Shown: piece after piece, positions 1-64,000 of the stretch
Layout of the letters: each line of letters opens with the position of its first letter
Numbering within the stretch: position 1 is the stretch's first letter
From: Shimia aestuarii
GTDB lineage: Bacteria > Pseudomonadota > Alphaproteobacteria > Rhodobacterales > Rhodobacteraceae
NCBI RefSeq assembly: GCF_022814865.1
Contig: NZ_JAKVRD010000003.1
Coordinates: forward strand, 156,001-220,000
Direction: 5' to 3'
DNA length: 64,000 nucleotides
Notes under the pieces: generated by a model
The model's database searches: none
What the model saw: only the letters and a program-made list of their open reading frames with translations
Told to the model about the DNA's origin: nothing
Translations under genes and position numbers: made by a program

Positions 1-726
1 CGGGCGCGCATCCGCCTTGGCCGCCGCAATCGCCTCGGCCACCGCCTCGCGGTCATGCCCGTCCACCGCCTGCACATGCCAGCCGCTCGCGGCAAACCGG
101 GCTTTCTGATCCGTCGAGGACGAGAGGCTCACACTGCCGTCAATGGTAATGTCATTGTCGTCCCAAAGCACAACCAACCGCCCAAGCCCCATATGGCCCG
201 CAAAATCAATCGCTTCGTGGCTGATCCCCTCCATGAGACAGCCATCCCCCGCGATCACATAAGTGTAGTGATCGACCAGCTCATCCCCGAACCGGGCCTG
301 CATCATCCGCTCGGCAAGCGCCATGCCGACCGCCGTGGTGATCCCTTGGCCCAACGGGCCGGTTGTCGTCTCGATCCCCTTGGCATGGCCATATTCCGGA
401 TGTCCCGCCGTGCGCGATCCCCATTGGCGAAAGGCGCGGATCTGGTCCATGCCCATATCGTCATAGCCCAAGAGGTTGTTGATCGCGTAGACCAGCATCG
501 AGCCATGCCCCGCACTCATCACAAAGCGATCCCGGTCCGGCCACGTGTCGGCGCTCGGATCCACAGTCATGAAACGGTTGAACAACACCGTCGCCACATC
601 CGCCATACCCATCGGCGCACCGGGGTGGCCCGAATTTGCCGCCTGCACCGCGTCCATGCTGAGCGCGCGAATGGCATTGGCCATCTGCGTCTCCATATCG
701 GTCGAAATTTTGGCCTGCTGGTTCAT
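1..726 (-). CDS. cbbT: Transketolase, N-terminal part (gene cut by window edge)
   Basis: Thiamine-diphosphate enzyme that moves two-carbon ketol units in the regenerative phase of the Calvin cycle and in the pentose phosphate pathway. The 242 visible residues carry transketolase hallmarks: the N-terminal [23 protein letters not shown] region (shown here in part as [10 protein letters not shown]), then GHGSMLVYA, a GPLGQG loop, and the ThDP-site GDGCLMEG. The ATG at 726 follows a GGAGGGAGA Shine-Dalgarno. The C-terminal two thirds lie left of the window. It is the third gene of a leftward cbbF-cbbP-cbbT operon, 26 bp after cbbP, so a Calvin-cycle assignment is favoured over a housekeeping tkt. 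The symbol rests on context. Confidence 0.93.
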
Positions 727-752
727 GGTCTCTCCTCCCTCTCGCGCACGCC

Positions 753-1625
753 TCAGGCGCGCTTGCTCTCGCTCACCAGACGGTGAACCATCGGCGTGAA
801 AATAAGCTGCATCGCGAGGTCCATCTTGCCCCCCGGAATGACGATGGAATTCGCCCGGCTCATCCAGCTCCCCTCGATCATCGAGGTGAGATAGGGGAAG
901 TCGATGCCGCGCGGGTTCTTGAACCGGATCACCACGATGCTTTCATCCGCCGTCGGAATCCAACGCGCACAGAACGGGTTCGAGGTATCGACCACCGGCA
1001 CACGCTGAAAGTTCACGTCCGTTTCGATAAACTGCGGACAGATGCAATGCACATAGGCATGCATCCGGCGCAGGATCGTGTCCGTGACCGCCTCCGTCGT
1101 ATAGCCCCGCTGCGCCTTGTCGCGGTGAATCTTCTGGATCCATTCGAGGTTGATGACCGGCACCACCCCGATCTTGAGATCTGCAAACTTGGCAAGGTTC
1201 ACATCGTCATTGACGACCGCCCCATGCAGCCCCTCGTAGAACAATAGGTCCGATCCCTCCTCGAACTCGGACCAATCGGTGAAAAGCCCCGGCGCCACGC
1301 CATAGCGTTCGGCCTCCATATCGTCATGCACATAGTGCCGTGTGCGGCCCTTGCCGGTCTCGCCATAGTCGCGAAACACCCGCTCCAATTCGCCCAACTC
1401 GTTGGCATCATATGAGAAATGGCTAAACGTCTCGTCGCCCGCCGCCTTGCGCTTTTCCAACTCGGTCTTCATCGCCGCGCGGTCATAGCGGTGAAACGCA
1501 TCGCCCTCGATGCTCACCGCGCTGATCCCCTCGCGGCGGAAAATCTGGTCGAAGGTGGATTTGACCGTCGACGTGCCCGCGCCGGAAGAGCCCGTGACAG
1601 AGATGATAGGGTGTTTCTTGCTCAT
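753..1625 (-). CDS. cbbP: Phosphoribulokinase
   Basis: Phosphorylates ribulose 5-phosphate with ATP to ribulose 1,5-bisphosphate, the RuBisCO substrate; this reaction is diagnostic of the Calvin cycle. The 290-residue length is that of the proteobacterial class I enzyme. The P-loop GSSGAGTST sits at residues 12-20, followed by the family segment [10 protein letters not shown] near residue 40 and the conserved FYEGLHG further on. It lies 23 bp from cbbF and 26 bp from cbbT on the same strand, so the three are probably one transcript read leftward from the cbbR-facing promoter. No anomalies seen. Confidence 0.97.
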
Positions 1626-1648
1626 GATGTCAGAGTCCTTTGCGCGCG

Positions 1649-2659
1649 TCAGTTGCGGAACAGACCACGGCTGCCGAACAGCGCCGAGACCTCGTGGTCG
1701 GGAAGATCGTGATAGGTCGCGACGCGGGCGACCTTCTCGGACGAACCAAATACGAAGGGTGTGCGCTGATGCAGGCGGCTCGCGCCCTTGCCCATGATCG
1801 GGTCACAGCCATCCGTGGCCCGCCCGCCCGCCTGTTCGACGACAAAGGCAATCGGCGCACATTCATAGAGCATCCGCAGCCGCCCCTGCTCATAGCCTTC
1901 ACGCTCGTCCGACGGATAAAGGAACACGCCCCCCCGCGTGATGATCCGATGGGTTTCCGCGACAAGCGACGCGACCCAACGCATGTTGAAATTGCGCCCG
2001 CGCGGCCCTGAATCGCCCGCGATGCAATCGTCGATGAAGGCGCGCACCGGCTTGGTCCAATGGCGATAGTTCGAAGCGTTGATGGCAAACTCGCTGCTCT
2101 GCGCCGGGATCACCACCCGCGCCTCGGCAAGTTCGAACCGCCCCGTTTCGGGATCAAGGATGTAGTGCTGCGTGCCATCGCCAAAGGTCACGACAAGCCC
2201 CGTCTGCGGCCCGTAGATCACGTAGCCGCCCGCAAGCTGTTCCGAGGCCGGTCGCAAGACACTCGCCTCGCCCGTCTCCTTGGCCTCATAGATCGAAAAG
2301 ATCGACCCGATAGAGACATTGACGTCAATATTCGACGACCCATCAAGCGGGTCCATCGCAACGACATATTTTCCTTTCGGGTTGAGCTCGATCACTTCGT
2401 CGCGCTCTTCCGAGGCCCAGAACCGCGTCGAGGTCGCGGCAAGCGCCTTGGCGAACATCTCGTCGGCAATCACGTCGAGCGCCTTCTGATCGTCGCCATC
2501 AGCATTCGCCGCCCCCACCTGCGCGCCCAGCGCCGCGCCAAGCGGCCCGCGCGCAATGATCCGCGCCACATCCATCGACACGGCGCAGATCGCCGCCATC
2601 ACCGGGCGCAGCGGCTCGGGGATGTGATCGGTCACAATCGGAGAGATGTTTTCAGGCAT
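1649..2659 (-). CDS. cbbF: Class I fructose-1,6-bisphosphatase
   Basis: Hydrolyses fructose 1,6-bisphosphate to fructose 6-phosphate. The metal- and phosphate-binding motif DPLDGSSN lies at residues 103-110 and the preceding acidic SEERDE at 83-88, as in class I FBPases. The frame extends to an upstream ATG at 2695, but ATG 2659 gives MPENISP and 336 residues, the usual family length, and the extension has no ribosome binding site, so the shorter form is preferred. First gene of the cbbF-cbbP-cbbT operon, divergent from cbbR. In a cbb operon such enzymes often also act on sedoheptulose 1,7-bisphosphate (family knowledge, not visible here). Confidence 0.96.
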
Positions 2660-2733
2660 GGCACTGTCCCAACTGGCGTTTGTTGGACATTGCATTCCAT
2701 AATCGAGATTGTTAGAAAATTTAAAAAATAGAC

Positions 2734-2748
2734 GTGCTGCATAAGCAC
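2734..2748. promoter_or_regulatory. Inverted repeat in the cbbR-cbbF intergenic region
   Basis: GTGCT and AGCAC form perfect 5-bp arms around a 5-bp centre, in an AT-rich gap of about 108 bp between the divergent cbbF and cbbR starts. CbbR proteins bind such divergent regions at LysR-type T-N11-A sites. That this dyad is the CbbR site is an inference from position; it lies only 19 bp before the cbbR ATG, so autoregulation is the more likely role. Confidence 0.45.
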
Positions 2749-2767
2749 ATTTTAATATGCGGTGAGG

Positions 2768-3703
2768 ATGCCAAAGAAAGAGTCCATAACTCTCAAGCAG
2801 TTACGTGCGCTGGCGGCAGTGGCCGATCACGGCACCATCACCGCTGCGGCTGAGACACTCGGCCTCACCCCCCCGGCGGTGCACACCCAACTGCGCGGTC
2901 TCGACGCCGCCATCGGCTCTCGCGTCCTCACCAGCAGCGGCGCAAGCGGTGCCGTGCTGACCGCCGAGGGCGAGGCGCTTCTGTCCACCGCGCTGCAAAT
3001 CGATTCCGTCCTGGATAGCTGCCTCGACAAGGTGCGCGCCTTGCGTGACGGCCAATCCGGGGTTGCCGTGCTCGGCGTGGTCTCGACCGGCAAGTATTTC
3101 GCCCCGGGCCTCGTTGTGCGCCTGCGCGATGCGCACCCCGATATCGACGTGATCCTGAAAGTCGGCAACCGCGACAAGATCATCGGCGACCTAAAACAAG
3201 GCGCCATCGAGCTTGCCATCATGGGCCGCCCCCCGCGCAGCCCGGCCAATATCTCCTACGAGATCGGCCCGCACCCGCACGTCATCATCGCCGCGCCCAG
3301 CCACCGCCTCGCTCAGGTCGACAACATAAGCCCCGCCGACCTCCTCTCCGAGACCTTCATCTCGCGCGAGCTTGGCTCTGGCACGCGTATCCTGATGATG
3401 CGCTACCTCGACCGCGTGGGCGAAGGCATGACCTACCGCCAAGTCGAGATGGGCAGCAACGAGACCATCAAACAGGCCGTGATCGCCGGGCTTGGCATCG
3501 CCATGATCTCGCAGCACACGGTGACGGACGAGTTGAATTCAGGCCGCCTTGTCGCGCTTGATGTGCCGGGCCTGCCTATCGTGCGGCACTGGTATCTGCT
3601 GCACCGCACCGACCTGCGCATGACCCCGACTTTGGAAACCGTGCGCGACTTCATCCTCGCGCTCAAGGCCGATTTCCTGCCCCGCCTGCGCGACGAGGCC
3701 TGA
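2768..3703 (+). CDS. cbbR: LysR-type Calvin-cycle regulator CbbR
   Basis: LysR-family transcription factor that in autotrophic proteobacteria activates cbb operons in response to metabolites such as RuBP or NADPH. It has an N-terminal winged helix-turn-helix (about residues 3-62, containing [20 protein letters not shown]) and a C-terminal periplasmic-binding-like effector domain with [19 protein letters not shown], a signature commonly seen in CbbR. A GTG at 2762 would add two residues; ATG 2768 was chosen. It is divergent from cbbF, the classical cbbR arrangement. It ends 57 bp from convergent puuD. Confidence 0.93.
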
Positions 3704-3760
3704 CCCGTTATCTTCAAAACAAAACGGCCCGGAACTTTCAAAGAATTCCGCGCCCGCGCT

Positions 3761-4990
3761 TCAGCCGCCCTGTGCCGCCTTGAACCATTCCGCGATGATC
3801 CGCCGCTCTTCCGGCTCCATCCAGCTTATATTGGCGGGCGGCATCGCGGTGCTGAGGGCGGCCTGCGTATAGATCCGCTTGGCCTCTGCCGCGATCTCCT
3901 GCGGCGTCTCAAGAAGCACGTTCTTCGGCGCATGACCGATCCCGTCCCAGAACGGCTCGCGCGCATGGCACATAGAGCAGCGCCCGAGGACGATATCCGT
4001 CACATCCTCGAACCCGTCCGCACTGGCGTAAACCTGCTCGGTGGTGGTGAAGGCGCGCGCTTCCTCTTCCTCAAGACTGCTATAGTCCGGCCCCGCCATC
4101 GACAGCACCATGATCGCCACGAAAAGCGCCACCGTCGCCCCCCAGGTCCACCATTTCATCCCACCGCGCGCATGCATCGTGTTGAAGAAATGCCGGATCG
4201 TGACCCCCATCAGGAAGACCAGCGCCGCAATGATCCAGTTATACTCGGTCGCGAATGCCAGCGGGTAGTGATTGCTCAGCATCAGGAAGATCACCGGCAA
4301 CGTGAGATAGTTGTTATGGGTCGAGCGCAGCTTGGCGATCTTGCCGAATTTCGGGTCTGGCTTGCGCCCGGCCTTGAGGTCCGCGACCACAATGCGCTGG
4401 TTCGGCATGATGATGAAAAAGACATTCGCCGTCATGATCGTCGCGGTGAACGCCCCGAGGTGAAGCATCATCGCCCGACCCGTGAAGACCTGCGTATAGC
4501 CCCAGCCCATCGCCACAAGCAGCGCGAACAAAAGCAGCATCAAAAGCGTCGGCTTTTCCGACAGCCCCGATTTGCAGAGGCGGTCATAAACGATCCAGCC
4601 AATGGTAAGCGACACCGCCGACAAGAGCACCCCCTGCCACAGAACCATCTCGGTCTTGCTCGCATCGATGAGGTAAAGCTCGCCCCCCATCCAATAGACC
4701 ACCATCAAGAGCGCCGCCCCGCTGAGCCACGTGGAATAACTCTCCCACTTGAACCAGATGAGGTGTTCCGGCATCGCCGCCGGGGCCACGAGGTATTTGC
4801 GGATATGGTAGAACCCGCCCCCATGCACCTGCCATTCCTCGCCATCCGCGCCCCCGAGGTCTCCCTCGCGGCGCAGGCCAAGGTCCAGCGCGATAAAGTA
4901 AAAGGACGACCCGATCCACGCGATCGCCGTGATGACATGAAGCCAGCGCAGGGCGAACTCCGCCCAGTCGATCAGAAAGGTCATAACCAT
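3761..4990 (-). CDS. puuD: Membrane urate oxidase (urate hydroxylase) PuuD with C-terminal cytochrome c
   Basis: Oxidises urate to 5-hydroxyisourate and passes electrons to the respiratory chain instead of O2 (established for the Agrobacterium-type PuuD family). The N-terminal roughly 310 residues are a multi-span membrane domain of about eight hydrophobic helices with many conserved His residues; the C-terminal cytochrome c domain shows CSMCH at about residues 338-342 and a candidate axial Met in MPPAN near 383. ATG 4990 is preferred over the longer GTG 4999 because AGGGGTG precedes it by 6 nt. Length is 409 residues. Divergent from a LysR gene that may control it; UraH, the next enzyme, is about 1 kb away. 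Confidence 0.93.
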   Translation of the reverse strand: MVMTFLIDWAEFALRWLHVITAIAWIGSSFYFIALDLGLRREGDLGGADGEEWQVHGGGFYHIRKYLVAPAAMPEHLIWFKWESYSTWLSGAALLMVVYWMGGELYLIDASKTEMVLWQGVLLSAVSLTIGWIVYDRLCKSGLSEKPTLLMLLLFALLVAMGWGYTQVFTGRAMMLHLGAFTATIMTANVFFIIMPNQRIVVADLKAGRKPDPKFGKIAKLRSTHNNYLTLPVIFLMLSNHYPLAFATEYNWIIAALVFLMGVTIRHFFNTMHARGGMKWWTWGATVALFVAIMVLSMAGPDYSSLEEEEARAFTTTEQVYASADGFEDVTDIVLGRCSMCHAREPFWDGIGHAPKNVLLETPQEIAAEAKRIYTQAALSTAMPPANISWMEPEERRIIAEWFKAAQGG

Positions 4991-5095
4991 GGTGCACACC
5001 CCTGTTTTTGCCGTGCGGGCACCGTAGCGCCTGCGAGACTTTTCCTCTATTGTAGAAAAAATCCGAAGAGCTTCAAAGAAAACCAGAAAATCAAC

Positions 5096-6025
5096 ATGTC
5101 CTATCTCGACAATATCCGCACCTTTGTGCGCGTCTATGAATTGGGCAATATGTCCGCAGCCGCCCGCGATCAGCGCATTTCTGCGGCCGTCGCCTCGTCA
5201 CGGATTTCACAGCTCGAAGAATACCTTGGCGTGCGCCTCTTCATGCGCACCACCCGTCAGTTGAACGCCACAGAACAGGGCGAGGTCTTCTACGGTGGCG
5301 CCTGCAAGATTCTCGACACGATCGACGAGGCCGAGGCAGCGGTGAGTTCCATCACCCAATCCCCACGCGGGAGCCTGCATGTCGCGGCCCCGCTAGGCAT
5401 CGGGCGCCGCCTCATCGCGCCGCATGTGCCCGCCTTCAAGGCGCAATACCCGCAAATCGACCTCCGCCTGCGCCTGTCCGACCGCAAGCTCGACCTGACC
5501 GCCGAAGGGCTCGATGTGGCCTTTTTTCTGGGTGTGCCGGAAGATAGCACGCTTCGGATGCGCAAGTTCGCGGATTGTCCGCGCGTGCTCTGCGCCGCGC
5601 CAACCTATCTCGAAACGCGCGGCCTACCGGGCGCCCCGGACGAGCTGACGAGCGGCAAACATGACTGCCTGAACCTGCGCTATCCCGGTGCGCCGGAATT
5701 CCAATGGACGTTGCAAACCCCAGACGGCAATCGAAAATTCGCCGTGCGCGGGCCGTTTGAATCCGATGATGGCGACGTGTTGACCAACTGGGCGCTCGAA
5801 GGCCACGGCATCATTCTCAAACCCGTCTTCGAGATCTCAGAACACCTCGCCTCCGGCGCTCTCGTGCCTGTCCTCACAGACTCGCCCCCGGTGCCAATTC
5901 ACCTCGCTTGCCTCTACACCCACCGCCGCCACCAAGACCCGAAAACCCGGCTCTTCATCGATTTCATGGCGACACGGATTCAGGACGAACTGGCCAAGCG
6001 ACAGGTGCTGTCAGACCCGGTCTAG
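5096..6025 (+). CDS. LysR-family regulator in the purine catabolism cluster
   Basis: Predicted LysR-type transcription factor of 309 residues. The HTH occupies residues about 1-60 ([20 protein letters not shown], then [14 protein letters not shown]), followed by a substrate-sensing domain. The open frame runs upstream to 3932, but that extension is only the complement of puuD; ATG 5096 gives the canonical LysR N-terminus. It is divergent from puuD with a gap of about 105 bp and overlaps the tail of convergent uraH by 4 bp. Location suggests control of urate degradation; the effector is unknown. Confidence 0.88.
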
Positions 6026-6375
6026 CTACCGCGATAGGTCGAATAGCCGAACGGCGAGAGCAGAAGCGGCACGTGGTAATGCGCGGCTTCGCTCATCCCG
6101 AACCGAAGCGGCACCACGTCAAGGAAGCGTGGCTCCTCAGGCGGCGTGCCACAGGCATCGAGATAGTCGCCTGCGTGAAAGACAAGCTCATAGGTGCCAA
6201 TCGCAAACTCTTCCTTAGGCAGGATTTGCGCATCCGTGCGCCCGTCCGCATTGGTCACAAGGCTACGCAGATGGGTCCGGGCCTCGCCCTCGATCCGGTA
6301 GAGGTCAATCTTCATCCCCTGCGCCGGACACCCCTGCGCGGTATCCAGAACATGCGTTGTGAGATATCCAGACAT
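6022..6375 (-). CDS. uraH: 5-hydroxyisourate hydrolase (transthyretin-like)
   Basis: Opens the ring of 5-hydroxyisourate, the PuuD product, to OHCU. Its 117 residues match the family; the N-terminal [15 protein letters not shown] and the invariant C-terminal YRGS (residues 114-117) are signatures of the hydrolase and distinguish it from vertebrate transthyretin. It is transcribed leftward, convergent with the LysR gene and divergent from puuE-uraD across 134 bp. Confidence 0.96.
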
Positions 6376-6509
6376 GCTATGCTCCCAATCTGTTCAATCG
6401 CCCCCTTGTGGCGACAAATCCGCCCGAAAGACAGGCACCAGTAGCAAAGAACACTTTCAAAAAATCAATGAAAGTTTTTCGAATTGTTGTGAGATAGAGA
6501 TAAACGATC

Positions 6510-7943
6510 ATGACCGGAGACCCAAACGTGAGCAGATATCCCCGCGATATGCGTGGCTACGGCCCCAACGCGCCCGATCCTCAATGGCCGGGCGGCGCCA
6601 AGATCGCCGTCCAATTCGTCCTCAACTACGAAGAAGGCGGTGAAAACTGCGTCCTTCACGGCGACGCAGGCTCCGAGGCGTTCCTGTCTGACATCGCGGG
6701 GGCCGCCTCTTGGCCCGGTCAACGCCATTGGAACATGGAATCGATCTATGAATACGGCGCACGCGCCGGCTTCTGGCGCCTGCACCGCCTCTTTACCGGC
6801 GCAGACATCCCGGTGACGATCTACGGCGTCGCTTCCGCACTCGCCCGCTCGCCCGAGCAGGTCGCGTCGATGAAAGCCGCCGATTGGGAAATCGCCTCGC
6901 ACGGGCTCAAATGGGTCGAACACAAGGACATGCCCGAAGAGGACGAACGCGCCGCCATCGCCGAGGCCGTGCGCCTGCATACCGAGGTCGTGGGCGCGCG
7001 CCCGCGCGGCTGGTATACCGGACGCTGTAGCGCCAATACCGTCCGCCTCGTCGCCGAAGAAGCCGGGTTCGACTATATCTCCGACACCTACGATGACGAC
7101 CTGCCCTATTGGCTGGAGGTCGGCGAGCGCGATCAGCTCATCATCCCCTACACGCTTAAAGCCAACGACATGCGCTTCGCGACCGCGCCGGGCTATATCA
7201 CCGGCGAACAGTTCTTCACCTACCTCAAAGACGCCTTCGACACGCTTTACGCCGAGGGCGAGGCAGGCGCGGCCAAGATGATGTCCATCGGCCTGCATTG
7301 CCGCCTTATCGGCCGTCCGGGCAAGCTCGCGGGCCTGAAACGCTTCCTCGACTACATCCAAGGGTTCGAAGGCGTCTGGACCCCGCGCCGCATCGACATT
7401 GCCGAGCACTGGGCCAAGACCCATCCCCATGCCCGCTGGCAACGCCCCTCCGAGATGTCGCGCGAAGACTTCGTCGCGGCCTATGGCGGCATTTTTGAGC
7501 ATTCCCCATGGATCGCAGAAGGCGCGCATGGGCTCGAGCTTGGCCCCGCCCATGACTGCGCCGCAGGTGTCCACAACGCGCTCTGCCGCATCTTCCGCAC
7601 CGCCTCGGACGACAAACGCCTCGCCGTGCTCAACGCCCACCCCGACCTCGCCGGCAAACTCGCCGCCGCAGGCCGCCTGACAAGCGAAAGCACCTCCGAA
7701 CAGGCCAGCGCCGGGCTCGACATGCTCACCGACACGGAACGCGAGAACTTCACCGCGCTCAATACCGCCTATGTCAAAAAACACGGCTTTCCCTTCATCA
7801 TCGCCGTGCGCGACCACGACAAGGCCTCGATCCTCGCCGCCTTCACCCGCCGCATCGACAATGACACCGCGACCGAGATGAACGAGGCCTGCCGCCAGGT
7901 CGAGCGCATCGCAGAGTTCCGCCTGATGGACCTCCTGCCATGA
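6510..7943 (+). CDS. puuE: Bifunctional allantoinase PuuE / OHCU decarboxylase UraD fusion
   Basis: Predicted to catalyse two ureide steps: decarboxylation of OHCU to S-allantoin (UraD part) and hydrolysis of allantoin to allantoate (PuuE part). Residues about 1-310 are a polysaccharide-deacetylase-like PuuE domain (NYEEGGENC near 35, RHWNMESIYEYG, SHGLKWVEH). Residues about 316-477 are a full OHCU decarboxylase domain with HPDLAGK near 377, SEQASAGLD near 397 and KHGFPFIIAVR near 424. There is no stop or frameshift between them, so the fusion is real. The order of domains is the reverse of the reaction order. The stop overlaps the start of allA (ATGA), indicating translational coupling. Confidence 0.95.
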   Translation: MTGDPNVSRYPRDMRGYGPNAPDPQWPGGAKIAVQFVLNYEEGGENCVLHGDAGSEAFLSDIAGAASWPGQRHWNMESIYEYGARAGFWRLHRLFTGADIPVTIYGVASALARSPEQVASMKAADWEIASHGLKWVEHKDMPEEDERAAIAEAVRLHTEVVGARPRGWYTGRCSANTVRLVAEEAGFDYISDTYDDDLPYWLEVGERDQLIIPYTLKANDMRFATAPGYITGEQFFTYLKDAFDTLYAEGEAGAAKMMSIGLHCRLIGRPGKLAGLKRFLDYIQGFEGVWTPRRIDIAEHWAKTHPHARWQRPSEMSREDFVAAYGGIFEHSPWIAEGAHGLELGPAHDCAAGVHNALCRIFRTASDDKRLAVLNAHPDLAGKLAAAGRLTSESTSEQASAGLDMLTDTERENFTALNTAYVKKHGFPFIIAVRDHDKASILAAFTRRIDNDTATEMNEACRQVERIAEFRLMDLLP

Positions 7944-8428
7944 GCCGCACGATCACAGCCCAGCCCCTCACCGCCGACGCCTTCGCGCCCTTCGGCGATG
8001 TGATCGAATTGCGGGACACCCCCGACAAGATCATCAATCAGGGGCTTTGCGGGCGTCACCACGACCTCGCCACGCTGGATTTCGACGGTGGCCGCGCCGG
8101 GATCAGCCTCTTTGACGCGACCCCGCGCGCCTTTCCCTACCATCTCGACATGGTCGAACGTCACCCGCTCGGAAGCCAGGCCTTCCTGCCGCTCACCCCG
8201 GCGCCGTTCCTCGTCATCGTCGCACCGGATGAGGACGGCACGCCCGGCACGCCGCGCGCTTTCCTGACCGCGCCGCATCAGGGCATCAATTTTCACATCA
8301 ATACATGGCACGGCGTCCTGACACCGCTCCATGCCCCCGGCCTTTTCGCCGTGGTGGACCGGATCGGGGACGGCACGAACCTCGAAGAATACTGGTTCGA
8401 CGACCCCTATACCGTCGTCGCCCCGTAG
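7940..8428 (+). CDS. allA: Ureidoglycolate lyase
   Basis: Cupin-like enzyme that cleaves ureidoglycolate to glyoxylate and urea. It begins PLTADAFAPFGDVIEL and has NFHINTWHGVLTPL near residue 120, typical of AllA; 162 residues is the family length. Its ATG overlaps the puuE-uraD stop by 4 bp. No allantoate amidohydrolase or allantoicase is present in this window, so the step making ureidoglycolate must be encoded elsewhere. Confidence 0.94.
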   Translation: MSRTITAQPLTADAFAPFGDVIELRDTPDKIINQGLCGRHHDLATLDFDGGRAGISLFDATPRAFPYHLDMVERHPLGSQAFLPLTPAPFLVIVAPDEDGTPGTPRAFLTAPHQGINFHINTWHGVLTPLHAPGLFAVVDRIGDGTNLEEYWFDDPYTVVAP

Positions 8429-8487
8429 AAACTCCAACCCGTCGCCAAGAAACGGGCCCGCAACATACTGGAACAGGAAGGACTAGA

Positions 8488-9891
8488 ATGACTGATACGT
8501 CGATCGGGACCCCGGAACAGCTCCGCGATCCCAATTACACCCCCCAGCTCGCCAAGGCCGTGCCCCTCGGGATCCAGCACGTGCTTGCCATGTTCGTCTC
8601 CAACGTCACGCCCGCGATCATCGTCTGCGGCGCGGCAGGGTTTGGCTTTGGCTCCAACTCGCCCGACTTCCCCGAGATGATCTACATGATCCAGATGTCG
8701 ATGTTCTTCGCAGGCATCGCGACCCTGTTTCAGACCATCGGCTTCGGCCCCGTCGGCGCGCGCCTGCCCATTGTGCAAGGCACCTCCTTCGCCTTCATCC
8801 CGATCATGATCCCGCTTGTTGCGGGCAAAGGCGTCGATGCCGTCGCCGTCCTTATGGGCGGTGTGCTTGTCGGCGGCCTCTTCCACGCCATCCTTGGCCT
8901 CTTCATCGGCAAAATCCGCTTTGCCTTGCCGCCGCTCGTGACCGGGCTCGTGGTGACGATGATCGGCCTCGCGCTGGTCAAAGTCGGCATCCAATATGCC
9001 GCGGGCGGCGTTCCCGCCATCGGCACGCCGGAATATGGCAGCCTGCAAAACTGGTTCATCGCGGGCCTCGTGATCGTCGTGACCCTCGGCCTTAAATTCT
9101 ACGCCAAAGGCATGATGTCGGTCTCTGCCGTGCTGCTCGGCCTGCTGGTCGGCTATGTCGTGGCCTATTTCATGGGCATGGTGAGCTTCGCCAATGTCGG
9201 CCGCGCCGCGCCCATCGCGCTTCCGAACCCGCTGCATTTCGGGCTGGAATTCTCCTTCGCCGCGATCCTGGGCTTCTGCCTCATGTCCTTCGTCTCCGCA
9301 GTGGAAACCGTGGGCGACGTCTCGGGCATCACCAAGGGCGGCGCAGGCCGTGAAGCCACCGACAAAGAGATCCAGGGCGCGACCTTCGCAGACGGGATCG
9401 GCACCGCGATCTCCGGTCTCTTTGGCGCGCTTCCCAACACGTCGTTTAGCCAGAATGTCGGCCTCATCGCCATGACCGGCGTCATGAGCCGCCACGTCGT
9501 CACCATCGGCGCGCTCTTCCTGATCCTTGGTGGTCTCATCCCCAAGGTCGGCGCGATCATCTCGACAGTCCCGATCGAAGTGCTCGGCGGCGGCGTGATC
9601 GTTATGTTCGGCATGGTCGTCGCGGCAGGCGTCTCGATGCTCTCCGACGTGGACTGGAACCGCCGCAACATGGTGATCTTCGCGATTGCCCTGTCGCTCG
9701 GCCTCGGGCTTCAGCTCGAACCCGGCGCGCTGCAATACATGCCCGGCACGCTGAAAGTCCTCGCAACCTCCGGCATCCTGCCGGCCGCGATCATCGCCAT
9801 CGTGCTGAACCTGATCCTGCCGGAAGAGCTTGCCGCCGAAGCCACCGAGGAAATCGCCGGCGGCCACGCAGGCCACTCCCGCGACGACTAA
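8488..9891 (+). CDS. NCS2-family purine/xanthine/urate permease
   Basis: Inner-membrane nucleobase:cation symporter of about 14 predicted membrane spans and 467 residues. The NCS2 signature QNVGLIAMTG is present in its second half, and VQGTSFAFIP marks the TM3 region. ATG 8488 follows AGGAAGGAC; the frame remains open upstream to 8305 but that part overlaps allA antiparallel codon space and has no signal. It lies 59 bp after allA, so xanthine or urate import is likely; the exact substrate cannot be read from the sequence. Confidence 0.92.
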   Translation: MTDTSIGTPEQLRDPNYTPQLAKAVPLGIQHVLAMFVSNVTPAIIVCGAAGFGFGSNSPDFPEMIYMIQMSMFFAGIATLFQTIGFGPVGARLPIVQGTSFAFIPIMIPLVAGKGVDAVAVLMGGVLVGGLFHAILGLFIGKIRFALPPLVTGLVVTMIGLALVKVGIQYAAGGVPAIGTPEYGSLQNWFIAGLVIVVTLGLKFYAKGMMSVSAVLLGLLVGYVVAYFMGMVSFANVGRAAPIALPNPLHFGLEFSFAAILGFCLMSFVSAVETVGDVSGITKGGAGREATDKEIQGATFADGIGTAISGLFGALPNTSFSQNVGLIAMTGVMSRHVVTIGALFLILGGLIPKVGAIISTVPIEVLGGGVIVMFGMVVAAGVSMLSDVDWNRRNMVIFAIALSLGLGLQLEPGALQYMPGTLKVLATSGILPAAIIAIVLNLILPEELAAEATEEIAGGHAGHSRDD

Positions 9892-9916
9892 ACCCTCGCA
9901 CGGGAACGACACACCG

Positions 9917-9947
9917 AAACCGGGGCGCTACGGCGTCCCGGTTTTTC
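9917..9947 (+). terminator. Rho-independent terminator after the purine operon
   Basis: AACCGGG and CCCGGTT arms, with further GCG pairing inside, are followed by TTTTT about 25 bp after the permease stop. It ends the puuE-uraD/allA/permease transcript. Confidence 0.85.
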
Positions 9948-9959
9948 TTCGCGGCCCCC

Positions 9960-9993
9960 TCCTCAACCCGCACGCCCCGCTCACCATCGCGCG
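9960..9993. repeat. 34-bp dispersed repeat, copy A
   Basis: Matches 25944-25977 at 32 of 34 positions in the same orientation, core AACCCGCACGCCCCG. It sits just after the purine-operon terminator, at the left border of the accessory segment. The rest of the gap to 10170 shows no convincing gene, RNA or transposon end. Confidence 0.75.
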
Positions 9994-10170
9994 CCCCCCC
10001 GGCAGGTGATACCTCTGAGAACCTCCGGACTTGTGGACAGGTTGGGTCTTCGTGCAGAGTAGTTCCTGTCGCGAAAAGCCAAACTGATTGGGCCTCGCCT
10101 GCCTTGGCGGTGATCGAGAGGCACACCAAGGGCCATAGCGACAAGATTGAAGCGGTTTGGATAAGACGCA

Positions 10171-12729
10171 TTGACTAAGAAGACCTCCTCGAGAACGGAC
10201 GCGCGCTCTAAACAGCTCAGTTGTGCCGTTGTCATCCACCTTCATTACGAAGATCAGTGGCCAGATTTCGAAGCCGTGCTACGCCATATCGACGAACCCT
10301 TTTCGTTATTTGTTACCTTGAAGCCCGAGAGCACGTTCGGCGATGAGATCCACAGATGTTTTCCAAAGGCAGACGTGCGCGCGGTGCCAAATCTCGGCAG
10401 AGATGTGGCGCCGTTCCTTGCCCTACTGCCGCGTCTCACGGAATTCGATCTGGTCTGCAAAATGCACACCAAACGGTCCGAGGGACGACACACGAGGTGG
10501 CGCAGGTCTCTGGTGCGAGGGCTCATGGGCAATCCTGAGACAGTCCGGGCCTATCGCGACGCTTTTGAAGCTGAGCCGGAACTCGTGCTCGCGGGGCCGC
10601 GAGAGTATTACCTAGACGGACCGAGCCACGAAGGACTCAGCAAAAAGGCGCTGGCGCTGCAACACGGGCCTATGCCAGAGCGCTACGGGTTCTTTGCCGG
10701 AACCATGTTCTGGTGCCGACCGAGCGCCTTCGTGGACTTCGTCGAACTCTATCCGCAAACCTGTTTCGTTGCTCATGCAGACAATGATGGGCAACCAGAG
10801 CATGTGATCGAGCGCGCCTTCGGCTGTGTCGCTGCGGCACAAGACAAGAAGATCATGCTCTGGGATGGCGAAACAGAAATCACCAAAGCCTCAGCGCTTT
10901 ATGGCGATACTGATTTCGGGCGCATCTACGCGAATGGCGACAAGGATGCCCCGCAAGATGAGGGGCATGAGCGTGACCCAAACACGCCGCCGACACTCTA
11001 CCAGCTCCACGAGGACCATCGCGATTTTGTCTCGGACAAATGGACCGGCAACCTGCTTCACTATGAGCGATTGCTCCGGGATCACCGGGACCGCGAGGTG
11101 CGTTTGCTCGAAATCGGTGTCCAGAACGGCGGATCGCTACAGATCTGGTCGAAATACTTTGCGAACGGACGCCGGTTCATCGGCTGCGACATCGACCCCG
11201 GCTGTGCAGAACTCGTCTACGAAGACCCGCGTATTTCAGTCATCGTGAACGACGCTGGCGCGCCAATTGCCCGGACACAGGCCATGCGGGCATGTGGTCA
11301 GTTCGACATCATCATCGACGATGGTTCGCACCAGTCGCGCGACATCATACGCGCTTTCCTATCCTTCTTTCCTGTCTTGGCGCAGGATGGTCTGTTCATC
11401 GTCGAGGATATGTCTTGCAGTTTCTGGCAAGAGTTTGAAGGCGGCCTGGATCTTGAGACGTCGTCGCTCGCCTTCTTCAAGGAAGTGGCCAATGTCATCA
11501 ACCGGGAACATTGGCAGGTCGCGACGAGCGTCGAGAGCCGTTTCGAAAGATTCATCCGCGCCTATGATCTCGAGTTCGATCCGAGCATCCTCGCAGCCGT
11601 CCAATCTGTGGAGATCCTCAACTCAATGGTCGTGATCCGCAAGGGATCACGGGAACAGACTGAACTCGGGCCGCGTATGGTCCACGGCACGAAAGCGCAT
11701 ATTACCGGGGCCGGAAAGCTCCTCAATGGCACGTATTGCGTGCCGCCCAACGTGACACGCGACGCACCAAAGATCACAGACCTTGAACATACTCGGCCGG
11801 GCAACATCGCCATCTCTGTGGTGATCCCCTTCTATAACGGCAGCGCCTTCCTTCGAGACGCGATCGCTTCTGTGAAGGCGCAGACCTTGCCTGCGCGAGA
11901 GATCATTGTCGTCAATGACGGATCTGACGAGTCCGAAACACGCTGGCTCGAGGCGGTTGCCGACGAAGAGGACATCGTCCTCCTTTCCCAAGAGAACATG
12001 GGGCAAGGCGGTGCGCGAAATACCGGAGCGAAGGCTGCACGGGGAACGCATCTCTGTTTTCTAGATCAGGATGACACGTTTCGAACGAACCATAACGAAA
12101 TCCTCGTCGCACATTGGCGCCAGGCGATCTCGCATCAGGAGACTCTCGGGTGGGTCTTTGCAGATGTCGCACAGATGGATCGCGACGGCGCAATTCTGAC
12201 TGAGGCCGTTTTCCCATATCCGGCCCATCCCGTCTTAGAGCGCCCAAGCCAGTTCATCGCGCGAGACGCGGTGATGTTTCCGAGCGCCGCTCTGATCTGC
12301 CGCGAGAGCTTTGCCGAGGTCGGGGGATTTGATCCGGCCTTGGTGGGCTATGAAGACGACGATCTCTATCTTCGGCTGCTGCTCTCCGGATACAAGACGA
12401 GCTTCTGTCCGGTGACCGTCACGAATTGGCGCCAACATCCAGAACAGACGTCGCGGCAGACGGTCTTCTTGAAGAGCGCAGAGCACTTCTTCGATAAATG
12501 GTTCGGCTACGCCTGGGGGGATGTGGAAGAGCGTGCGCTTGCAGATGCACGGCTGAAATCAAGATTATCTGCGTCGCTAGAGGTCCATCTGCACTCCGCC
12601 TCAAAGGCACAACGCGCTCATATCTGGCGCTTTTTCGAGAAAGTTCAGGACGCGCGTTCCTCCGCCCGTCAGGACGCGATCAAGTGCGTGGAAGAAGACA
12701 GCTCTGAGAAAACGGGAGCGCGGGAATGA
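10171..12729 (+). CDS. Three-module polysaccharide protein: RgpF domain, methyltransferase, GT2 glycosyltransferase
   Basis: An 852-residue protein with three recognisable parts. Residues about 15-245 resemble rhamnan-synthesis RgpF domains (VIHLHYEDQW; NLGRDVAPFLALLP; KMHTKRS). Residues about 275-490 are a class I SAM methyltransferase of the sugar/antibiotic O-methyltransferase type (LLEIGVQNGGS 312-322, IIDDGSHQSR near 380, IVEDMS near 410). Residues about 548-770 are a GT-A family 2 glycosyltransferase (VVIPFYNG; NDGSDES near 582; DQDD 632-635). An in-frame stop just upstream leaves TTG 10171 as the only reasonable start, with a weak GGATAAG ribosome site. Likely cytoplasmic, acting on O-antigen or another surface glycan; linkage unknown. 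Codon usage is visibly less GC-biased than in the purine genes. Confidence 0.85.
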   Translation: MTKKTSSRTDARSKQLSCAVVIHLHYEDQWPDFEAVLRHIDEPFSLFVTLKPESTFGDEIHRCFPKADVRAVPNLGRDVAPFLALLPRLTEFDLVCKMHTKRSEGRHTRWRRSLVRGLMGNPETVRAYRDAFEAEPELVLAGPREYYLDGPSHEGLSKKALALQHGPMPERYGFFAGTMFWCRPSAFVDFVELYPQTCFVAHADNDGQPEHVIERAFGCVAAAQDKKIMLWDGETEITKASALYGDTDFGRIYANGDKDAPQDEGHERDPNTPPTLYQLHEDHRDFVSDKWTGNLLHYERLLRDHRDREVRLLEIGVQNGGSLQIWSKYFANGRRFIGCDIDPGCAELVYEDPRISVIVNDAGAPIARTQAMRACGQFDIIIDDGSHQSRDIIRAFLSFFPVLAQDGLFIVEDMSCSFWQEFEGGLDLETSSLAFFKEVANVINREHWQVATSVESRFERFIRAYDLEFDPSILAAVQSVEILNSMVVIRKGSREQTELGPRMVHGTKAHITGAGKLLNGTYCVPPNVTRDAPKITDLEHTRPGNIAISVVIPFYNGSAFLRDAIASVKAQTLPAREIIVVNDGSDESETRWLEAVADEEDIVLLSQENMGQGGARNTGAKAARGTHLCFLDQDDTFRTNHNEILVAHWRQAISHQETLGWVFADVAQMDRDGAILTEAVFPYPAHPVLERPSQFIARDAVMFPSAALICRESFAEVGGFDPALVGYEDDDLYLRLLLSGYKTSFCPVTVTNWRQHPEQTSRQTVFLKSAEHFFDKWFGYAWGDVEERALADARLKSRLSASLEVHLHSASKAQRAHIWRFFEKVQDARSSARQDAIKCVEEDSSEKTGARE

Positions 12730-14438
12730 CAGCTTTTCAAGACACGCCCCAATCCAAAGCGAAAAACAAAGCGCTTGCCGGTCTTCTAGAGAGAAACCGT
12801 GCGAAACGGGTTCTCAAAGGCGCAACCATCGACGGGTTGATTGCGGGACATCTCAAAGAAGGACGGGTCTTCGCAGCGTTAGGCGATGCGGTGGCGGAAC
12901 TAGAGCGTGCTGGCGCAGGGTATGAGAGTTACGCCCGTGTCGCGCGGTGCGAGATGATCGTAGGTTTGACGACACGGGCGCAAAGATCGTGGAGAGAGGC
13001 CTTGCGGTTCAAGGAGACTGCACAGGCCCACACCGGCATCGGCACGTTGCACTTTCAGCAAGGCGAAACCGCCGAAGCCATCACAGCGTTTCAAAAGGCG
13101 CTCTCACTGGATGCGAAAAACCTTGAGGCATTGGAGTCCCTAAGTGCGGCCTATCTCTATCTGGAACAGCCCGCCGAGGCGCGCAGCTATGCGGATACGG
13201 CGCTGCAACTGGATGATGAGAGACTTGAGAGCAGGCTCTGCCGGGCGCGTGCGGAGATCGCCCTCGGCAATCCCGACCGCGCCGAGGCTGACATCACCTT
13301 TGTCAGGTCTCGTCGCTACAAAGAAAACGAAGTGCGCCTTCTCGAGGTGGATCTGCTTATTCATGGCAAGGAGTTTGAGTCCGCCATGTTCCTTGCGGCG
13401 CAGCTCTGTGAACGCCACCCGGAGTCACGAGATTGTCTCGACGCTTTTCGCCGGGCCTATAGCGCCTTTGATGAAAGCGACCGACGCGCAGATCTTGCGG
13501 ATTTCCTTGACGGGCTTGATCACTTCACACCGCTTTCAAAGCCGCGGGACCGCAGCGAGAGCGATGCGACCGAGGCGGTTGATGTCATCATCCCGGTGCA
13601 CAATGCCTGGCACGCGGTCAAGGAATGTATCGCATCGCTCAAGGCAACGAGCGGCGCTCGGCTGGGACGAGTGGTCCTTGTCAACGACGCGAGCGATGAA
13701 GACACACGCGAGAGGCTCGTGGCGCTATCCAAGAGCGATGATCGGATTGTCCTCGTTGAAACCCCGCGACAGAGCGGTTTCTCACGGGCGCTTGCGCTTG
13801 GTGTCAAAGAAAGCTCGGCCCCGGCCTTTGTCGCCCTCAATAGCGATACGATCGTGACAGAGGGTTGGCTCGACAAGTTGCACGCGGCGCTTCGATCCGC
13901 CCCGGAAACCGCCATGGTCGGGCCGCTTTCCAACAACGCAGGATGGCAGAATTACGGCGCAGTGCTTGGGCGGTCTGGCGGGTTTGCGGGACTACAGACG
14001 CCGTCTGCACCGTGCCGCGCCGACATATCCAAAGAAATCTCGGAAGGGGAGCAAGGGGCTCTTGTGCCGTTGCAAATCCTCCACGGGTTCTGTGTCCTCG
14101 TCGACCGCGAGGCCTATGACGCGCTAGGTGGTGTCGATCAGGACCTGTTCCCCGAGGGGTATGGTGAGTTTCAGGATCTGTCGATCAGGATGCGCACAGC
14201 CGGTCATGAACTTCTCGCCGTGACGGATTGCGTTGTCTTCCACGAGCGCGGTGCAAGCCTCTCCCCTGCACGCAGGGCAGCCCTATCCCTCGCAGGACGC
14301 AAGAGCCTCTATTCGCGCTACTCCGCGCTTAACTACCTTTGCCTTGAGATGGCGAGTGTGCGCGCGCCCGCACTTGAGCAAAAGCGCAAGATGCTTCGCC
14401 GCGTCTTGAGAGCGTGGGGCATCGATGCCGGTACTTGA
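12726..14438 (+). CDS. TPR-repeat protein with GT2 glycosyltransferase domain
   Basis: A 570-residue protein. Residues about 95-235 form tetratricopeptide repeats (HTGIGTLHFQQGETAEAI then FQKALSLDAKNLEALESL), normally a protein-protein platform. Residues about 284-520 are a family 2 glycosyltransferase (VDVIIPVHNAWHAV; VNDASDEDT near 319; NSDT 372-375, a DxD-like sugar-nucleotide site; LFPEGYGEFQDLS). Its start overlaps the previous stop (ATGA), so the two are translationally coupled and probably act in the same glycan pathway. Donor and acceptor are unknown. Confidence 0.85.
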   Translation: MTAFQDTPQSKAKNKALAGLLERNRAKRVLKGATIDGLIAGHLKEGRVFAALGDAVAELERAGAGYESYARVARCEMIVGLTTRAQRSWREALRFKETAQAHTGIGTLHFQQGETAEAITAFQKALSLDAKNLEALESLSAAYLYLEQPAEARSYADTALQLDDERLESRLCRARAEIALGNPDRAEADITFVRSRRYKENEVRLLEVDLLIHGKEFESAMFLAAQLCERHPESRDCLDAFRRAYSAFDESDRRADLADFLDGLDHFTPLSKPRDRSESDATEAVDVIIPVHNAWHAVKECIASLKATSGARLGRVVLVNDASDEDTRERLVALSKSDDRIVLVETPRQSGFSRALALGVKESSAPAFVALNSDTIVTEGWLDKLHAALRSAPETAMVGPLSNNAGWQNYGAVLGRSGGFAGLQTPSAPCRADISKEISEGEQGALVPLQILHGFCVLVDREAYDALGGVDQDLFPEGYGEFQDLSIRMRTAGHELLAVTDCVVFHERGASLSPARRAALSLAGRKSLYSRYSALNYLCLEMASVRAPALEQKRKMLRRVLRAWGIDAGT

Positions 14439-14539
14439 GACGGGAAATAATGACTGGATGGTGCCAGAGCGACAAAACCTCTGGGCAAGCGCAGCCGTTC
14501 GTCTTTCTCCAATTTACGTGAAGATCCAGGGAGTATTCC

Positions 14540-15781
14540 ATGCACGCTGAGTCCCTCAAGAACATGCAGCGGTTCTATGATGACTACGTCGCGCCGCATC
14601 TCGGGGCGCCGGACGACAACCTGCGGATCGTGGACATCGGGTCAATGGATGAGAACGGTAGCTACCGAGAGATTTTCTCGGGCCCTGCCTTTGACTATGT
14701 CGGGGTCGATCTCGTGGCAGGAAAAGGCGTCGATCTGGTGGCGGAAGACCCTTACGCCTACCCAGTTCCAGACGAGGACGCGGATATCGTGGTCAGTGGC
14801 CAGATGTTGGAGCATTGCGAATTCTTCTGGAAAGCGTTTGAGGAAATGGTGCGGATCGCCAAACCCGGCGCGTTCATCGTCTTGATCGTGCCTTCGCACG
14901 GTCCGATTCACAGATACCCCGTCGATTGCTACCGGTTCCTCCCGGACTCGATGACCGCCCTCGCGAAATATGCTGGCTGCGATCTCATTGAGAGCTGGCA
15001 TGATACAGAGAGTGAATGGGGCGATCTTGTTGGTGTCTTCAGGGCCACTGCGCCGACAAAGGACCAACTCGCCTCAGAACAGGCCGTCCAACTTGGGGGG
15101 CGCAACTATGTGAGCTATATCACCGACTTCCTGGAAGCACGTGGTTCAAATGCGCACCTTGAGATTGGAACCTTTCATGGCCAATCGCTCGCTCCCTTGA
15201 CCTGTACGACCCTTGCGATTGATCCAGAGTTTCAACTCCGCAAGCCTGTCATGGGCAAGAAACAGGCGGCATTCCTTTTTCAGACGACGAGTGATGCGTT
15301 CTTTGAAGCGCATGACCCTTGCCATTTCCTGCAAAGCCCGATCACCTCTGCTTTTCTGGACGGGATGCACCTCTTCGAAGCGCTGCTACGGGATCTGTTT
15401 CACACAGAGAGATACTGCACGCCCGGCGGGGTCATCTTCCTGCATGACTGCCTACCGCTCAGCGTCGAGATGACCGTGCGCGAACATGCCGACGTGCCCC
15501 GAGACGGGCCTTATCCAGAGTGGTGGACCGGAGATGTCTGGAAACTGGTGCCGATCCTGCGGAAATACCGGCCTGACCTGGAGATGACCTTTCTTGATTG
15601 CCCGCCGACTGGGCTTCTCATGCTCACGCGGCTCAATCCGCAAGACAGGACGCTGGAAGACAACTACGACAAAATCGTGGAAGAGTTCATGGATCTGGAG
15701 CTCGATGAGGACGGGCTTGCCGCTCACCTCGCAAGCTGCCCTCTGCGATCTTCAGAAGAGCTACTAGAGGACAACCCCTAG
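14540..15781 (+). CDS. Tandem methyltransferase protein (two SAM-binding domains)
   Basis: A 413-residue protein with two different Rossmann methyltransferase modules. Residues about 20-165 are type-11-like (VDIGS 31-35, YVGVDLVAGKGVD, VVSGQMLEH near 85). Residues about 185-400 are like the cephalosporin-hydroxylase/rhamnosyl O-methyltransferase group (HLEIGTFHGQS 206-216, FLDGMHLFE 272-280, IFLHDC near 300). It follows the GT2 gene by 101 bp on the same strand. Together with the methyltransferase in the first gene, this gives three methylation modules for one glycan. Functions are inferred from folds only. Confidence 0.82.
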   Translation: MHAESLKNMQRFYDDYVAPHLGAPDDNLRIVDIGSMDENGSYREIFSGPAFDYVGVDLVAGKGVDLVAEDPYAYPVPDEDADIVVSGQMLEHCEFFWKAFEEMVRIAKPGAFIVLIVPSHGPIHRYPVDCYRFLPDSMTALAKYAGCDLIESWHDTESEWGDLVGVFRATAPTKDQLASEQAVQLGGRNYVSYITDFLEARGSNAHLEIGTFHGQSLAPLTCTTLAIDPEFQLRKPVMGKKQAAFLFQTTSDAFFEAHDPCHFLQSPITSAFLDGMHLFEALLRDLFHTERYCTPGGVIFLHDCLPLSVEMTVREHADVPRDGPYPEWWTGDVWKLVPILRKYRPDLEMTFLDCPPTGLLMLTRLNPQDRTLEDNYDKIVEEFMDLELDEDGLAAHLASCPLRSSEELLEDNP

Positions 15782-15796
15782 TCCCCCGCAATAAGA

Positions 15797-15824
15797 AAAG
15801 CCTCCACGCATCGGCGGAGGCTTT
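15797..15824. terminator. Bidirectional Rho-independent terminator
   Basis: AAAGCCTCC and GGAGGCTTT pair around a short loop between convergent genes. A-rich DNA on the left gives a T-tract for the leftward transcript and TTT follows on the right, so it can serve both strands. Confidence 0.85.
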
Positions 15825-15849
15825 CGAGACATCTATACCTTGGAGACGC

Positions 15850-16179
15850 TTAGCAAACGTCCGCGTAACCGAGGCTGAACTGCGGACGATCATTGATGAA
15901 GTCATAGGTCAGCGTCGTGGCAACATCGCCATCGAAAAGATACCCCACACCCGCATCAAGGCCGAAATAGCCGCCATTGTCGAAGAAGTAAGACACACCA
16001 GCAGCACCCACAACAGATTGTGCCTCATCATCGGTGAGAAGTTTGAGGGTCAGACCGGTAGACACCGGCGCGCCACCGCCGAAGTTGAAAGCAAGGCCGA
16101 ACATCACCGTCGGATCAGCCATTGCTTGCGATGTCAGAAGTGCTGAGACGAGCGCGGTGGATGCCTTGAGCTTGTTCAT
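15850..16179 (-). CDS. Small exported protein, possible minimal outer-membrane beta protein
   Basis: A 109-residue protein not recognised by name. Residues 1-22 form a Sec signal peptide (MNKLKASTALVSALLTSQAMA with a likely cut after AMA). The mature part is rich in Gly and aromatics with alternating polar/apolar strands (GLAFNFGGG, YFGLDAGVGYLFDG) and ends DVC. This resembles part of a small beta-barrel or an exported lipocalin-like chain, but it is too short for an 8-strand barrel with long loops. It is a single gene ending at the shared terminator. Confidence 0.75.
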   Translation of the reverse strand: MNKLKASTALVSALLTSQAMADPTVMFGLAFNFGGGAPVSTGLTLKLLTDDEAQSVVGAAGVSYFFDNGGYFGLDAGVGYLFDGDVATTLTYDFINDRPQFSLGYADVC

Positions 16180-16325
16180 CGTTCTACCTATTCGTGTGCT
16201 TCATTTGAAAATAGCAGTGAAATGAAGAGCTGTATAGGGTCGTGTGACAGGGATCACCGCGAGAACCGCCCTCACAGTGCCGAAAGGGCGCATAGTCATC
16301 ACGAGGCAGAGGGGCCAAAGCGATC

Positions 16326-16379
16326 CCCGACGCGTCGGGCTGTGGCGCCTCATCGCGAACGGGGCGCCCCTGCGCCCCG
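16326..16379. repeat. Two strong dyads downstream of the serine hydrolase gene
   Basis: A perfect 14-bp palindrome (CCCGACG/CGTCGGG, 16326-16339) and an 8-bp-arm hairpin (CGGGGCGC/GCGCCCCG, 16360-16379, loop CCCT) lie just after the leftward gene ending at 16409. The hairpin lacks a T-tract on that strand, so a terminator role is only possible. The rest of the 16180-16408 gap shows nothing clear. Confidence 0.5.
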
Positions 16380-16408
16380 CTCCTCAACGTCTTACAGTCG
16401 ATGCGCGA

Positions 16409-17605
16409 CTATTGCGAAAGCGCGGCGTAGACGGCGCTCTCGAAATCCATGTATCCCCCAAAAGAGACGCCATCCGCGAACGGCAAGATCTGTGTCGCCC
16501 AATAGCCGCCGACCCCGTTCTTGCGGTCGATCCAATAGTAGCTGTTCGCAAGCCCAGCCCAGCCGATTGCTCCGGCAGGACGGCCTGTCGGGGCCTCTTC
16601 GGAATTCACCATGAAGGTATAGGACCAATCCTTGGCCAACCCCGGAAAGAACTCTGCATCATTTGACAGCGAAGGGATCACACCAGGCAGCATCGTGACC
16701 TTCTGCGGCGGCACAAGAGCCCCCTGCACGGCCCACTCAACCGTTTCCGGCCGTAGCACCCGCCCATTCGAACCGGCCCCGTCATTCAGCCACATCCGGA
16801 TGAACTTCATATACTCCGGCACCGTGGCATAGAGCCCGTGGCCGCCCATATCGACCTCGGGGTTATCGGGAAGCGCGAAGTCGTCCATGGGAAGCAGATC
16901 GCCGTCCTCTCCACGCGCATGGATTGTGGCGGTGCGCGCCTTCATGTCAGACGTCCGGGTAAAAGCGATGTCCTGCATGCCAAGCGGATCGAACACCCTG
17001 TCCCGCATCACTTCGCCAAGACGCTTCCCGCGGATGCCTTCCACGACCTGCCCGACCCAGTCAATGTTCGAGCCGTATTCCCACTTTGTGCCCGGATCGA
17101 AGAGCAGAGGCGTCTCGATGCAGGCGCGGCTCGCGCTGACGACAGATGGCTGGCCCTGCTCCTCAGCAAGCCGCTTGTAGACCTCGTTGAAGAAATCATA
17201 GCCAAAACCGGCGGTATGCAGCATCAGTTGGCGTGTCGTGACCTCGCTTTTCGGCGCACGCAGACGGGGCGTGCCGTCAGCCTCAAAACCGTCGATCACC
17301 TGAATATCACCGAGAGCCGGGGCATATTCCTTTGCGGGCGCATCGAGGTCCAGAAGTCCCTCCTCGACACATTGCAGAGCCGTGGTGCCCGCAATGGCCT
17401 TGGTCGTCGAGAAAATGGCGAACACCGTATCCTCGGTCATTGGCTCACCGTCCAAACGGCGCTCACCGGCCGCACCGGAATAGATGTCGGCATCGCGGTC
17501 TGTCACCATTGCAACGACGCCGGGGACACGGCTTGGGCCGGTCGCCAGACTGTCGAGAACGGCGTCACAGCGGGTTTTCAGGGTCTTTGTGTGGATGTCT
17601 TTCAT
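16409..17605 (-). CDS. Class C beta-lactamase-fold serine hydrolase (EstB-like)
   Basis: A 398-residue serine hydrolase of the beta-lactamase/DD-peptidase superfamily, more like esterases such as EstB than true AmpC. The nucleophile motif STTK is at residues 66-69; the second motif is YGSN at about 177-180 (the classical form is YxN); a GWAG segment near residue 345 may be the third. No signal peptide is visible, which argues for a cytoplasmic esterase and against resistance. It stands alone between a small exported protein and the AraC gene that reads the same way 96 bp upstream, and may belong to that regulator's targets. Confidence 0.86.
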
Positions 17606-17701
17606 TGGTTCCTCCCTTGAAGACGTGCAGGGAAGAATGCGGCACTTGCGGCTGGCGCGCTGTCCTCGATCGGCATGCCCTGTCCGATTTCGGAAGTCGT
17701 T

Positions 17702-18724
17702 TTAGTGCCGACGGGACGGACCTGCCGAGCGTAGCCGGGTCTGCGAGGGCGTTTCGCCATATCTTTCGCGATATCGACCCGCCAGCGCCCCGAAATTCGA
17801 GAACCCCCAATCCGTCGCGATCGAGGTCACAGTCACATCGCCTGGCATCGTCTCGAGGTCTTCGCGAAACCCCTCAAGGCGCCGCGCAGCAAGAAAAGCC
17901 CGCGGGGAAATCCCGCGGAACTTCTGAAACCCACCCGACAGCGTGCGCGCAGAAACACCGATCCGTTTCGCGACATCGCCAATGGAGGGCGCGTCTCGCG
18001 CTTCGGCTTCCAAGATTTCTTCGGCAGCTCGCACATAGGCTGGTGCAGCGCAACGCGCTCCCGCTTCAAGGTTCAGCCCCGCCGAAGAGGCCCACTGCCG
18101 CAACAACTCGACGCAGAGCAGCTCTTCGATATGTCGTGCCAGCACCGTGTCGGACGCAAGACCGCCATCCTGCGACAGTGCCCGCGTGGCATAGTCGAGC
18201 AGCGCAGGCCAAGCAGACGAGGCGCCACCAATCTTGACGCGGCTCGTCCACAGGCGGTCATCGGGGACAAAACCAAACCACCGCTCCGCCATATCCTCCA
18301 TCGCCTGATGTGGGATCGTCAGGTTCAACTGCATGTGGTCTGCATCACCCTCAAGCCAGTATTCAGCCCGAGAACAATCAACCACGAAGCTCTCCCCGGC
18401 ACCGGTGCCGACAGATCCGCCATCAGTCTGGTGATCCAAAGCACCGCGCAGCGTGTTCAGGACAAGGATGTTTCCGGCATCTGGATCGAACCGGTCAAGA
18501 TGAATGCCGGTGCCATAGGCAAACCGGGTCATGGTCACGCAGCCTGCCTTCGCGGAAATCATGGTCGCGTCAGGGCGAGAGAGGCGGTCCAAGGGCCGCA
18601 CGCGATAAGGCATGTAGACGGTGCGGCAGAACTCCTCTACCTCGTCCCAATCCGCTGAATGGGTCTTCTGTCGGTGCCGGATCGGCTCCCCGAGTGCATT
18701 CAGAACAAGCGCATTTTCCAACAA
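17702..18724 (-). CDS. AraC-family transcriptional regulator
   Basis: About 340 residues: an N-terminal AraC-binding-like sensor domain and a C-terminal double HTH (IGDVAKRIGVSARTLSGGFQ, then VTSIATDWGFSNFGALAGRY). The frame opens at ATG 18775, but a strong GAGGAGGAG sits 7-9 nt before a TTG at 18724, giving a start MLENALVLNALGEP; that start is preferred, with the 17-residue longer form as alternative. Same strand as the serine hydrolase gene downstream (96 bp), which it may control. The inducer is unknown. Confidence 0.85.
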   Translation of the reverse strand: MLENALVLNALGEPIRHRQKTHSADWDEVEEFCRTVYMPYRVRPLDRLSRPDATMISAKAGCVTMTRFAYGTGIHLDRFDPDAGNILVLNTLRGALDHQTDGGSVGTGAGESFVVDCSRAEYWLEGDADHMQLNLTIPHQAMEDMAERWFGFVPDDRLWTSRVKIGGASSAWPALLDYATRALSQDGGLASDTVLARHIEELLCVELLRQWASSAGLNLEAGARCAAPAYVRAAEEILEAEARDAPSIGDVAKRIGVSARTLSGGFQKFRGISPRAFLAARRLEGFREDLETMPGDVTVTSIATDWGFSNFGALAGRYRERYGETPSQTRLRSAGPSRRH

Positions 18725-18838
18725 AACCCCGCTCCTCCTCGTGGTTTCGCGGGCACTGTAGCACATCTCCCTCACAGCACTAACAAAGCGTTGACGCGCG
18801 TGCAGCCCCCGAGAGACCGGCTGCCTTTACCTAAGCGC

Positions 18839-19609
18839 CTAGCCGCCCTTGGGCCGATAGCCTCGAGCGACTGAAATCGCGACCGACAGTTTCTGAACCG
18901 TCTCGACATGGTCTTGGGCTGGCGGGTCTGTAAGGTGTTGAATGGACCCAACGAGCGCGACAGTCGCTATGAGAGAATTTGTGTGATCGAAAACCGGGGC
19001 CGCGATCACGTTTACGCCCAATAGTGTCTCTTGCGGTGCGCAAGCAAAACCATGCGACCGCACCTCTTTGATTCGATCTCGGACCCTTTCCGGGCTGGTC
19101 AGCGTCTTGGGAGTCAGCGCGGCAAGCTCGCCCTTCAACGTTTTTTCGGTCAGAGCCGGGCCACCGAAGGCCATCGCAACCTGTCCCTGCGCCGTCGCAT
19201 GAAGGGCAAGTTCGCTCCCCTCCCGCACGCCGATCTCAATCGGGTGGGTGCCGTGCAGAGCGGAGATCACGCTCAGGCCGCCCTTATTTACAAGGCTCAA
19301 GACAACGGCAAGGCCGGTGTCGTTGCGGGCGGCGCGCATTGGCTCTCGACCGACCTCCGCAAGGTTCTGGATCGCGGTCGCCTGCTGGCCGATGATCCAT
19401 GCCTTGGTGCCGAGTTGATACCGCCCAGACGCAAGATCGCGCATGATCCAGCCAGTTTCCTCAAGTGTATTCAGATGCTTATGGGCTGCGCTCTTGACGA
19501 TACCCACGGCTTCCGCGATTTCTGTCTGGTTGAGCGCGACATCCGAGAACGCGATTTTTTCTATGATTGTCAATGCCATATCAGATGTCTTGACGCGTGA
19601 TGTAGCCAT
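18839..19609 (-). CDS. IclR-family regulator of the adjacent TRAP/catabolic operon
   Basis: A 256-residue IclR protein. The N-terminal winged HTH (residues about 8-65, LNQTEIAEAVGIVKSAAHKH) is followed by a GAF-like effector domain (residues about 80-250). The frame extends to 19678, but ATG 19609 gives the usual family N-terminus. It is divergent from the TRAP substrate-binding gene across 114 bp that contains two TTGAGAAC direct repeats. IclR proteins usually sense an aromatic or small carboxylate from the pathway they control, so it likely responds to the transported compound or an intermediate. Confidence 0.9.
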   Translation of the reverse strand: MATSRVKTSDMALTIIEKIAFSDVALNQTEIAEAVGIVKSAAHKHLNTLEETGWIMRDLASGRYQLGTKAWIIGQQATAIQNLAEVGREPMRAARNDTGLAVVLSLVNKGGLSVISALHGTHPIEIGVREGSELALHATAQGQVAMAFGGPALTEKTLKGELAALTPKTLTSPERVRDRIKEVRSHGFACAPQETLLGVNVIAAPVFDHTNSLIATVALVGSIQHLTDPPAQDHVETVQKLSVAISVARGYRPKGG

Positions 19610-19679
19610 GGCCTCCGTCCGATCTTTTCCGTCCCTGCAAGCATATTGACATGCCTTCAGAAAAAATGTCAGTCTCATT

Positions 19680-19708
19680 TTGAGAACTATGGTTCTTATA
19701 TTGAGAAC
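19680..19708. promoter_or_regulatory. Candidate IclR operator: TTGAGAAC direct repeats and dyad
   Basis: TTGAGAAC occurs at 19680-19687 and 19701-19708, exactly 21 bp apart (two helical turns). A dyad AGAAC-TATG-GTTCT spans 19683-19696. All sit directly upstream of the Shine-Dalgarno of the dctP-like gene, where a bound IclR protein could block or recruit polymerase. A TTGACA hexamer lies at 19646-19651. Assignment to the IclR gene is inferred from position. Confidence 0.6.
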
Positions 19709-19723
19709 TTAAGGGAGGATCAA

Positions 19724-20713
19724 ATGAAATTTACGACAGCTTTCGGAGGAATTGTGGCTGGCCTTGCATTCAGCGCGGCCCCGGTTCTGGCGCAATCGGT
19801 GACGCTGACACTTGGCCACGCGGTTTTCGAATCTCACCCTCTGCATGACGCAGCGGCGCGTTTTGCGGACGCCGTGGACAAACGGTCCAACGGCGACATG
19901 AAGATCGATATCTTTCCCGCGCGACAGATGGGTGACGTGAAAGAGCTGATGGAAGGCGTGCAACTGGGCACCGTGGACATGACAGTGAATTCGTCCTCGG
20001 CGCTTGCCACGCTTGATCCGGCGGTGGATGCGTTCCAATTGCCATACGTGATGGAGACCTATGAGGACTTCGCTCGTATGGCCGTATCGCCCGAAGCGCA
20101 GGCGATCATGGACAATCTGGGTAGCCACGGCATGATTGGGCTCGGCCTCTATGAGGGGGGACAGCGCCACTTTCTTACCACCGGTGACGCGGTCGCGACG
20201 ATGGAGGATTTCGGCGGGCTGAAGACGCGTGTCGCCCCGACCGAGCTTTTCCTCGATATCTGGAAAGCGACCGGCGTGAACCCGACGCCGATGGCCTATG
20301 GCGAAGTCTATTCTGGTCTGGAAACCGGCACAATTGATGCGGTTGAGATCAACCTGACCTCGATCCAGTCCGAAGGACTTTTCGACGCGGCCAAGAACGT
20401 GACCCTCATGGGACACTATTTCTGGCCCGGTATGCTGTTGATCAACAAGGCCGTCTTCGATGGCATGACCGAAGATCAACAAGCCATCCTGCGCGAAGCG
20501 GCCGCCGAGGTTGTCGAGCCGCAAGTGATGGCGGTCAAGGCCTACGATGAAGAGCTGAAGGTCAAGCTCGCCGAAGAAGGCGTAAGCCTCACCGAAGCCA
20601 GCGAGGCGCTCAAGGCCGACCTGCGTGAAGCGTGGAAGCCGGTTCTGAAGAAATACTCTGACCGGGATCCGTTGATTGCGGATTTCGTTGAAGCCGCCAC
20701 ATCTGGCGACTGA
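19724..20713 (+). CDS. TRAP transporter substrate-binding protein (DctP family)
   Basis: Periplasmic solute receptor of a tripartite ATP-independent transporter. Residues 1-24 are a Sec signal peptide (AFSAAPVLAQS end region); the mature 305 residues have DctP features including LGHAVFESHPLHDAA, FPARQMGDVKELMEGVQLG and the conserved GLKTRV segment whose Arg binds ligand carboxylate. ATG 19724 is preceded by AAGGGAGG. First gene of an apparent seven-gene operon. DctP receptors mostly bind organic acids; the specific ligand cannot be read. Confidence 0.95.
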   Translation: MKFTTAFGGIVAGLAFSAAPVLAQSVTLTLGHAVFESHPLHDAAARFADAVDKRSNGDMKIDIFPARQMGDVKELMEGVQLGTVDMTVNSSSALATLDPAVDAFQLPYVMETYEDFARMAVSPEAQAIMDNLGSHGMIGLGLYEGGQRHFLTTGDAVATMEDFGGLKTRVAPTELFLDIWKATGVNPTPMAYGEVYSGLETGTIDAVEINLTSIQSEGLFDAAKNVTLMGHYFWPGMLLINKAVFDGMTEDQQAILREAAAEVVEPQVMAVKAYDEELKVKLAEEGVSLTEASEALKADLREAWKPVLKKYSDRDPLIADFVEAATSGD

Positions 20714-20730
20714 TACGCTGGCTTGACCAA

Positions 20731-20752
20731 GGGCCCCGCGCTGCGGGGTCCC
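20731..20752 (+). terminator. Intercistronic stem-loop between dctP- and dctQ-like genes
   Basis: CCCCGC and GCGGGG pair around GCT, with GGG/CCC extending the stem past a bulge. There is no T-tract, so it more likely protects the upstream receptor mRNA or partly attenuates, as is common after periplasmic-binding-protein genes. Confidence 0.6.
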
Positions 20753-20773
20753 CCCCAAATTCAGGAGTTTGAG

Positions 20774-21301
20774 ATGACGGCCCAGGTAGAGCCGCCAGCC
20801 CTGCCGCGCGTTGTGCGCGCATATCTGGCGATCCTTGAGACAATGTTGATCACCGGCATGGCTGCCGTAGTTATCATCGCCGCGCTACAAGTCTTTTTCC
20901 GCTATGTCGTCGGCGCTTCGCTGTCGTGGTCAGAAGAAGCACTGCGCTATACGATGATCTGGATTTCGTCGCTTGGCGCCGGGCTTGCCTATTCACGCGG
21001 CGAGATGATCGGCATGACCATACTGGTGAACCGCTTGCCGCGACAGATCTCGCTGGCGGTGCAGATCGCAGGCCGTCTCTTGGTTCTTGCGGCCATGGGG
21101 CTGGTGGTGGTCTACGGTTGGCAATTCGCGGTGAAGACCGGCGATGGCCGCGCCGTTGCGCTACCGGTGACGATGTTCTGGCTGCACATCTCCATCGCAG
21201 TCAGCGCCCTCCTGATTTCAATCCATATTCTGGCAAGCATGATCGGCCTCCTTCGCGGGCCGCAGAATCCTGATGCCGAACCCGTGGTGATTATCGAATG
21301 A
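20774..21301 (+). CDS. TRAP transporter small permease (DctQ family)
   Basis: A 175-residue inner-membrane protein with four predicted helices, the usual DctQ topology. The conserved SWSEEALRYTMIW segment after helix 2 is a DctQ hallmark. ATG 20774 follows CAGGAG. Its last codons overlap the start of the large permease by 4 bp (ATGA), coupling the two membrane subunits. Confidence 0.93.
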   Translation: MTAQVEPPALPRVVRAYLAILETMLITGMAAVVIIAALQVFFRYVVGASLSWSEEALRYTMIWISSLGAGLAYSRGEMIGMTILVNRLPRQISLAVQIAGRLLVLAAMGLVVVYGWQFAVKTGDGRAVALPVTMFWLHISIAVSALLISIHILASMIGLLRGPQNPDAEPVVIIE

Positions 21302-22575
21302 TCTGGCTCGCTGTAATTTTCTTCACGACCCTGCTGATGGGGGTTCCGATCGCTTTCGTGCTCGGTCTTTCGTCGATCGGGTATTTCATCGCCACCGACA
21401 ACTTGCGGTTCCTCGTGGCCGTGCCCCAGCGAATGTTCGCAGGACAGGACAGCTTCATCCTGCTGGCCATCCCGCTGTTCATTCTGGCCGGCAACCTGAT
21501 GGATGTCGGAGGCCTGACACAGAGGTTGGTCGGTTTTGCCAACTCGCTCGTAGGCCGGTTCCGGGGCGGACTGTCTTTGACCGCGATCTGGGGCAGCTTC
21601 CTGTTTGGCGGCGTCAGCGGATCGGCGGCGGCTGACGCTGCGGCGCTTGGCACTGTGCTGACGCCTGAACTGAAACGACAGGGATATCACGAGGATTACT
21701 CGGCCGCGCTGATTGGCGTGTCCTCGATCATGGCGCCGCTGGTGCCACCATCCATCGCAATGATCCTCTACGGCGCCCTCTCCGGCACCTCCATTTCGAA
21801 ACTCTTCGTCGCGGGCATCATACCGGGCGTGATTCTGGCTGTGATCCTGTCGGCCTATGCCATGCTGATCGCGCATCGCCACGGCTATCCGAAACTGCCC
21901 GCAATGGGGCTGATGGACATCCTGCGCGCCCTTGGCAAATGCGCCCCGGTGCTCCTCCTTCCGATCATTATCATCGGCGGCATCCGCGGCGGCGTTGTGA
22001 CCCCGACCGAAGCCGCGGCCGTGGCCGTCGTCTATGCGCTGCTGGTGGCGGGTCTCTGGTATCGGGCGCTCTCAGTCTCGCGTCTGCGGCATGTTTTCCT
22101 GAGAACTGCGACAGTCAGCGCCGCAATCTATCTCCTGATCGCTTTTGCCCATGTCCTGTCCCTGATCTTCTCGATTGAGCGTCTCCCGCAGGCGGTTGTG
22201 ACGACGCTGTCAACGGTGTCGGACAACAAGTGGGTCATTCTCATCATGGTCAACATTATCCTGCTGGTTCTTGGCATGTTCCTCGACACCGTCGGCATCC
22301 TGATCCTGACCGTTCCGGCGCTGATGGCCATCGGGGCACAGCTTGGACTGGACCCGGTGCATCTGGGGGTGATCGTCGTGTTCAACTGCCTGATCGGGTT
22401 CGCAACCCCGCCCGTGGGCTTGTGTTTGTACGTGATGTCAGGCGTCACCAAACGCCCGATCGAGGCGATCTCGATCCATGCGCTGCCGATGGTTGGCTTG
22501 GCCATCCTCGTTCTGGGGATCATCACGGTCTTCCCGGGGCTCGTCTTGTACCTGCCGAATGTTCTGGTGGAGTAG
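21298..22575 (+). CDS. TRAP transporter large permease (DctM family)
   Basis: A 425-residue integral membrane subunit with 11-12 hydrophobic helices that forms the sodium-coupled translocation pathway. Typical DctM segments are GSFLFGGVSGSAAADAAALG, SSIMAPLVPPSIAMILYG and FATPPVGLCLYVMSG. It overlaps the small permease start by 4 bp and is followed 3 bp later by the flavoprotein gene, showing that transport and catabolism are one transcription unit. Confidence 0.95.
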   Translation: MIWLAVIFFTTLLMGVPIAFVLGLSSIGYFIATDNLRFLVAVPQRMFAGQDSFILLAIPLFILAGNLMDVGGLTQRLVGFANSLVGRFRGGLSLTAIWGSFLFGGVSGSAAADAAALGTVLTPELKRQGYHEDYSAALIGVSSIMAPLVPPSIAMILYGALSGTSISKLFVAGIIPGVILAVILSAYAMLIAHRHGYPKLPAMGLMDILRALGKCAPVLLLPIIIIGGIRGGVVTPTEAAAVAVVYALLVAGLWYRALSVSRLRHVFLRTATVSAAIYLLIAFAHVLSLIFSIERLPQAVVTTLSTVSDNKWVILIMVNIILLVLGMFLDTVGILILTVPALMAIGAQLGLDPVHLGVIVVFNCLIGFATPPVGLCLYVMSGVTKRPIEAISIHALPMVGLAILVLGIITVFPGLVLYLPNVLVE

Positions 22576-22578
22576 CGA

Positions 22579-23631
22579 ATGAACCGTCTTGAAACACATA
22601 TCGGGGATATCACCCTGAAGAACCCGATCATCGCGGCGCCTGCCGAACACATGATCGCCGACGGTGGTCTTCGCGCTGCGATCGACGCCGGTGCTGGCGC
22701 TGTCGTGGTCAAATCGACCAATGAAAGCCAGGCCGCCAAGGCCCAACTTCGCGCGGCGGAATATGTGGCGCTGGATACGCAATGGCAGCCCGTCGCATGG
22801 GGGGCGAATGCCGATCCGTCGACAATGATCCTGTCGCGCTCAGGTCTACATCCGCTGGGCTTCGAGGATTGGCTGGCGCAATGCGTTGCCCATGATCGGA
22901 TTGCGCGGGACAACGACTGTCTGTTGGTGCCCAGCTTGATCCTGGCCGATCTGGACCGGGCCATCGACATGGCATTGGCGGTTCAGTCGGCCGGCCTTCG
23001 CGTGCTGGAGTTCAACATCGGCACACCTTACGGGCGCGAAGCGGCCAAGGGCGCTGTTTCCACGGAAACCGCCGCGGACCGTGTGGGAGCGCTGACGCGG
23101 GCAATGACTGAAAAGCTGGACATCCCCGTCTGGGTCAAGCTGACCGGACAATCGAGCGACGTTCCCGATCTGGCGGCCTCCGCCGCAGATGCCGGGGCGC
23201 AGGCATCGATTGTCGCGGGGCGATTGCTCGGAATGCTGCCGGATCTCGAAACGATGCAACCCATGCTTGGTACCTCCGGCGGCTTCGGCGGCTTCTGGAA
23301 CCTGCCCCTGACCTGCCACTGGTTGGCGCTCTGCCGTGCGGCTCTCGGTCCGAACGACGCGCTGATCGGGATCAACGGGATCACAGGTGGCCACGACGTT
23401 GCGCGCGCTCTGCTTTCTGGGGCGTCAGCGGCGGGACTTGCCTCGGCGGTCATGCTCCGCGGGTTCGACGTCATCTCGGACAGCCTTTCCGAGCTCGACG
23501 CCTATTGCCATGCCAAGGGAGTCACCGTGGTCGATCTGATCGGGCGCGCGGCCGACGCCCGCAAGGCCTTTGCCGACATGCCCGAACTCGACAACCACTG
23601 GCAAAGCTTTGTCCCGCCCCAAAGCAAATAA
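22579..23631 (+). CDS. Dihydroorotate-dehydrogenase-like TIM-barrel flavoprotein
   Basis: A 350-residue protein of the class 1 DHOD/PreA-like family: an N-terminal NPIIAAPAEHMIADGG barrel start, VLEFNIGTPYGRE near residue 147, WVKLTGQSSDV near 180, and GINGITGGHDVARALLSGAS near 258, the FMN-phosphate loop region. It is not the housekeeping pyrD: it lies between a TRAP transporter and catabolic genes. The reaction may be reduction or oxidation of a C=C bond next to a carboxylate or in a ring, but substrate and electron partner are unknown. It begins 3 bp after the dctM stop. Confidence 0.8.
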   Translation: MNRLETHIGDITLKNPIIAAPAEHMIADGGLRAAIDAGAGAVVVKSTNESQAAKAQLRAAEYVALDTQWQPVAWGANADPSTMILSRSGLHPLGFEDWLAQCVAHDRIARDNDCLLVPSLILADLDRAIDMALAVQSAGLRVLEFNIGTPYGREAAKGAVSTETAADRVGALTRAMTEKLDIPVWVKLTGQSSDVPDLAASAADAGAQASIVAGRLLGMLPDLETMQPMLGTSGGFGGFWNLPLTCHWLALCRAALGPNDALIGINGITGGHDVARALLSGASAAGLASAVMLRGFDVISDSLSELDAYCHAKGVTVVDLIGRAADARKAFADMPELDNHWQSFVPPQSK

Positions 23632-23678
23632 CGAACCCTTTGCGCCCCTAGGCGCGCCACCTTTCTGGAGGACATGAG

Positions 23679-24011
23679 ATGAACATTCACACAATCAATT
23701 GGAACAGCATGGAGTGGAAACAGATCCGCCCCGGCGTCGAACAAAAGGCGTTCTCGGGCGAAGGCGCGACCGTCGCCCTGCATCGTCTACAGCCGGACCA
23801 CGAGCCCAAGCCGCACAAGCATCCGCACGAACAGATCGCCTATATCGTTTCCGGATCGGTTGATTTCCATGTGGGCGACGACGTCGTGCGCCTGACGCCC
23901 GGCGGCATGCTGGTCGTGCCCCCGGACACCATGCACTACGCGGTCGTAGTGGGCGATGAAGAGGTCCTCAATCTCGACGTCTTCACCCCGCGCCGGCCCG
24001 AATACGCCTAA
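23679..24011 (+). CDS. Single-domain cupin protein
   Basis: A 110-residue beta-barrel cupin. The metal-binding first motif is visible around residues 40-57 (PHKHPHEQIAYIVSG, His-rich with Glu) and the second near 80-92 (PGGMLVVPPDTMHYAV). A Shine-Dalgarno TGGAGG precedes ATG 23679. In catabolic operons such small cupins often act as isomerases, dioxygenases or ligand sensors; which applies here cannot be decided. Confidence 0.88.
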   Translation: MNIHTINWNSMEWKQIRPGVEQKAFSGEGATVALHRLQPDHEPKPHKHPHEQIAYIVSGSVDFHVGDDVVRLTPGGMLVVPPDTMHYAVVVGDEEVLNLDVFTPRRPEYA

Positions 24012-24063
24012 GTCGCAAATCCAGAGGGGCGGCACACGATGCCGACCCCACTGCAAAAGGAAA

Positions 24064-24990
24064 ATGGCAATGATCGACATCATCAAAACCGAGCGCGAGG
24101 AAGACGCGCGTATCTCAGACATCCTGCAAGGCGCGGTCGATCCTCATGTCCATAGTGGCCCGTCAATCGCCCCTCGCGCGATTGACCATCTCGCCTTGGC
24201 CAAGGTCTATTCCGAGGCCGGCCTGCGGGCGGTGGTGACAAAGGACCACGATTATTCCGGTGTCATGTGCGCGCAGATGATCCGTGACCACTACCCGGAT
24301 CTGACGACCAAAGTGTATTCCGGCATCGTCCTGAACAACGTTGTCGGTGGTCTAAACGCCTACGGGGTCGAACATACCGCCGCGATGGATGGGCGTATCG
24401 TTTGGCTGCCGACACTTGCCGCTGAAAACCATCTGGAGTGGGAAAAGTCCGCAGGCTGGTCGCACCCCGCCGCCACGGCAAAGATCCGTCCCGCAACCGC
24501 CGTGCCTCTGTTCGAAGACGGCAAGATGCGGCCAGAGCTTTTGGACATTCTTGATGTTGTCGCCGCCACCGGGCTCGCCCTGGCCAGCGGGCATATCCAT
24601 GTGTCTGAAACGAAACAGGTCTTCGCCGAGGCGCGCAAGCGCGGTGTGGAGCGGCTCATCTTTACCCACCCCGAAGACATTGTCGGCGCGTCGTTCGACG
24701 ACATGAAAGAGATCGCCGCGATGGGGGCCTATGCCGAGCATTCGCTTGCGTTCTTTGCCGAAGGCTCGAAGTTCCGCAACCGCACCGAAGAAGAGCTGCG
24801 TGCCTTCATTGATTGTGTTGGGCCTGAACGGACTATCCTTGCGTCGGACCTTGGGCAAGTGGGCACCCTGACACCGCTCCAAGGCATGCGACGTGGCATC
24901 GCGACCTGCTTTGCGCTTGGGTATTCCGATGCTGACGTGCGGGCCATGGTTGCGACCAACCCGGCCACCGTCATAGGTCTTGAGGGATAA
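24064..24990 (+). CDS. DUF6282-type amidohydrolase-like protein
   Basis: A 308-residue protein with an amidohydrolase-style metal motif DPHVHSGPS near residue 26 and a later SGHIHVSE and FTHPED, plausible further metal ligands of a TIM-barrel hydrolase. It resembles the DUF6282 group, whose biochemical activity is not established to my knowledge. AAAGGAAA precedes ATG 24064; ATG 24070 is a close alternative. It lies between the cupin and the aldolase and could open a lactone or hydrolyse an amide in the pathway. Confidence 0.78.
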   Translation: MAMIDIIKTEREEDARISDILQGAVDPHVHSGPSIAPRAIDHLALAKVYSEAGLRAVVTKDHDYSGVMCAQMIRDHYPDLTTKVYSGIVLNNVVGGLNAYGVEHTAAMDGRIVWLPTLAAENHLEWEKSAGWSHPAATAKIRPATAVPLFEDGKMRPELLDILDVVAATGLALASGHIHVSETKQVFAEARKRGVERLIFTHPEDIVGASFDDMKEIAAMGAYAEHSLAFFAEGSKFRNRTEEELRAFIDCVGPERTILASDLGQVGTLTPLQGMRRGIATCFALGYSDADVRAMVATNPATVIGLEG

Positions 24991-24993
24991 GCG

Positions 24994-25767
24994 ATGGCCA
25001 AGTCATTCCGGGATCGCTTCATCGCCAAAGAGCTTCTTTTCGGCACTTTCCTGAAAGTGCCCGCGACCATGCCCGCCGAGATCTTCGGTAGCGTCGGATA
25101 CGATTTCGTGGTGATCGACGAAGAACACGCGCCGTTCAATCGCGAAACCACGGACCGGATTATTCTGGCGTGTCGCGCATCTGGCCTCGCATCAATTGTA
25201 CGGGTGCAATCGGGTGCGCCTGAGGCCATCTTATCTGTGCTGGATTGCGGTGCGGATGGGGTGCTCGTGCCGCATGTGAGGGATGCCGAAACCGCCCGCG
25301 CCATTGTCGCGGCGGGGCGCTATGCGGGCGGTAAGCGCGGCTTTGCCCCGACAACCCGCGCGGGCGATTTCGGGAACGCCGGACAGGCGGAACATATGAA
25401 GAGCGAAGACAAGCGCGTGACTTTGATTGCGATGATCGAAGACCCGGAAGCGGTCGAAGCGATCGACGACATTCTCGCAGTCGAGGGCCTGGACGGCGTG
25501 TTTATCGGGCGCGGTGATCTGGCCGCTGCCTATGCCGGGGACGACGATGTCGCAACAAAGCTACGCGATGCGACCGACCGGGTACACCAGGCCGCCAAGG
25601 CGGCAAAGCGCCCCGTTGCGATCCTGCCGGGAAGCCCCCAAGACGCAGCGATCCAGCGCAAGGCCGGTTCAACCGCGTTTATCCTCAGTTCAGATCAAGG
25701 CTTCCTCCGCGCCGCGGCCAGCGGTGCATTGGCAAGCATGACGGACGCGGTACAGCAAACCGGGTAA
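24994..25767 (+). CDS. HpcH/HpaI-family class II aldolase
   Basis: A 257-residue TIM-barrel aldolase that cleaves 4-hydroxy-2-oxoacids (often to pyruvate or oxaloacetate-type products) using a divalent metal. The family motifs VVIDEEHAPFN near residue 37, the DGVLVPHVRD segment near 88 and IEDPEAVEAID followed by GVFIGRGDLA are present. It begins 3 bp after the previous stop and is the last gene of the TRAP operon, which places a C-C cleavage at the end of the pathway. Confidence 0.9.
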   Translation: MAKSFRDRFIAKELLFGTFLKVPATMPAEIFGSVGYDFVVIDEEHAPFNRETTDRIILACRASGLASIVRVQSGAPEAILSVLDCGADGVLVPHVRDAETARAIVAAGRYAGGKRGFAPTTRAGDFGNAGQAEHMKSEDKRVTLIAMIEDPEAVEAIDDILAVEGLDGVFIGRGDLAAAYAGDDDVATKLRDATDRVHQAAKAAKRPVAILPGSPQDAAIQRKAGSTAFILSSDQGFLRAAASGALASMTDAVQQTG

Positions 25768-25817
25768 CGCATCGCGCCCAACTCGCAAGGGCGGGCCCCG
25801 AAATGTTGACATGGATA

Positions 25818-25851
25818 CAAGAGGCGCACTGACCGATGGTCGAGCCTCTTG
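25818..25851 (+). terminator. Hairpin after the catabolic operon
   Basis: CAAGAGGC and GCCTCTTG form a perfect 8-bp stem about 50 bp after the aldolase stop, with outer ACATG/CATGT pairing. No long T-run follows, so it may be a weak terminator or an mRNA 3-prime stabiliser. Confidence 0.5.
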
Positions 25852-25943
25852 CATGTGTCTTGCAATAGGCCGGAGCAGAAATTCTGCCCGCCGGACCAAC
25901 GCGTCGATCACCGGCCCAAGTCCCTCAAACCCAGGTTCACGTT

Positions 25944-25977
25944 TCCTTAACCCGCACGCCCCGTTCACCATCGCGCG
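25944..25977. repeat. 34-bp dispersed repeat, copy B
   Basis: Same orientation and 32/34 match to 9960-9993. It lies in the 379-bp gap between the aldolase gene and the leftward SLC13 transporter, at the right border of the accessory segment. Apart from this repeat, the hairpin and the 11-bp tandem repeats, the gap shows no gene. Confidence 0.75.
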
Positions 25978-26009
25978 CTGCGTTAAACCGCCCCTCGGAC
26001 GGCCCGCGC

Positions 26010-26042
26010 ACCGACGCAATACCGACGTTATACCGACGCGAT
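26010..26042. repeat. Three tandem 11-bp units
   Basis: ACCGACGCAAT, ACCGACGTTAT and ACCGACGCGAT follow each other without gaps. The 11-bp period is close to one helical turn, which would place a protein-binding half site on one DNA face. No function is known. Confidence 0.6.
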
Positions 26043-26146
26043 ACAGAAACCCGTTTCAGCCAATATTTCAGGCGTTAACCCCGGTTTTCCTCCCGGATTC
26101 GCCGCCGCACCGCACGGTCAGAAAAGGGTCCACGAACGCCCCCCGC

Positions 26147-27925
26147 TCAAAGCGGCCAGAACACCGGGATCAGCGCCGAGGCCAGAAGCCCGATAGAGAG
26201 GTTGAGCGGGATACCCACCCGCAGGAAGTCGGTAAACTTATACCCCCCCGGCCCATAGACGAGCATGTTGGTCTGATAGCCAATCGGCGTCGCGAAACTC
26301 GCCGAAGCCGCCACCATCACCGCCACCACGAGCGGGCGCGGATCAATGCCAATCGCGCTCGCCAAACCAATGGCAATCGGCGTCACCACCACGGCCACCG
26401 CGTTGTTCGACACAAGCTCGGTCAGCACCGAAGTGAGCAGGTAAACCGCCCACACCAGAAGGAAGGGCGGCAATGTGCCGAGATAAGGCGCCACCGCCTC
26501 CACGATGAGCGTGACCGCGCCGGAGTGTTCCAGCGCCGCGCCAATCGCCAGCATAGAGAAGATAAGCGCCAGTAACCGCCCGTCAACAAAGGAAAAAGCC
26601 TCGTCCGCGTCAATGCAGCGCGTGAGCAGAACCACCGCCACGGCGAGCACGGAAAGCAGGAAAATCGGCGCTAGTCCAAGCCCTGCCAGCGCCACGATGG
26701 CGACCAGCGCCGCGATGGCAATCGGCGCATGACCCCGTCGATATTCCCGCTCTGATGGCTGGGTCACATCGACCATATCCATCTCCGTCGACAGCCGCTG
26801 AATATCCGCCGGTGCGCCCTCGAGGAGAAGCGTGTCCCCGACCCGCACCACGAGGTCGTCAAGCTGGCGTCCGATATTCTGGTTCCGCCGATGCACGGCC
26901 AGCGGATAGACCCCAAAGCGCCGCCGCAGCCGCAGATCGCCAAGTCGCCGCCCCACCATCTTACAGCCCGGCGTGATCAGCGCCTCCACGGTGGTCGTCT
27001 CAACCGCCGAAACCTGATCCACGCGCTTGAGAGACTTATCCCGCTGCAACGACAACAGCTCCGTCATCCGTGTCCGAAGGACAACCCGATCCCCAACCTG
27101 AAGCGTTACCCCCTCAAGGTTGCGCCGCAACGACACATCCCCCCTCACCACGTCGATCAACCTCACCCCTTCCCGCTTGAACAACTGCACGCCATTGACC
27201 TCACGCCCGATGAGGTTTGACTCCGGCGGGATCACAGCTTCGGTGAAGAATTTCATCCGCGAACGATCCGACAAAAGGTCCGACATGCTGTCGCGTGACG
27301 GCAAGAGGCGCGAACCGAAAACCCGCAGGTAGATCATGCCCCAGATCACGAGGATAACACCCAGTTTCGTCACCTCGAAGATCGAGAACGCTTTCATGCC
27401 ATTGGCCCGTGCGACACCATCGACAAGCAGGTTGGTCGATGTCCCGATAAGCGTCAGAGTGCCCCCGAGGATTGCCGCATATGAGAGCGGAATCAATAGC
27501 TTGGACGCATTGGTGTCGAGCGTCCGGGCAAGCTGAATAAAGACCGGGATCATCACCACGACCACCGGTGTGTTCGACACAACCGCCGAAGCGATAATGA
27601 CGAAGCCCATAAGCATCGCGATGGCAAGGCGCGGGTTGGTGCGGGCCTGGCTATCGGCCATGTGGGTAAAGGCGCTCAATGCGCCCGTGCGCACCAGAGC
27701 CCCCATGACGATGAACATCGCCGCAATGGTCCAAGGCGCCGGGTTTGACAGAACGACAAGCGCCTTGTCATAGGGCAGAACCCCAAAGGCCAGAAGCGCC
27801 GCCACCCCGGCAATTGCCACAACTTCGGTTGGAAAAATCTCACGCAGGAAAAGCGCAAACATAACGCCCACGGTCGCAAGCGCGATCACCGCTTGGGTGG
27901 TCTGTGAAAAGTCGAACAGGTCCAT
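26147..27925 (-). CDS. SLC13-family anion transporter with two TrkA-C (RCK-C) domains
   Basis: A 592-residue inner-membrane permease of the ion-transporter superfamily, related to sulfate or dicarboxylate:sodium carriers. Membrane helices flank a central soluble stretch (residues about 205-400) holding two RCK-C/TrkA-C-like units (RLIDVVRGD...GDRVVLRTR and GVYPLAVHRR...VGDTLLLEG). The SNTPVVVVMIP and SNNAVAVVVTP pair are SLC13-type re-entrant signatures. ATG 27925 was chosen (MDLFDFSQTT); a longer start at 27979 overlaps the next gene. Sulfate or dicarboxylate are possible substrates. Confidence 0.88.
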   Translation of the reverse strand: MDLFDFSQTTQAVIALATVGVMFALFLREIFPTEVVAIAGVAALLAFGVLPYDKALVVLSNPAPWTIAAMFIVMGALVRTGALSAFTHMADSQARTNPRLAIAMLMGFVIIASAVVSNTPVVVVMIPVFIQLARTLDTNASKLLIPLSYAAILGGTLTLIGTSTNLLVDGVARANGMKAFSIFEVTKLGVILVIWGMIYLRVFGSRLLPSRDSMSDLLSDRSRMKFFTEAVIPPESNLIGREVNGVQLFKREGVRLIDVVRGDVSLRRNLEGVTLQVGDRVVLRTRMTELLSLQRDKSLKRVDQVSAVETTTVEALITPGCKMVGRRLGDLRLRRRFGVYPLAVHRRNQNIGRQLDDLVVRVGDTLLLEGAPADIQRLSTEMDMVDVTQPSEREYRRGHAPIAIAALVAIVALAGLGLAPIFLLSVLAVAVVLLTRCIDADEAFSFVDGRLLALIFSMLAIGAALEHSGAVTLIVEAVAPYLGTLPPFLLVWAVYLLTSVLTELVSNNAVAVVVTPIAIGLASAIGIDPRPLVVAVMVAASASFATPIGYQTNMLVYGPGGYKFTDFLRVGIPLNLSIGLLASALIPVFWPL

Positions 27926-27968
27926 GTATGTCCCGGTATTGCCTCGCGCCACAATTGCCGATGCGCAG

Positions 27969-28859
27969 TCAGGGGGCAAGCGTCTCCTTTTGACGCGGCT
28001 GCACCAATGCCATCCCTGCCAGTATAAGCAGCATCGCCGCCCAGACCCATCCGGAATAGCGTTCCGAGAGCAGGATCATAGACCAGATGACCCCGGTCCC
28101 GGTCACCACATAGGCGATCTGCGCCGCGAAAACCGACCCGGCCCACCCGATGAGCCAAACATACCCGGTATAAACTGCCACATGCACAAGCGCCGACAAG
28201 ATGATCGCATACTCCGGCGGCCCCCAATCGGTGCGCGGGTCGATGAACTGCCCGGTGGAGATCGCCAGCGGCAAGGCAAGGATCGCCCCGATCAGTGACG
28301 CTCCAAACAGAACGTGGCCGGGCCCAAGCCCATGCGTGCCCCATTTGGAAACGATATTGCCCTCGCAGGCATAGCAAAATGGCGCCGCAATCGCGACAGG
28401 CACCCACAACACCATTGCAGGATCAGGGAGGCTATCTGGTTGAACCAAAAGGATAACCCCGATGCCCCCCGTCACGATGCCGAGAAGGCGCAGCCCCGTG
28501 AACCGATCGATCCCAAGCCCAAGCGCAATGGGAAACGCAAGAAGCGGCACGAGCGAGATCAACACCGCCACGACGCCAGCTGGCAAGTGGATCGCCGCCT
28601 GATACGAAAAGCTGTTCGGGATCAACGTGCCGATCAATGCAATGAGCAGAAAGAACCACAAGAGCTTTGGCGGGAGCGTGATCGGCTTCTTCTGCACCAC
28701 CCGGATCAAGCCAAGCGCCACGACGCCGATGGCCTGCTGCCAGAAGATGAGGCCGAAAGGCTGGTAGCCTTCGCTGACCGCGATCTTGGCAAGCGGCATC
28801 GTGATCCCCCACCCGGACCCAAGGACCAGGAGGACACCGAACGCCGCAAACCGGCTCAC
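27969..28859 (-). CDS. DMT-superfamily (EamA) transporter
   Basis: A 296-residue membrane protein with ten predicted helices in two EamA repeats; the family exports or imports small metabolites. The GTG start at 28859 overlaps the ymdB stop (GTGA), so it is co-translated with that phosphoesterase. The typical GSGWGITMPLAKIAV sequence opens the first repeat. The substrate is not predictable. Confidence 0.88.
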   Translation of the reverse strand: MSRFAAFGVLLVLGSGWGITMPLAKIAVSEGYQPFGLIFWQQAIGVVALGLIRVVQKKPITLPPKLLWFFLLIALIGTLIPNSFSYQAAIHLPAGVVAVLISLVPLLAFPIALGLGIDRFTGLRLLGIVTGGIGVILLVQPDSLPDPAMVLWVPVAIAAPFCYACEGNIVSKWGTHGLGPGHVLFGASLIGAILALPLAISTGQFIDPRTDWGPPEYAIILSALVHVAVYTGYVWLIGWAGSVFAAQIAYVVTGTGVIWSMILLSERYSGWVWAAMLLILAGMALVQPRQKETLAP

Positions 28860-29674
28860 AGAGGCCCCGCTGGCGCAAGCCGGCCGCCACGTCGCACCAT
28901 TTCGATCCGCGTCGCCTCACCGGTGCGATCATCGGTCTCGATATAGACCCCCGAAACCGTCGCCTCGCCGAGCGCCGGGGTAAACCGCGCTTTCGGCATG
29001 CCGGTCACGAAACGGCGCATCGGTTCGGTTTTCTCCATACCGATCACAGAGTTATAGTCGCCGCACATCCCCGCATCCGACAGGAACGCCGTCCCGCCCG
29101 GAAGGATCTGCGCATCCGCCGTGGGCACGTGGGTGTGGGTGCCGACGACAAGGCTCGCGCGGCCATCACAGAAATGGCCCATCCCCATCTTTTCCGAGGT
29201 CGCCTCGCAATGCACATCGACAAGCGCCGCCTGCACCATGCCGCCGCGCGGATGCTTGCGCAGGATCGCATCCATCGCCGAAAACGGATCGTCGAAGGGA
29301 CGCTTCATGAACACCTGACCAAGAACCTGCGCGACAAGAACTTTGCGCCCGCCCCGTGCCTCGAACACACGGTAGCCGCGCCCCGGCACATCGCCATGGG
29401 CATAGTTCACCGGTCGGATGATCCTCGGCTCGGTCTGGATGAACTGCATCATGTCTTTCTGGTCGAAGGCATGATCGCCGAGCGTCAGGCAATCCGCCCC
29501 CGCATCAAGCAAGTCCTTGGCATGCGCGCCCGAAAGCCCCATGCCATTGCTGGCGTTCTCGCCATTGACCACCACGAAATCGAGCCGCCATTCGTCCCTG
29601 AGGCGCGGCAGCTGTTCGGCCACAGCGGCGCGCCCCGCGCGCCCCATGACATCACCCAGAAAAAGAAGTCTCAT
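28856..29674 (-). CDS. YmdB-family metallophosphoesterase
   Basis: A calcineurin-like 2-prime,3-prime-cyclic nucleotide phosphodiesterase of the YmdB/TIGR00282 group, 272 residues. Metal-binding motifs: MRLLFLGDVMGRAGR at the N-terminus, VVVNGENASNG near 35, LTLGDHAFDQ near 67, and VGTHTHVPTAD near 180. ATG 29674 gives the family length; the frame extends to 29797 through the repeat region, which is not coding-like. In Bacillus the family controls biofilm and RNA-related behaviour; the role in alphaproteobacteria is unsettled. Confidence 0.92.
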   Translation of the reverse strand: MRLLFLGDVMGRAGRAAVAEQLPRLRDEWRLDFVVVNGENASNGMGLSGAHAKDLLDAGADCLTLGDHAFDQKDMMQFIQTEPRIIRPVNYAHGDVPGRGYRVFEARGGRKVLVAQVLGQVFMKRPFDDPFSAMDAILRKHPRGGMVQAALVDVHCEATSEKMGMGHFCDGRASLVVGTHTHVPTADAQILPGGTAFLSDAGMCGDYNSVIGMEKTEPMRRFVTGMPKARFTPALGEATVSGVYIETDDRTGEATRIEMVRRGGRLAPAGPL

Positions 29675-29705
29675 GCGTTTCTGGCTACCGCCATCCCCGC
29701 GCGCG

Positions 29706-29759
29706 GGCAAGAGGGAACAGGCGGGATCACAAGCGATCGTGACGGTTCTTCCTCTTGCC
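29706..29759. repeat. Long-loop inverted repeat upstream of ymdB
   Basis: GGCAAGAGG (29706-29714) and CCTCTTGCC (29751-29759) are perfect 9-bp arms separated by 36 nt that include a smaller TCAC/GTGA dyad. In the leader of the leftward ymdB-like mRNA this would fold 32 nt upstream of its ATG. The right arm is part of the dispersed 24-bp repeat. Confidence 0.55.
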
Positions 29760-29770
29760 GGAAATATCCC
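29747..29770. repeat. 24-bp dispersed repeat, copy 1
   Basis: Identical over 24 nt to 33348-33371; the core is CCTCTTGCCGGAAATATCCC. A looser match (GCGGCC, AAG, GGGGC) continues about 20 nt downstream in both copies, so the full element may be 60-70 bp. It lies between the cyclo-ligase and ymdB-like genes. Confidence 0.8.
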
Positions 29771-29780
29771 GGGGTGAATT

Positions 29781-29795
29781 GGCCGCCCCGCGGCC
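29781..29795 (-). terminator. GC-rich hairpin after the cyclo-ligase gene
   Basis: GGCCGC-CCC-GCGGCC forms a perfect 6-bp stem 33 bp beyond the stop of the leftward cyclo-ligase gene. There is no T-tract, so termination would have to be weak or Rho-aided. Confidence 0.4.
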
Positions 29796-29827
29796 AAGAG
29801 GGGCTGGCCCCTTTCTACCCCATCTGC

Positions 29828-30385
29828 CTAGCGCAGATCGCGGATGTCCTGCTCGGTCACGATCATGTCAAGCGGCTGATCCGTCGGCTCAAGCGGCAGC
29901 GCCTCTGCCTCCTGCGCGGCAAAGGCGAATCCGATGGCCAATGTCGCGCGGCGCGCCCGAAGGCGCTCAAGCGTGCGATCATAGAATCCACCGCCATAGC
30001 CTAGCCGCCCCCCCTTCGCGTCAAACGCGACAAGCGGCACGATGAGGATCTCCGGCTCAAAGAAATCGTCCGTCTCCGGCACCATTGCCCCGAACGGCCC
30101 TTCGCGCAGGACGAAATCCGGCTCCCAGCGCGAAAACTCGAGCGGCAGGCCCGTGCCCTGGATCACCGGCACCCCCACCGGCCCATGTGCCGCCGCCTCG
30201 GCCATCGCGGCCAGAGGGTTGATCTCGGTACGGATCGGCATGAACCCCGCCAGAGGCACGCCGCGATAGCCCGCAAGCACTTCTGAGAGATGCGCCGATT
30301 GTCCCGGCGGTGCCGCCTCGAATGCTTCCTTGCGACGGGCAAAGGCCGCAGCACGGGCGGCGTTCTTGATCTCTGCAAGCTCCAT
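29828..30385 (-). CDS. 5-formyltetrahydrofolate cyclo-ligase
   Basis: Converts 5-formyl-THF to 5,10-methenyl-THF with ATP, returning the stored folate to the one-carbon pool. The 185 residues carry the family end motif GGRLGYGGGFYDRTL near residue 128 and an earlier substrate-loop Arg-rich segment. GGAGGGG lies 7 nt before ATG 30385. It is 17 bp after mgtE on the same strand. The 6S RNA gene often linked to this gene in other bacteria is not seen in either flank. Confidence 0.94.
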   Translation of the reverse strand: MELAEIKNAARAAAFARRKEAFEAAPPGQSAHLSEVLAGYRGVPLAGFMPIRTEINPLAAMAEAAAHGPVGVPVIQGTGLPLEFSRWEPDFVLREGPFGAMVPETDDFFEPEILIVPLVAFDAKGGRLGYGGGFYDRTLERLRARRATLAIGFAFAAQEAEALPLEPTDQPLDMIVTEQDIRDLR

Positions 30386-30402
30386 GAAACGCCCCTCCGG
30401 CC

Positions 30403-31797
30403 TCAGGTCAGAACCATCGCCGCCAACCCGAGGAAGGCAAAGAACCCGACCACATCCGTCACCGTGGTGACGAAGGTGCCCGAGGCCAATGCCGGGTCGA
30501 CACCGATGCGCTCAAGAAGCACCGGCACCACCGTCCCGGCAAGCCCGGCCACGACCAGATTGATCACCATCGCGACAGCGATCACATAGGCCAACGTCAT
30601 CGACCCGAACCAGATCAGCCCGATCACCCCCATGACAAGCGCAAACGCCAACCCGTTGCCAAGCCCGACCAGAACCTCGCGTCGGATCACGCGCCAGACG
30701 TTTGCCCCGGTCAAGTCTTTGGTGGCAAGTGCGCGCACCGCCACGGTGAGCGATTGCGTCCCCGCATTGCCACCCATCGAGGCCACGATCGGCATCAACA
30801 CGGCAAGCGCAACAAACTGGCTGATCGTATCTTCGAACTGCGCGATGACAAGCGAGGCGATGATCGCCGTCAAAAGGTTGACCGCAAGCCACGGCAAGCG
30901 CTGCTTCGCAGTCTCGATGACCTTGTCCGAAAGCGACCCTTCCGCCGACACACCCGCAAGGCGCAGGATATCTTCCTCGTGTTCCTCGTCCAGAACTGCC
31001 ATGGCGTCGTCGATGGTGATGACCCCGACAAGCCGGTCATTCTCGTCCACAACCGGCGCCGAGATCAGGTGATACTGATTGAACGCATAGGCCACGTCTT
31101 CTTCGTCCTGCGTCGCCGGTATGGTCTTGAAAAGGTCTTCGACGATATCCCGCAACAGGACTTCACGCCGCGACCCCATGATCCGCCCCAATGTGACATT
31201 GCCCACGGGCTTCATCTTGGGGTCGACAAGGATCACGTGATAGAACTGCTCCGGCAGGTCTTCGGCATTGCGCAGGTAGTCGATACATTGCCCCACGTTC
31301 CAATGCTCCGGCGCCCAGGCCGTTTCGCGCTGCATCAAACGACCCGCGGACTCCTCCGGGTAGGCAAGCGAGGTCTGCACCGCAACCCGGTCGGATTCCT
31401 CGAGCGCCTCGAGGATCGCCTCCTGCTGCGGCTCGTCCATATCCTCGACAAGGTCAACAACGTCATCGGACTCAAGGTCGCGCACCGCTTCGGCAAGAAC
31501 GCCCGGCTTCAGAACCGAAATGACCTCTTCGCGCAGGCTTTCCTTCAGTTCAGACAGGATTTCCCCGTCGAATTCCTGATCGTACAACTCGATCAGGCGG
31601 CGACGGTCATAGGCGTTGATCTGTTCAAGAATGTCGGCAATATCGGCCGGATGGAGCGGCTCCATCAGCTCGAAGAGCTTCTCCTGATCCCATATCTCAA
31701 CTGCATAGAGGATTGCCGCGATGGCTCTGCGATCGATCACATAGGCCTCGTCCTCGGCCTCGCTTTCGGGGGTGTCGGTTTCGGTCGTCTGGCTCAT
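30403..31797 (-). CDS. mgtE: Magnesium transporter MgtE
   Basis: A 464-residue Mg2+ channel. An N-terminal superhelical domain (residues about 25-135) is followed by two CBS domains (about 145-265, with VVDENDRLVGVITIDDAM) that sense Mg2+, then five membrane helices (about 290-464) including the pore signature GGNAGTQSL. GGAGGGGGC precedes ATG 31797. Family architecture and length are complete. No Mg riboswitch was recognised in the 5-prime gap. Confidence 0.96.
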   Translation of the reverse strand: MSQTTETDTPESEAEDEAYVIDRRAIAAILYAVEIWDQEKLFELMEPLHPADIADILEQINAYDRRRLIELYDQEFDGEILSELKESLREEVISVLKPGVLAEAVRDLESDDVVDLVEDMDEPQQEAILEALEESDRVAVQTSLAYPEESAGRLMQRETAWAPEHWNVGQCIDYLRNAEDLPEQFYHVILVDPKMKPVGNVTLGRIMGSRREVLLRDIVEDLFKTIPATQDEEDVAYAFNQYHLISAPVVDENDRLVGVITIDDAMAVLDEEHEEDILRLAGVSAEGSLSDKVIETAKQRLPWLAVNLLTAIIASLVIAQFEDTISQFVALAVLMPIVASMGGNAGTQSLTVAVRALATKDLTGANVWRVIRREVLVGLGNGLAFALVMGVIGLIWFGSMTLAYVIAVAMVINLVVAGLAGTVVPVLLERIGVDPALASGTFVTTVTDVVGFFAFLGLAAMVLT

Positions 31798-32054
31798 GCT
31801 GCCCCCTCCGCGTGATCTTGTGCATCTCTTGCTGCTGACATTAGGGGAAAGCAGGTCGAAAACTCAATGGCGCGCGGCGATCTCACGCCTGATTTCCGGG
31901 CAATACGCCCGATTGAGCATCCCTCGCGCGCATCGCCCGCCCCGCTCCCGTCACATGGCGCCATGTTGAAACACTTTCACGGAATTGCCGGGTTTCACGA
32001 CAAGATCAAAAAACAGTATCCTGTATCAAAATGCCTGACATCTCGGAGACGACC

Positions 32055-33347
32055 ATGACAGAGGCGAAACTGCTTTTGGGCCAAACGCTTGGCTTTGCGG
32101 CCAATCCCTTCGAGACACCGGTGGCCGAGGCCGCGCGCTTCCGTCGCCGCGGCGCGGTTCTGGTCGCGGACGGCCATATCGTCGCCGAAGACGAGGCCGA
32201 CACGCTCCTCGCAGCCCATCCCGAGGTGGCGCGCATCGACTATGGCGAGGGGGTGATCTGTGCCGGCTTCATCGATGCCCATGTGCACTACCCCCAGACC
32301 GGCATCATCGCCAGCTGGGGCAAACGCCTGATCGACTGGCTCAACTCCTACACCTTCCCCGAAGAAATGCGCTTTGGAGATCCGGCCTATGCCGCCAAGA
32401 TCGCCGCGCTCTATTTCGACCTGACCCGCGCCCATGGCGTCACCACCATGGTCAGCTACTGCACCATTCACCCTGAATCCGTCGATGCTTTCTTTGCCGA
32501 GGCCCAAAAGCGCGGCCAGCGCGTCGTCGCAGGGAAAACCTGCATGGACCGCAACGCCCCCGAAGGTCTTCGCGATACGGTCCAGAGCGCCTATGACGAC
32601 AGCAAGGCGCTGATCGGCAAATGGCACGGGGTCGATCGCCTCTCCTATGCCATCACGCCGCGCTTTTCGCCCACCTCAACGCCGGATCAACTCGCCGCGC
32701 TCGGTGCGCTCTGGGGCGAACACCCCGACTGTCTGATGCAGACCCACCTCAGCGAACAGACGGACGAGATCACTTGGGTCAAATCCCTCTTCCCAGAGGC
32801 CCGCGACTACCTCGACACCTACGAGGCCTACGGGCTTCTGGGCGAAAAAGGGCTCTACGGACACGCCATCCACCTCGAACAACGCGAAAAGGACCGCCTG
32901 CGCGAGGTCGGCGCCGGGCTGATCCACTGCCCCACATCAAATACCTTCATCGGCTCCGGCCTGTTCGACATGGGCGGCCTCATGGCGGAAGGGCAGCGCG
33001 TTGGGCTCGCGACGGATACCGGTGGCGGCTCCTCCTTCTCGATGCTGCGCACCATGGCCGCCGCCTATGAGATCGCCCACCTGCGCCACAACTCCCTGCA
33101 CGCCGCGCAGCTCCTCTGGCTCGCCACCGCTGGCTCGGCCAAGGCGCTGCACATGGAAGACAAGATCGGCAATATTGCCCCCGGCATGGAAGCCGATCTC
33201 GTCGTGCTCGACCTCGCCTCGACGCCCGACATCGCCCAGCGCAGCGCACGCGCCGGAGATATCTGGGAAGCACTTTTCCCCACAATCATGATGGGCGACG
33301 ATCGCGCCGTCCGCGCCACCTGGATCAACGGCGCACCAACGGCCTGA
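32055..33347 (+). CDS. guaD: Guanine deaminase
   Basis: Zinc amidohydrolase converting guanine to xanthine, feeding the urate pathway encoded at 3761-9891. Residue motifs: GFIDAHVHYPQ (metal HxH) near 70, GKTCMDRNAP near 165, QTHLSEQTDEI near 230 and ATDTGGGSSFSM near 320, all GuaD-type. ATG 32055 follows CGGAGAC; an upstream ATG at 32031 would add eight residues. It stands alone, 23 kb from the rest of the purine genes. Confidence 0.95.
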   Translation: MTEAKLLLGQTLGFAANPFETPVAEAARFRRRGAVLVADGHIVAEDEADTLLAAHPEVARIDYGEGVICAGFIDAHVHYPQTGIIASWGKRLIDWLNSYTFPEEMRFGDPAYAAKIAALYFDLTRAHGVTTMVSYCTIHPESVDAFFAEAQKRGQRVVAGKTCMDRNAPEGLRDTVQSAYDDSKALIGKWHGVDRLSYAITPRFSPTSTPDQLAALGALWGEHPDCLMQTHLSEQTDEITWVKSLFPEARDYLDTYEAYGLLGEKGLYGHAIHLEQREKDRLREVGAGLIHCPTSNTFIGSGLFDMGGLMAEGQRVGLATDTGGGSSFSMLRTMAAAYEIAHLRHNSLHAAQLLWLATAGSAKALHMEDKIGNIAPGMEADLVVLDLASTPDIAQRSARAGDIWEALFPTIMMGDDRAVRATWINGAPTA

Positions 33348-33371
33348 TCTTCCTCTTGCCGGAAATATCCC
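33348..33371. repeat. 24-bp dispersed repeat, copy 2
   Basis: Exact 24-nt copy of 29747-29770 in the same orientation, beginning at the first base after the guanine deaminase stop codon. The following 50 bp resemble the flank of copy 1 only loosely. Confidence 0.8.
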
Positions 33372-33428
33372 CGCCGGAGGCACATCCCGCAGGCAGCGGC
33401 CCAAGGGGGCGCTGACGAGATATCCTGC

Positions 33429-33446
33429 GCGCGGCCTTGGCCGCGC
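33429..33446. terminator. Perfect GC-rich hairpin between convergent genes
   Basis: GCGCGGCC-TT-GGCCGCGC is an 18-bp perfect dyad between guaD and the convergent Lrp-ligand-domain gene. It lacks a T-tract; it may end transcription weakly on both strands. Confidence 0.45.
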
Positions 33447-33463
33447 ACACTCAAACACCGCCC

Positions 33464-33703
33464 TCAGAACGCCTTGAAGGTCAGGGTGGTCAACGACCGT
33501 TCGATGCCGTCAATATCTAGCAAGTGATCGTTGATATATTTCCCCACATCCTCGTCCTTGGGAATGTAGAGCTTCATCAGCAGGTCAAAATCGCCGCTGG
33601 TCGAAAACAGCTCTGAATGGATTTCCTTCAGCGCGATTTCCTCGGCCACGCGATAGGTGGTGCCGGGTTTGCAGCGGATCTGGACATAGACGCAGGTGCT
33701 CAT
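33464..33703 (-). CDS. Stand-alone Lrp/AsnC ligand-binding (RAM) domain protein
   Basis: A 79-residue protein corresponding only to the C-terminal effector-binding domain of Lrp/AsnC regulators ([20 protein letters not shown], then [20 protein letters not shown]). There is no helix-turn-helix and no room for one upstream, so it cannot bind DNA by itself; such proteins form decamer-like rings that bind amino acids and may partner a full-length Lrp. It is convergent with guaD and divergent from hisB. Confidence 0.9.
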
Positions 33704-33837
33704 ATCGGGGCCTCGTTCTCTTTGGCCTTAGGCTGGCACAATTGGCACGGGGCGACAATCCCGAAACCTGCACTCTTGGCCCCGCCTCTGCACCCGCCTA
33801 TAAGAGCCGCGACAGACCACGTATAAGGACCCTGACG

Positions 33838-34425
33838 ATGCGCAAGGCAGAGATCAGCCGCACCACCGCGGAAACCAAGATCACCGTCGAGATCAACCTC
33901 GATGGCACCGGCGTCTATGACAACCAGACTGGTGTCGGGTTCTTCGATCACATGCTGGATCAGCTCTCGCGCCACTCGCTGATCGACATGACGATCCGTG
34001 CCAAGGGCGACTACCACATCGACGACCACCACACGGTCGAGGATACCGGCATTGCGCTCGGACAGGCCCTGACACAGGCGCTTGGCGACAAGCGCGGCAT
34101 CCGCCGCTATGCCGCCTGCCACTTGCCGATGGACGACGCGCAGGTGCGCGCGGCGCTTGACCTTTCCGCCCGGCCCTACCTGATCTGGAACGTCGAAATG
34201 CCGACCCCCAAGATCGGCACCTTCGACACAGAGCTGGTGCGCGAGTTTTTCCAAGCGCTCTCGACCCATGGCGGCATCACGCTGCACGTGGACCAAATCC
34301 ACGGCTTCAACAGCCACCACATCGCCGAGGCGACCTTCAAGGCCGTGGCCCGCGCCCTGCGCGAAGCGGTCGAGACCGACCCACGCAAGGCCGACGCCGT
34401 GCCCTCGACGAAGGGAGCGCTCTAA
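33838..34425 (+). CDS. hisB: Imidazoleglycerol-phosphate dehydratase
   Basis: Sixth step of histidine biosynthesis, a Mn-dependent dehydration of IGP. Monofunctional 195-residue form. His/Glu metal clusters are visible in [14 protein letters not shown] (near 35), [14 protein letters not shown] (near 63) and [18 protein letters not shown] (near 160). ATG 33838 follows AAGGACC. It starts the hisB-hisH pair, 4 bp from hisH. Confidence 0.97.
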
Positions 34426-34429
34426 GCCC

Positions 34430-35068
34430 ATGTTGACGGCAATCATTGATTACGAGAGCGGCAACCTGCACTCGGCCGAGAAGGCGTTTCAACGCATGGC
34501 GCGCGAGGTGGATGGCGGCACGGTCGTCGTGACCTCCGACGCCGAGACCGTGGCCAGGGCCGACCGGCTCGTCCTGCCCGGCGACGGCGCCTTCCCGGCC
34601 TGCGCCGCCGAATTGCGCGGCCACAAGGGCATCTATGACGCCATGGTCGAAGCGGTCGAAGCCAAGGGCCGCCCCTTCCTCGGTATCTGCGTCGGTATGC
34701 AGTTGATGGCGACGACAGGCCATGAATACGAAGAGACCCCCGGCCTCGATTGGGTCGCGGGAGACGTGGAAAAGATCACCCCGGCCGACACCGCTCTGAA
34801 AGTGCCGCATATGGGCTGGAACGACCTCGTGATCGACCAGTCTCACCCGGTGCTCGAAGGGATCGCGACCGGCGATCACGCCTATTTCGTCCACTCCTAC
34901 CAATTCCACGTCGCCAAACCCGCTGAGCGGATCGCGCATGTGGATTATGGCGGCGACGTTACGGCGATCATTGGCCGCGACACAATGTTGGGCATGCAGT
35001 TCCACCCAGAGAAAAGCCAGGCGGTTGGCCTGCGCATGATCGGGAATTTCCTGACCTGGCGGCCTTGA
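34430..35068 (+). CDS. hisH: Imidazole glycerol phosphate synthase, glutaminase subunit
   Basis: Class I glutamine amidotransferase that delivers ammonia to HisF. The nucleophile elbow GICVGMQLM contains the catalytic Cys (about residue 85), and the HPEKS near residue 195 contains the catalytic His-Glu pair. Length 212 residues. It is separated from its partner hisF by the opposite-strand DUF2147 gene and hisA. Confidence 0.96.
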   Translation: MLTAIIDYESGNLHSAEKAFQRMAREVDGGTVVVTSDAETVARADRLVLPGDGAFPACAAELRGHKGIYDAMVEAVEAKGRPFLGICVGMQLMATTGHEYEETPGLDWVAGDVEKITPADTALKVPHMGWNDLVIDQSHPVLEGIATGDHAYFVHSYQFHVAKPAERIAHVDYGGDVTAIIGRDTMLGMQFHPEKSQAVGLRMIGNFLTWRP

Positions 35069-35073
35069 CGGGC

Positions 35074-35090
35074 TGGGGGCTCGGCCCCCA
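35074..35090. terminator. Hairpin between hisH and the convergent DUF2147 gene
   Basis: TGGGGGC-TCG-GCCCCCA is a perfect 7-bp stem in the 33-bp gap between two converging stop codons. It lacks a T-run but its location suggests a bidirectional transcription end. Confidence 0.6.
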
Positions 35091-35101
35091 ACCCACTTGT
35101 C

Positions 35102-35488
35102 TTACTTGACGCGGGTCCAGTTCTGCGCCGAACAGAAGAGGCCGCCCGCCACGCAACCGCGCAGCTTGAGCTTGTTGCCGTTCAGATCCATCTTGCCGAT
35201 GTAGATCTTATCATTGGACGGGCGCCATACGCTGCCCTCATATTTTCCGCTTCCCTTGGGCACCATGTTGCGCACCAGTGTTTTGCCCTTGTTCGGGGAA
35301 TTGTATTCGCCATTGGCATCGAAAGTGCGGGCAATCGTGCCGCAGATCTTGTCGCCGCAAGGCGTCATCGAGATATGCGCGTATGACCCATCATCCACTT
35401 CGGTCTTCCAGGTGCCAAGCACCGGATCGGCAAGCGCCAGAGTGGCAGAAGCCGCGGTCAGAGCCGCTGCGAGAACGAGTTTTTTCAT
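35102..35488 (-). CDS. Exported DUF2147-family protein
   Basis: A 128-residue exported protein with a signal peptide ([20 protein letters not shown]) and a small beta domain containing [22 protein letters not shown] and [17 protein letters not shown], the DUF2147 pattern with paired cysteines. ATG 35488 follows GGGAGG. Family function is unknown. It is coded against the his genes and splits hisBH from hisAFE. Confidence 0.9.
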
Positions 35489-35621
35489 GTTTTCCTCCCA
35501 TGTCCTGAGCGAAAGTGTCCACAAGAGCGCGATTCCGATCAACCCTGACTTTGGGTCACGTTGCATTTCGCGCGACCTCATGCCAAAGCATCCGCGACGC
35601 ATTTTTGACAGGACGACCGAG

Positions 35622-36344
35622 ATGATCCTCTACCCCGCCATCGACCTCAAAGACGGCAACGCCGTGCGCCTCGTGCATGGAGACATGGAGCAGGAAACGG
35701 TGTTCAACGAGAACCCCGCCGCCCAAGCGCTCGAGTTCGTCAAGGCAGGCTGTGAATGGCTGCACCTTGTCGATCTGAACGGCGCTTTTGCCGGTGCGCC
35801 GGTCAATGCCGCCCCGGTCGAGGAAATCCTCAAGCAAACCAAAGTCCCGGCCCAGCTTGGCGGCGGGATCCGCGACATGAAAACCATCGAAAGCTGGATC
35901 GATAAGGGCCTCGCCCGCGTGATTCTCGGCACCGTGGCGGTCGAGAACCCGGACCTCGTGCGCGAGGCGGCGCGGGCCTTCCCCGGCAAAGTCGCCGTGG
36001 GCATTGATGCCCGAGGGGGCATGGTCGCAACCAAAGGCTGGGCCGAGGAAACCAACGTCGACGCCACCGACCTCGCGCGCAGCTTCGAGGACGCAGGCGT
36101 TGCCGCGATCATCTACACGGACATCATGCGCGACGGTGCCATGAAAGGCCCCAATGTCGAGGCCACCGCGGCACTCGCCAAGGCCGTCTCGATCCCGGTC
36201 ATCGCCTCTGGCGGCGTCTCCTCGCTCGACGACCTGCGGGCGCTCAAATCCTGCGGCGCGGCGCTCAACGGGGCGATCTCGGGCCGCGCGCTCTATGACG
36301 GGGCCATCGACCTTGCCGAGGCGCTTGCCGTCATGAAGGGCTGA
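35622..36344 (+). CDS. hisA: Phosphoribosylformimino-AICAR-ribotide isomerase
   Basis: TIM-barrel isomerase of histidine biosynthesis (ProFAR to PRFAR). The N-terminal [18 protein letters not shown] and the catalytic Asp residues in AIDLKDG and [12 protein letters not shown], with GGGIRD phosphate loop, are present in 240 residues. ATG 35622 gives the conserved N-terminus; the longer frame upstream is the complement of the DUF2147 gene. Confidence 0.97.
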
Positions 36345-36394
36345 TCCCCCCTTCCCCACTTCCCCACTTCCCTGAAAAGGCGCATAAACCCGAT

Positions 36395-37159
36395 ATGCTG
36401 AAAACCCGTCTGATCCCTTGTCTCGATGTTGCCGATGGCCGCGTGGTCAAGGGCGTAAACTTTGTCGGCCTGCGCGATGCGGGCGATCCGGTGGAAGCGG
36501 CGCGTGCCTATGACGCGGCGGGCGCGGACGAGATCTGTTTCCTCGACATCCACGCCACCCATGACAACCGCGGCGTGATGATCGACATGGTGCAGCGCTG
36601 CGCAGAGCAATGTTTCGTACCGCTGACCGTCGGCGGCGGCGTGCGCACGGTGCAGGATGTAAGACGTCTGCTTCTGGCCGGGGCCGATAAGGTCTCGTTC
36701 AACTCTGCCGCTGTCGCCAACCCCGATGTCGTGGCCGAAGCCGCCGCACAGTTCGGAAGCCAGTGCATTGTCGTCGCCATCGACGCCAAGACCGTCTCGC
36801 CCGGCAAATGGGAGATCTTTACCCATGGCGGACGCAAATCAACCGGCATCGACGCGGTCGAATTTGCCAAGCTGGTCGTGGAGAAAGGCGCAGGCGAAAT
36901 CCTGCTGACCTCGATGGACCGCGACGGCACCAAGTCCGGCTTTAACCTGCCCCTGACCAAAGCCATTTCGGACGCCGTGGACGTTCCCGTGATTGCATCT
37001 GGCGGTGTCGGTACGCTTGACCACCTTGTCGAAGGCGTGACCAAAGGCGGCGCAAGCGCGGTTCTCGCGGCCTCGATCTTTCACTTTGGCGAATACACGA
37101 TTCAAGAAGCCAAAGCCTATATGGAAAACGCCGGCATCCCGATGAGGCACCTGACATGA
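36395..37159 (+). CDS. hisF: Imidazole glycerol phosphate synthase, cyclase subunit
   Basis: TIM-barrel cyclase that joins PRFAR with HisH-supplied ammonia to make IGP and AICAR. N-terminus [20 protein letters not shown]; catalytic Asp in CLDV (about 11) and in TSMDRDGT (about 130 and on). Length 254 is typical. Its stop overlaps the hisE start (ATGA). Confidence 0.98.
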
Positions 37160-37470
37160 CGCTGCACGACCTTGCCAAGACCATCGCCGCCCGCGCCGAA
37201 GCCGACCCGGACTCGAGCTGGACTGCCAAGCTCCTCGCCAAAGGCCCGGAGAAATGCGCCGAGAAGTTCGGTGAAGAGGCGGTCGAGGCGATCATCGAAG
37301 CCGTCAAGGACAACCGCGACGGCCTCATCTCCGAGAGCGCCGATGTGCTTTTTCACCTGCTGGTCATGCTGCAATCGCGCGGCGTCAGCCTCGACGAGGT
37401 GATGACCGAGCTCGCCCGCCGCCAAGGCACCAGCGGCATCGTCGAGAAGGCCTCCCGCCCCAAGGGCTAG
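37156..37470 (+). CDS. hisE: Phosphoribosyl-ATP pyrophosphatase
   Basis: Second step of histidine biosynthesis. A 104-residue all-alpha MazG-like fold with the metal-binding [14 protein letters not shown] and [13 protein letters not shown] segments. Translationally coupled to hisF by a 4-bp overlap; hisI and hisG are not in this window. It ends 7 bp from the convergent CoA-binding gene. Confidence 0.96.
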
Positions 37471-37477
37471 CACGTGC

Positions 37478-37945
37478 TCAGAGCTTTGAGGAAATCACGC
37501 CTGTCGCGAACCCGCCCATGCGCAATTCTCCGAACAGGCGCTGATATTCGATCTTCGGACAACGGTTCTGGATCACGGTCAGGCCCGCAGCCTCTGCCTT
37601 GGCCGCCGCTTCGGCATGTTCGACCCCGATCTGCATCCAGATCGTCTTCAACCCCGGCAGATGCTCTAACGCCTCGTCGACAATCGGCGGCACCGCCTCG
37701 GAACGGCGGAAAATATCCACCATATCCACCGGCACGTCGATCTCCGACAGGCTCGCGCGCACGGTCTGACCAAAGAGCATCTTGCCCGCATGGCCCGGAT
37801 TGACCGGGATCACGGTATAGCCCTTGAGCGACAGGTAGCGCGCCACATAGTAGCTCGGGCGCACCGGGTTCATCGACACGCCCACGACCGCCACCGACTT
37901 GGTGCGCTTCAGGACATCTTTGAGAAGTTGATCAGAGTACTGCAT
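37478..37945 (-). CDS. CoA-binding domain protein (YccU-like)
   Basis: A 155-residue single Rossmann CoA-binding domain: VAVVGVSMNPVRPSYYVARYL near residue 18, GYTVIPVNPGHAGKMLFG near 47, and IWMQIGVEHAEAAAKAEAAG near 105. These stand-alone relatives of succinyl-CoA synthetase alpha subunits bind CoA but have no assigned reaction. It is convergent with hisE and lies just downstream of a small-RNA candidate on the same strand. Confidence 0.9.
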   Translation of the reverse strand: MQYSDQLLKDVLKRTKSVAVVGVSMNPVRPSYYVARYLSLKGYTVIPVNPGHAGKMLFGQTVRASLSEIDVPVDMVDIFRRSEAVPPIVDEALEHLPGLKTIWMQIGVEHAEAAAKAEAAGLTVIQNRCPKIEYQRLFGELRMGGFATGVISSKL

Positions 37946-37971
37946 AGGCCAAACCCTAGCGCGGCTTTGCG

Positions 37972-38095
37972 GAAGAAAAAAGCGCCCAAGTGCAGACTTG
38001 GGCGCTAGGTACGGAACGAGGGACAGTAAACGCAGAGACAGCAGTTCCGTTGCCGCCTCTCGTGTAGAAAGACATAGGTGTGTTGCGGTTTTTTT
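37972..38095 (-). ncRNA. Candidate small RNA with strong intrinsic terminator
   Basis: About 120 nt on the minus strand with no open frame and two perfect stems: ACGGAAC (38044-38050 read on minus) with GTTCCGT (38011-38017), and a terminal 11-bp stem AGCGCCCAAGT/ACTTGGGCGCT (37981-38006, loop 4 nt) followed by six T residues on that strand. The terminator is separated from the nearest upstream coding stop (38130) by another hairpin and over 100 nt, so it fits an independent transcript. The 5-prime end is not defined and no clear promoter was found. Confidence 0.55.
37981..38006 (-). terminator. Rho-independent terminator, 11-bp perfect stem
   Basis: AGCGCCCAAGT and its exact complement flank a 4-nt loop; on the minus strand a run of six T follows. 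It ends the small-RNA candidate, or alternatively read-through from the zinc-ribbon gene. Confidence 0.85.
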
Positions 38096-38102
38096 AAAGA
38101 CT

Positions 38103-38126
38103 CCTCAAGAAGCTGTGATCTTGAGG
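38103..38126 (-). terminator. Hairpin directly after the zinc-ribbon gene
   Basis: CCTCAAGA and TCTTGAGG pair over 8 bp, 4 bp beyond the leftward stop codon at 38130. Downstream bases on that strand are mixed T and A, so it is a likely but not strong terminator. Confidence 0.55.
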
Positions 38127-38129
38127 TGT

Positions 38130-38423
38130 TTAGTCGAAAATATCCTCGACCACGTCAAAAAGCTCCTCGGCGAACCGCCGGGACCAGCTCTTTTTGCGTT
38201 TCTTCTTCCGCTTCGGCTTAGACGGTTTCGAATCGCGGTAGACCGGCACATGCACCACCTTGACGCGCTCTTGCTTTTGCGGCGCACTCGGCATCTGCTT
38301 CAACTCATGCAGCGGCGCACCACAAGCCGAACAGGCCAGTTCATGCCGCCCGCTGTCCTTGAACACGAGGGCCGCACGGGTGCCGCAATAACAACAAGTG
38401 GCGATCTTGGGGGTCTGGGGCAT
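38130..38423 (-). CDS. Small zinc-ribbon protein with basic tail
   Basis: A 97-residue protein. Two CxxC pairs (CCYCG near residue 10 and CSACG near 32) form an N-terminal zinc ribbon; residues about 65-83 are a lysine/arginine stretch (KPKRKKKRKKSW), and the C-terminus is acidic (EELFDVVEDIFD). AAGGAGAG precedes the ATG. Nucleic-acid binding is plausible. I do not recognise a named family. Confidence 0.82.
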   Translation of the reverse strand: MPQTPKIATCCYCGTRAALVFKDSGRHELACSACGAPLHELKQMPSAPQKQERVKVVHVPVYRDSKPSKPKRKKKRKKSWSRRFAEELFDVVEDIFD

Positions 38424-38470
38424 CGTCTCTCCTTGGTCTCGCCCCTATCTAGGGCGAAGCCTGCGGATTT

Positions 38471-39256
38471 TCAGCCCTTGCGCGGCAGTGACGCATAAAG
38501 CGCGACAGCAGCGGCGTTGGAGACATTGAGCGAGCCAAAGCCACCGGCGAAATCAATCCGCACAAGCGCATCGACCGTCTCCTTGGTCTTCTGGCGCAGC
38601 CCCGGCCCTTCCGCCCCAAGAACAAGCGCCACAGGCGCATCCGTGCGCCCATCAAGGACCTCCTCAATGGTTTGATCGGCTTCACCGTCAAGACCAAGCA
38701 CGAGGTATCCCATCTGCTGCAATTCCGCGATCGCATCGGCAAGGTTGCGCAGCCGCACGTAGGGCTGGCGCTCAAGCGCGCCCGACGCGGTTTTGGCAAG
38801 CGCCCCCGTCTCCGGCGCCGAATGGTGACGCGTCCCGATCACCGCTTGCGCCCCGAAAACTTCGGCCGAGCGCAAAATCGCGCCAACGTTATGCGGATCG
38901 GTTACCCGGTCGAGCAGAATCAACCGCAACGGACGATCGCCGCCAGTAATCGCCCGCTCCGCCAGCGTGCCCCAATTCAGCGGCTTCACCTCGAGCGCCG
39001 CGCCCTGATGCACGGATTGCGGATCAATCGGCACAGAGAACTTGCGCGGATCGACAACCTCGGGGGTGATCCCGGACGCTTCAATCGCCTCGGACAGCTT
39101 GTCATGCGCGTTCTTCGTCACCACAAGCCGAAGCTTTTCGCGCGCCGGGTTCATCAACGCATCGCGCACCGCATGCAGACCGAAAAGCCAAAGGGTTTCC
39201 GCAGCCGCCTTGCGCTTTTGCTGTTCCTTTTCCACGACCCATTTCGGTTTTTTCAT
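38471..39256 (-). CDS. rlmB: 23S rRNA (guanosine-2-prime-O-)-methyltransferase RlmB (SpoU family)
   Basis: SPOUT-fold enzyme that methylates the ribose of G2251 in 23S rRNA. Residues about 25-95 are the SpoU substrate-binding domain; the trefoil-knot core carries LDRVTDPHNVGAILRSAE, ALVLGAEGPGLRQ and GGFGSLNVSNAAAVALYA. ATG 39256 yields 261 residues; the frame extends 12 residues further. It is divergent from tRNA-Tyr. RlmB versus another SpoU member is judged from these motifs. Confidence 0.9.
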   Translation of the reverse strand: MKKPKWVVEKEQQKRKAAAETLWLFGLHAVRDALMNPAREKLRLVVTKNAHDKLSEAIEASGITPEVVDPRKFSVPIDPQSVHQGAALEVKPLNWGTLAERAITGGDRPLRLILLDRVTDPHNVGAILRSAEVFGAQAVIGTRHHSAPETGALAKTASGALERQPYVRLRNLADAIAELQQMGYLVLGLDGEADQTIEEVLDGRTDAPVALVLGAEGPGLRQKTKETVDALVRIDFAGGFGSLNVSNAAAVALYASLPRKG

Positions 39257-39393
39257 TGCCCGGTTTCCCCGTTTTTCATGAGCCCCCAGCAATGCGACGG
39301 GCGCGGGCCATGTGCAAGAGATTTTCTTGTTGACGCCCCCTTTCTGTCCCGGTAATCAGCCCCTCACACCGAGGCCGCAAGGCCAAGGAAAGT

Positions 39394-39477
39394 GGGCGAC
39401 AGGCCGCAAGGTGTGGCAGGGGACTGTAACTCCCTCGCGGAGACGCACGCTTGGTTCGATTCCAAGGTCGCCCACCA
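39394..39477 (+). tRNA. tRNA-Tyr (anticodon GTA), CCA encoded
   Basis: Acceptor GGGCGAC (39394-39400) pairs with GTCGCCC (39467-39473), then A and CCA. The anticodon loop CTGTAAC gives GTA. A long variable arm typical of bacterial tRNA-Tyr lies between the anticodon and T arms, and the T arm is CTTGG-TTCGATT-CCAAG. A T-rich stretch follows. The gap around it (39257-39655) holds nothing else certain. Confidence 0.96.
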
Positions 39478-39655
39478 CTTTCCCCCTCCTTTTTCGCACT
39501 GATCTTCGGGTGCTTCCGGGCGATTCCCGCGGCGGTTTGACACAAGTCATGGACGCGTCTCATACTGCTGCGGACTGTGGCCATACCGGGACCGCAGGTG
39601 TCCCGACTGCCTTCCTGCGGTCCGAGCCAAGACACTCGGCAGATGGAGGACACCC

Positions 39656-41626
39656 ATGACAGACCAATCCAATGGCGCGCGCGTTGCCGCCCTTGTCGGC
39701 CCTTATTCAAGCGGCAAGACAACCCTGTTCGAGGATATCCTCTTTAGCGCCGGAGCGATTCCCCGGCGCGGCTCCGTCAAGGACGGCACGAGCCTTGGCG
39801 ACAGCGGCGCAGAGGCCCGCGCCCGCACCATGTCCACCGACCTCAATATCGCCTCTTTCGATTATCTTGGCGACGCCTGGACGGCGATCGATTGCCCCGG
39901 CTCGGTCGAACTGATCCATGACGCGCAATGCGCGATGATGGTGGCGGATGTGGTCGTGGTGGTCTGCGATCCCAAGCCGGAACGCGCCGTGACCCTTTCG
40001 CCGGTCCTGCATTTCTTGGATGACCGCAACATCCCGCACATGCTCTACATCAATAAGATGGATCAGGAAGACGCCTCCGTGCGCGCCACTTTCGAGGCGC
40101 TTCAGGCGATCTCGTCCCGCCCGCTCCTGCTGCGCGAAATTCCGATCCGCGACGCAGACGGCCAGTTGACGGGCATGGTCGACCTTGTGAGCGAACGCGC
40201 CTTCCGCTGGGAGCCACACAAGAAATCCGAGATGATTTCGATGCCCAAGGACATGGCCGCGCTCGAAGAAGGTGCGCGCAATACCATGCTGGAATCACTC
40301 GCAGATTTCGATGATGCCCTGATGATGGAACTTCTTGAGGATGTCGCGCCCTCGACGGGCGACGTCTATGAAAACCTCGTCCGTGACCTGCGCAAAGACC
40401 TGATCGTGCCAGTCTTCTTTGGTTCCGCCGAGAACGAGAACGGCGTCACCCGCCTAATGAAGGCGCTGCGCCACGATGCGCCCTCCCCCGCTGAAACCGC
40501 CGCCCGGCTTGGCCTGCCCGAGGCTGCCAAATCCGCGCAGGTGTTCAACACCGGCTACGCGGGCAAGGCTGGCAAGCAAAGCCATGTGCGGGTCTGGTCC
40601 GGTGAGATCGGAGATGGCGATGTGCTCAATGGCGACCGTGTCGCCAATGTGGGCCAACCGCTCGGCGCCAAGACAACGCTTGTTGGCAAGGCCGGTCCCG
40701 GCGCGGTGGTCACTCTTGGACGCATGGCCGAGGCCAGAACCGGCGATTTCCTGACTGAGGGTGGCACAACCAAGGCCGACTGGCCCGCTCCGCCGACGCC
40801 GATGTTCGCCCTTGCCCTCTCAACCGATCACCACGCAGACGAGGTGCGCCTTTCCGCAGCTCTCGCGCGTCTCTCCGAGGCCCATCCCTCGATCCGCGCC
40901 GCGCATGACCCCGAAACTGGCGAGTTGATCCTCGAAGGCCAAGGCGCGATCCAGCTACAGATCGCTCTCAAAGAGCTTGAGGCCGACACCGGCCTGTCCC
41001 TGACCCAAGACATCCCGACTGTGCCGTTCCGCGGCACGATCACCAAATCCATCACACAGAAGGCCCGCCACAAGAAACAATCCGGCGGCCACGGCGAATT
41101 TGCGGATGTCGAGCTTGAGGTCAAACCCCTGCCGCGCGGCACGGGCTTTGCCTTTGTTGATCGCATCGTTGGTGGCGCGGTCCCCAAACAATATATCCCC
41201 GCCGTGGAAAAAGGCGTCCGTGCCTTCCTCGACAAAGGCCCTGACGGTTACCCGATCGTCGATGTCGCCGTGACGCTCGTCGATGGCAGCCACCACAATG
41301 TCGACAGCTCCGACATGGCGTTTCAGAAGGCCGCCGCCAAGGCGATGGGCGAAGCCCTCCCCAAGTGCGCCCCGATCAAGCTCGAACCTGTGCAGAAAGT
41401 GACCCTCTCCGCCCCGTCCGAATTCACCCCCAAGGTGCAGCGCATCGCCACCGGACGGCGCGGCCAACTCCTAGGTTTCGACGCCAAACCCGGCTGGCCC
41501 GGTTGGGACGAGGTACAAGCCCTGATCCCGGCGGCGGAAATGGGCGATATCGTCACCGAATTGCGCTCAGTGAGCCTTGGCGTCGGGACCTTAACCTCAG
41601 AGTTCGACCATCTTCAGAAGGTCTGA
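39656..41626 (+). CDS. Elongation factor G-like GTPase (EF-G2 type) without the catalytic histidine
   Basis: A translational-GTPase paralogue of 656 residues (EF-G is about 700). G1 is GPYSSGKTT (15-23), G3 is DCPGSVE (79-85) and G4 is NKMD (133-136). Canonical EF-G has DTPGHVD; the catalytic His is Ser here, and the switch I GITI motif is replaced by a RTMSTD-like stretch. The EF-G domain II, III, IV and V order is present, with a domain IV segment GGHGEFADVELEV and GSHHNVDSSDMAFQ. Weak or altered GTP hydrolysis and a regulatory or recycling role are inferred, not shown. It follows tRNA-Tyr and ends at a strong terminator. Confidence 0.88.
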   Translation: MTDQSNGARVAALVGPYSSGKTTLFEDILFSAGAIPRRGSVKDGTSLGDSGAEARARTMSTDLNIASFDYLGDAWTAIDCPGSVELIHDAQCAMMVADVVVVVCDPKPERAVTLSPVLHFLDDRNIPHMLYINKMDQEDASVRATFEALQAISSRPLLLREIPIRDADGQLTGMVDLVSERAFRWEPHKKSEMISMPKDMAALEEGARNTMLESLADFDDALMMELLEDVAPSTGDVYENLVRDLRKDLIVPVFFGSAENENGVTRLMKALRHDAPSPAETAARLGLPEAAKSAQVFNTGYAGKAGKQSHVRVWSGEIGDGDVLNGDRVANVGQPLGAKTTLVGKAGPGAVVTLGRMAEARTGDFLTEGGTTKADWPAPPTPMFALALSTDHHADEVRLSAALARLSEAHPSIRAAHDPETGELILEGQGAIQLQIALKELEADTGLSLTQDIPTVPFRGTITKSITQKARHKKQSGGHGEFADVELEVKPLPRGTGFAFVDRIVGGAVPKQYIPAVEKGVRAFLDKGPDGYPIVDVAVTLVDGSHHNVDSSDMAFQKAAAKAMGEALPKCAPIKLEPVQKVTLSAPSEFTPKVQRIATGRRGQLLGFDAKPGWPGWDEVQALIPAAEMGDIVTELRSVSLGVGTLTSEFDHLQKV

Positions 41627-41635
41627 TCCCAAAGC

Positions 41636-41664
41636 AAAAGCCCGCCGGGATACGGCGGGCTTTT
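41636..41664. terminator. Bidirectional Rho-independent terminator
   Basis: AAAAGCCCGCCG and CGGCGGGCTTTT form a perfect 12-bp stem around GGATA between converging genes, with T- or A-tracts on both sides. It ends both the EF-G-like gene and the leftward glutaryl-CoA dehydrogenase gene. Confidence 0.93.
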
Positions 41665-41683
41665 ATGTCGATGATACAGAGTC

Positions 41684-42898
41684 TTATACGAATGCCTGTA
41701 GCCCGGTCTGCGCGCGGCCAAGGATCAGGGCGTGGACGTCATGCGTGCCTTCATAGGTGTTCACCGTCTCGAGATTGACCATGTGACGGATCACGTGGAA
41801 ATCGAGGCTGATCCCGTTGCCGCCATGCATGTCGCGCGCCATGCGCGCCACGTCGAGCGCCTTGCCGCAATTGTTGCGCTTGATGATCGAGACCATCTCC
41901 GGCGCGGCCTTCGCCTCGTCCATCAGACGCCCCACCCGCAGGCAGGATTGCAGGCCGAGCGCGATCTCCGTTTGCATATTGGCGAGCTTCAGTTGGAACA
42001 ACTGCGTCTGCGCAAGCGGCTTGCCGAACTGCTTGCGGTCAAGCCCGTATTGCCGCGCCCCGTGCCAGCAGAACTCCGCCGCGCCCATTGCGCCCCAGGC
42101 AATGCCATAGCGCGCCCGGTTGAGACAACCGAACGGCCCCTTGAGCCCCTCGACATTGGGCAGAAGCGCATCTTCCGACACTTCGACATTGTTCATCACA
42201 ATCTCGCCGGTGATCGAGGCCCGCAGGGACATCTTGTTCTCGATCTTCGGCGCCGAAAGGCCGGTCATGCCCTTCTCGAGGACAAAGCCCTTGATCTTGC
42301 CGCCATGCGCCTCGGACTTGGCCCAGACGACGAACACATCCGCGATCGGCGCGTTGGAAATCCACATCTTCGAGCCGTTCAGGACATAGCCGCCCTCGGT
42401 CTTCTTCGCGACGGTCTTCATGCTGCCCGGATCAGAGCCCGCATCCGGCTCGGTCAGGCCGAAACAGCCGATGTATTCGCCCGAAGCAAGCTTCGGCAGG
42501 TATTTCTCGCGCTGTTCCTTGGTGCCATAGGCATAGATCGGATACATGACGAGGGAGGACTGCACCGACATCATCGAGCGATAGCCCGAATCCACGCGCT
42601 CCACTTCGCGCGCCACAAGGCCATAGGTCACGTAGCCCGCGCCGATCCCGCCATATTCCTCGGGGATCGTGGTCCCAAGAAGGCCCATCTCGCCCATCTC
42701 GCGGAAAATCTCCGGGTCGGTCTTTTCGTTCTCGAACGCATCCGTCACCCGCGGAAACAGCTTGTCCTGCGCATAAGCCCGCGCCGCATCGCGCACCATG
42801 CGCTCATCTTCCTCGAGCTGATCCTCAAGAAGAAACGGGTCCTCCCAGGTGAAAGACGAAAGGTCGGGCCGGCTTTGCGGCTTGAGATGATCGGTCAT
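41684..42898 (-). CDS. gcdH: Glutaryl-CoA dehydrogenase
   Basis: FAD enzyme that oxidises and decarboxylates glutaryl-CoA to crotonyl-CoA, the last step of lysine, tryptophan and glutarate degradation. The 404 residues show the acyl-CoA dehydrogenase fold with [33 protein letters not shown] and the C-terminal [19 protein letters not shown], where the Glu in YEG is the catalytic base. [18 protein letters not shown] at the start is GcdH-like. ATG 42898 was chosen over an upstream extension. Divergent from an XRE-cupin regulator and a CaiB transferase, which supports glutaryl-CoA use. Confidence 0.93.
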
Positions 42899-42965
42899 AT
42901 GCGCCCCATTCTTGATACGGTCGGTTGCGTTTCCATCAGGTCGGCTCCGCAGGTTCGCTCCTCTA

Positions 42966-43006
42966 TTGCTCATTTTTTTGAGCAAGTCGAACAAAAAGTT
43001 GCGCAA
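42966..43006. promoter_or_regulatory. Operator-like dyads between gcdH and its regulator
   Basis: TTGCTCA (42966-42972) and TGAGCAA (42979-42985) are perfect 7-bp arms around six T residues; a second site TTGCGCAA (42999-43006) is a perfect 8-bp palindrome sharing the TTGC/GCAA half site. Both lie in the divergent gap of 157 bp. The XRE-cupin protein encoded next to it is the obvious candidate ligand-responsive repressor. This is an inference. Confidence 0.6.
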
Positions 43007-43055
43007 GGCGCACAATCCCCCTAGAACCGAGGAGGAACCTAGAGCGGAAACGGCC

Positions 43056-43628
43056 ATGAGTGAAGAGTTCGACGTAGGGTCACGTTTGAGAACGCTGCGC
43101 AACGCAGCCGGGTTTTCGCAGCGACAGCTCGCGGAAGCCTCCGACGTGCCGCACGGACAGGTCTCGATGATCGAAACCAACCGCTCGAGCCCCTCTGTCT
43201 CGTCGCTGCGCAAAATCCTCGGCGGGCTTGGTATCTCCATGGCCGAGTTCTTTGAGCCCGAGGAAGCCCCCGAGGATCAGGTTTTCTTCGCCCCCGCCGA
43301 GTTCTCGGATCTTACTTCCGCGCTCTATGCCGACGCGACCGGGCGGCTCCAATTGCGTCAGGTCGGAGACGCAAAGAAACGGGGCCTGCAAATCCTGCAC
43401 GAAACCTATGCCCCCGGTGCCGATACCGGAGAGACGTTGCTTGAGCACGAGGCGAGCGAGGGCGGCCTTGTTATCTCTGGCGAGATCGAAGTCACCGTCG
43501 GCAGCCAAACCCGCGTGCTCGGCCCCGGCGAGGCCTATCTCTTCGACAGCCGCCAGCCGCACCGCTTTCGCAACACCTCCGAGGCCGAGGCCGTGGTCGT
43601 CTCTGCCTGCACGCCCCCCTATCTCTGA
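43056..43628 (+). CDS. XRE-family regulator with cupin sensor domain
   Basis: A 190-residue PuuR-like regulator. Residues about 9-64 are a lambda-repressor type HTH ([20 protein letters not shown]); residues about 110-188 are a cupin ([20 protein letters not shown] then [11 protein letters not shown]). ATG 43056 gives this structure. It lies 10 bp before the CaiB gene and divergent from gcdH, next to matching palindromes. Its sensed ligand is probably glutarate, glutaryl-CoA or a derivative (inference). Confidence 0.88.
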
Positions 43629-43637
43629 AGGAAGCCC

Positions 43638-44750
43638 ATGAAACCGCTCGAAGGTCTGAAAGTCGTCGAACTCGCCCGTATTCTCGCGGGTCCGTGGATC
43701 GGCCAATCCCTCGCCGATCTCGGCGCCGAGGTGATCAAGGTCGAAAGCCCCGATGGCGACGACACCCGCAAATGGGGACCGCCCTTTATCGAGCGCGATG
43801 GCGATGTGACCGCGGCCTATTACTATGCTGCGAACCGCGGCAAGGACTGCGAGGTTCTGGATTTCCGTACCGATGAGGGACAGGCCCGCGTGCGCGCCCT
43901 TGTGGCCGACGCAGATATCCTGATCGAGAATTTCAAACTCGGGGGACTGGCGAAATATGGCCTTGATTATGCGAGCCTCGCCGCCCTTAATCCCCGCCTG
44001 ATCTATTGCTCCATCACAGGCTTCGGACAGGACGGCCCCTATGCCGCGCGCGCAGGCTATGACTTCCTCATCCAAGGCATGTCCGGCCTGATGTCGATCA
44101 CCGGCGAACCGGACGGCCAACCGCAAAAGGTCGGTGTCGCGGTGACGGATATCGTCACCGGCCTCTACGGCACCATCGGCATCCTCGCGGCCGTCGAACA
44201 ACGCCATCGCACCGGCAAGGGCCAGCATATCGACATGTCCCTCCTCGACTGCGCCACGGCCATGCTCGCCAACCAGTCGATGAACTACCTCGCAACCGGC
44301 CAAAGCCCGATGCGCAAGGGCAACGCTCATCCCAATATCGCACCCTATCAGGTACTGCCGGTAAGTGATGGCCATATCATCATCGCCGTCGGCAATGACG
44401 GCCAGTTTCAGCGCCTCTGCGGCGTGCTTGGGGCAGGCGATCTGGCCGAGGATAGGCGCTTTGCCTCCAATCAGCTCCGCGTCGAAAACCGTGACGCCCT
44501 GACCGCCGCGCTCGAAACCGCGATGGCCCGCTGGACCAAGACCGACCTCCTCGCCGCGCTCGAGGCCGCAACCGTCCCCGCGGGTCCGATCAACGCCATC
44601 GGAGAAGCCTTTGAAGATCCTCAGATAAAAGCACGCGGCCTAGAGATCGCGCCCGAGGGCATCCCCGGCGTGCGCGGCCCGTGGCGCTTCTCAGACGCAG
44701 AGCTTGCGCTCGACAAATCCGCCCCCGTGCTGCCGAAATCCAAGCCTTAG
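43638..44750 (+). CDS. CaiB/BaiF-family CoA transferase, probably glutarate CoA transferase
   Basis: Class III CoA transferase of 370 residues (KVVELARILAGPWIGQSLAD at the N-terminus, LGAEVIKVESPDGDDTRKW, and MSLLDCATAMLANQSMNY containing the catalytic-region Asp near residue 195). GAAGGAAG precedes ATG 43638. Adjacency to gcdH suggests it activates glutarate with succinyl-CoA, as known for the human SUGCT-type enzyme. Other dicarboxylates are possible. Its last 4 bp overlap the stop of the convergent SDR gene. Confidence 0.88.
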   Translation: MKPLEGLKVVELARILAGPWIGQSLADLGAEVIKVESPDGDDTRKWGPPFIERDGDVTAAYYYAANRGKDCEVLDFRTDEGQARVRALVADADILIENFKLGGLAKYGLDYASLAALNPRLIYCSITGFGQDGPYAARAGYDFLIQGMSGLMSITGEPDGQPQKVGVAVTDIVTGLYGTIGILAAVEQRHRTGKGQHIDMSLLDCATAMLANQSMNYLATGQSPMRKGNAHPNIAPYQVLPVSDGHIIIAVGNDGQFQRLCGVLGAGDLAEDRRFASNQLRVENRDALTAALETAMARWTKTDLLAALEAATVPAGPINAIGEAFEDPQIKARGLEIAPEGIPGVRGPWRFSDAELALDKSAPVLPKSKP

Positions 44751-45505
44751 GCCCCGCGAATATTCTTCTGCATCACATACTGAAAAAGGCGTGGGCTCAG
44801 GCGGTGCAGCATATGGCTGACCCTTGCCACGCGCCCCACTGGAATAAACGGCTGTCGCCGCGCCACACCGCGCAGGATCACCGTGGCCGCCTCCTCCGGT
44901 GTCATCGCATCGATCCCGTCGCCTGCCGATCCGGGCCGCGCCGTGCCATCCTCCTGTCGCTCGGCCTGACCCGGATTGGTCGCAATGAAAGATGGTGCCG
45001 CGATAAGCGTCTGCACCCCATGCGCCGCCTCCTCCGAACGCAAGGACGAGAAGAACCCCTCAAGCGCGTGTTTCGACGCCGCATAGGCCGTGCGGTGATA
45101 GAGCGGCGAGAACCCCGCCACCGAGGAAATCGCCAGATGCGTGCCCTTGCTCTTGCGCAACGGCTGTAGAAACGCCGCCGCCATGGCCGTCGCGGCAAAA
45201 AGGTTGATCTCAAACACCTTCCGCAGCGCCGCCTCGTCGAGATCGGCAAAGGCGCCGATCTGCGTGATCCCGGCATTGTAGATCACAAGGTCGATGGACG
45301 GGCTTTCGGCGATGATCTGGTCAAACACTGCCGCCCGCGCCGCCCCATCTGTCAGGTCGCAGGCCACAGGCATCTGCATCGCGCTCGCCTGAAGCCCGGA
45401 AATATCCCGATCCACAAGAACCACACGCCACCCTGTCGACCGCAACGCCGCCGAAAGCGCCCGGCCAAGCCCGCCTGCGCCCCCAGAAATCACCGCCGTT
45501 TTCAT
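44747..45505 (-). CDS. Short-chain dehydrogenase/reductase
   Basis: A 252-residue classical SDR: NAD(P) motif GGAGGLG (8-14), NAG-containing strand IYNAGITQIG, catalytic Ser in AISSVAG and YAASK (Tyr-x-x-x-Lys near 155). It is the last gene of the TetR-facing operon, its start overlapping the previous stop by 4 bp. It presumably oxidises or reduces a hydroxyl/ketone in that pathway; substrate unknown. Confidence 0.88.
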   Translation of the reverse strand: MKTAVISGGAGGLGRALSAALRSTGWRVVLVDRDISGLQASAMQMPVACDLTDGAARAAVFDQIIAESPSIDLVIYNAGITQIGAFADLDEAALRKVFEINLFAATAMAAAFLQPLRKSKGTHLAISSVAGFSPLYHRTAYAASKHALEGFFSSLRSEEAAHGVQTLIAAPSFIATNPGQAERQEDGTARPGSAGDGIDAMTPEEAATVILRGVARRQPFIPVGRVARVSHMLHRLSPRLFQYVMQKNIRGA

Positions 45506-46440
45506 GGCTGCACACTCTGGCGCCAGTGCTCAAATACTTCAGCGCTGGTCTTCTCTGGCACATAGCCGAACTCGCGCTTCAGCGCATCATTGGCGAGCAC
45601 CGGGCGATATTGCAGGAACCGAACCTGTTCCGGCCCATAGCGGCTCAGCCCCAAAGGCTTCGCCACGGCGAGCGCCGCCTTCAGAAGCCCCGCAGGCAGG
45701 CGCACCACCGGCTTGTCGAGCGCACGGGCCAAATCGGACATCCCCATCGCACCGTCCCCTGCGACGTTAAAGATCCCGGCTGGTCCGCTGGTCGCTGCAC
45801 GAAAGAGAATCCGCGCAAGGTCGCGCGTCCAGATAAACACAAACGGGCTTTCGCTCCCCTTGAGCGCAAGGAGGCGCGGCTTTTTGAAAAGCGCCGTGAT
45901 CTGGTTTTCTGTCCCCTGCCCGAGAACCGTCCCGACGCGCAGCACCACCTGTTCGAGCTGTGGCGCTTCTTGCCGCGCGCGTTCAAGGATCTCCTCCACA
46001 AGACGCTTGTGATGACTATAGGCAAAGGCCTCGTTGCCGCGCAACGGGTCCCCCTCGCGCAGCGGCACCGGGTTGTCCGCATGATAGCCATAGGCCGCAC
46101 CCGACGAGGTCACGACAAAGCGTCGCGTCCCCGCGGCGATCGCCGCCGCGAGAACCTTCTCGGTCCCCTCGACATCGACGGCATAGGCAAAGGCCCGATC
46201 CGCCCCCTTGGGAGGCGTGACGATCGACGCCAGATGCACAACGACCTCTGGCCGTTCTTCGGCCAAGACCCGCGCGGCATCCTCTTTGGTCACGTCAAGC
46301 GGCACAAACCGCGCATTCTCGGGCATATGCTCCGGCGCAAAAAGCCCCGTCGCGATCACCTCGTGATCCGTGCCGTCCAACTCGCGCAGGAAGGCCTGCC
46401 CGACCAAACCGGCAGCCCCGGTAATCAGAATCTTGCTCAT
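45502..46440 (-). CDS. NAD-dependent epimerase/dehydratase-like protein (extended SDR)
   Basis: A 312-residue extended SDR. ILITGAAGLVGQAFLREL gives the Rossmann GxxGxxG (6-12). A YSHHK motif in the AFAYSHHKRLVEEIL helix takes the place of YxxxK (Tyr-Ser-His-His-Lys). Start ATG 46440. It is third of four genes in the leftward operon. It resembles oxidoreductase-type extended SDRs more than sugar epimerases; cofactor NAD or NADP is not certain. Confidence 0.85.
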   Translation of the reverse strand: MSKILITGAAGLVGQAFLRELDGTDHEVIATGLFAPEHMPENARFVPLDVTKEDAARVLAEERPEVVVHLASIVTPPKGADRAFAYAVDVEGTEKVLAAAIAAGTRRFVVTSSGAAYGYHADNPVPLREGDPLRGNEAFAYSHHKRLVEEILERARQEAPQLEQVVLRVGTVLGQGTENQITALFKKPRLLALKGSESPFVFIWTRDLARILFRAATSGPAGIFNVAGDGAMGMSDLARALDKPVVRLPAGLLKAALAVAKPLGLSRYGPEQVRFLQYRPVLANDALKREFGYVPEKTSAEVFEHWRQSVQP

Positions 46441-47339
46441 TGGGCCGCCTCGCGCCTCGAGAGCATGTAGGCAAGCCCCATACCCGACAAGATATGCCAG
46501 ATACCCCAAAACGCCGCGACAACCGCCATGCCGCCAAGCCCGTGGAAAAACCCAAAGATCAACACAAGGCCGAGGCCCGAGTTCTGAATCCCTGTCTCGA
46601 TGGTGACTGCGCGGCGGTTGAAAGGCGACAGCCCCGCAAGCGTCGCTGTGACAAAGCCCCCTGAAAGCGCCAGCGCATTGTGCAGCAAGACAAGCCCCGC
46701 CACGAGACCGGCATAAAGCAGGAAGTAGTTCCAGTTCGCCGCCAATGCGAGCACGACAAAGGCGATGAAGATCCCCATCGACACCCATTGCAGCGGCGTG
46801 CGCAAGCGCGCGGTGATATTCGGACGCGCCATGTTGAGCCAGATACCAAGGATCAACGGCAGCACGAGCATGAATCCCACCGTGATAGCAACAGAGATCG
46901 GATCGACCGATGTGGCGCGCAAGATCTCGCGTGTCGGTTCATATAGGCTGCCCCAAAAGGCGATGTTGAACGGCGTGAGAAAGATCGCTCCCACCGTTGC
47001 AAAGGCTGTCATCGACACCGAAAGCGCCGCGTTGCCGCCCGCCCGATGGGTGATGAAATTCGAGATATTGCCGCCCGGACAGGCCGCCACGAGGATCAGG
47101 CCAAGCGCGATCGAGGGCTGCGGATTGGTCAACAGGACAAGCCCGAATGTCAGCACCGGCAAGACCACGAATTGCGAGAACAGCCCCGCGATCAGCGGTT
47201 TGGGGGCATGGGCCAACCGTTTGAAATCTTCGGGCTTGAGATCAATGGCGATTGAAAACATCACCACGGCAAGGATCCCGTTCAGAAGTTGCAGGGATCC
47301 GGGGCTGAAATTCAGCATCACGTCATCAACAGGGGTCAT
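46437..47339 (-). CDS. BASS-family (bile acid:sodium symporter-like) transporter
   Basis: A 300-residue membrane protein with about nine or ten helices. The family segment LVAACPGGNISNFITHRAGG (near residue 85) is a BASS/SBF signature, and the later TGIQNSGLGL segment is the second. ATG 47339 overlaps the FMO stop by 4 bp. BASS carriers move steroid conjugates, pantoate, pyruvate and related organic acids with Na+. It probably imports the compound handled by the neighbouring monooxygenase. Confidence 0.9.
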   Translation of the reverse strand: MTPVDDVMLNFSPGSLQLLNGILAVVMFSIAIDLKPEDFKRLAHAPKPLIAGLFSQFVVLPVLTFGLVLLTNPQPSIALGLILVAACPGGNISNFITHRAGGNAALSVSMTAFATVGAIFLTPFNIAFWGSLYEPTREILRATSVDPISVAITVGFMLVLPLILGIWLNMARPNITARLRTPLQWVSMGIFIAFVVLALAANWNYFLLYAGLVAGLVLLHNALALSGGFVTATLAGLSPFNRRAVTIETGIQNSGLGLVLIFGFFHGLGGMAVVAAFWGIWHILSGMGLAYMLSRREAAQ

Positions 47340-48655
47340 GCGCGCGCTCCTTTCTGAAGGCGTTTGATCCATTTCGTGACGGCGCCGCGATAGGTCGCCT
47401 TATCCACGTAATACGCCATTCGGGCCAAATCGAGGTAGTCCATTCCGCCCGTCGCCCTGTCATAGCCCTTGGCTTTCTCTGCCTTAAGCTCTTTCGCCGC
47501 CGCCGTGCCATCGCGCAGACCGGCCACATACCGCGCCACCATCTCGGCCTGTTCATGCCGTCCCTGCCAGCCGAGGCCCGTCGCCTCGATCATACCAAGC
47601 ACAAAGAGATCGTCGCGCTCGGGATGCATCGCGTTGAGGTAAAGATGCGGCGCATCGCCTTGCCAGTTCAGCAGTGAATCCTCGATGAACGGGTAATGCA
47701 GCTTGTAGCCCGTTGCCGCGAGGATCATGTCATAGTCTTCCTGCGTGCCATCGGTGAAATGGACCGTCTTACCCTCAAGCCGCGCGATATTGGGCTGCAC
47801 CCGCAGATCGCCATGCCCGGCATGATAGAGGACGAGTGAATTCACCACCGGATGACTTTCGTAGAGCTTGTAGTCTGGCTTGGGAAAACCGTATTTCTCG
47901 GGCCGCCCCACGAACCATTTGAGCAGAAAGCCATCCACCTTCCGCTTAAGCCACATCGGCAGGTTGATCGCCCCGCCAAGCGTATCGGCCGGCTTGCCAA
48001 AGACGTATTTCGGCACAAAATAATAGCCACGCCGCATGGAAAGATCGGTGCGCTTGGCGTGGTGGATCGCGTCCACCGCGATATCACAGCCCGAATTCCC
48101 CGCCCCCACGACAAGCACGCGCTTGCCATCGAATTGCGACGGATAGCGATAGTCGCAGGCATGGATCAACTCGCCGTCGAACGTGCCTTCAAAACGCGGC
48201 ATGTTGGGCTCGGACAAGGTGCCATTTGCGATCATCACCCCGGCATAGACCGCCTCATGCTCGCCCTCGCCATCACGCCAGGTCACACGCCAGCCTTCGC
48301 CACTGCCTCCAAGCGGGGCAAGCGATGTCACCTCAGCATTGAAATGGTAATGCTCCCTCAGTCCGAAGTGATCTGCAAAACGGCGGAAGTAGCCTTTGAG
48401 ATCATGGTGGCTCGGATATTCGGCCACATCCTCATCCATCGGGAAGTCTTCGAACTCCGTCATGTGCTTTGAGGAAATCAGGTGGGCGCTTTCGTACATG
48501 GTCGAACGCGGGGCGTCGATATCCCACAATCCGCCGACATCCGAATGCAGTTCGAACCCATCGAACCCGACGCCCTGCTCCTTGAGAACCTTGGCCGCTG
48601 CAAGCCCCATCGGCCCCGCCCCGATCAGGGCGAATTTCTCGCGCGTTTCCAACAT
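47336..48655 (-). CDS. Flavin-containing monooxygenase-like protein
   Basis: A 439-residue class B flavoprotein monooxygenase. FAD site ALIGAGPMGLAAAKVL near residue 9, FMO/BVMO-type fingerprint FDGELIHACDY (F-x-G-x3-H-x3-Y) near 160, and NADPH site VLVVGAGNSGCDIAVDA. The first gene of the operon, divergent from the TetR gene across 75 bp that contains an operator-like palindrome. It may N- or S-oxygenate, or carry out Baeyer-Villiger oxidation; the substrate is unknown. Confidence 0.9.
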   Translation of the reverse strand: MLETREKFALIGAGPMGLAAAKVLKEQGVGFDGFELHSDVGGLWDIDAPRSTMYESAHLISSKHMTEFEDFPMDEDVAEYPSHHDLKGYFRRFADHFGLREHYHFNAEVTSLAPLGGSGEGWRVTWRDGEGEHEAVYAGVMIANGTLSEPNMPRFEGTFDGELIHACDYRYPSQFDGKRVLVVGAGNSGCDIAVDAIHHAKRTDLSMRRGYYFVPKYVFGKPADTLGGAINLPMWLKRKVDGFLLKWFVGRPEKYGFPKPDYKLYESHPVVNSLVLYHAGHGDLRVQPNIARLEGKTVHFTDGTQEDYDMILAATGYKLHYPFIEDSLLNWQGDAPHLYLNAMHPERDDLFVLGMIEATGLGWQGRHEQAEMVARYVAGLRDGTAAAKELKAEKAKGYDRATGGMDYLDLARMAYYVDKATYRGAVTKWIKRLQKGARA

Positions 48656-48696
48656 GCACCCTCCCCTGTGCTATTGTTGTGTTAATGATATTAGAT

Positions 48697-48714
48697 TGAA
48701 CACTCGTTCAATAT
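48697..48714. promoter_or_regulatory. TetR operator candidate, 18-bp dyad
   Basis: ATTGAAC-ACTC-GTTCAAT has perfect 7-bp arms and lies midway in the 75-bp gap between the divergent monooxygenase and TetR genes, in position to repress both. The size and symmetry suit a TetR dimer. Confidence 0.75.
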
Positions 48715-48730
48715 AAGGCAAGATGTTTTT

Positions 48731-49405
48731 ATGAAGATGAAGATTCCTCAGGAAAAACAACGGCAAAGAGCGCCGTCCAAACGTGCCCTCGAAACCCGCG
48801 CGGCGATTCTGAACGCCGCCGAACGGCTTTTTGCGGCACGGGGATTCGACGGCACCTCCATCCGTGATATCGGCAAAGAAGCCGGGGTACAGACAAGTCT
48901 GGTGAACCATCATGGCGGCACCAAGGAAGAGCTTTTTGCACGGATCGTCGCGCGCCGGGCCGATGAGCTTTCCATCGCCCGCCTAAGCGCGCTGGCGGCC
49001 CATAACCACGCAGGCGCCCCGACACTCGAAGGGGTGCTGACAGCTTTCTTTGGCCCCTATCTCGAAAAAGCCGAAGCCGCCGAACCGCAATGGCGCGCCT
49101 ATGCCCGACTGGTGGCTATTGTCTCGGCCGATCCGCAATGGAAAGACCTGACCGAGCGCTGTTTCGACCCCACCGCGCGCCGCTTTATCGACGCCATCGC
49201 CTCGCTCTTTCCGAATGCACGACGCGATGATATCGCCGCCGGTTTTGTCTATTCGGTCTCGGCCATGCTGGCCCTTGCCACGTCCCGCTGGCGCGTCCGC
49301 GCCCTAAGCGACGCCCCACAGGACATGACAAGCCACCTTGATGAACTGGTGCGTTTCTGCGCCGCCGGGATCACCGCCGCCGCAACACCCCCGGATCCGG
49401 CCTGA
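48731..49405 (+). CDS. TetR-family regulator
   Basis: A 224-residue TetR protein. The DNA-binding segment is residues about 18-66 (ILNAAERLFAARGFDGTSIR then IGKEAGVQTSLVNHHGGTKE); the rest is the helical ligand-binding domain. The usual YYYF-like contact region reads LVNHHGG. Divergent from the FMO-BASS-SDR operon with a dyad between them, so it most likely represses that operon and itself. It ends 5 bp before the next convergent stop. Confidence 0.92.
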   Translation: MKMKIPQEKQRQRAPSKRALETRAAILNAAERLFAARGFDGTSIRDIGKEAGVQTSLVNHHGGTKEELFARIVARRADELSIARLSALAAHNHAGAPTLEGVLTAFFGPYLEKAEAAEPQWRAYARLVAIVSADPQWKDLTERCFDPTARRFIDAIASLFPNARRDDIAAGFVYSVSAMLALATSRWRVRALSDAPQDMTSHLDELVRFCAAGITAAATPPDPA

Positions 49406-49410
49406 CGCCA

Positions 49411-49863
49411 TCAGGGGATGAGCACCGCCTTGCGCTCGAAGACGGCCTCAGCCGTGCCAAGATCGTCGTAAAGCAGTTCGACCTCGACCGTCTCGATCGA
49501 CCCAAGCGGATAGTTGAGGTAGATGACTGCGTCTTCGGGAATGGCCGCAGGTGACGGCCCTTCCGCATCACAAGGCGGCAAGTCAAACACCATGCTTTCG
49601 CCGCCGTTCAACGCGAACCGCACCTCGTGCAATCCACAGCGCCACGACAAGAGATGTGTGAAGTAGAGCAGGTCGAGCCCGTTATACTCTCGTACCGCGA
49701 TCCAGTTCGCACGGGTCGCCTCGAGGATCGGTCGCACCTCCGTCGCAGTCAGAAACTTCCCCGTCGGACTTTGGTCTTCCTTGGCATAGTTCTCATCGGC
49801 CAACGCCATCCCTGCCACCCCGGCAACCACTGCGAGCAATCCGGCCCTTAGATAGTTTGACAT
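49411..49863 (-). CDS. Exported hypothetical protein
   Basis: A 150-residue protein not recognised by name. The first 22 residues are a signal peptide (AGLLAVVAGVAGMALA); the mature part has two Cys (RCGLHEVRF and LPPCDAEG) about 25 residues apart that may form a disulphide, and a beta-rich C-terminal half (IYLNYPLGSIETVEVELLYD). GGGAGGGAG precedes ATG 49863. Single gene between TetR and a GT-like gene. Confidence 0.8.
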   Translation of the reverse strand: MSNYLRAGLLAVVAGVAGMALADENYAKEDQSPTGKFLTATEVRPILEATRANWIAVREYNGLDLLYFTHLLSWRCGLHEVRFALNGGESMVFDLPPCDAEGPSPAAIPEDAVIYLNYPLGSIETVEVELLYDDLGTAEAVFERKAVLIP

Positions 49864-49983
49864 TCGCTCCCTCCCTTCGATTTTGCAGCACCGCAACAGG
49901 TCGTCCCCGCAATCCCGGGTGGAACACATGGATTTCGCCGTTATAGTTGCGGCATATGAGTATCGTGCAGGGCAGCAGTCAAA

Positions 49984-50988
49984 ATGGCAAGAAAAGCGTC
50001 GAAGCGGCCAGACTTCAATATCGTCATCGTCGGTCAATCGGGCCGCCTGCAATACGAAGCGGTTCTCTTCGCCGCCTCCCTGCGCGCCAATTCGCCGGAT
50101 TTCTCAGGACGCCTCTTCGTCGCCGAACCCCAGCCAGGGCCAAGCTGGGATAGCGATCCGCGCATCCACTCTGAGCCGGTGCGCAGCGCCCTAGAGGAAC
50201 TCGGCGCCGAGATCATCCCCTGCGAGAGCACGCATTTCGGCGGCGCCTACCCCTATGGCAACAAGATCGAGGCGCTTCTCGCCCTACCCGAGGGTGAGCC
50301 GTTCGTATTCTTCGACACCGACACGCTTGTCACGGGCGATCTGATGTCCGTCCCCTTCGATTTCGACCGCCCCTGTGCCTCGCGCAAGGTCGAAGGCACG
50401 TGGCCCACCATTGAACTCTACGGCCCCGGCTACACGCAAATCTGGAAATCGCTCTACGACAAGTTCGGCCTCGATTTCGAAACCTCGCTCGACCTCTCCT
50501 GGCCTGACGAATACTGGCGGCGCTATCTCTATTTCAATGCCGGGTTCTTCTACTACAAATGCCCCAAGCTCTTTGGCGAACGCTTCCTCGACTACGCCAA
50601 CGAAATCCACTGGAACGCACCGCCCGAATTGATCTGCCAGCCGCTGGACCCATGGCTTGACCAAGTCGCCCTGCCGCTTGTGATCCATTCCTTCGGCGGC
50701 GGCCGCGATGCATTGCCCGAGGGCTATCTCGACGGGGATGTGACCTGCCATTACCGCATCCTGCCGCTCGCCTATGCGCGCGAATCTGATGCCGTGATCA
50801 AGACCCTCGAAGACGTTGCCGCCCCCAATAAGATCAAGAAAGTGCTCAAGGAATATGACCCGATGAAGCGCATGATCTACCAAGGCCGCGGCCAGAAGGT
50901 CCGCGCGCTCTTTGATCGCGACAACCTGCCCCGCAAGGAACAGGCGATCCGCAACAAGATCAAGCGCAACGGCTTCTGGATGCGCTAA
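49984..50988 (+). CDS. Glycosyltransferase-like protein with DTD motif
   Basis: A 334-residue soluble protein with a nucleotide-diphospho-sugar-transferase look: an N-terminal IVIVGQSGRLQYEAVLFAAS, a FFDTDTLVTGDL acidic motif near residue 100 and FNAGFFYYKCPKLFGER near 180. The arrangement recalls GT8-type enzymes. The C-terminal 50 residues are strongly basic. No signal peptide. It stands alone between two intergenic gaps; role unknown, possibly a lineage-specific family. Confidence 0.72.
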   Translation: MARKASKRPDFNIVIVGQSGRLQYEAVLFAASLRANSPDFSGRLFVAEPQPGPSWDSDPRIHSEPVRSALEELGAEIIPCESTHFGGAYPYGNKIEALLALPEGEPFVFFDTDTLVTGDLMSVPFDFDRPCASRKVEGTWPTIELYGPGYTQIWKSLYDKFGLDFETSLDLSWPDEYWRRYLYFNAGFFYYKCPKLFGERFLDYANEIHWNAPPELICQPLDPWLDQVALPLVIHSFGGGRDALPEGYLDGDVTCHYRILPLAYARESDAVIKTLEDVAAPNKIKKVLKEYDPMKRMIYQGRGQKVRALFDRDNLPRKEQAIRNKIKRNGFWMR

Positions 50989-51108
50989 ACGCTCGTTCCG
51001 TCTTTCTTCCTGAAACCAAACCATTTTCCCTGATCGCCAAAGCGCCGTTGCACCGCGCTATGACTCTGCCTAATGATTGCGGCGACATATTTTGCAGGAG
51101 GAAACCCC

Positions 51109-52401
51109 ATGTCTGACGCCCCCGCATTCGGCTTTGATACACTTCAGATCCACGCCGGCGCCCGCCCCGATCCCGCGACCGGTGCCCGCAACACGCCGAT
51201 CTATCAGACCACGGCCTATGTCTTCCGCGACGCTGAACACGCCGCCGCGCTCTTTAACCTTCAGGAAGTGGGCTATATCTATTCGCGCCTGACCAACCCG
51301 ACCGTCGCCGTTCTTCAGGAACGTGTCGCGACGCTTGAGGGCGGTGTGGGCGCGGTCTGCTGTTCCTCCGGTCACGCAGCCCAGATCATGGCCCTGTTCC
51401 CGCTCATGGCGCCGGGTCGCAATGTCGTGGTCTCGACCCGTCTCTACGGTGGCTCCATCACCCAGTTCAGCCAGACCATCAAACGCTTCGGCTGGTCGGC
51501 GAAATTCGTCGATTTCGACGACACCGCCGCCATTGAGGCCGCCATTGATGACGACACCCGTGCGGTATTCTGCGAATCCGTCGCCAACCCCGGTGGCGTG
51601 GTGACCGACCTCGACGCCGTGGCCGCCGTCGCCGACAAGGCCGGCCTGCCGCTTATCGTCGACAACACCTCTGCCACCCCTTACCTCTGCCGTCCGATCG
51701 AACATGGCGCAACGCTGGTCGTCCACTCCATGACCAAGTACCTGACCGGCAACGGCTCCGTGACCGGCGGTGTCGTCGTCGACAGTGGCGAGTTCGACTG
51801 GTCCGCCTCGGACAAGTTCCCGTCGCTCTCCGAACCCGAACCCGCCTACCACGGCCTCAAGTTCCACGAGACCTTCGGCCCCCTCGCCTTTACCTTCCAC
51901 GGCATCGCCATCGGTCTGCGTGACCTCGGCATGACCCTGAACCCGCAGGCAGCGCACTATACGCTGATGGGTATCGAGACTCTCTCGCTACGCATGGACA
52001 AGCATACGCAGAACGCCGAGAAAGTCGCGGCATGGCTCGAAACCAACCCGCATGTCGACGGTGTGACCTATGCGGGCCTGCCTTCGTCGCCTTATCACGA
52101 GCGCGCCAAACGCATCTGTCCCAAAGGGAGCGGCGGTCTCTTCACCGTGGCGCTCAAAGGCGGCTATGACGCCTGCGTCAAGTTCGTCGATAGCCTCGAG
52201 CTGTTCAGCCACGTCGCCAACCTCGGCGACACCCGCAGCCTGGTGATCCACTCTGCTTCGACCACCCACCGTCAGCTCACCCCCGAGCAGCAGGACGCCG
52301 CAGGCGCGAGCGCGAATGTGGTGCGGATCTCCATCGGCATCGAGGACGCGGACGACCTGATCGCCGATCTCGAACAGGCGCTGGCCAAGGCCCACGCCTA
52401 A
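51109..52401 (+). CDS. metY: O-acetylhomoserine sulfhydrylase (aminocarboxypropyltransferase)
   Basis: PLP enzyme that makes homocysteine from O-acetylhomoserine and sulfide. Fold-type I Cys/Met metabolism family; FDTLQIHAGARPDP near the start, SRLTNPTVAVLQERVATLEGG, and the PLP-lysine segment HSMTKYLTGNGSVTGG near residue 205. Length 430 is typical of MetY and greater than MetZ/MetB (about 390-400). GGAGG precedes ATG 51109. The 50989-51108 leader was checked for a SAM-II riboswitch without a convincing match. Confidence 0.95.
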   Translation: MSDAPAFGFDTLQIHAGARPDPATGARNTPIYQTTAYVFRDAEHAAALFNLQEVGYIYSRLTNPTVAVLQERVATLEGGVGAVCCSSGHAAQIMALFPLMAPGRNVVVSTRLYGGSITQFSQTIKRFGWSAKFVDFDDTAAIEAAIDDDTRAVFCESVANPGGVVTDLDAVAAVADKAGLPLIVDNTSATPYLCRPIEHGATLVVHSMTKYLTGNGSVTGGVVVDSGEFDWSASDKFPSLSEPEPAYHGLKFHETFGPLAFTFHGIAIGLRDLGMTLNPQAAHYTLMGIETLSLRMDKHTQNAEKVAAWLETNPHVDGVTYAGLPSSPYHERAKRICPKGSGGLFTVALKGGYDACVKFVDSLELFSHVANLGDTRSLVIHSASTTHRQLTPEQQDAAGASANVVRISIGIEDADDLIADLEQALAKAHA

Positions 52402-52418
52402 TAGCCCCACAAGACAGG

Positions 52419-52450
52419 AAAGGCCGCGCTCAAGACAGCGCGGCCTTTCT
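52419..52450 (+). terminator. Rho-independent terminator after metY
   Basis: AAAGGCCGCGCT and AGCGCGGCCTTT form a perfect 12-bp stem around CAAGAC, 18 bp after the stop, followed by a T-rich stretch. Confidence 0.93.
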
Positions 52451-52516
52451 CTTTTCCTATTGTCGCGAACTCCGGGGAGACTTGCCCCCGGCACAGCGTC
52501 AGAAGGGGGCGTGCCC

Positions 52517-53212
52517 CTACTCCTCCCCGCCTTCGATCGCGAACACCATCGACACCAGCGCACGGGTTTCCATCTCCCCGGCAGCGACGGGCATGCCACC
52601 GTCCGAGACCATCTCGGCCCGCGCCATCATCATCGGGCGTGGCGTCGCGGCACCGGTCTCCGATAGGCTTAGCACCGGACCGAGCGTGACGCCCGCCGCT
52701 TCCGCATAAAGCGCCGCCCGTGCTTTGGCATCGGCCACTGCCGCGCGTCGCGCCGCCTCGTGGAGCGGGGCCGTATCCTGCACCGCGAATTGCAACCCAC
52801 CAAAGCCATTGGCGCCATCCGCGACCACCTTGTCAAAAATCCCGCGCATCATCCCAAGATCGCGCAACCGCACCGTCACCCGGGTCTCGGCCCGGTAACC
52901 GCGAATTTCCGGTGCCTCGTTCGGCGCCCGGTCCCGGCTCCAAAGCGGATTGAGCGACAAAGCGCTGGTCTGCATGTCCCGCGACGCGATCTCGAAGGCC
53001 TCAAGCCGCTCAAATACCGCCTGCGCACGTTTCGCCACCGTATCGAGCGCCTCTGTCGCCGTCGCCGCCTCCTCGCTGACCTCAAGCGTCAGAACTGCCA
53101 TATCCGGCACTGCCGTGACCACACCCTCGCCTGTCACACTGATCGTGCGCGGGTCTGCCTGTGCGGCGCTCGTGAGGCCCAAAACCCAAAAAACCATTAC
53201 CAACAAACGCAT
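52517..53212 (-). CDS. Exported SIMPL-domain (DUF541) protein
   Basis: A 231-residue periplasmic or lipid-free exported protein. The signal peptide is MRLLVMVFWVLGLTSAAQA. The mature part starts PRTISVTGEGVVTAVPDMA, the SIMPL-domain hallmark, and continues with the DAKARAALYAEAAGVTLG segment. SIMPL proteins form barrel- or channel-like oligomers; function is poorly defined. AAGGAGAT precedes ATG 53212. Convergent with metY, divergent from the large membrane protein gene. Confidence 0.9.
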   Translation of the reverse strand: MRLLVMVFWVLGLTSAAQADPRTISVTGEGVVTAVPDMAVLTLEVSEEAATATEALDTVAKRAQAVFERLEAFEIASRDMQTSALSLNPLWSRDRAPNEAPEIRGYRAETRVTVRLRDLGMMRGIFDKVVADGANGFGGLQFAVQDTAPLHEAARRAAVADAKARAALYAEAAGVTLGPVLSLSETGAATPRPMMMARAEMVSDGGMPVAAGEMETRALVSMVFAIEGGEE

Positions 53213-53378
53213 ATCGACATCTCCTTTTGTCTGTCCCGGCGACACTGCGCTTTTGGCCGGGGTGTGTCAAAACCTACGGGGGTGCCTGTTTTCCTTCCCT
53301 TCGGCGAATCCCTGCTATAAAATCCTGCGCACGGAGCTGAGACTCCACAAGCCATGACGTGGGTGCTAGAGCCGCCAT

Positions 53379-55724
53379 ATGAAACCGGAATTTGCCCTTT
53401 CCCTTTCCTTTGAAGGGATTAGCCTTCTTTACCGCATCGAGGGCGGGTGGCACCTTATGGGCGAAGCCGCCCTGACCTCGGAAACCCTCGGGGCCGATCT
53501 CGAGGCCCTGCGGGATACGGCCGAATCCATCGGCGGCAAGGCGTTCCGAACCAAGCTTGTCCTTCCCAACGAACAGATCAAATACCTCTCGCTTTCCACC
53601 GGCAAAATCGACCGCGAGGCGCGCATTGCGGCGGTCTCTGCCGAGCTTGAGGCGACGACACCGTATGGTATCGACGAACTGGCTTTTGACCTGACAGCGG
53701 CAGGGCCCGAAACCCATGTCGCCGCCGTCGCGCGCGAGACCCTTGTCGAGGCCGAGGCTTTTGCCGTCGAACACGCCTTCAACCCGGTTTGTTTCGTTGC
53801 CATCCCACCCGCCGGAACCTTCTCGGGTGAGCCGTTCTTCGGACAGACCGAGATCGCGCCGAAACTCCTGAAGAAAGACACCGCCAAACCCGACGAATTG
53901 CCAATCCACGTGATCTCGTCCGGCCCCCTGCCCGAACCCAAACCCGAACCAGAGCCCGTCGCCGCGCCTGAATCTGCGCCGGCCCCGGGCCTTGCCACCG
54001 CGCCCGCCGCCCCCAAACCCGAGGCCGAGCCGGAATTGCCGCTCGCTGCCGCGCCAGAGGCACCTGCTCCCGCCCTTGAGACGAAAGCGACACCGCAAGA
54101 GGCGGAAGACGCCACAGACCTGCCCGCCGCACCGGAAGTCCTTCCTGACGCCACCCCCACACCGTCTTTTGGCAGTCGTCGTAGCACCGCCGCCCCCTTG
54201 CGCGCAGAGCGGAGCGCCGAAACCGCGCCGCGCCGTGAAAACACCCTGACCGCAAGCCGTGAAGACGGCCAGGCGCTGCGCTTCGATCCGGCCCGCGTCG
54301 CAGCAGGCTTGCGTCCTCAACAGACCGAGGCCACCGACGACACCGATGGCCGGGGCCGTCGACTGGCCGAGAATGCATCCGGCGCCGTGGTCGCGGCCAC
54401 CGCCTTCCTGAGCCGGCGTCGCGAGGCCCGCAGAGCGCGTCGCGCCGCGGGTTCCGCCGTTCCGGCCGAGGCTGCCGCCACCAACGAACGCCAACGCATG
54501 ATGGTCTTTGGTGCGCGCAGCACCGAAATCGGCGGCAAGCCGCGTTACCTTGGCCTTGCCCTTACCGTCGTTCTGCTCGTGTTCCTCGCCGCGGTCGCCG
54601 CTTGGGCGTCGCTGTTCATGGACGAGGGTCTGGCCGGGCTTTTCCGCCGCGACCCGCCACAACAGATCGCCGACAGCGCCCCCGAAAGCCAACCGGTCGA
54701 AAATCTCGAAACCGCCGCGCTGCCGCCCGTGTCGCCCGACACGATCACCGACAGTGCCGAGATCGAAGCGATGACCGACGCGGATCACCCGACCGCGCTG
54801 GACGGGCACGAAGCCGAGGCCCGCTATGCGGCTACGGGAATCTGGCAACGCGCCCCGGATCAGGCTCTAACGCCTGAGTCCGGAAGCACCGACGATCTCT
54901 ACCTGACCTCGATCGACCGCGTGGTGATTGCCAAGGATGCGGTCGCGCTCCCGGCGCTGAAGTCTTATGCCACCGACCGCCCCCTGCCGCGCCAGATGTC
55001 ACCGCTGCCGCGCGGGCTCGATTTTGACATGGACGAACGCGGATTGGTCAAGGCCACGCCGGACGGCGCGCTCTCGCCGGAGGGCATCCTGGTCTATCTT
55101 GGCAAGCCACCGGTCCTGCCCGCTGCCTATCCGGTTCGCAAGGCCGCACCGGGCGAAGCCCTGCCGCCCGTCGAACGCGCCCGGATTGCAACGCTGCGCC
55201 CACGCCTGCGCCCCGAAGACCTGATCGAACAAAACGAACGCGCTTCCAATGGTGGCCGCACCCTCGCGGAACTGTCGAACATGCGCCCGCGTCTGCGACC
55301 GGAGACCGAAAAGGCCGAAGAGGAAGCCGAGGACACCACCGCGACACAATACGCAGTGACTGCCTCGCTCCGCCCCAAACCACGTCCGCAGAATTTCGAA
55401 GCGATCGTCGCCCGCGCCGATCCGGCTGAGCGCGTCGAGCCAACCGCTGCCGTCGCCACCGTCACGCCCTCGATCCCAAGCAGCGCCTCTGTCGCCCGGC
55501 AGGCCACGATCCAGAATGCCATGAACCTGCGCAAGGTGAACCTGATCGGGGTCTATGGCACATCGAATTCTCGCCGCGCTTTGGTCCGCCTGTCCAACGG
55601 GCGCTTCAAAAAGGTGAAGGTCGGAGATCGCATTGACGGCGGCAAGGTCGCTGCCATCGGTGACACTGAACTGCGCTACATCAAGTCCGGCAAGAACGTC
55701 GTTCTCAAACTGCCCCGCGGCTAG
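53379..55724 (+). CDS. Large membrane-anchored protein with GspL-like head and GspC/PilP-like tail
   Basis: A 781-residue protein in three parts. Residues 1-150 resemble an actin-like GspL/PilM head (FALSLSFEGISLLYRIEGGW). Residues about 165-385 are a low-complexity Pro/Ala/Glu then Arg-rich linker. A single membrane helix at about 389-410 (GLALTVVLLVFLAAVAAWAS) would put the rest in the periplasm. The last 70 residues (LIGVYGTSNSRRALVRLSNG, KKVKVGDRIDGGKVAAIGDT) look like a GspC HR or PilP domain. It may be a one-protein version of the inner-membrane platform of a pilus or type II system. No other such genes are nearby. Low similarity makes the domain calls tentative. Confidence 0.72.
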   Translation: MKPEFALSLSFEGISLLYRIEGGWHLMGEAALTSETLGADLEALRDTAESIGGKAFRTKLVLPNEQIKYLSLSTGKIDREARIAAVSAELEATTPYGIDELAFDLTAAGPETHVAAVARETLVEAEAFAVEHAFNPVCFVAIPPAGTFSGEPFFGQTEIAPKLLKKDTAKPDELPIHVISSGPLPEPKPEPEPVAAPESAPAPGLATAPAAPKPEAEPELPLAAAPEAPAPALETKATPQEAEDATDLPAAPEVLPDATPTPSFGSRRSTAAPLRAERSAETAPRRENTLTASREDGQALRFDPARVAAGLRPQQTEATDDTDGRGRRLAENASGAVVAATAFLSRRREARRARRAAGSAVPAEAAATNERQRMMVFGARSTEIGGKPRYLGLALTVVLLVFLAAVAAWASLFMDEGLAGLFRRDPPQQIADSAPESQPVENLETAALPPVSPDTITDSAEIEAMTDADHPTALDGHEAEARYAATGIWQRAPDQALTPESGSTDDLYLTSIDRVVIAKDAVALPALKSYATDRPLPRQMSPLPRGLDFDMDERGLVKATPDGALSPEGILVYLGKPPVLPAAYPVRKAAPGEALPPVERARIATLRPRLRPEDLIEQNERASNGGRTLAELSNMRPRLRPETEKAEEEAEDTTATQYAVTASLRPKPRPQNFEAIVARADPAERVEPTAAVATVTPSIPSSASVARQATIQNAMNLRKVNLIGVYGTSNSRRALVRLSNGRFKKVKVGDRIDGGKVAAIGDTELRYIKSGKNVVLKLPRG

Positions 55725-55760
55725 GGCTGTTCCCCGCCTGCCCAAGCCAAGAGGTCTCCC

Positions 55761-56633
55761 TTGCAGCCAGAGAAGCACCATCCCCTCGACCAGACCCTCC
55801 TCGAGCGGCTGCACCTGCCAATGGATGCGACCCTGCGACTGCGGCTCATGCGAGGCCTGATCCATCTCGTCGATGGCACAAGCCGCGCCTTTTTTCGCAA
55901 GCCTTTCTTCGGGTTGCGCGAATGCGAAGCGCTTTGGCAAGAACTTGACATGGCGACCGACGTGGATCTCGTCGATGCGCTTCTGGCGCTCAAAGGTGGC
56001 ACCGCACTTGACCCGCATGGGCTCGAACATATCCCCGAAACCGGCCCGGCCCTGATCGCCTCGACCCATCCGACCGGCCCTTTCGATTTTATCGCCCACG
56101 CCGGCACGCTGCTCAAACGCCGCCCAGATCTCAAGGTCGTGGCCAACAATGACGCCCGCACCTTCCTTGGCGCCGACCGTATCGTCTCTGTCCGGGTCAA
56201 CCGCCACAACCGGGCGCTGTCTGCCCGCGCCACGGTCGCAGGCATGGAGGCCCATCTGCGCGATGGCGGCGCGCTTTTGATCTTCGGCTCTGGCCGCGTG
56301 CCCCGCCGCGCCGGAAGCGGGTTGATCGAACCGCGCTGGCGCTCCGGCACCACACGCGTCTCCGAGAGTTGCAACGTGCCGATCATCCCGGCCAGCATCG
56401 ACGTGCGAAACTCGCGCTACTACTACCGCCTGCGCCATCTCGCGTGGCGCCTAAGTGGCAGCGACAACTTCGCCGTCACCGTCGGGTCTTTGCGGTATCT
56501 GATCGAAATGCTGGATCAACTGGGCGGGCGCTATGATCTGCATTACGGCACGCCGCTCGCTCCCGGAAGCCCTCCGGAACTGATCCAGAAGAAGGCCGAA
56601 AGCCTCGTGCCAGGCCTCTATTACGGCACCTGA
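55761..56633 (+). CDS. PlsC-like acyltransferase family protein
   Basis: A 290-residue lysophospholipid-acyltransferase-fold protein. The catalytic block reads STHPTGPFDF, i.e. His with Asp six residues on (the classical family has HX4D), and the later GGALLIFGSGRVPRR resembles the EGTRS/FPEG-like block. The TTG start at 55761 follows AGAGGT by 5 nt; no ATG exists near the N-terminus. No membrane helix is obvious. Its substrate may be a lipid precursor or another acyl acceptor. Confidence 0.78.
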   Translation: MQPEKHHPLDQTLLERLHLPMDATLRLRLMRGLIHLVDGTSRAFFRKPFFGLRECEALWQELDMATDVDLVDALLALKGGTALDPHGLEHIPETGPALIASTHPTGPFDFIAHAGTLLKRRPDLKVVANNDARTFLGADRIVSVRVNRHNRALSARATVAGMEAHLRDGGALLIFGSGRVPRRAGSGLIEPRWRSGTTRVSESCNVPIIPASIDVRNSRYYYRLRHLAWRLSGSDNFAVTVGSLRYLIEMLDQLGGRYDLHYGTPLAPGSPPELIQKKAESLVPGLYYGT

Positions 56634-56941
56634 TCCCGCCTATTGAAACGCCGCCACGATCCATCCCCATAGACCGCAGCGGCGCCCCCTCGCCCGTGAG
56701 CGGGTTCGTCATATCTCGATAAGAGCGGAACGCCGGTCAGCATCGACAAACACCAGAACCGCGCACCACCCGTCCCATGTCGGGAAAGGGTGGATCGCGC
56801 GGCTTTCTACTTAACCTGTTCAGCGCCTTCCCGCCGAGTATACGTCGCCTTGCCCACAGTTTTTGCGCATATTGACGTGCACATGTTACATTTTTCAGGT
56901 ATTCTACGCATGAAACCCCAATATCACGCGGATTTTTCGCA
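56634..56941. other. Intergenic region, 308 bp, promoter side of the AsnC-type gene
   Basis: No gene, RNA or strong hairpin recognised. The right third is AT-rich and contains TTGACG at 56872-56877 and GTGCAC, possible regulatory sites for the next gene. Nothing else notable. Confidence 0.6.
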
Positions 56942-57397
56942 ATGCTGGACGAGATGGACAAACGGCTTCTGGCCGCCCTGCAGAAGAACGCCCACCTGAC
57001 GGCGCAGGAATTGGGCGATATTCTCAACCTCTCCCCGTCTCAGGCCGGACGCCGCCGCCAACGGCTCGAATGCGATGGCTATATCCAATCCTATACCGCT
57101 CGCCTTGACCCTGCGCGCGTCGGGCTCGATGTGCAGGCCTTCGTACAAGTCACCCTCGCATTGCATAGCCCTGAGCACGGACAAGGCTTTGTCTCCATGA
57201 TCTCGACCCGCCCCGAGATCATCAGCGCCTGGACCCTGACAGGCGATGCCGACTACCTGTTGCGCGTCTTCTGCGAAGACCTCTCCGCCCTCAACACCCT
57301 GATCCATGATGTGCTTCTGCCGCATCCGGCTGTCGCCCGCGTCCAGAGTCAGATCGTCATGGATCAATGCAAGCGCGACGCGCCCCTGCCCACCTGA
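56942..57397 (+). CDS. Lrp/AsnC-family transcriptional regulator
   Basis: A 151-residue full-length Lrp/AsnC protein: an N-terminal HTH (MDKRLLAALQKNAHLTAQEL then LSPSQAGRRRQRLE, residues about 5-55) and a C-terminal RAM domain (about 70-145, with WTLTGDADYLLRVFCED). It is 17 bp before the KefB-type antiporter gene and may regulate it. In contrast with the protein at 33464-33703, the HTH is present. Confidence 0.93.
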   Translation: MLDEMDKRLLAALQKNAHLTAQELGDILNLSPSQAGRRRQRLECDGYIQSYTARLDPARVGLDVQAFVQVTLALHSPEHGQGFVSMISTRPEIISAWTLTGDADYLLRVFCEDLSALNTLIHDVLLPHPAVARVQSQIVMDQCKRDAPLPT

Positions 57398-57414
57398 AGG
57401 ACACCTAACGCCCC

Positions 57415-59286
57415 ATGGACGGATTCCTACTCCAGACAACGATCTTCCTCGGCACCGCCGTGATCGCCGTGCCGATCTCGGCCCGGCTCGGCATGGGATC
57501 GGTGCTCGGCTATCTCTTGGCCGGGGTGTTGATCGGCCCGATCCTCGGCCTTGTGGAACACTCCGAAGACTTGCTGCACTTCGCCGAGTTCGGCGTGGTG
57601 ATGATGCTCTTCCTGATCGGTCTCGAGCTTGACCCCCGCGCCCTTTGGGCCATGCGCCACAAATTGATCGGTCTGGGCGGGTTGCAAGTCTTGTTGACCG
57701 GCACCGCCATTACCGCCGGGGCGATCTGGATGGACCAGCCCGTCAAGACCTCGATCGCGCTTGGGATGATCTTTGCCCTGTCCTCAACCGCCATCGTGAT
57801 TCAGACCCTCTCGGAGAAGAACCTGATGAAGACGGGCGGTGGACGCTCGGCCTTTGCCGTCCTTCTGACGCAGGACATCGCGGTCATTCCCATGCTTGCC
57901 ATCCTTCCGCTTCTCGCGGCGGGGCCGATCCTGCAGATCGCCACTGATGGCTCGATTCATAGCGTCGGCGGTGACGAGGCGCACGCCGCCGAACTCTCCC
58001 TTGTCGAAGGTCTGCCCGGCTGGGGCGTGACGCTTGTGACCGTCGGCGCCGTCGTCGCCGTCGTGCTCGCCGGGCGCTACCTCGTGCGCCCGGTCTTCCG
58101 CTTTATCCATTCCGCCAACCTGCGCGAGATGTATACCGCCTTTGCGCTCTTGATCGTGATCGGCATCGCTCTTCTGATGACCATGGTCGGCCTCTCTCCT
58201 GCGCTCGGCACCTTCCTTGCGGGCGTGATCCTCGCCACAAGCGAATTCCGCCACGAACTCGAGAGCGACATTCAACCGTTCAAGGGTCTCCTTCTTGGTC
58301 TGTTCTTCATCACCGTCGGCTCTCAGATCGATTTTGCCGGCTTCTTCTCTGACCCCGTTCCGATCCTATCGCTGACCCTCGCCCTGATTTTTGCCAAGGC
58401 GGTGATCCTCTTCGGCCTTGGGCGCGTCTTTGGCCTCAGGGGCCGCGATCAGGTGCTCTTTACCCTGAGCCTCGCACAGGCCGGGGAGTTCGGCTTTGTT
58501 CTGATCTCTTTCGCCCTGCAGCAACACGTGTTGGAACCGGCACTGGCCGAAGAGTTGATGCTTGTCGTCGCTCTCTCGATGCTCATCACGCCGCTTCTTT
58601 TCATCGCCTATGACCTTCTGACCCGTCGCATGAGCGATAGCGCCGAGATCCATCCCGATGACGAGGTCGACGAACAAGGTCCGGTCATCATTGCCGGGAT
58701 CGGACGCTTCGGGCAGATCGTCAATCGCCTCGTGCGCTCCGCAGGCTTCCGTACCGTAGTGCTCGACCATGACATGCGTACCATCGAACTGATGCGCCGC
58801 TTTGGCGTCAAAGGTTTCTTCGGCGACCCGACCCGCCCGGAACTCCTGCACGCCGCCGGGCTTGCTGAGGCGCGCGTTCTCGTCGTCGCGCTCGACGACC
58901 CCAAAGCCGCAACCAAGCTCGTCGCCTTCGCGCGGCGCGACCGACCCGATCTGCATATCGTCGCCCGCGCCCATGACCGTCATCACACCTTCGAGCTGTT
59001 CAACGCCGGGGCCAACGATATCGTGCGCGAGATGTTCGACTCCTCACTTCGCGCAGGCCGCTACGTCCTCGAGAATGTGGGTCTGAGCGAATACGAGGCC
59101 GCACAGGCCGAACAGGCCTTCTACAAACACGACCGCTACACGATCCGCGAACTCGCCCAACACTGGGACCCAAAGGTCCCCACGGTCGAGAACCGCGCCT
59201 ATATCGCGCGCGCCAAGGAATTGGAGAAAGAGCTGGAGATGTCGCTCCTCGCGCTCTTGGAATCCGAGCGCAAAGAGCAGGACTGA
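57415..59286 (+). CDS. CPA2-family potassium/proton antiporter with RCK domain (KefB/C-like)
   Basis: A 623-residue inner-membrane antiporter: 12-13 helices in residues about 5-395 (including SSTAIVIQTLSEKNL and SPALGTFLAGVILATSEFRHE) followed by a cytosolic NAD-binding RCK_N domain (IIAGIGRFGQIVNRLVRSAG near residue 425). This is the glutathione-gated K+ efflux architecture, but glutathione gating is not shown by the sequence. Na+/H+ exchange is possible. Preceded closely by an AsnC regulator. Confidence 0.92.
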   Translation: MDGFLLQTTIFLGTAVIAVPISARLGMGSVLGYLLAGVLIGPILGLVEHSEDLLHFAEFGVVMMLFLIGLELDPRALWAMRHKLIGLGGLQVLLTGTAITAGAIWMDQPVKTSIALGMIFALSSTAIVIQTLSEKNLMKTGGGRSAFAVLLTQDIAVIPMLAILPLLAAGPILQIATDGSIHSVGGDEAHAAELSLVEGLPGWGVTLVTVGAVVAVVLAGRYLVRPVFRFIHSANLREMYTAFALLIVIGIALLMTMVGLSPALGTFLAGVILATSEFRHELESDIQPFKGLLLGLFFITVGSQIDFAGFFSDPVPILSLTLALIFAKAVILFGLGRVFGLRGRDQVLFTLSLAQAGEFGFVLISFALQQHVLEPALAEELMLVVALSMLITPLLFIAYDLLTRRMSDSAEIHPDDEVDEQGPVIIAGIGRFGQIVNRLVRSAGFRTVVLDHDMRTIELMRRFGVKGFFGDPTRPELLHAAGLAEARVLVVALDDPKAATKLVAFARRDRPDLHIVARAHDRHHTFELFNAGANDIVREMFDSSLRAGRYVLENVGLSEYEAAQAEQAFYKHDRYTIRELAQHWDPKVPTVENRAYIARAKELEKELEMSLLALLESERKEQD

Positions 59287-59336
59287 AGGCACAAGCGCCT
59301 TCGAAATCGCGTGAAGAAGGGCTTTCGAAAGCCCTT
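59285..59336. terminator. Two stacked hairpins between convergent kefB-like and cobT genes
   Basis: GAAGGC-ACAAGC-GCCTTC (59285-59302) overlaps the stop codon; AAGGGCTTTC/GAAAGCCCTT (59317-59336) is a perfect 20-bp palindrome. Neither has a long T-tract, so termination efficiency is uncertain, but the arrangement between convergent stops fits a bidirectional end. Confidence 0.6.
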
Positions 59337-59341
59337 GCGCG

Positions 59342-60352
59342 CTACCCGTCCGAGACGCCCGCCTCGGCAAAGGTCGCCATGCCGGAATGACAGGCAATGG
59401 CCGATTTCAGGATATTGATCGCCAAGGCTCCGCCCGACGCCTCCCCAAGGCGCAGGCCAAGCGACAGCATCGGCGCCTTGCCAAGCTTCTCCAGAAGCCG
59501 CACATGCCCGGTCTCCGCGCTCACATGGCCCGCCAGCGCATGATCAAGCGCGCCGCCCTCTGCCGCCTCAAGTGCCGCCGCCGCCGCGCAACAGATGAAC
59601 CCGTCCAGGATAACCGGGATCGACAGGCTCCGCGCGCGGGCAATCGCCCCCGCCATCGCGGCCAACTCCCGGCCGCCAAGACAGCGCAGAACCTCGAGCC
59701 CCTCGCGCGCAGGATTGACGGCAAGCCCTTCGGCGACAACCCGTGCCTTGGTCGCAAGGCCCGCATCGTCGACGCCCGTGCCGCGCCCAACCCAATCCTC
59801 GGCCGCACCACCAAAAAGCGCCGCCGCGATAGCCGCCGCCGCTGTGGTGTTGCCGATCCCCATTTCCCCAACGACAAGAAGGTCGGTGTTCTCCGCTACC
59901 GCATCCCAACCCGTGGCCAGCGCCGCGATGACCTCTGCTTCGCTCATCGCCGGGCCTTGGGTGAAATCCGCCGTGGGTCGGTCCAAATCGAGCGCATGCA
60001 CCGAAAGCTTCGCCCCCGCCGCGCGCGAAAGCTGATTGATCGCTGCGCCGCCGTGCTGAAAGTTAAGCACCATCTGCTCGGTCACTTCCGCCGGAAAGGC
60101 CGATACGCCCTGCGCCGTGACCCCGTGATTGCCTGCGAAAACGATCACCTGCGGCGCCGCGATCTCCGGCCGCGCCGTCCCGCGCCATCCTGCGTACCAG
60201 ATCGCCATCTCCTCAAGCCGCCCAAGCGCCCCCGGCGGTTTGGTCAACTGGCCATTGCGCTCTGCTGCCGCGTCCAACACGCCTTGATCCGCCTTCGGTG
60301 CCTCGGCGAGCAATTTGCGGAAATCATCAAGCGTTGAAAAAGGCGCGGGCAT
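59342..60352 (-). CDS. cobT: Nicotinate-nucleotide-dimethylbenzimidazole phosphoribosyltransferase
   Basis: Activates the lower ligand base of cobalamin by making alpha-ribazole phosphate. The 336 residues include [16 protein letters not shown] near 72, [18 protein letters not shown] near 163, and the catalytic-Glu segment [13 protein letters not shown] near 305. AGGAG lies 7 nt before ATG 60352. Divergent from cobS across 82 bp, a common pairing. Confidence 0.97.
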
Positions 60353-60434
60353 GGCGTGGCTCCTGTTGAAATTCGTTGTTGTGCGTTGTTTACCTGATGT
60401 CGATGGGCCTGCAAGGCCGGAAAGAGACCGACAC

Positions 60435-61184
60435 ATGACGCAGGACGACACCCGCCTCGCAATGCCCTCCGATATCGCCACTGCGCTGGCGCTCCTGACG
60501 CGCTTGCCGGTGCACGCCGCATTCGAACGTGGCGCGCGTGCCGCTTGGGCCTATCCGCTTGCCGGGCTGGCGGTGGCGCTCGTCGCGGCGCTGCCGACGG
60601 GCGTTCTACTCTGGTTCGGTGTTGCACCCCTGCTTGCCGGGGTGGTGTTCGTCGCGCTTCAGGTGATCCTCACCGGAGCCATGCACGAGGACGGCCTCGC
60701 CGATAGCGCCGATGGGCTTTGGGGGGGATGGGAACGCGTCCGCCGCCTTGAGATCATGAAGGACAGCCATATCGGCAGCTACGGCGTCCTCGCCCTCGTC
60801 CTCGCGCTCGGCGCACGCATCCTCGCCGTCGGCCTACTCCTCGGTCACGGCGGCTGGCTCTGGCCGCTCCTCGCCGTCGCCATGCTCTCCCGCGCCACCA
60901 TGCCCGCGCTTATGGCCGCCCTGCCGCACGCACGCGACACCGGCCTTAGCCACGCACAAGGCCGCGCCCCGCAAGAGACCGCCCTCCTCGCTGCGGGTCT
61001 CGCCGCGCTGGGCGCTCTCTTGTTCTGTGGCTTTTCCGGGATCGGTCTTGCGCTTCTCGCCGGGCTCACTGCGCTGACCTGTGCCGCCATCGCCAAGGCC
61101 AAGATCGCCGGTCAGACCGGCGACATCCTTGGCGCGACGCAGCAGATGACGGAAATCGCCCTTCTGATCGCTCTGACCGCCTGA
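60435..61184 (+). CDS. cobS: Adenosylcobinamide-GDP ribazoletransferase (cobalamin synthase)
   Basis: Inner-membrane enzyme joining AdoCbi-GDP with alpha-ribazole to complete cobalamin. 249 residues with several helices; the acidic [15 protein letters not shown] metal motif near residue 80 is diagnostic. ATG 60435. Divergent from cobT. A terminator follows 11 bp after the stop. No cobalamin riboswitch fits in the gap between them. Confidence 0.96.
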
Positions 61185-61194
61185 GCACGAAAAA

Positions 61195-61219
61195 ACCGCG
61201 CCCCATTGGAGCGCGGTTC
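61195..61219. terminator. Terminator between convergent cobS and carD
   Basis: AACCGCGC and GCGCGGTT pair over 8 bp around a 9-nt loop. Six A residues before it give a T-tract on the minus strand, so it is best read as the end of the carD transcript, with weaker action for cobS. Confidence 0.8.
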
Positions 61220-61244
61220 TTCATTTCTGCAACTAGCCTGTGGC

Positions 61245-61760
61245 TTAAGCTGCCGCTGCGCGCGATGTCAGAACGTCATCAACCTTCTTCGAGGCAGCCA
61301 CCTCGTCACCGCCACCCACGGCCGCGACTTCACGAGTCAGACGCTCAAGCGCGGCTTCATAGAGCTGACGCTCAGAATAGCTCTGCTCGCGCTGATCGTC
61401 GGTGCGGTGCAGGTCGCGCACCACCTCGGCAATCGCGATAAGATCGCCCGAGTTGATCTTTTGTTCGTATTCCTGGGCGCGGCGCGACCACATGGCCCGC
61501 TTCACCTTGGCCTTGCCCTTAAGGGTCGTCATGGCCTGATCGACAACATCGGGCGAGCTGAGGCTGCGCATCCCGATCTCGGTCGCCTTGTGCGTCGGCA
61601 CGCGGAGCGTCATCTTGTCCTTCTCGAACGAAATCACGAACAGCTCAAGCTGCATGCCGGCGACTTCCTGCTCCTCGATCGACACGATCTGACCCACGCC
61701 ATGCGCGGGATAAACGACGTATTCGTTGGGGCGGAATTCGGTCTTACTGGTCTTGCTCAT
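61245..61760 (-). CDS. carD: CarD/CdnL-family transcription factor
   Basis: RNA-polymerase-binding protein that stabilises open promoter complexes, mainly at rRNA genes. N-terminal RID-type domain (EYVVYPAHGVGQIVSIEE) and an alpha-helical C-terminal part (WSRRAQEYEQKINSGDLIAI). 171 residues; AGGAAGGACC precedes ATG 61760; the frame extends further but that part is leader. Gene order with fdxA, hslR and a helicase gene is conserved in alphaproteobacteria. Symbol by similarity to the CarD/CdnL group. Confidence 0.95.
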   Translation of the reverse strand: MSKTSKTEFRPNEYVVYPAHGVGQIVSIEEQEVAGMQLELFVISFEKDKMTLRVPTHKATEIGMRSLSSPDVVDQAMTTLKGKAKVKRAMWSRRAQEYEQKINSGDLIAIAEVVRDLHRTDDQREQSYSERQLYEAALERLTREVAAVGGGDEVAASKKVDDVLTSRAAAA

Positions 61761-61907
61761 CTGGGTCCTTCCTGACGCAGGCCCTTGCACCCGCGAAAAA
61801 AACGGAGGCCCGGGAAAGACCTTCCCGGCCATCAGCTTCTCTTTGGGACAAAAAACCATCCTCGGCAGACCCGGGATGGCTCGTGGGCAGTATGTCTATG
61901 TGACAGA

Positions 61908-61936
61908 GTTATAACATAAAAACCGCATATCTCCAA
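61908..61936 (-). promoter_or_regulatory. Sigma70-type promoter for carD
   Basis: On the minus strand TTGGAG (61931-61936) and TATAAC (61908-61913) are separated by exactly 17 nt. The implied start near 61900 gives a 5-prime leader of about 140 nt before the carD ATG. The rest of the gap 61761-62070 shows no gene. Confidence 0.7.
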
Positions 61937-62070
61937 GCTGGGCAGCTTGAAACGGGCGGTCTCGGGGCCGTTTTCGGCCCTTTCACACGGTTTTTATCGC
62001 CTTTTCACACGCCAAACGACGCCGAAACCTTTCGGCGCTGCCCCGCATGTCGGGCGATTCGAATCGGGTC

Positions 62071-62409
62071 TCAGCCGCCTTCGCCAGGCGCTTCCGAGAA
62101 GTATTTCTCAAGCTTACCCTCTTCTCCGTCGCGCTCATCCGCCTCCGGGAGAGGATCTTTCTTGGTGATGATCACCGGCCAGATCTCGGAATATTTCCGG
62201 TTGAACTCGACCCATTTTTCCATGTCCGGCTCGGTGTCCGGGCGGATCGCATCGGCCGGGCATTCCGGCTCACACACCCCGCAATCGATGCATTCATCGG
62301 GATGAATGACCAGCGTGTTCTCGCCCTCATAGAAACAGTCCACGGGGCATACTTCGACGCAATCGGTATATTTGCAGGCGATGCAGTTGTCGGTGACGAC
62401 ATAGGTCAT
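62071..62409 (-). CDS. fdxA: 7Fe ferredoxin FdxA
   Basis: A 112-residue [3Fe-4S]/[4Fe-4S] ferredoxin with cysteine clusters [18 protein letters not shown] and [12 protein letters not shown], the second being the 4Fe site. The C-terminal half is the acidic extension typical of the FdxA type. Electron carrier in the cytosol with unknown partner; the gene is conserved next to hslR and carD. Confidence 0.96.
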
Positions 62410-62461
62410 AGTCGAGTCTCATCTACATTTTTCCGGCACCTAGCTAATCCAGTGCGCCGGA

Positions 62462-62836
62462 TCATTCAAGTTCACCACGACGTTTGAGGTCGAGTTTACG
62501 CCGATCACGCTTCGTCGGACGGCCTTGTCCTTCATATCTAGGCGCGCGCGGAACGTTGTCTTTGACTTCGCTCAAATCCTCGTAGAGCGCCTGCGCCTCG
62601 GGGGCCGGTCCACGGCGCTCGCCGATCGCAACGATTCGCACCACCCGGATCGCCCGTCCCTGCGCAAAGGTCAGAACGTCGCCGGGACCAACCGAATGGC
62701 TCGCCTTGGCGGCCTTCGCCGCGTTGACCCTGACATGACCGCCCGTGACCACCTTGGCCGCCAGCGTGCGGGTCTTGAAGAACCGCGCATGCCAAAGCCA
62801 CTTGTCGAGCCGTTGCTTGGAAGAAGGATCACTCAC
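62462..62836 (-). CDS. hslR: S4-domain RNA-binding protein, Hsp15-type
   Basis: A 124-residue S4 RNA-binding protein. The S4 domain is residues about 8-68 (QRLDKWLWHARFFKTRTLAA, GGHVRVNAAKAAKASHSVG, GDVLTFAQG); a basic tail follows. Hsp15 binds nascent-chain-blocked 50S subunits in E. coli; the same role is inferred. It lies between the helicase gene and fdxA on one strand. Confidence 0.92.
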   Translation of the reverse strand: MSDPSSKQRLDKWLWHARFFKTRTLAAKVVTGGHVRVNAAKAAKASHSVGPGDVLTFAQGRAIRVVRIVAIGERRGPAPEAQALYEDLSEVKDNVPRAPRYEGQGRPTKRDRRKLDLKRRGELE

Positions 62837-62880
62837 ATCACGAAACCACGCGGGGCCGGAAATCCCGGCCCCGTCATCTC

Positions 62881-64000
62881 TTATCCCTTGTCCTTGAGCC
62901 CCATCAGCGCCGCAGCGAAGGGGTTGTCCGGATCAATGGCTTTTTCCTTTTTCGGCGGGCGGGCCTGATATTGCTTGGCCCCCTGATCACGACGCGGTGC
63001 GCCCTTACCCTTGGGTTTGCCGCCCTTGCCGCGCGGTTTGTCGCCCTGCGGCGCGCCACGGTCTGCGCCACGGCGCGGCCCCCGGTTGCCCTGCCGGTTT
63101 CCAGCCCAGGTAAAGGTAAAGAATACCTCCATCTCCGGCCCTTCTGTGGCCTCAGGCGTCTCCTCTGCCGCTGCCGGTGCTTCGGGCGCGGCGTCCGCGG
63201 CAACCGCGTCCTCTGCTGCCGCGTCTTCGACGGGCGCATCGGTGGCTGTCTCGGTGCTCTCGGTCGCAGCCTCTGCCGGTGCTTCCGGTGCAGCCTTGAC
63301 CTTTTCGCGCTCGCCCTTCTCGGCCTTGTAGCCAAGCCCCTGCATCAGATCTGCAAACTGCTCGAGCGTCATGCCAGTGATCGAGAGCATATCGGCCTTA
63401 GCCTCAAAGCCCCCACGGCTATCCTCCGCGCGCAGCATATCGGCAAGGCGCTCCAGCATATCAATGCGGATCGCGCGTTCCCCGGCGGCGCGGTAGCCAG
63501 CCATGCTGTGATAGCCCTGCGGCACACCTTTGCCCGACGGCACAGTCACAAGGCCGGGCGGCGGCGCTTCGGGGAATTCATCAAGCCCTTGGGCCAGCGA
63601 CCACAGGACCAAACGCAGGCGCGTCGGTGCAGGCTTCAGAAGAAGCGGCATGAAGATCGTGAACTGGCCGAACCGAACACCATGTTTGCGCAGCGATCCG
63701 CGCGCGTCCTGATCAAGCTCCTTGACCTCTCCCGCAACCTCACCGCGCGGAATAACGCCAAGCGTCTCGACAAGACGGAACGCAAAGCCCCGCGCCAGAC
63801 CGGTAAGCTCTTCATCCTTGGACAGGTTCAAAAGCGGCTCAAACAGCGCGGCGATCTTGCGGTCGATGAAATGCTGCAAGCGGCGTGCGACCTTCTGGGC
63901 GACATCTGCCCCCGCTTCGTCGTCAACGAAGACCTTGATGCCCGGCTTGAGCGGATCATCTCCGGGTACGAGCTTACCAACGGCTTGCTCGCCCCACATC
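62881..64000 (-). CDS. Helicase-related protein, C-terminal part (gene cut by window edge)
   Basis: The last about 373 residues of a large protein whose N-terminal part lies to the right; the apparent start at 63999 is only an internal Met. The visible part has helical SUV3-type helicase C-terminal features (ARGFAFRLVETLGVIPRGEV, RFGQFTIFMPLLLKPAPTRL), a long Ala/Glu/Thr low-complexity stretch (about 235-290) and a basic Gly/Arg/Lys tail (GNRGPRRGADRG), consistent with RNA binding. It lies 44 bp upstream of hslR. The identification rests on this conserved context and tail, because the helicase motor motifs are outside the window. Confidence 0.8.
   Translation of the reverse strand, partial: MWGEQAVGKLVPGDDPLKPGIKVFVDDEAGADVAQKVARRLQHFIDRKIAALFEPLLNLSKDEELTGLARGFAFRLVETLGVIPRGEVAGEVKELDQDARGSLRKHGVRFGQFTIFMPLLLKPAPTRLRLVLWSLAQGLDEFPEAPPPGLVTVPSGKGVPQGYHSMAGYRAAGERAIRIDMLERLADMLRAEDSRGGFEAKADMLSITGMTLEQFADLMQGLGYKAEKGEREKVKAAPEAPAEAATESTETATDAPVEDAAAEDAVAADAAPEAPAAAEETPEATEGPEMEVFFTFTWAGNRQGNRGPRRGADRGAPQGDKPRGKGGKPKGKGAPRRDQGAKQYQARPPKKEKAIDPDNPFAAALMGLKDKG

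Follow-up and report, generated by a model that had tools for sequence, protein, structure and literature searches.

A predicted TetR-controlled operon in Shimia aestuarii joins an atypical group B flavin monooxygenase-like protein to a BASS-family transporter and two SDR proteins

Results

Four overlapping genes lie beside a divergent TetR gene

We analyzed a 64-kb stretch (the window) of the 3.97-Mb draft genome of Shimia aestuarii, a relative of Ruegeria and Sulfitobacter, in which an earlier note, made from the sequence alone, had picked out four genes overlapping by 4 bp each. This arrangement holds at all three junctions. The genes share the reverse strand and encode a group B flavin monooxygenase-like protein (FMO; 47336–48655; 439 aa; PF00743, 3.3e-56), an SBF-family Na+ symporter (BASS; 46437–47339; 300 aa; PF01758, 2.3e-35), an extended SDR of the NAD-dependent epimerase/dehydratase family (EPI; 45502–46440; 312 aa; PF01370, 2e-29), and a classical short-chain dehydrogenase (SDR; 44747–45505; 252 aa; PF00106, 6.3e-40). 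The 4-bp overlaps of FMO–BASS, BASS–EPI, and EPI–SDR are those obtained with the ATGA start codons that we adopted for BASS and EPI, for which ORF calling offered longer upstream starts. Among 16 alphaproteobacterial loci, the window included and starts picked by a simple rule, the same −4 spacing occurs at 15 FMO–BASS, 16 BASS–EPI, and 14 EPI–SDR junctions, and the four genes are probably co-transcribed. The 3′ end of SDR overlaps a convergent CaiB-type gene by 4 bp. At the other end, the unit extends past the range originally noted (44747–48714) to the end of the TetR gene at 49405.

The divergent TetR gene and the 18-bp perfect-arm dyad of the earlier note are both present. TetR (48731–49405, forward strand; 224 aa) carries TetR_N (PF00440, 1.4e-14; 54 bits against a cut-off of 24) and TetR_C_30 (PF17939, 1.1e-28) domains, and the gene adjoins a conserved palindrome that we predict to be its operator (ATTGAAC-ACTC-GTTCAAT; 48695–48712), composed of two 7-bp arms and a 4-bp spacer (7-4-7). 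Allowing up to one mismatch, this dyad matches the 64-kb window once where 0.08 matches are expected, and the exact palindrome occurs at a single site in the whole draft genome, counting exact matches only. It recurs within one mismatch in 32 of 37 related alphaproteobacterial TetR–FMO gaps, against 0.01 of 37 for shuffles that preserve base content only; in this count, distances were measured to the first aligned FMO residue, two loci (L020 and L069) look like one genome, and L072 bears the title Rhizobiaceae group. The one locus of the 37 with five operator mismatches, L028, is also the only one lacking a TetR match. A promoter scan of the TetR–FMO gap returned no sigma-70-like site, and the one terminator-like match lies within the TetR gene (0.3 expected).

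FMO carries isoleucine at the flavin-site position

Domain and motif evidence place FMO in group B: PF00743 scores 191.3 bits against a gathering score of 22, the FAD (GAGPMG, 12–17) and NADP (GAGNSG, 184–189) motifs are intact, and the FxGxxxHxxx(Y/F) fingerprint of group B FMOs, named in the earlier note, reads FDGELIHACDY at residues 159–169. The fingerprint of type I Baeyer-Villiger monooxygenases ends in HxxxW, whereas FMO has H165-x3-Y169. The predicted structure (pLDDT 92.5) has its best fold matches in DiatB entries 8z17 and 8z12 (Z 45.4 and 45.1; rmsd 2.0; 413 residues aligned). FMO also bears a gate-loop signature, E357-x(5)-W363-Q-G-R366, of the general form E-x(5)-W-[QE]-G-R.

FMO departs from group B at the residue over the flavin, which in this class is mostly Asn or Gln and here is Ile60. 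The dyad is L59-I60 where relatives usually have x-Asn, and I60 aligns without gaps with N57 of DiatB and the Asn of ancestral FMOs. Ile occupies this position in 27 of the 27 gate-motif-bearing FMOs in our alignment (A3, which holds eight other FMOs as well; L070 and L076, among the 27, have no BASS neighbor).

BASS retains most Na+-site residues and EPI and SDR are distinct SDR types

The transporter had been called a bile-acid-type Na+ symporter, and it does belong to the BASS/SBF family: PF01758 scores 122.5 bits against a gathering score of 24.3, the CPGGxxSN and ExGxQN motifs are intact, and ASBT_NM structures 3zux and 3zuy match at 5.7e-34 and 8.3e-33. Seven ASBT_NM positions that we take to be Na+ ligands are identical in BASS (Q77=Q56, S114=S93, N115=N94, S128=S107, T132=T111, E260=E248, and Q264=Q252), and V261 and M263 are replaced by T249 and I251. 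Its best NCBIfam match, TIGR00841, scores 169.4 bits against a subfamily cut-off of 326.3. The bile-acid label says little about the substrate, because ASBT_NM binds taurocholate and also pantoate (PMC10645422).

The calls of an extended and a classical SDR are likewise upheld. EPI scores 103.1 bits with PF01370 (cut-off 20.9) and has the TGxxGxxG motif as TGAAGLVG, with Y141-x3-K145 (alignment A2); SDR scores 137.2 bits with PF00106 (cut-off 26.6) and has YAASK in its translation, so that both proteins carry YxxxK. The EPI model (pLDDT 93.2) best matches the folds of NDP-sugar epimerases (top Z 30.1). EPI scores 57.8 bits against the TIGR01179 cut-off of 262.3, placing it outside GalE (UDP-glucose 4-epimerase), and its match to Pfam 3Beta_HSD (9.6e-12) is weaker than that to Epimerase.

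FMO, BASS, and EPI recur together in distant bacteria

The gene-neighborhood comparison proposed in the earlier note indicates that the FMO–BASS–EPI core recurs as a unit. A close FMO orthologue is found in 33 of 295 genomes of the family, and EPI in all 33; one further family genome has EPI without FMO, its EPI lying at a contig start. The three genes also occur together in Beta- and Gammaproteobacteria and in Actinomycetota, and the same lineage groups emerge from each of their gene trees. Sulfitobacter marinus DSM 23422 (L078) is one carrier of the unit. Among 89 loci flanked on each side by 3 kb or more, BASS adjoins 43 of the 45 FMOs that bear the gate motif and none of the 44 that lack it (BASS or EPI scored as present where a match of 38% identity covered half its length within 4.5 kb), a descriptive count in that the motif was defined on the same sequences. 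The FMOs that bear it fall into one clade (support 86), so this contrast may reflect a single event. Four pseudomonad-type loci lack EPI beside FMO; L140 and L076 lack BASS as well as EPI.

The link between FMO and EPI is looser outside the family than within it. Among 398 genomes of the phylum, 13 have a motif-bearing FMO and 10 of these have EPI, which in two genomes lies apart from FMO; the other three (G348, G652, and G666) gave no EPI at 1e-45. An EPI homologue (41–43%) occurs without FMO in G352, G435, and G602. Two of the EPI homologues in pseudomonad-type genomes adjoin an AraC relative. A plasmid search returned FMO relatives at 33.5–40.7% only, in 16 records.

Genes neighboring the operon

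The survey of 45 loci covered the genes of the window plus 13 named neighbors. An acyl-CoA dehydrogenase, a cupin regulator, and the CaiB-type gene occur all together near the operon in the window and L156 only, and were therefore not counted as operon parts. On the other side, a P49411-GT-METY set is found in the window, L149, L150, and L156 of the 45, and we take it to mark chromosomal position. A TauE/SafE gene lies downstream on the same strand in eight of nine gammaproteobacterial loci, as does an EamA gene in five of 10 betaproteobacterial loci; relatives of these proteins were found in none of the surveyed alphaproteobacterial or Actinomycetota loci. A sulfatase gene lies near the operon in L060, with a 46% relative in L152. 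We also rejected an arsenic route built on the related superfamilies of ArsO and ACR3: FMO scores 93 bits against an ArsO cut-off of 425, and the two BASS models listed for the transporter do not include ACR3.

Discussion

We propose, as a reading with about an even chance of being correct, that these genes make up an operon under TetR control that serves to catabolize or biotransform one particular small organic anion, possibly a carboxylate bearing a hydroxy or keto group. BASS would import the substrate coupled to Na+, and FMO, a predicted NADPH-dependent flavoprotein, would oxidize it; EPI and SDR would carry out dehydrogenations or reductions that either precede or follow the FMO step. 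TetR would repress both promoters through the one dyad and be released on binding the substrate or an intermediate. Since none of the four genes encodes a CoA ligase or a ring-cleavage enzyme, the product would have to enter another route or exit the cell. The earlier note could match the operon to no named pathway, and an open-access literature search agrees, yielding, among the matches listed, no described homologue of the gene set.

The absence of an assimilation gene among the four, together with the TauE/SafE and EamA genes downstream of the operon in Gamma- and Betaproteobacteria, could mean export, with a small molecule made or detoxified and then released through BASS or the second transporter. 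We think this rather unlikely: BASS members mostly import, no relatives of these second transporters were found in the surveyed alphaproteobacterial or Actinomycetota loci, and many BASS members are sodium-coupled (PMC10645422). The gammaproteobacterial TauE/SafE genes and the sulfatases would also fit organosulfur use, in which an imported thioether acid is S-oxygenated by FMO and sulfite removed by TauE, but that reading appears improbable, as these TauE proteins have no relatives near the alphaproteobacterial or Actinomycetota copies, the sulfatase occurs in just two of 45 loci, and TauE family members also carry other anions. Least plausible, with a very small chance of being right, is steroid or bile-acid catabolism, which was part of the original substrate guess and draws on the family name of BASS and the 3Beta_HSD score of EPI. 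EPI scores higher as Epimerase, and a search of the 295 family genomes at E 1e-15 for KshA (PF19298), which addresses the KshA route only, found it in neither the S. aestuarii genome nor the 33 operon genomes; 14 control genomes gave no match, leaving G201, outside the 33, as the only positive.

The chemistry of FMO itself may be unusual. According to section 8 of PMC10682829, the flavin position is mostly Asn in clades I–III and Gln in clade IV, mutation of the Asn abolishes mFMO activity, and Leu or Ile precedes the position in all enzymes performing Baeyer-Villiger reactions, as L59 does here; that section also reports sparse Thr, His, and Val, with Ile not reported there. With Ile in its dyad, FMO may be no monooxygenase, and the uniform L59-I60 of the motif-bearing proteins would suit a new sort of Baeyer-Villiger-type enzyme, or else a protein acting as NADPH oxidase or dehydrogenase, in place of a classical N/S-oxygenase. 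We hold this possible though doubtful, and it is compatible with the catabolic or biotransformation reading. Against it, the FAD and NADP motifs are both intact, and human FMO3 N61S, which loses trimethylamine activity, still acts weakly on three other substrates (PMC5676948), so FMO could still function as a monooxygenase.

Returning to the operon for a small organic anion, we tentatively extend it, at somewhat less than even confidence, to an unrecognized module: FMO–BASS–EPI plus a lineage-specific SDR and regulator, serving one undescribed compound met by Roseobacter-group, Comamonadaceae, gammaproteobacterial, and actinobacterial species, with an FMO subfamily that would work without the intermediate-stabilizing Asn and read its substrate via the Glu-Trp-Arg gate loop. 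Ordinary gene families here form a unit that occurs in Rhodobacteraceae either complete or not at all and whose core is common to two phyla, which points to one selected function. The chemistry of an FMO without a residue considered important for its class would probe the means by which group B flavoenzymes hold the hydroperoxyflavin or manage without it, and the single predicted operator offers a clean handle for finding the compound via a TetR reporter.

TetR, BASS, and FMO resemble known systems in part. TetR shares the TetR_C_30 domain with PsrA-type regulators, and PsrA is its top NCBIfam match, yet it scores 60.5 bits against a cut-off of 300. BASS belongs with ASBT_NM and PanS in sequence family, most Na+-site positions, and the CPGG and ExGxQN motifs, but it has N91 and I92 in place of the ASBT_NM substrate-contact residues T112 and A113, and at 115.1 bits against the NF047939 cut-off of 400, BASS was rejected as a pantoate transporter of the PanS type. 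FMO has the group B fold of the bacterial trimethylamine monooxygenase Tmm (Z about 29), but scores 109.4 bits against the NCBIfam trimeth_mono (NF058570) cut-off of 675. In fold it is closer to the mammalian-type ancestral FMOs (6sek, 6sem, 6se3, and 7al4; Z 36–38), sharing their FAD/NADP motifs but lacking the dyad Asn, and their gate residue L375 corresponds to T359 within the E-x(5)-W-Q-G-R loop. The top match in both sequence and fold is DiatB (PDB 8z12–8z17; 8z12 at E 5.4e-61 and 33% identity), a flavin-dependent monooxygenase for which our literature search gave no paper; N57 and R360, the positions mutated by its depositors, are I60 and E357 in FMO.

A putative four-gene operon occurring as a unit within the family

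Re-checking the window upheld the earlier note's placing of four reverse-strand genes beside a divergent TetR gene (48731-49405, forward strand). These are FMO (47336-48655), encoding a group B flavin monooxygenase-like protein of 439 residues; BASS (46437-47339), an SBF-family Na+ symporter; EPI (45502-46440), an extended SDR; and SDR (44747-45505), a classical SDR. Given the ATGA starts, the 4-bp overlaps claimed there occur at all three junctions. The same -4 spacing is found in alphaproteobacterial loci (FMO-BASS, 15/16; BASS-EPI, 16/16; EPI-SDR, 14/16) and between FMO and BASS in 6/6 actinobacterial loci; the six betaproteobacterial loci examined mostly have short gaps in place of overlaps. 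FMO, BASS, EPI, SDR and TetR carry the Pfam domains FMO-like, SBF, Epimerase, adh_short, and TetR_N plus TetR_C_30, respectively. All five fall short of the cut-off of every listed NCBIfam model, with SDR coming closest, against PRK06181 (178.7 bits, cut-off 215; for SDR, among the best 25 of 205 models).

Among 295 Rhodobacteraceae genomes, FMO was detected at 1e-60 in 37, as close orthologues (at least 74% identity) in 33 and distant ones (37-43%) in 4. EPI, sought at 1e-45 in the identical set, occurs in 34: the 33 orthologue genomes and G245, an assembly of 1,180 contigs in which EPI begins at contig base 98. The FMO-EPI unit is patchy in the family (about 11%), yet its occurrence is all-or-none. 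At 31/31 orthologue loci (30 of the 33 family orthologues and one from a further genome search, with only part of EPI covered), BASS and EPI adjoin FMO, as does TetR at all except locus L028.

SDR lies tail to tail with a CaiB-type gene, the 3' ends overlapping by 4 bp. An acyl-CoA dehydrogenase (-), an XRE-cupin regulator (+) and this CaiB-type CoA-transferase (+) stand side by side at 41684-44750; the last scores 554 bits against a succinate--glutarate CoA-transferase model (cut-off 750), and the group looks like an ordinary glutarate cluster. Adjoining TetR are two ORFs (213 and 334 aa; 49411-50988) for which neither Pfam nor NCBIfam gave a family at 1e-3; both retain their position in three related loci (L149, L150, L156). 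Predicted ORFs of 781 and 316 aa (53379-55724 and 59387-60337) have no Pfam match at 1e-8.

A conserved putative operator

The dyad ATTGAAC-ACTC-GTTCAAT occupies 48695-48712, between TetR and FMO. Allowing one mismatch, TTGAAC-N4-GTTCAA occurs once in the window, at the dyad, against 0.08 expected; an exact match to this pattern occupies a single place in the 3.97-Mb draft genome, read on both strands. We compared the TetR-FMO gaps of 37 related loci, 31 from genome searches and 6 named. The best match per gap had no mismatch in 20, one in 12, two in 3, three in 1 and five in 1, and base-shuffled controls gave 0.01 gaps of 37 with a site at one mismatch. The four-base spacer varies. The five-mismatch locus is L028, the sole one of the 37 lacking a TetR match. 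With L028 excluded, the site ends about 25-47 bases ahead of the first aligned FMO residue at 33/36 loci, and 74-86 bases ahead at the other three (L072, L075, L077). Such conservation is the trace that would be expected of a local repressor acting at both promoters through this putative binding site.

The FMO-BASS-EPI trio recurs beyond the family

The gene-neighbourhood comparison proposed in the earlier note, carried out by genome scan and synteny search, found FMO-BASS-EPI in other lineages: Variovorax, Hydrogenophaga, Acidovorax and Roseateles; Microbacterium, Agromyces, Leucobacter, Nocardioides and Ornithinimicrobium; and Reinekea blandensis, Alcanivorax hongdengensis and Pseudomonas saudimassiliensis. 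It is also present in Sulfitobacter marinus, Pseudophaeobacter and Ruegeria, and two alphaproteobacteria (L080, L148) have a divergent version in which the gene order is BASS-EPI-FMO. Each lineage makes its own additions. Alphaproteobacterial loci have TetR upstream and SDR downstream; betaproteobacterial loci have a different SDR upstream (10/10), EamA downstream (5/10) and a convergent LysR gene (4/10); gammaproteobacterial loci have a divergent AraC gene with an Arabinose_bd domain (7/9), an SDR (7/9) and TauE/SafE (8/9). Actinomycetota have the trio in 7/7 loci, with no other sought neighbour found beside it.

The partnership has exceptions. Four pseudomonad-type loci (L139, L141, L142, L143) have FMO without adjoining EPI, and L140 and L076 have FMO alone. 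FMOs bearing the gate-loop signature E-x(5)-W-[QE]-G-R occur in 13 of 398 phylum genomes, 12 at 54% identity or more and G572 at 42-43%. EPI was found at 1e-45 in ten of these, at a distance from FMO in G356 and G545, and was not found at that threshold in G348, G652 and G666; conversely, an EPI homologue (41-43%) is present in G352, G435 and G602, where no FMO was found at 1e-60. EPI is therefore not invariably tied to FMO.

Elsewhere, in two pseudomonad-type genomes (L174, 7905-9971; L175, 7871-10060), an EPI homologue (42-43%) adjoins a gene related to the AraC gene found divergent to the gammaproteobacterial FMO operon. In Hydrogenophaga borbori (L060, 4313-8224), the operon has a sulfatase gene nearby, with genes for a GMC oxidoreductase and a TauE-family protein after it; a 46% relative of this sulfatase stands beside TetR in a family genome (L152, ~7242).

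Trees of FMO (55 rows), BASS (44) and EPI (40) were built by a quick method with SH-aLRT support alone. The Rhodo, Beta, Actino, Gamma and divergent groups each fall on one side of a branch in all three; the weakest support is that of Actino (92 for BASS, 85 for EPI), and L072, titled Rhizobiaceae group, places with Rhodo. Within the proteobacterial tree, actinobacterial copies are sister to Beta copies, with support of 99 for BASS, in a run that warned of long branches meeting, and 82 for EPI; the FMO tree leaves this fork without resolution. The nesting of actinobacterial BASS and EPI suggests joint transfer of the trio between phyla. Motif-bearing FMOs form a single clade against 10 other FMOs (support 86).

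A gate signature accompanies the transporter

According to section 8 of PMC10682829, Leu375 of ancestral FMOs is a gatekeeper in a loop at the substrate entrance. By hand count on the 6sem alignment, it corresponds to T359 within G354-MIEATGLGWQG-R366. E357, W363, G365 and R366 are invariant in 27 motif-bearing FMOs; of the four, only E357 is common to most other FMOs (7/8). Neighbours were counted at the 89 loci flanked on each side by 3 kb or more: the 45 with GW[QE]GR FMOs had BASS and EPI adjoining in 39, BASS only in 4 and neither in 2; neither gene was found beside the 44 FMOs lacking the motif. Because a substrate-entrance motif goes with a particular transporter, FMO and BASS may act on the same compound, an association that is suggestive rather than a test, since the motif was picked after part of the data had been seen and marks one clade.

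Proposed working of the operon

We propose that TetR would keep both promoters closed from the single dyad until the compound, entering at a low level, or its first product releases it from DNA. BASS would then bring the compound in with Na+ for FMO to oxidise at the expense of NADPH and oxygen; adjusting hydroxyl or keto groups would fall to the two dehydrogenases, EPI and SDR. Since none of the four genes provides CoA activation or ring cleavage, the product would join another pathway or be exported; the TauE or EamA neighbours of other lineages would fit export. Direction, step order and chemistry are all ones we infer. For the steroid substrate raised in the earlier note, the KshA-dependent route was not supported: KshA was found at 1e-15 in 0/33 operon genomes. 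Two further identities, trimethylamine monooxygenase and PanS, were set aside, each missing its NCBIfam cut-off by far.

Comparison with known systems

The best EPI fold matches are NDP-sugar epimerases (top Z, 30.1), and EPI carries Y141-x3-K145 and falls far below every listed NCBIfam cut-off. Residue 32, where the second strand ends, is Gly in the window copy and Asp in nearly all relatives. Asp there usually selects NAD over NADP.

BASS residues Q56, S93, N94, S107, T111, E248, Q252 and N253 align to Q77, S114, N115, S128, T132, E260, Q264 and N265 of ASBT_NM, a BASS transporter of known structure (3zuy). Certain of these positions are presumably Na+ ligands. V261 and M263 of ASBT_NM are replaced by T249 and I251. 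PMC10645422 describes pantoate held in ASBT_NM by T112 and A113 through their main-chain nitrogens, and N265 as lying close to the pantoate hydroxyl; BASS has N91-I92 at 112-113 and retains N265. A small carboxylate is a plausible BASS substrate from this alignment.

The AlphaFold model of FMO (mean pLDDT, 92.5) best matches the flavin-dependent monooxygenase DiatB (8z17 and 8z12; Z, 45.4 and 45.1; rmsd, 2.0; 413 residues; 33% identity), followed by ancestral mammalian FMOs (Z, 36-38). In ungapped stretches, I60 aligns to the DiatB Asn replaced in 8z16 (N57A) and E357 to the Arg replaced in 8z17 (R360A). Section 8 of PMC10682829 places a dyad over the flavin at positions 61 and 62. Its second residue, which in clades I-III is Asn for the most part and only sparsely Thr, His or Val, is thought there to stabilise the C4a intermediate, and its mutation abolished mFMO activity; the first is Leu or Ile in all enzymes performing Baeyer-Villiger reactions. 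The dyad is Leu59-Ile60 in 27/27 motif-bearing FMOs. Ile60 also occurs in 6/8 other aligned FMOs, hence is not unique to the group; the preceding residue is Phe in 7/8 of them. Human FMO3 N61S speaks against a strong functional reading of Ile60: according to PMC5676948, it retains weak activity on three of four substrates.

Among the open-access papers listed for this gene set, none presented such an operon, and so none supplied the characterised homologous operon that the earlier note named as a refuting case; subscription papers, mostly outside the scope, may hold one. The novelty is a well-delimited combination and an FMO subfamily, built from known families.
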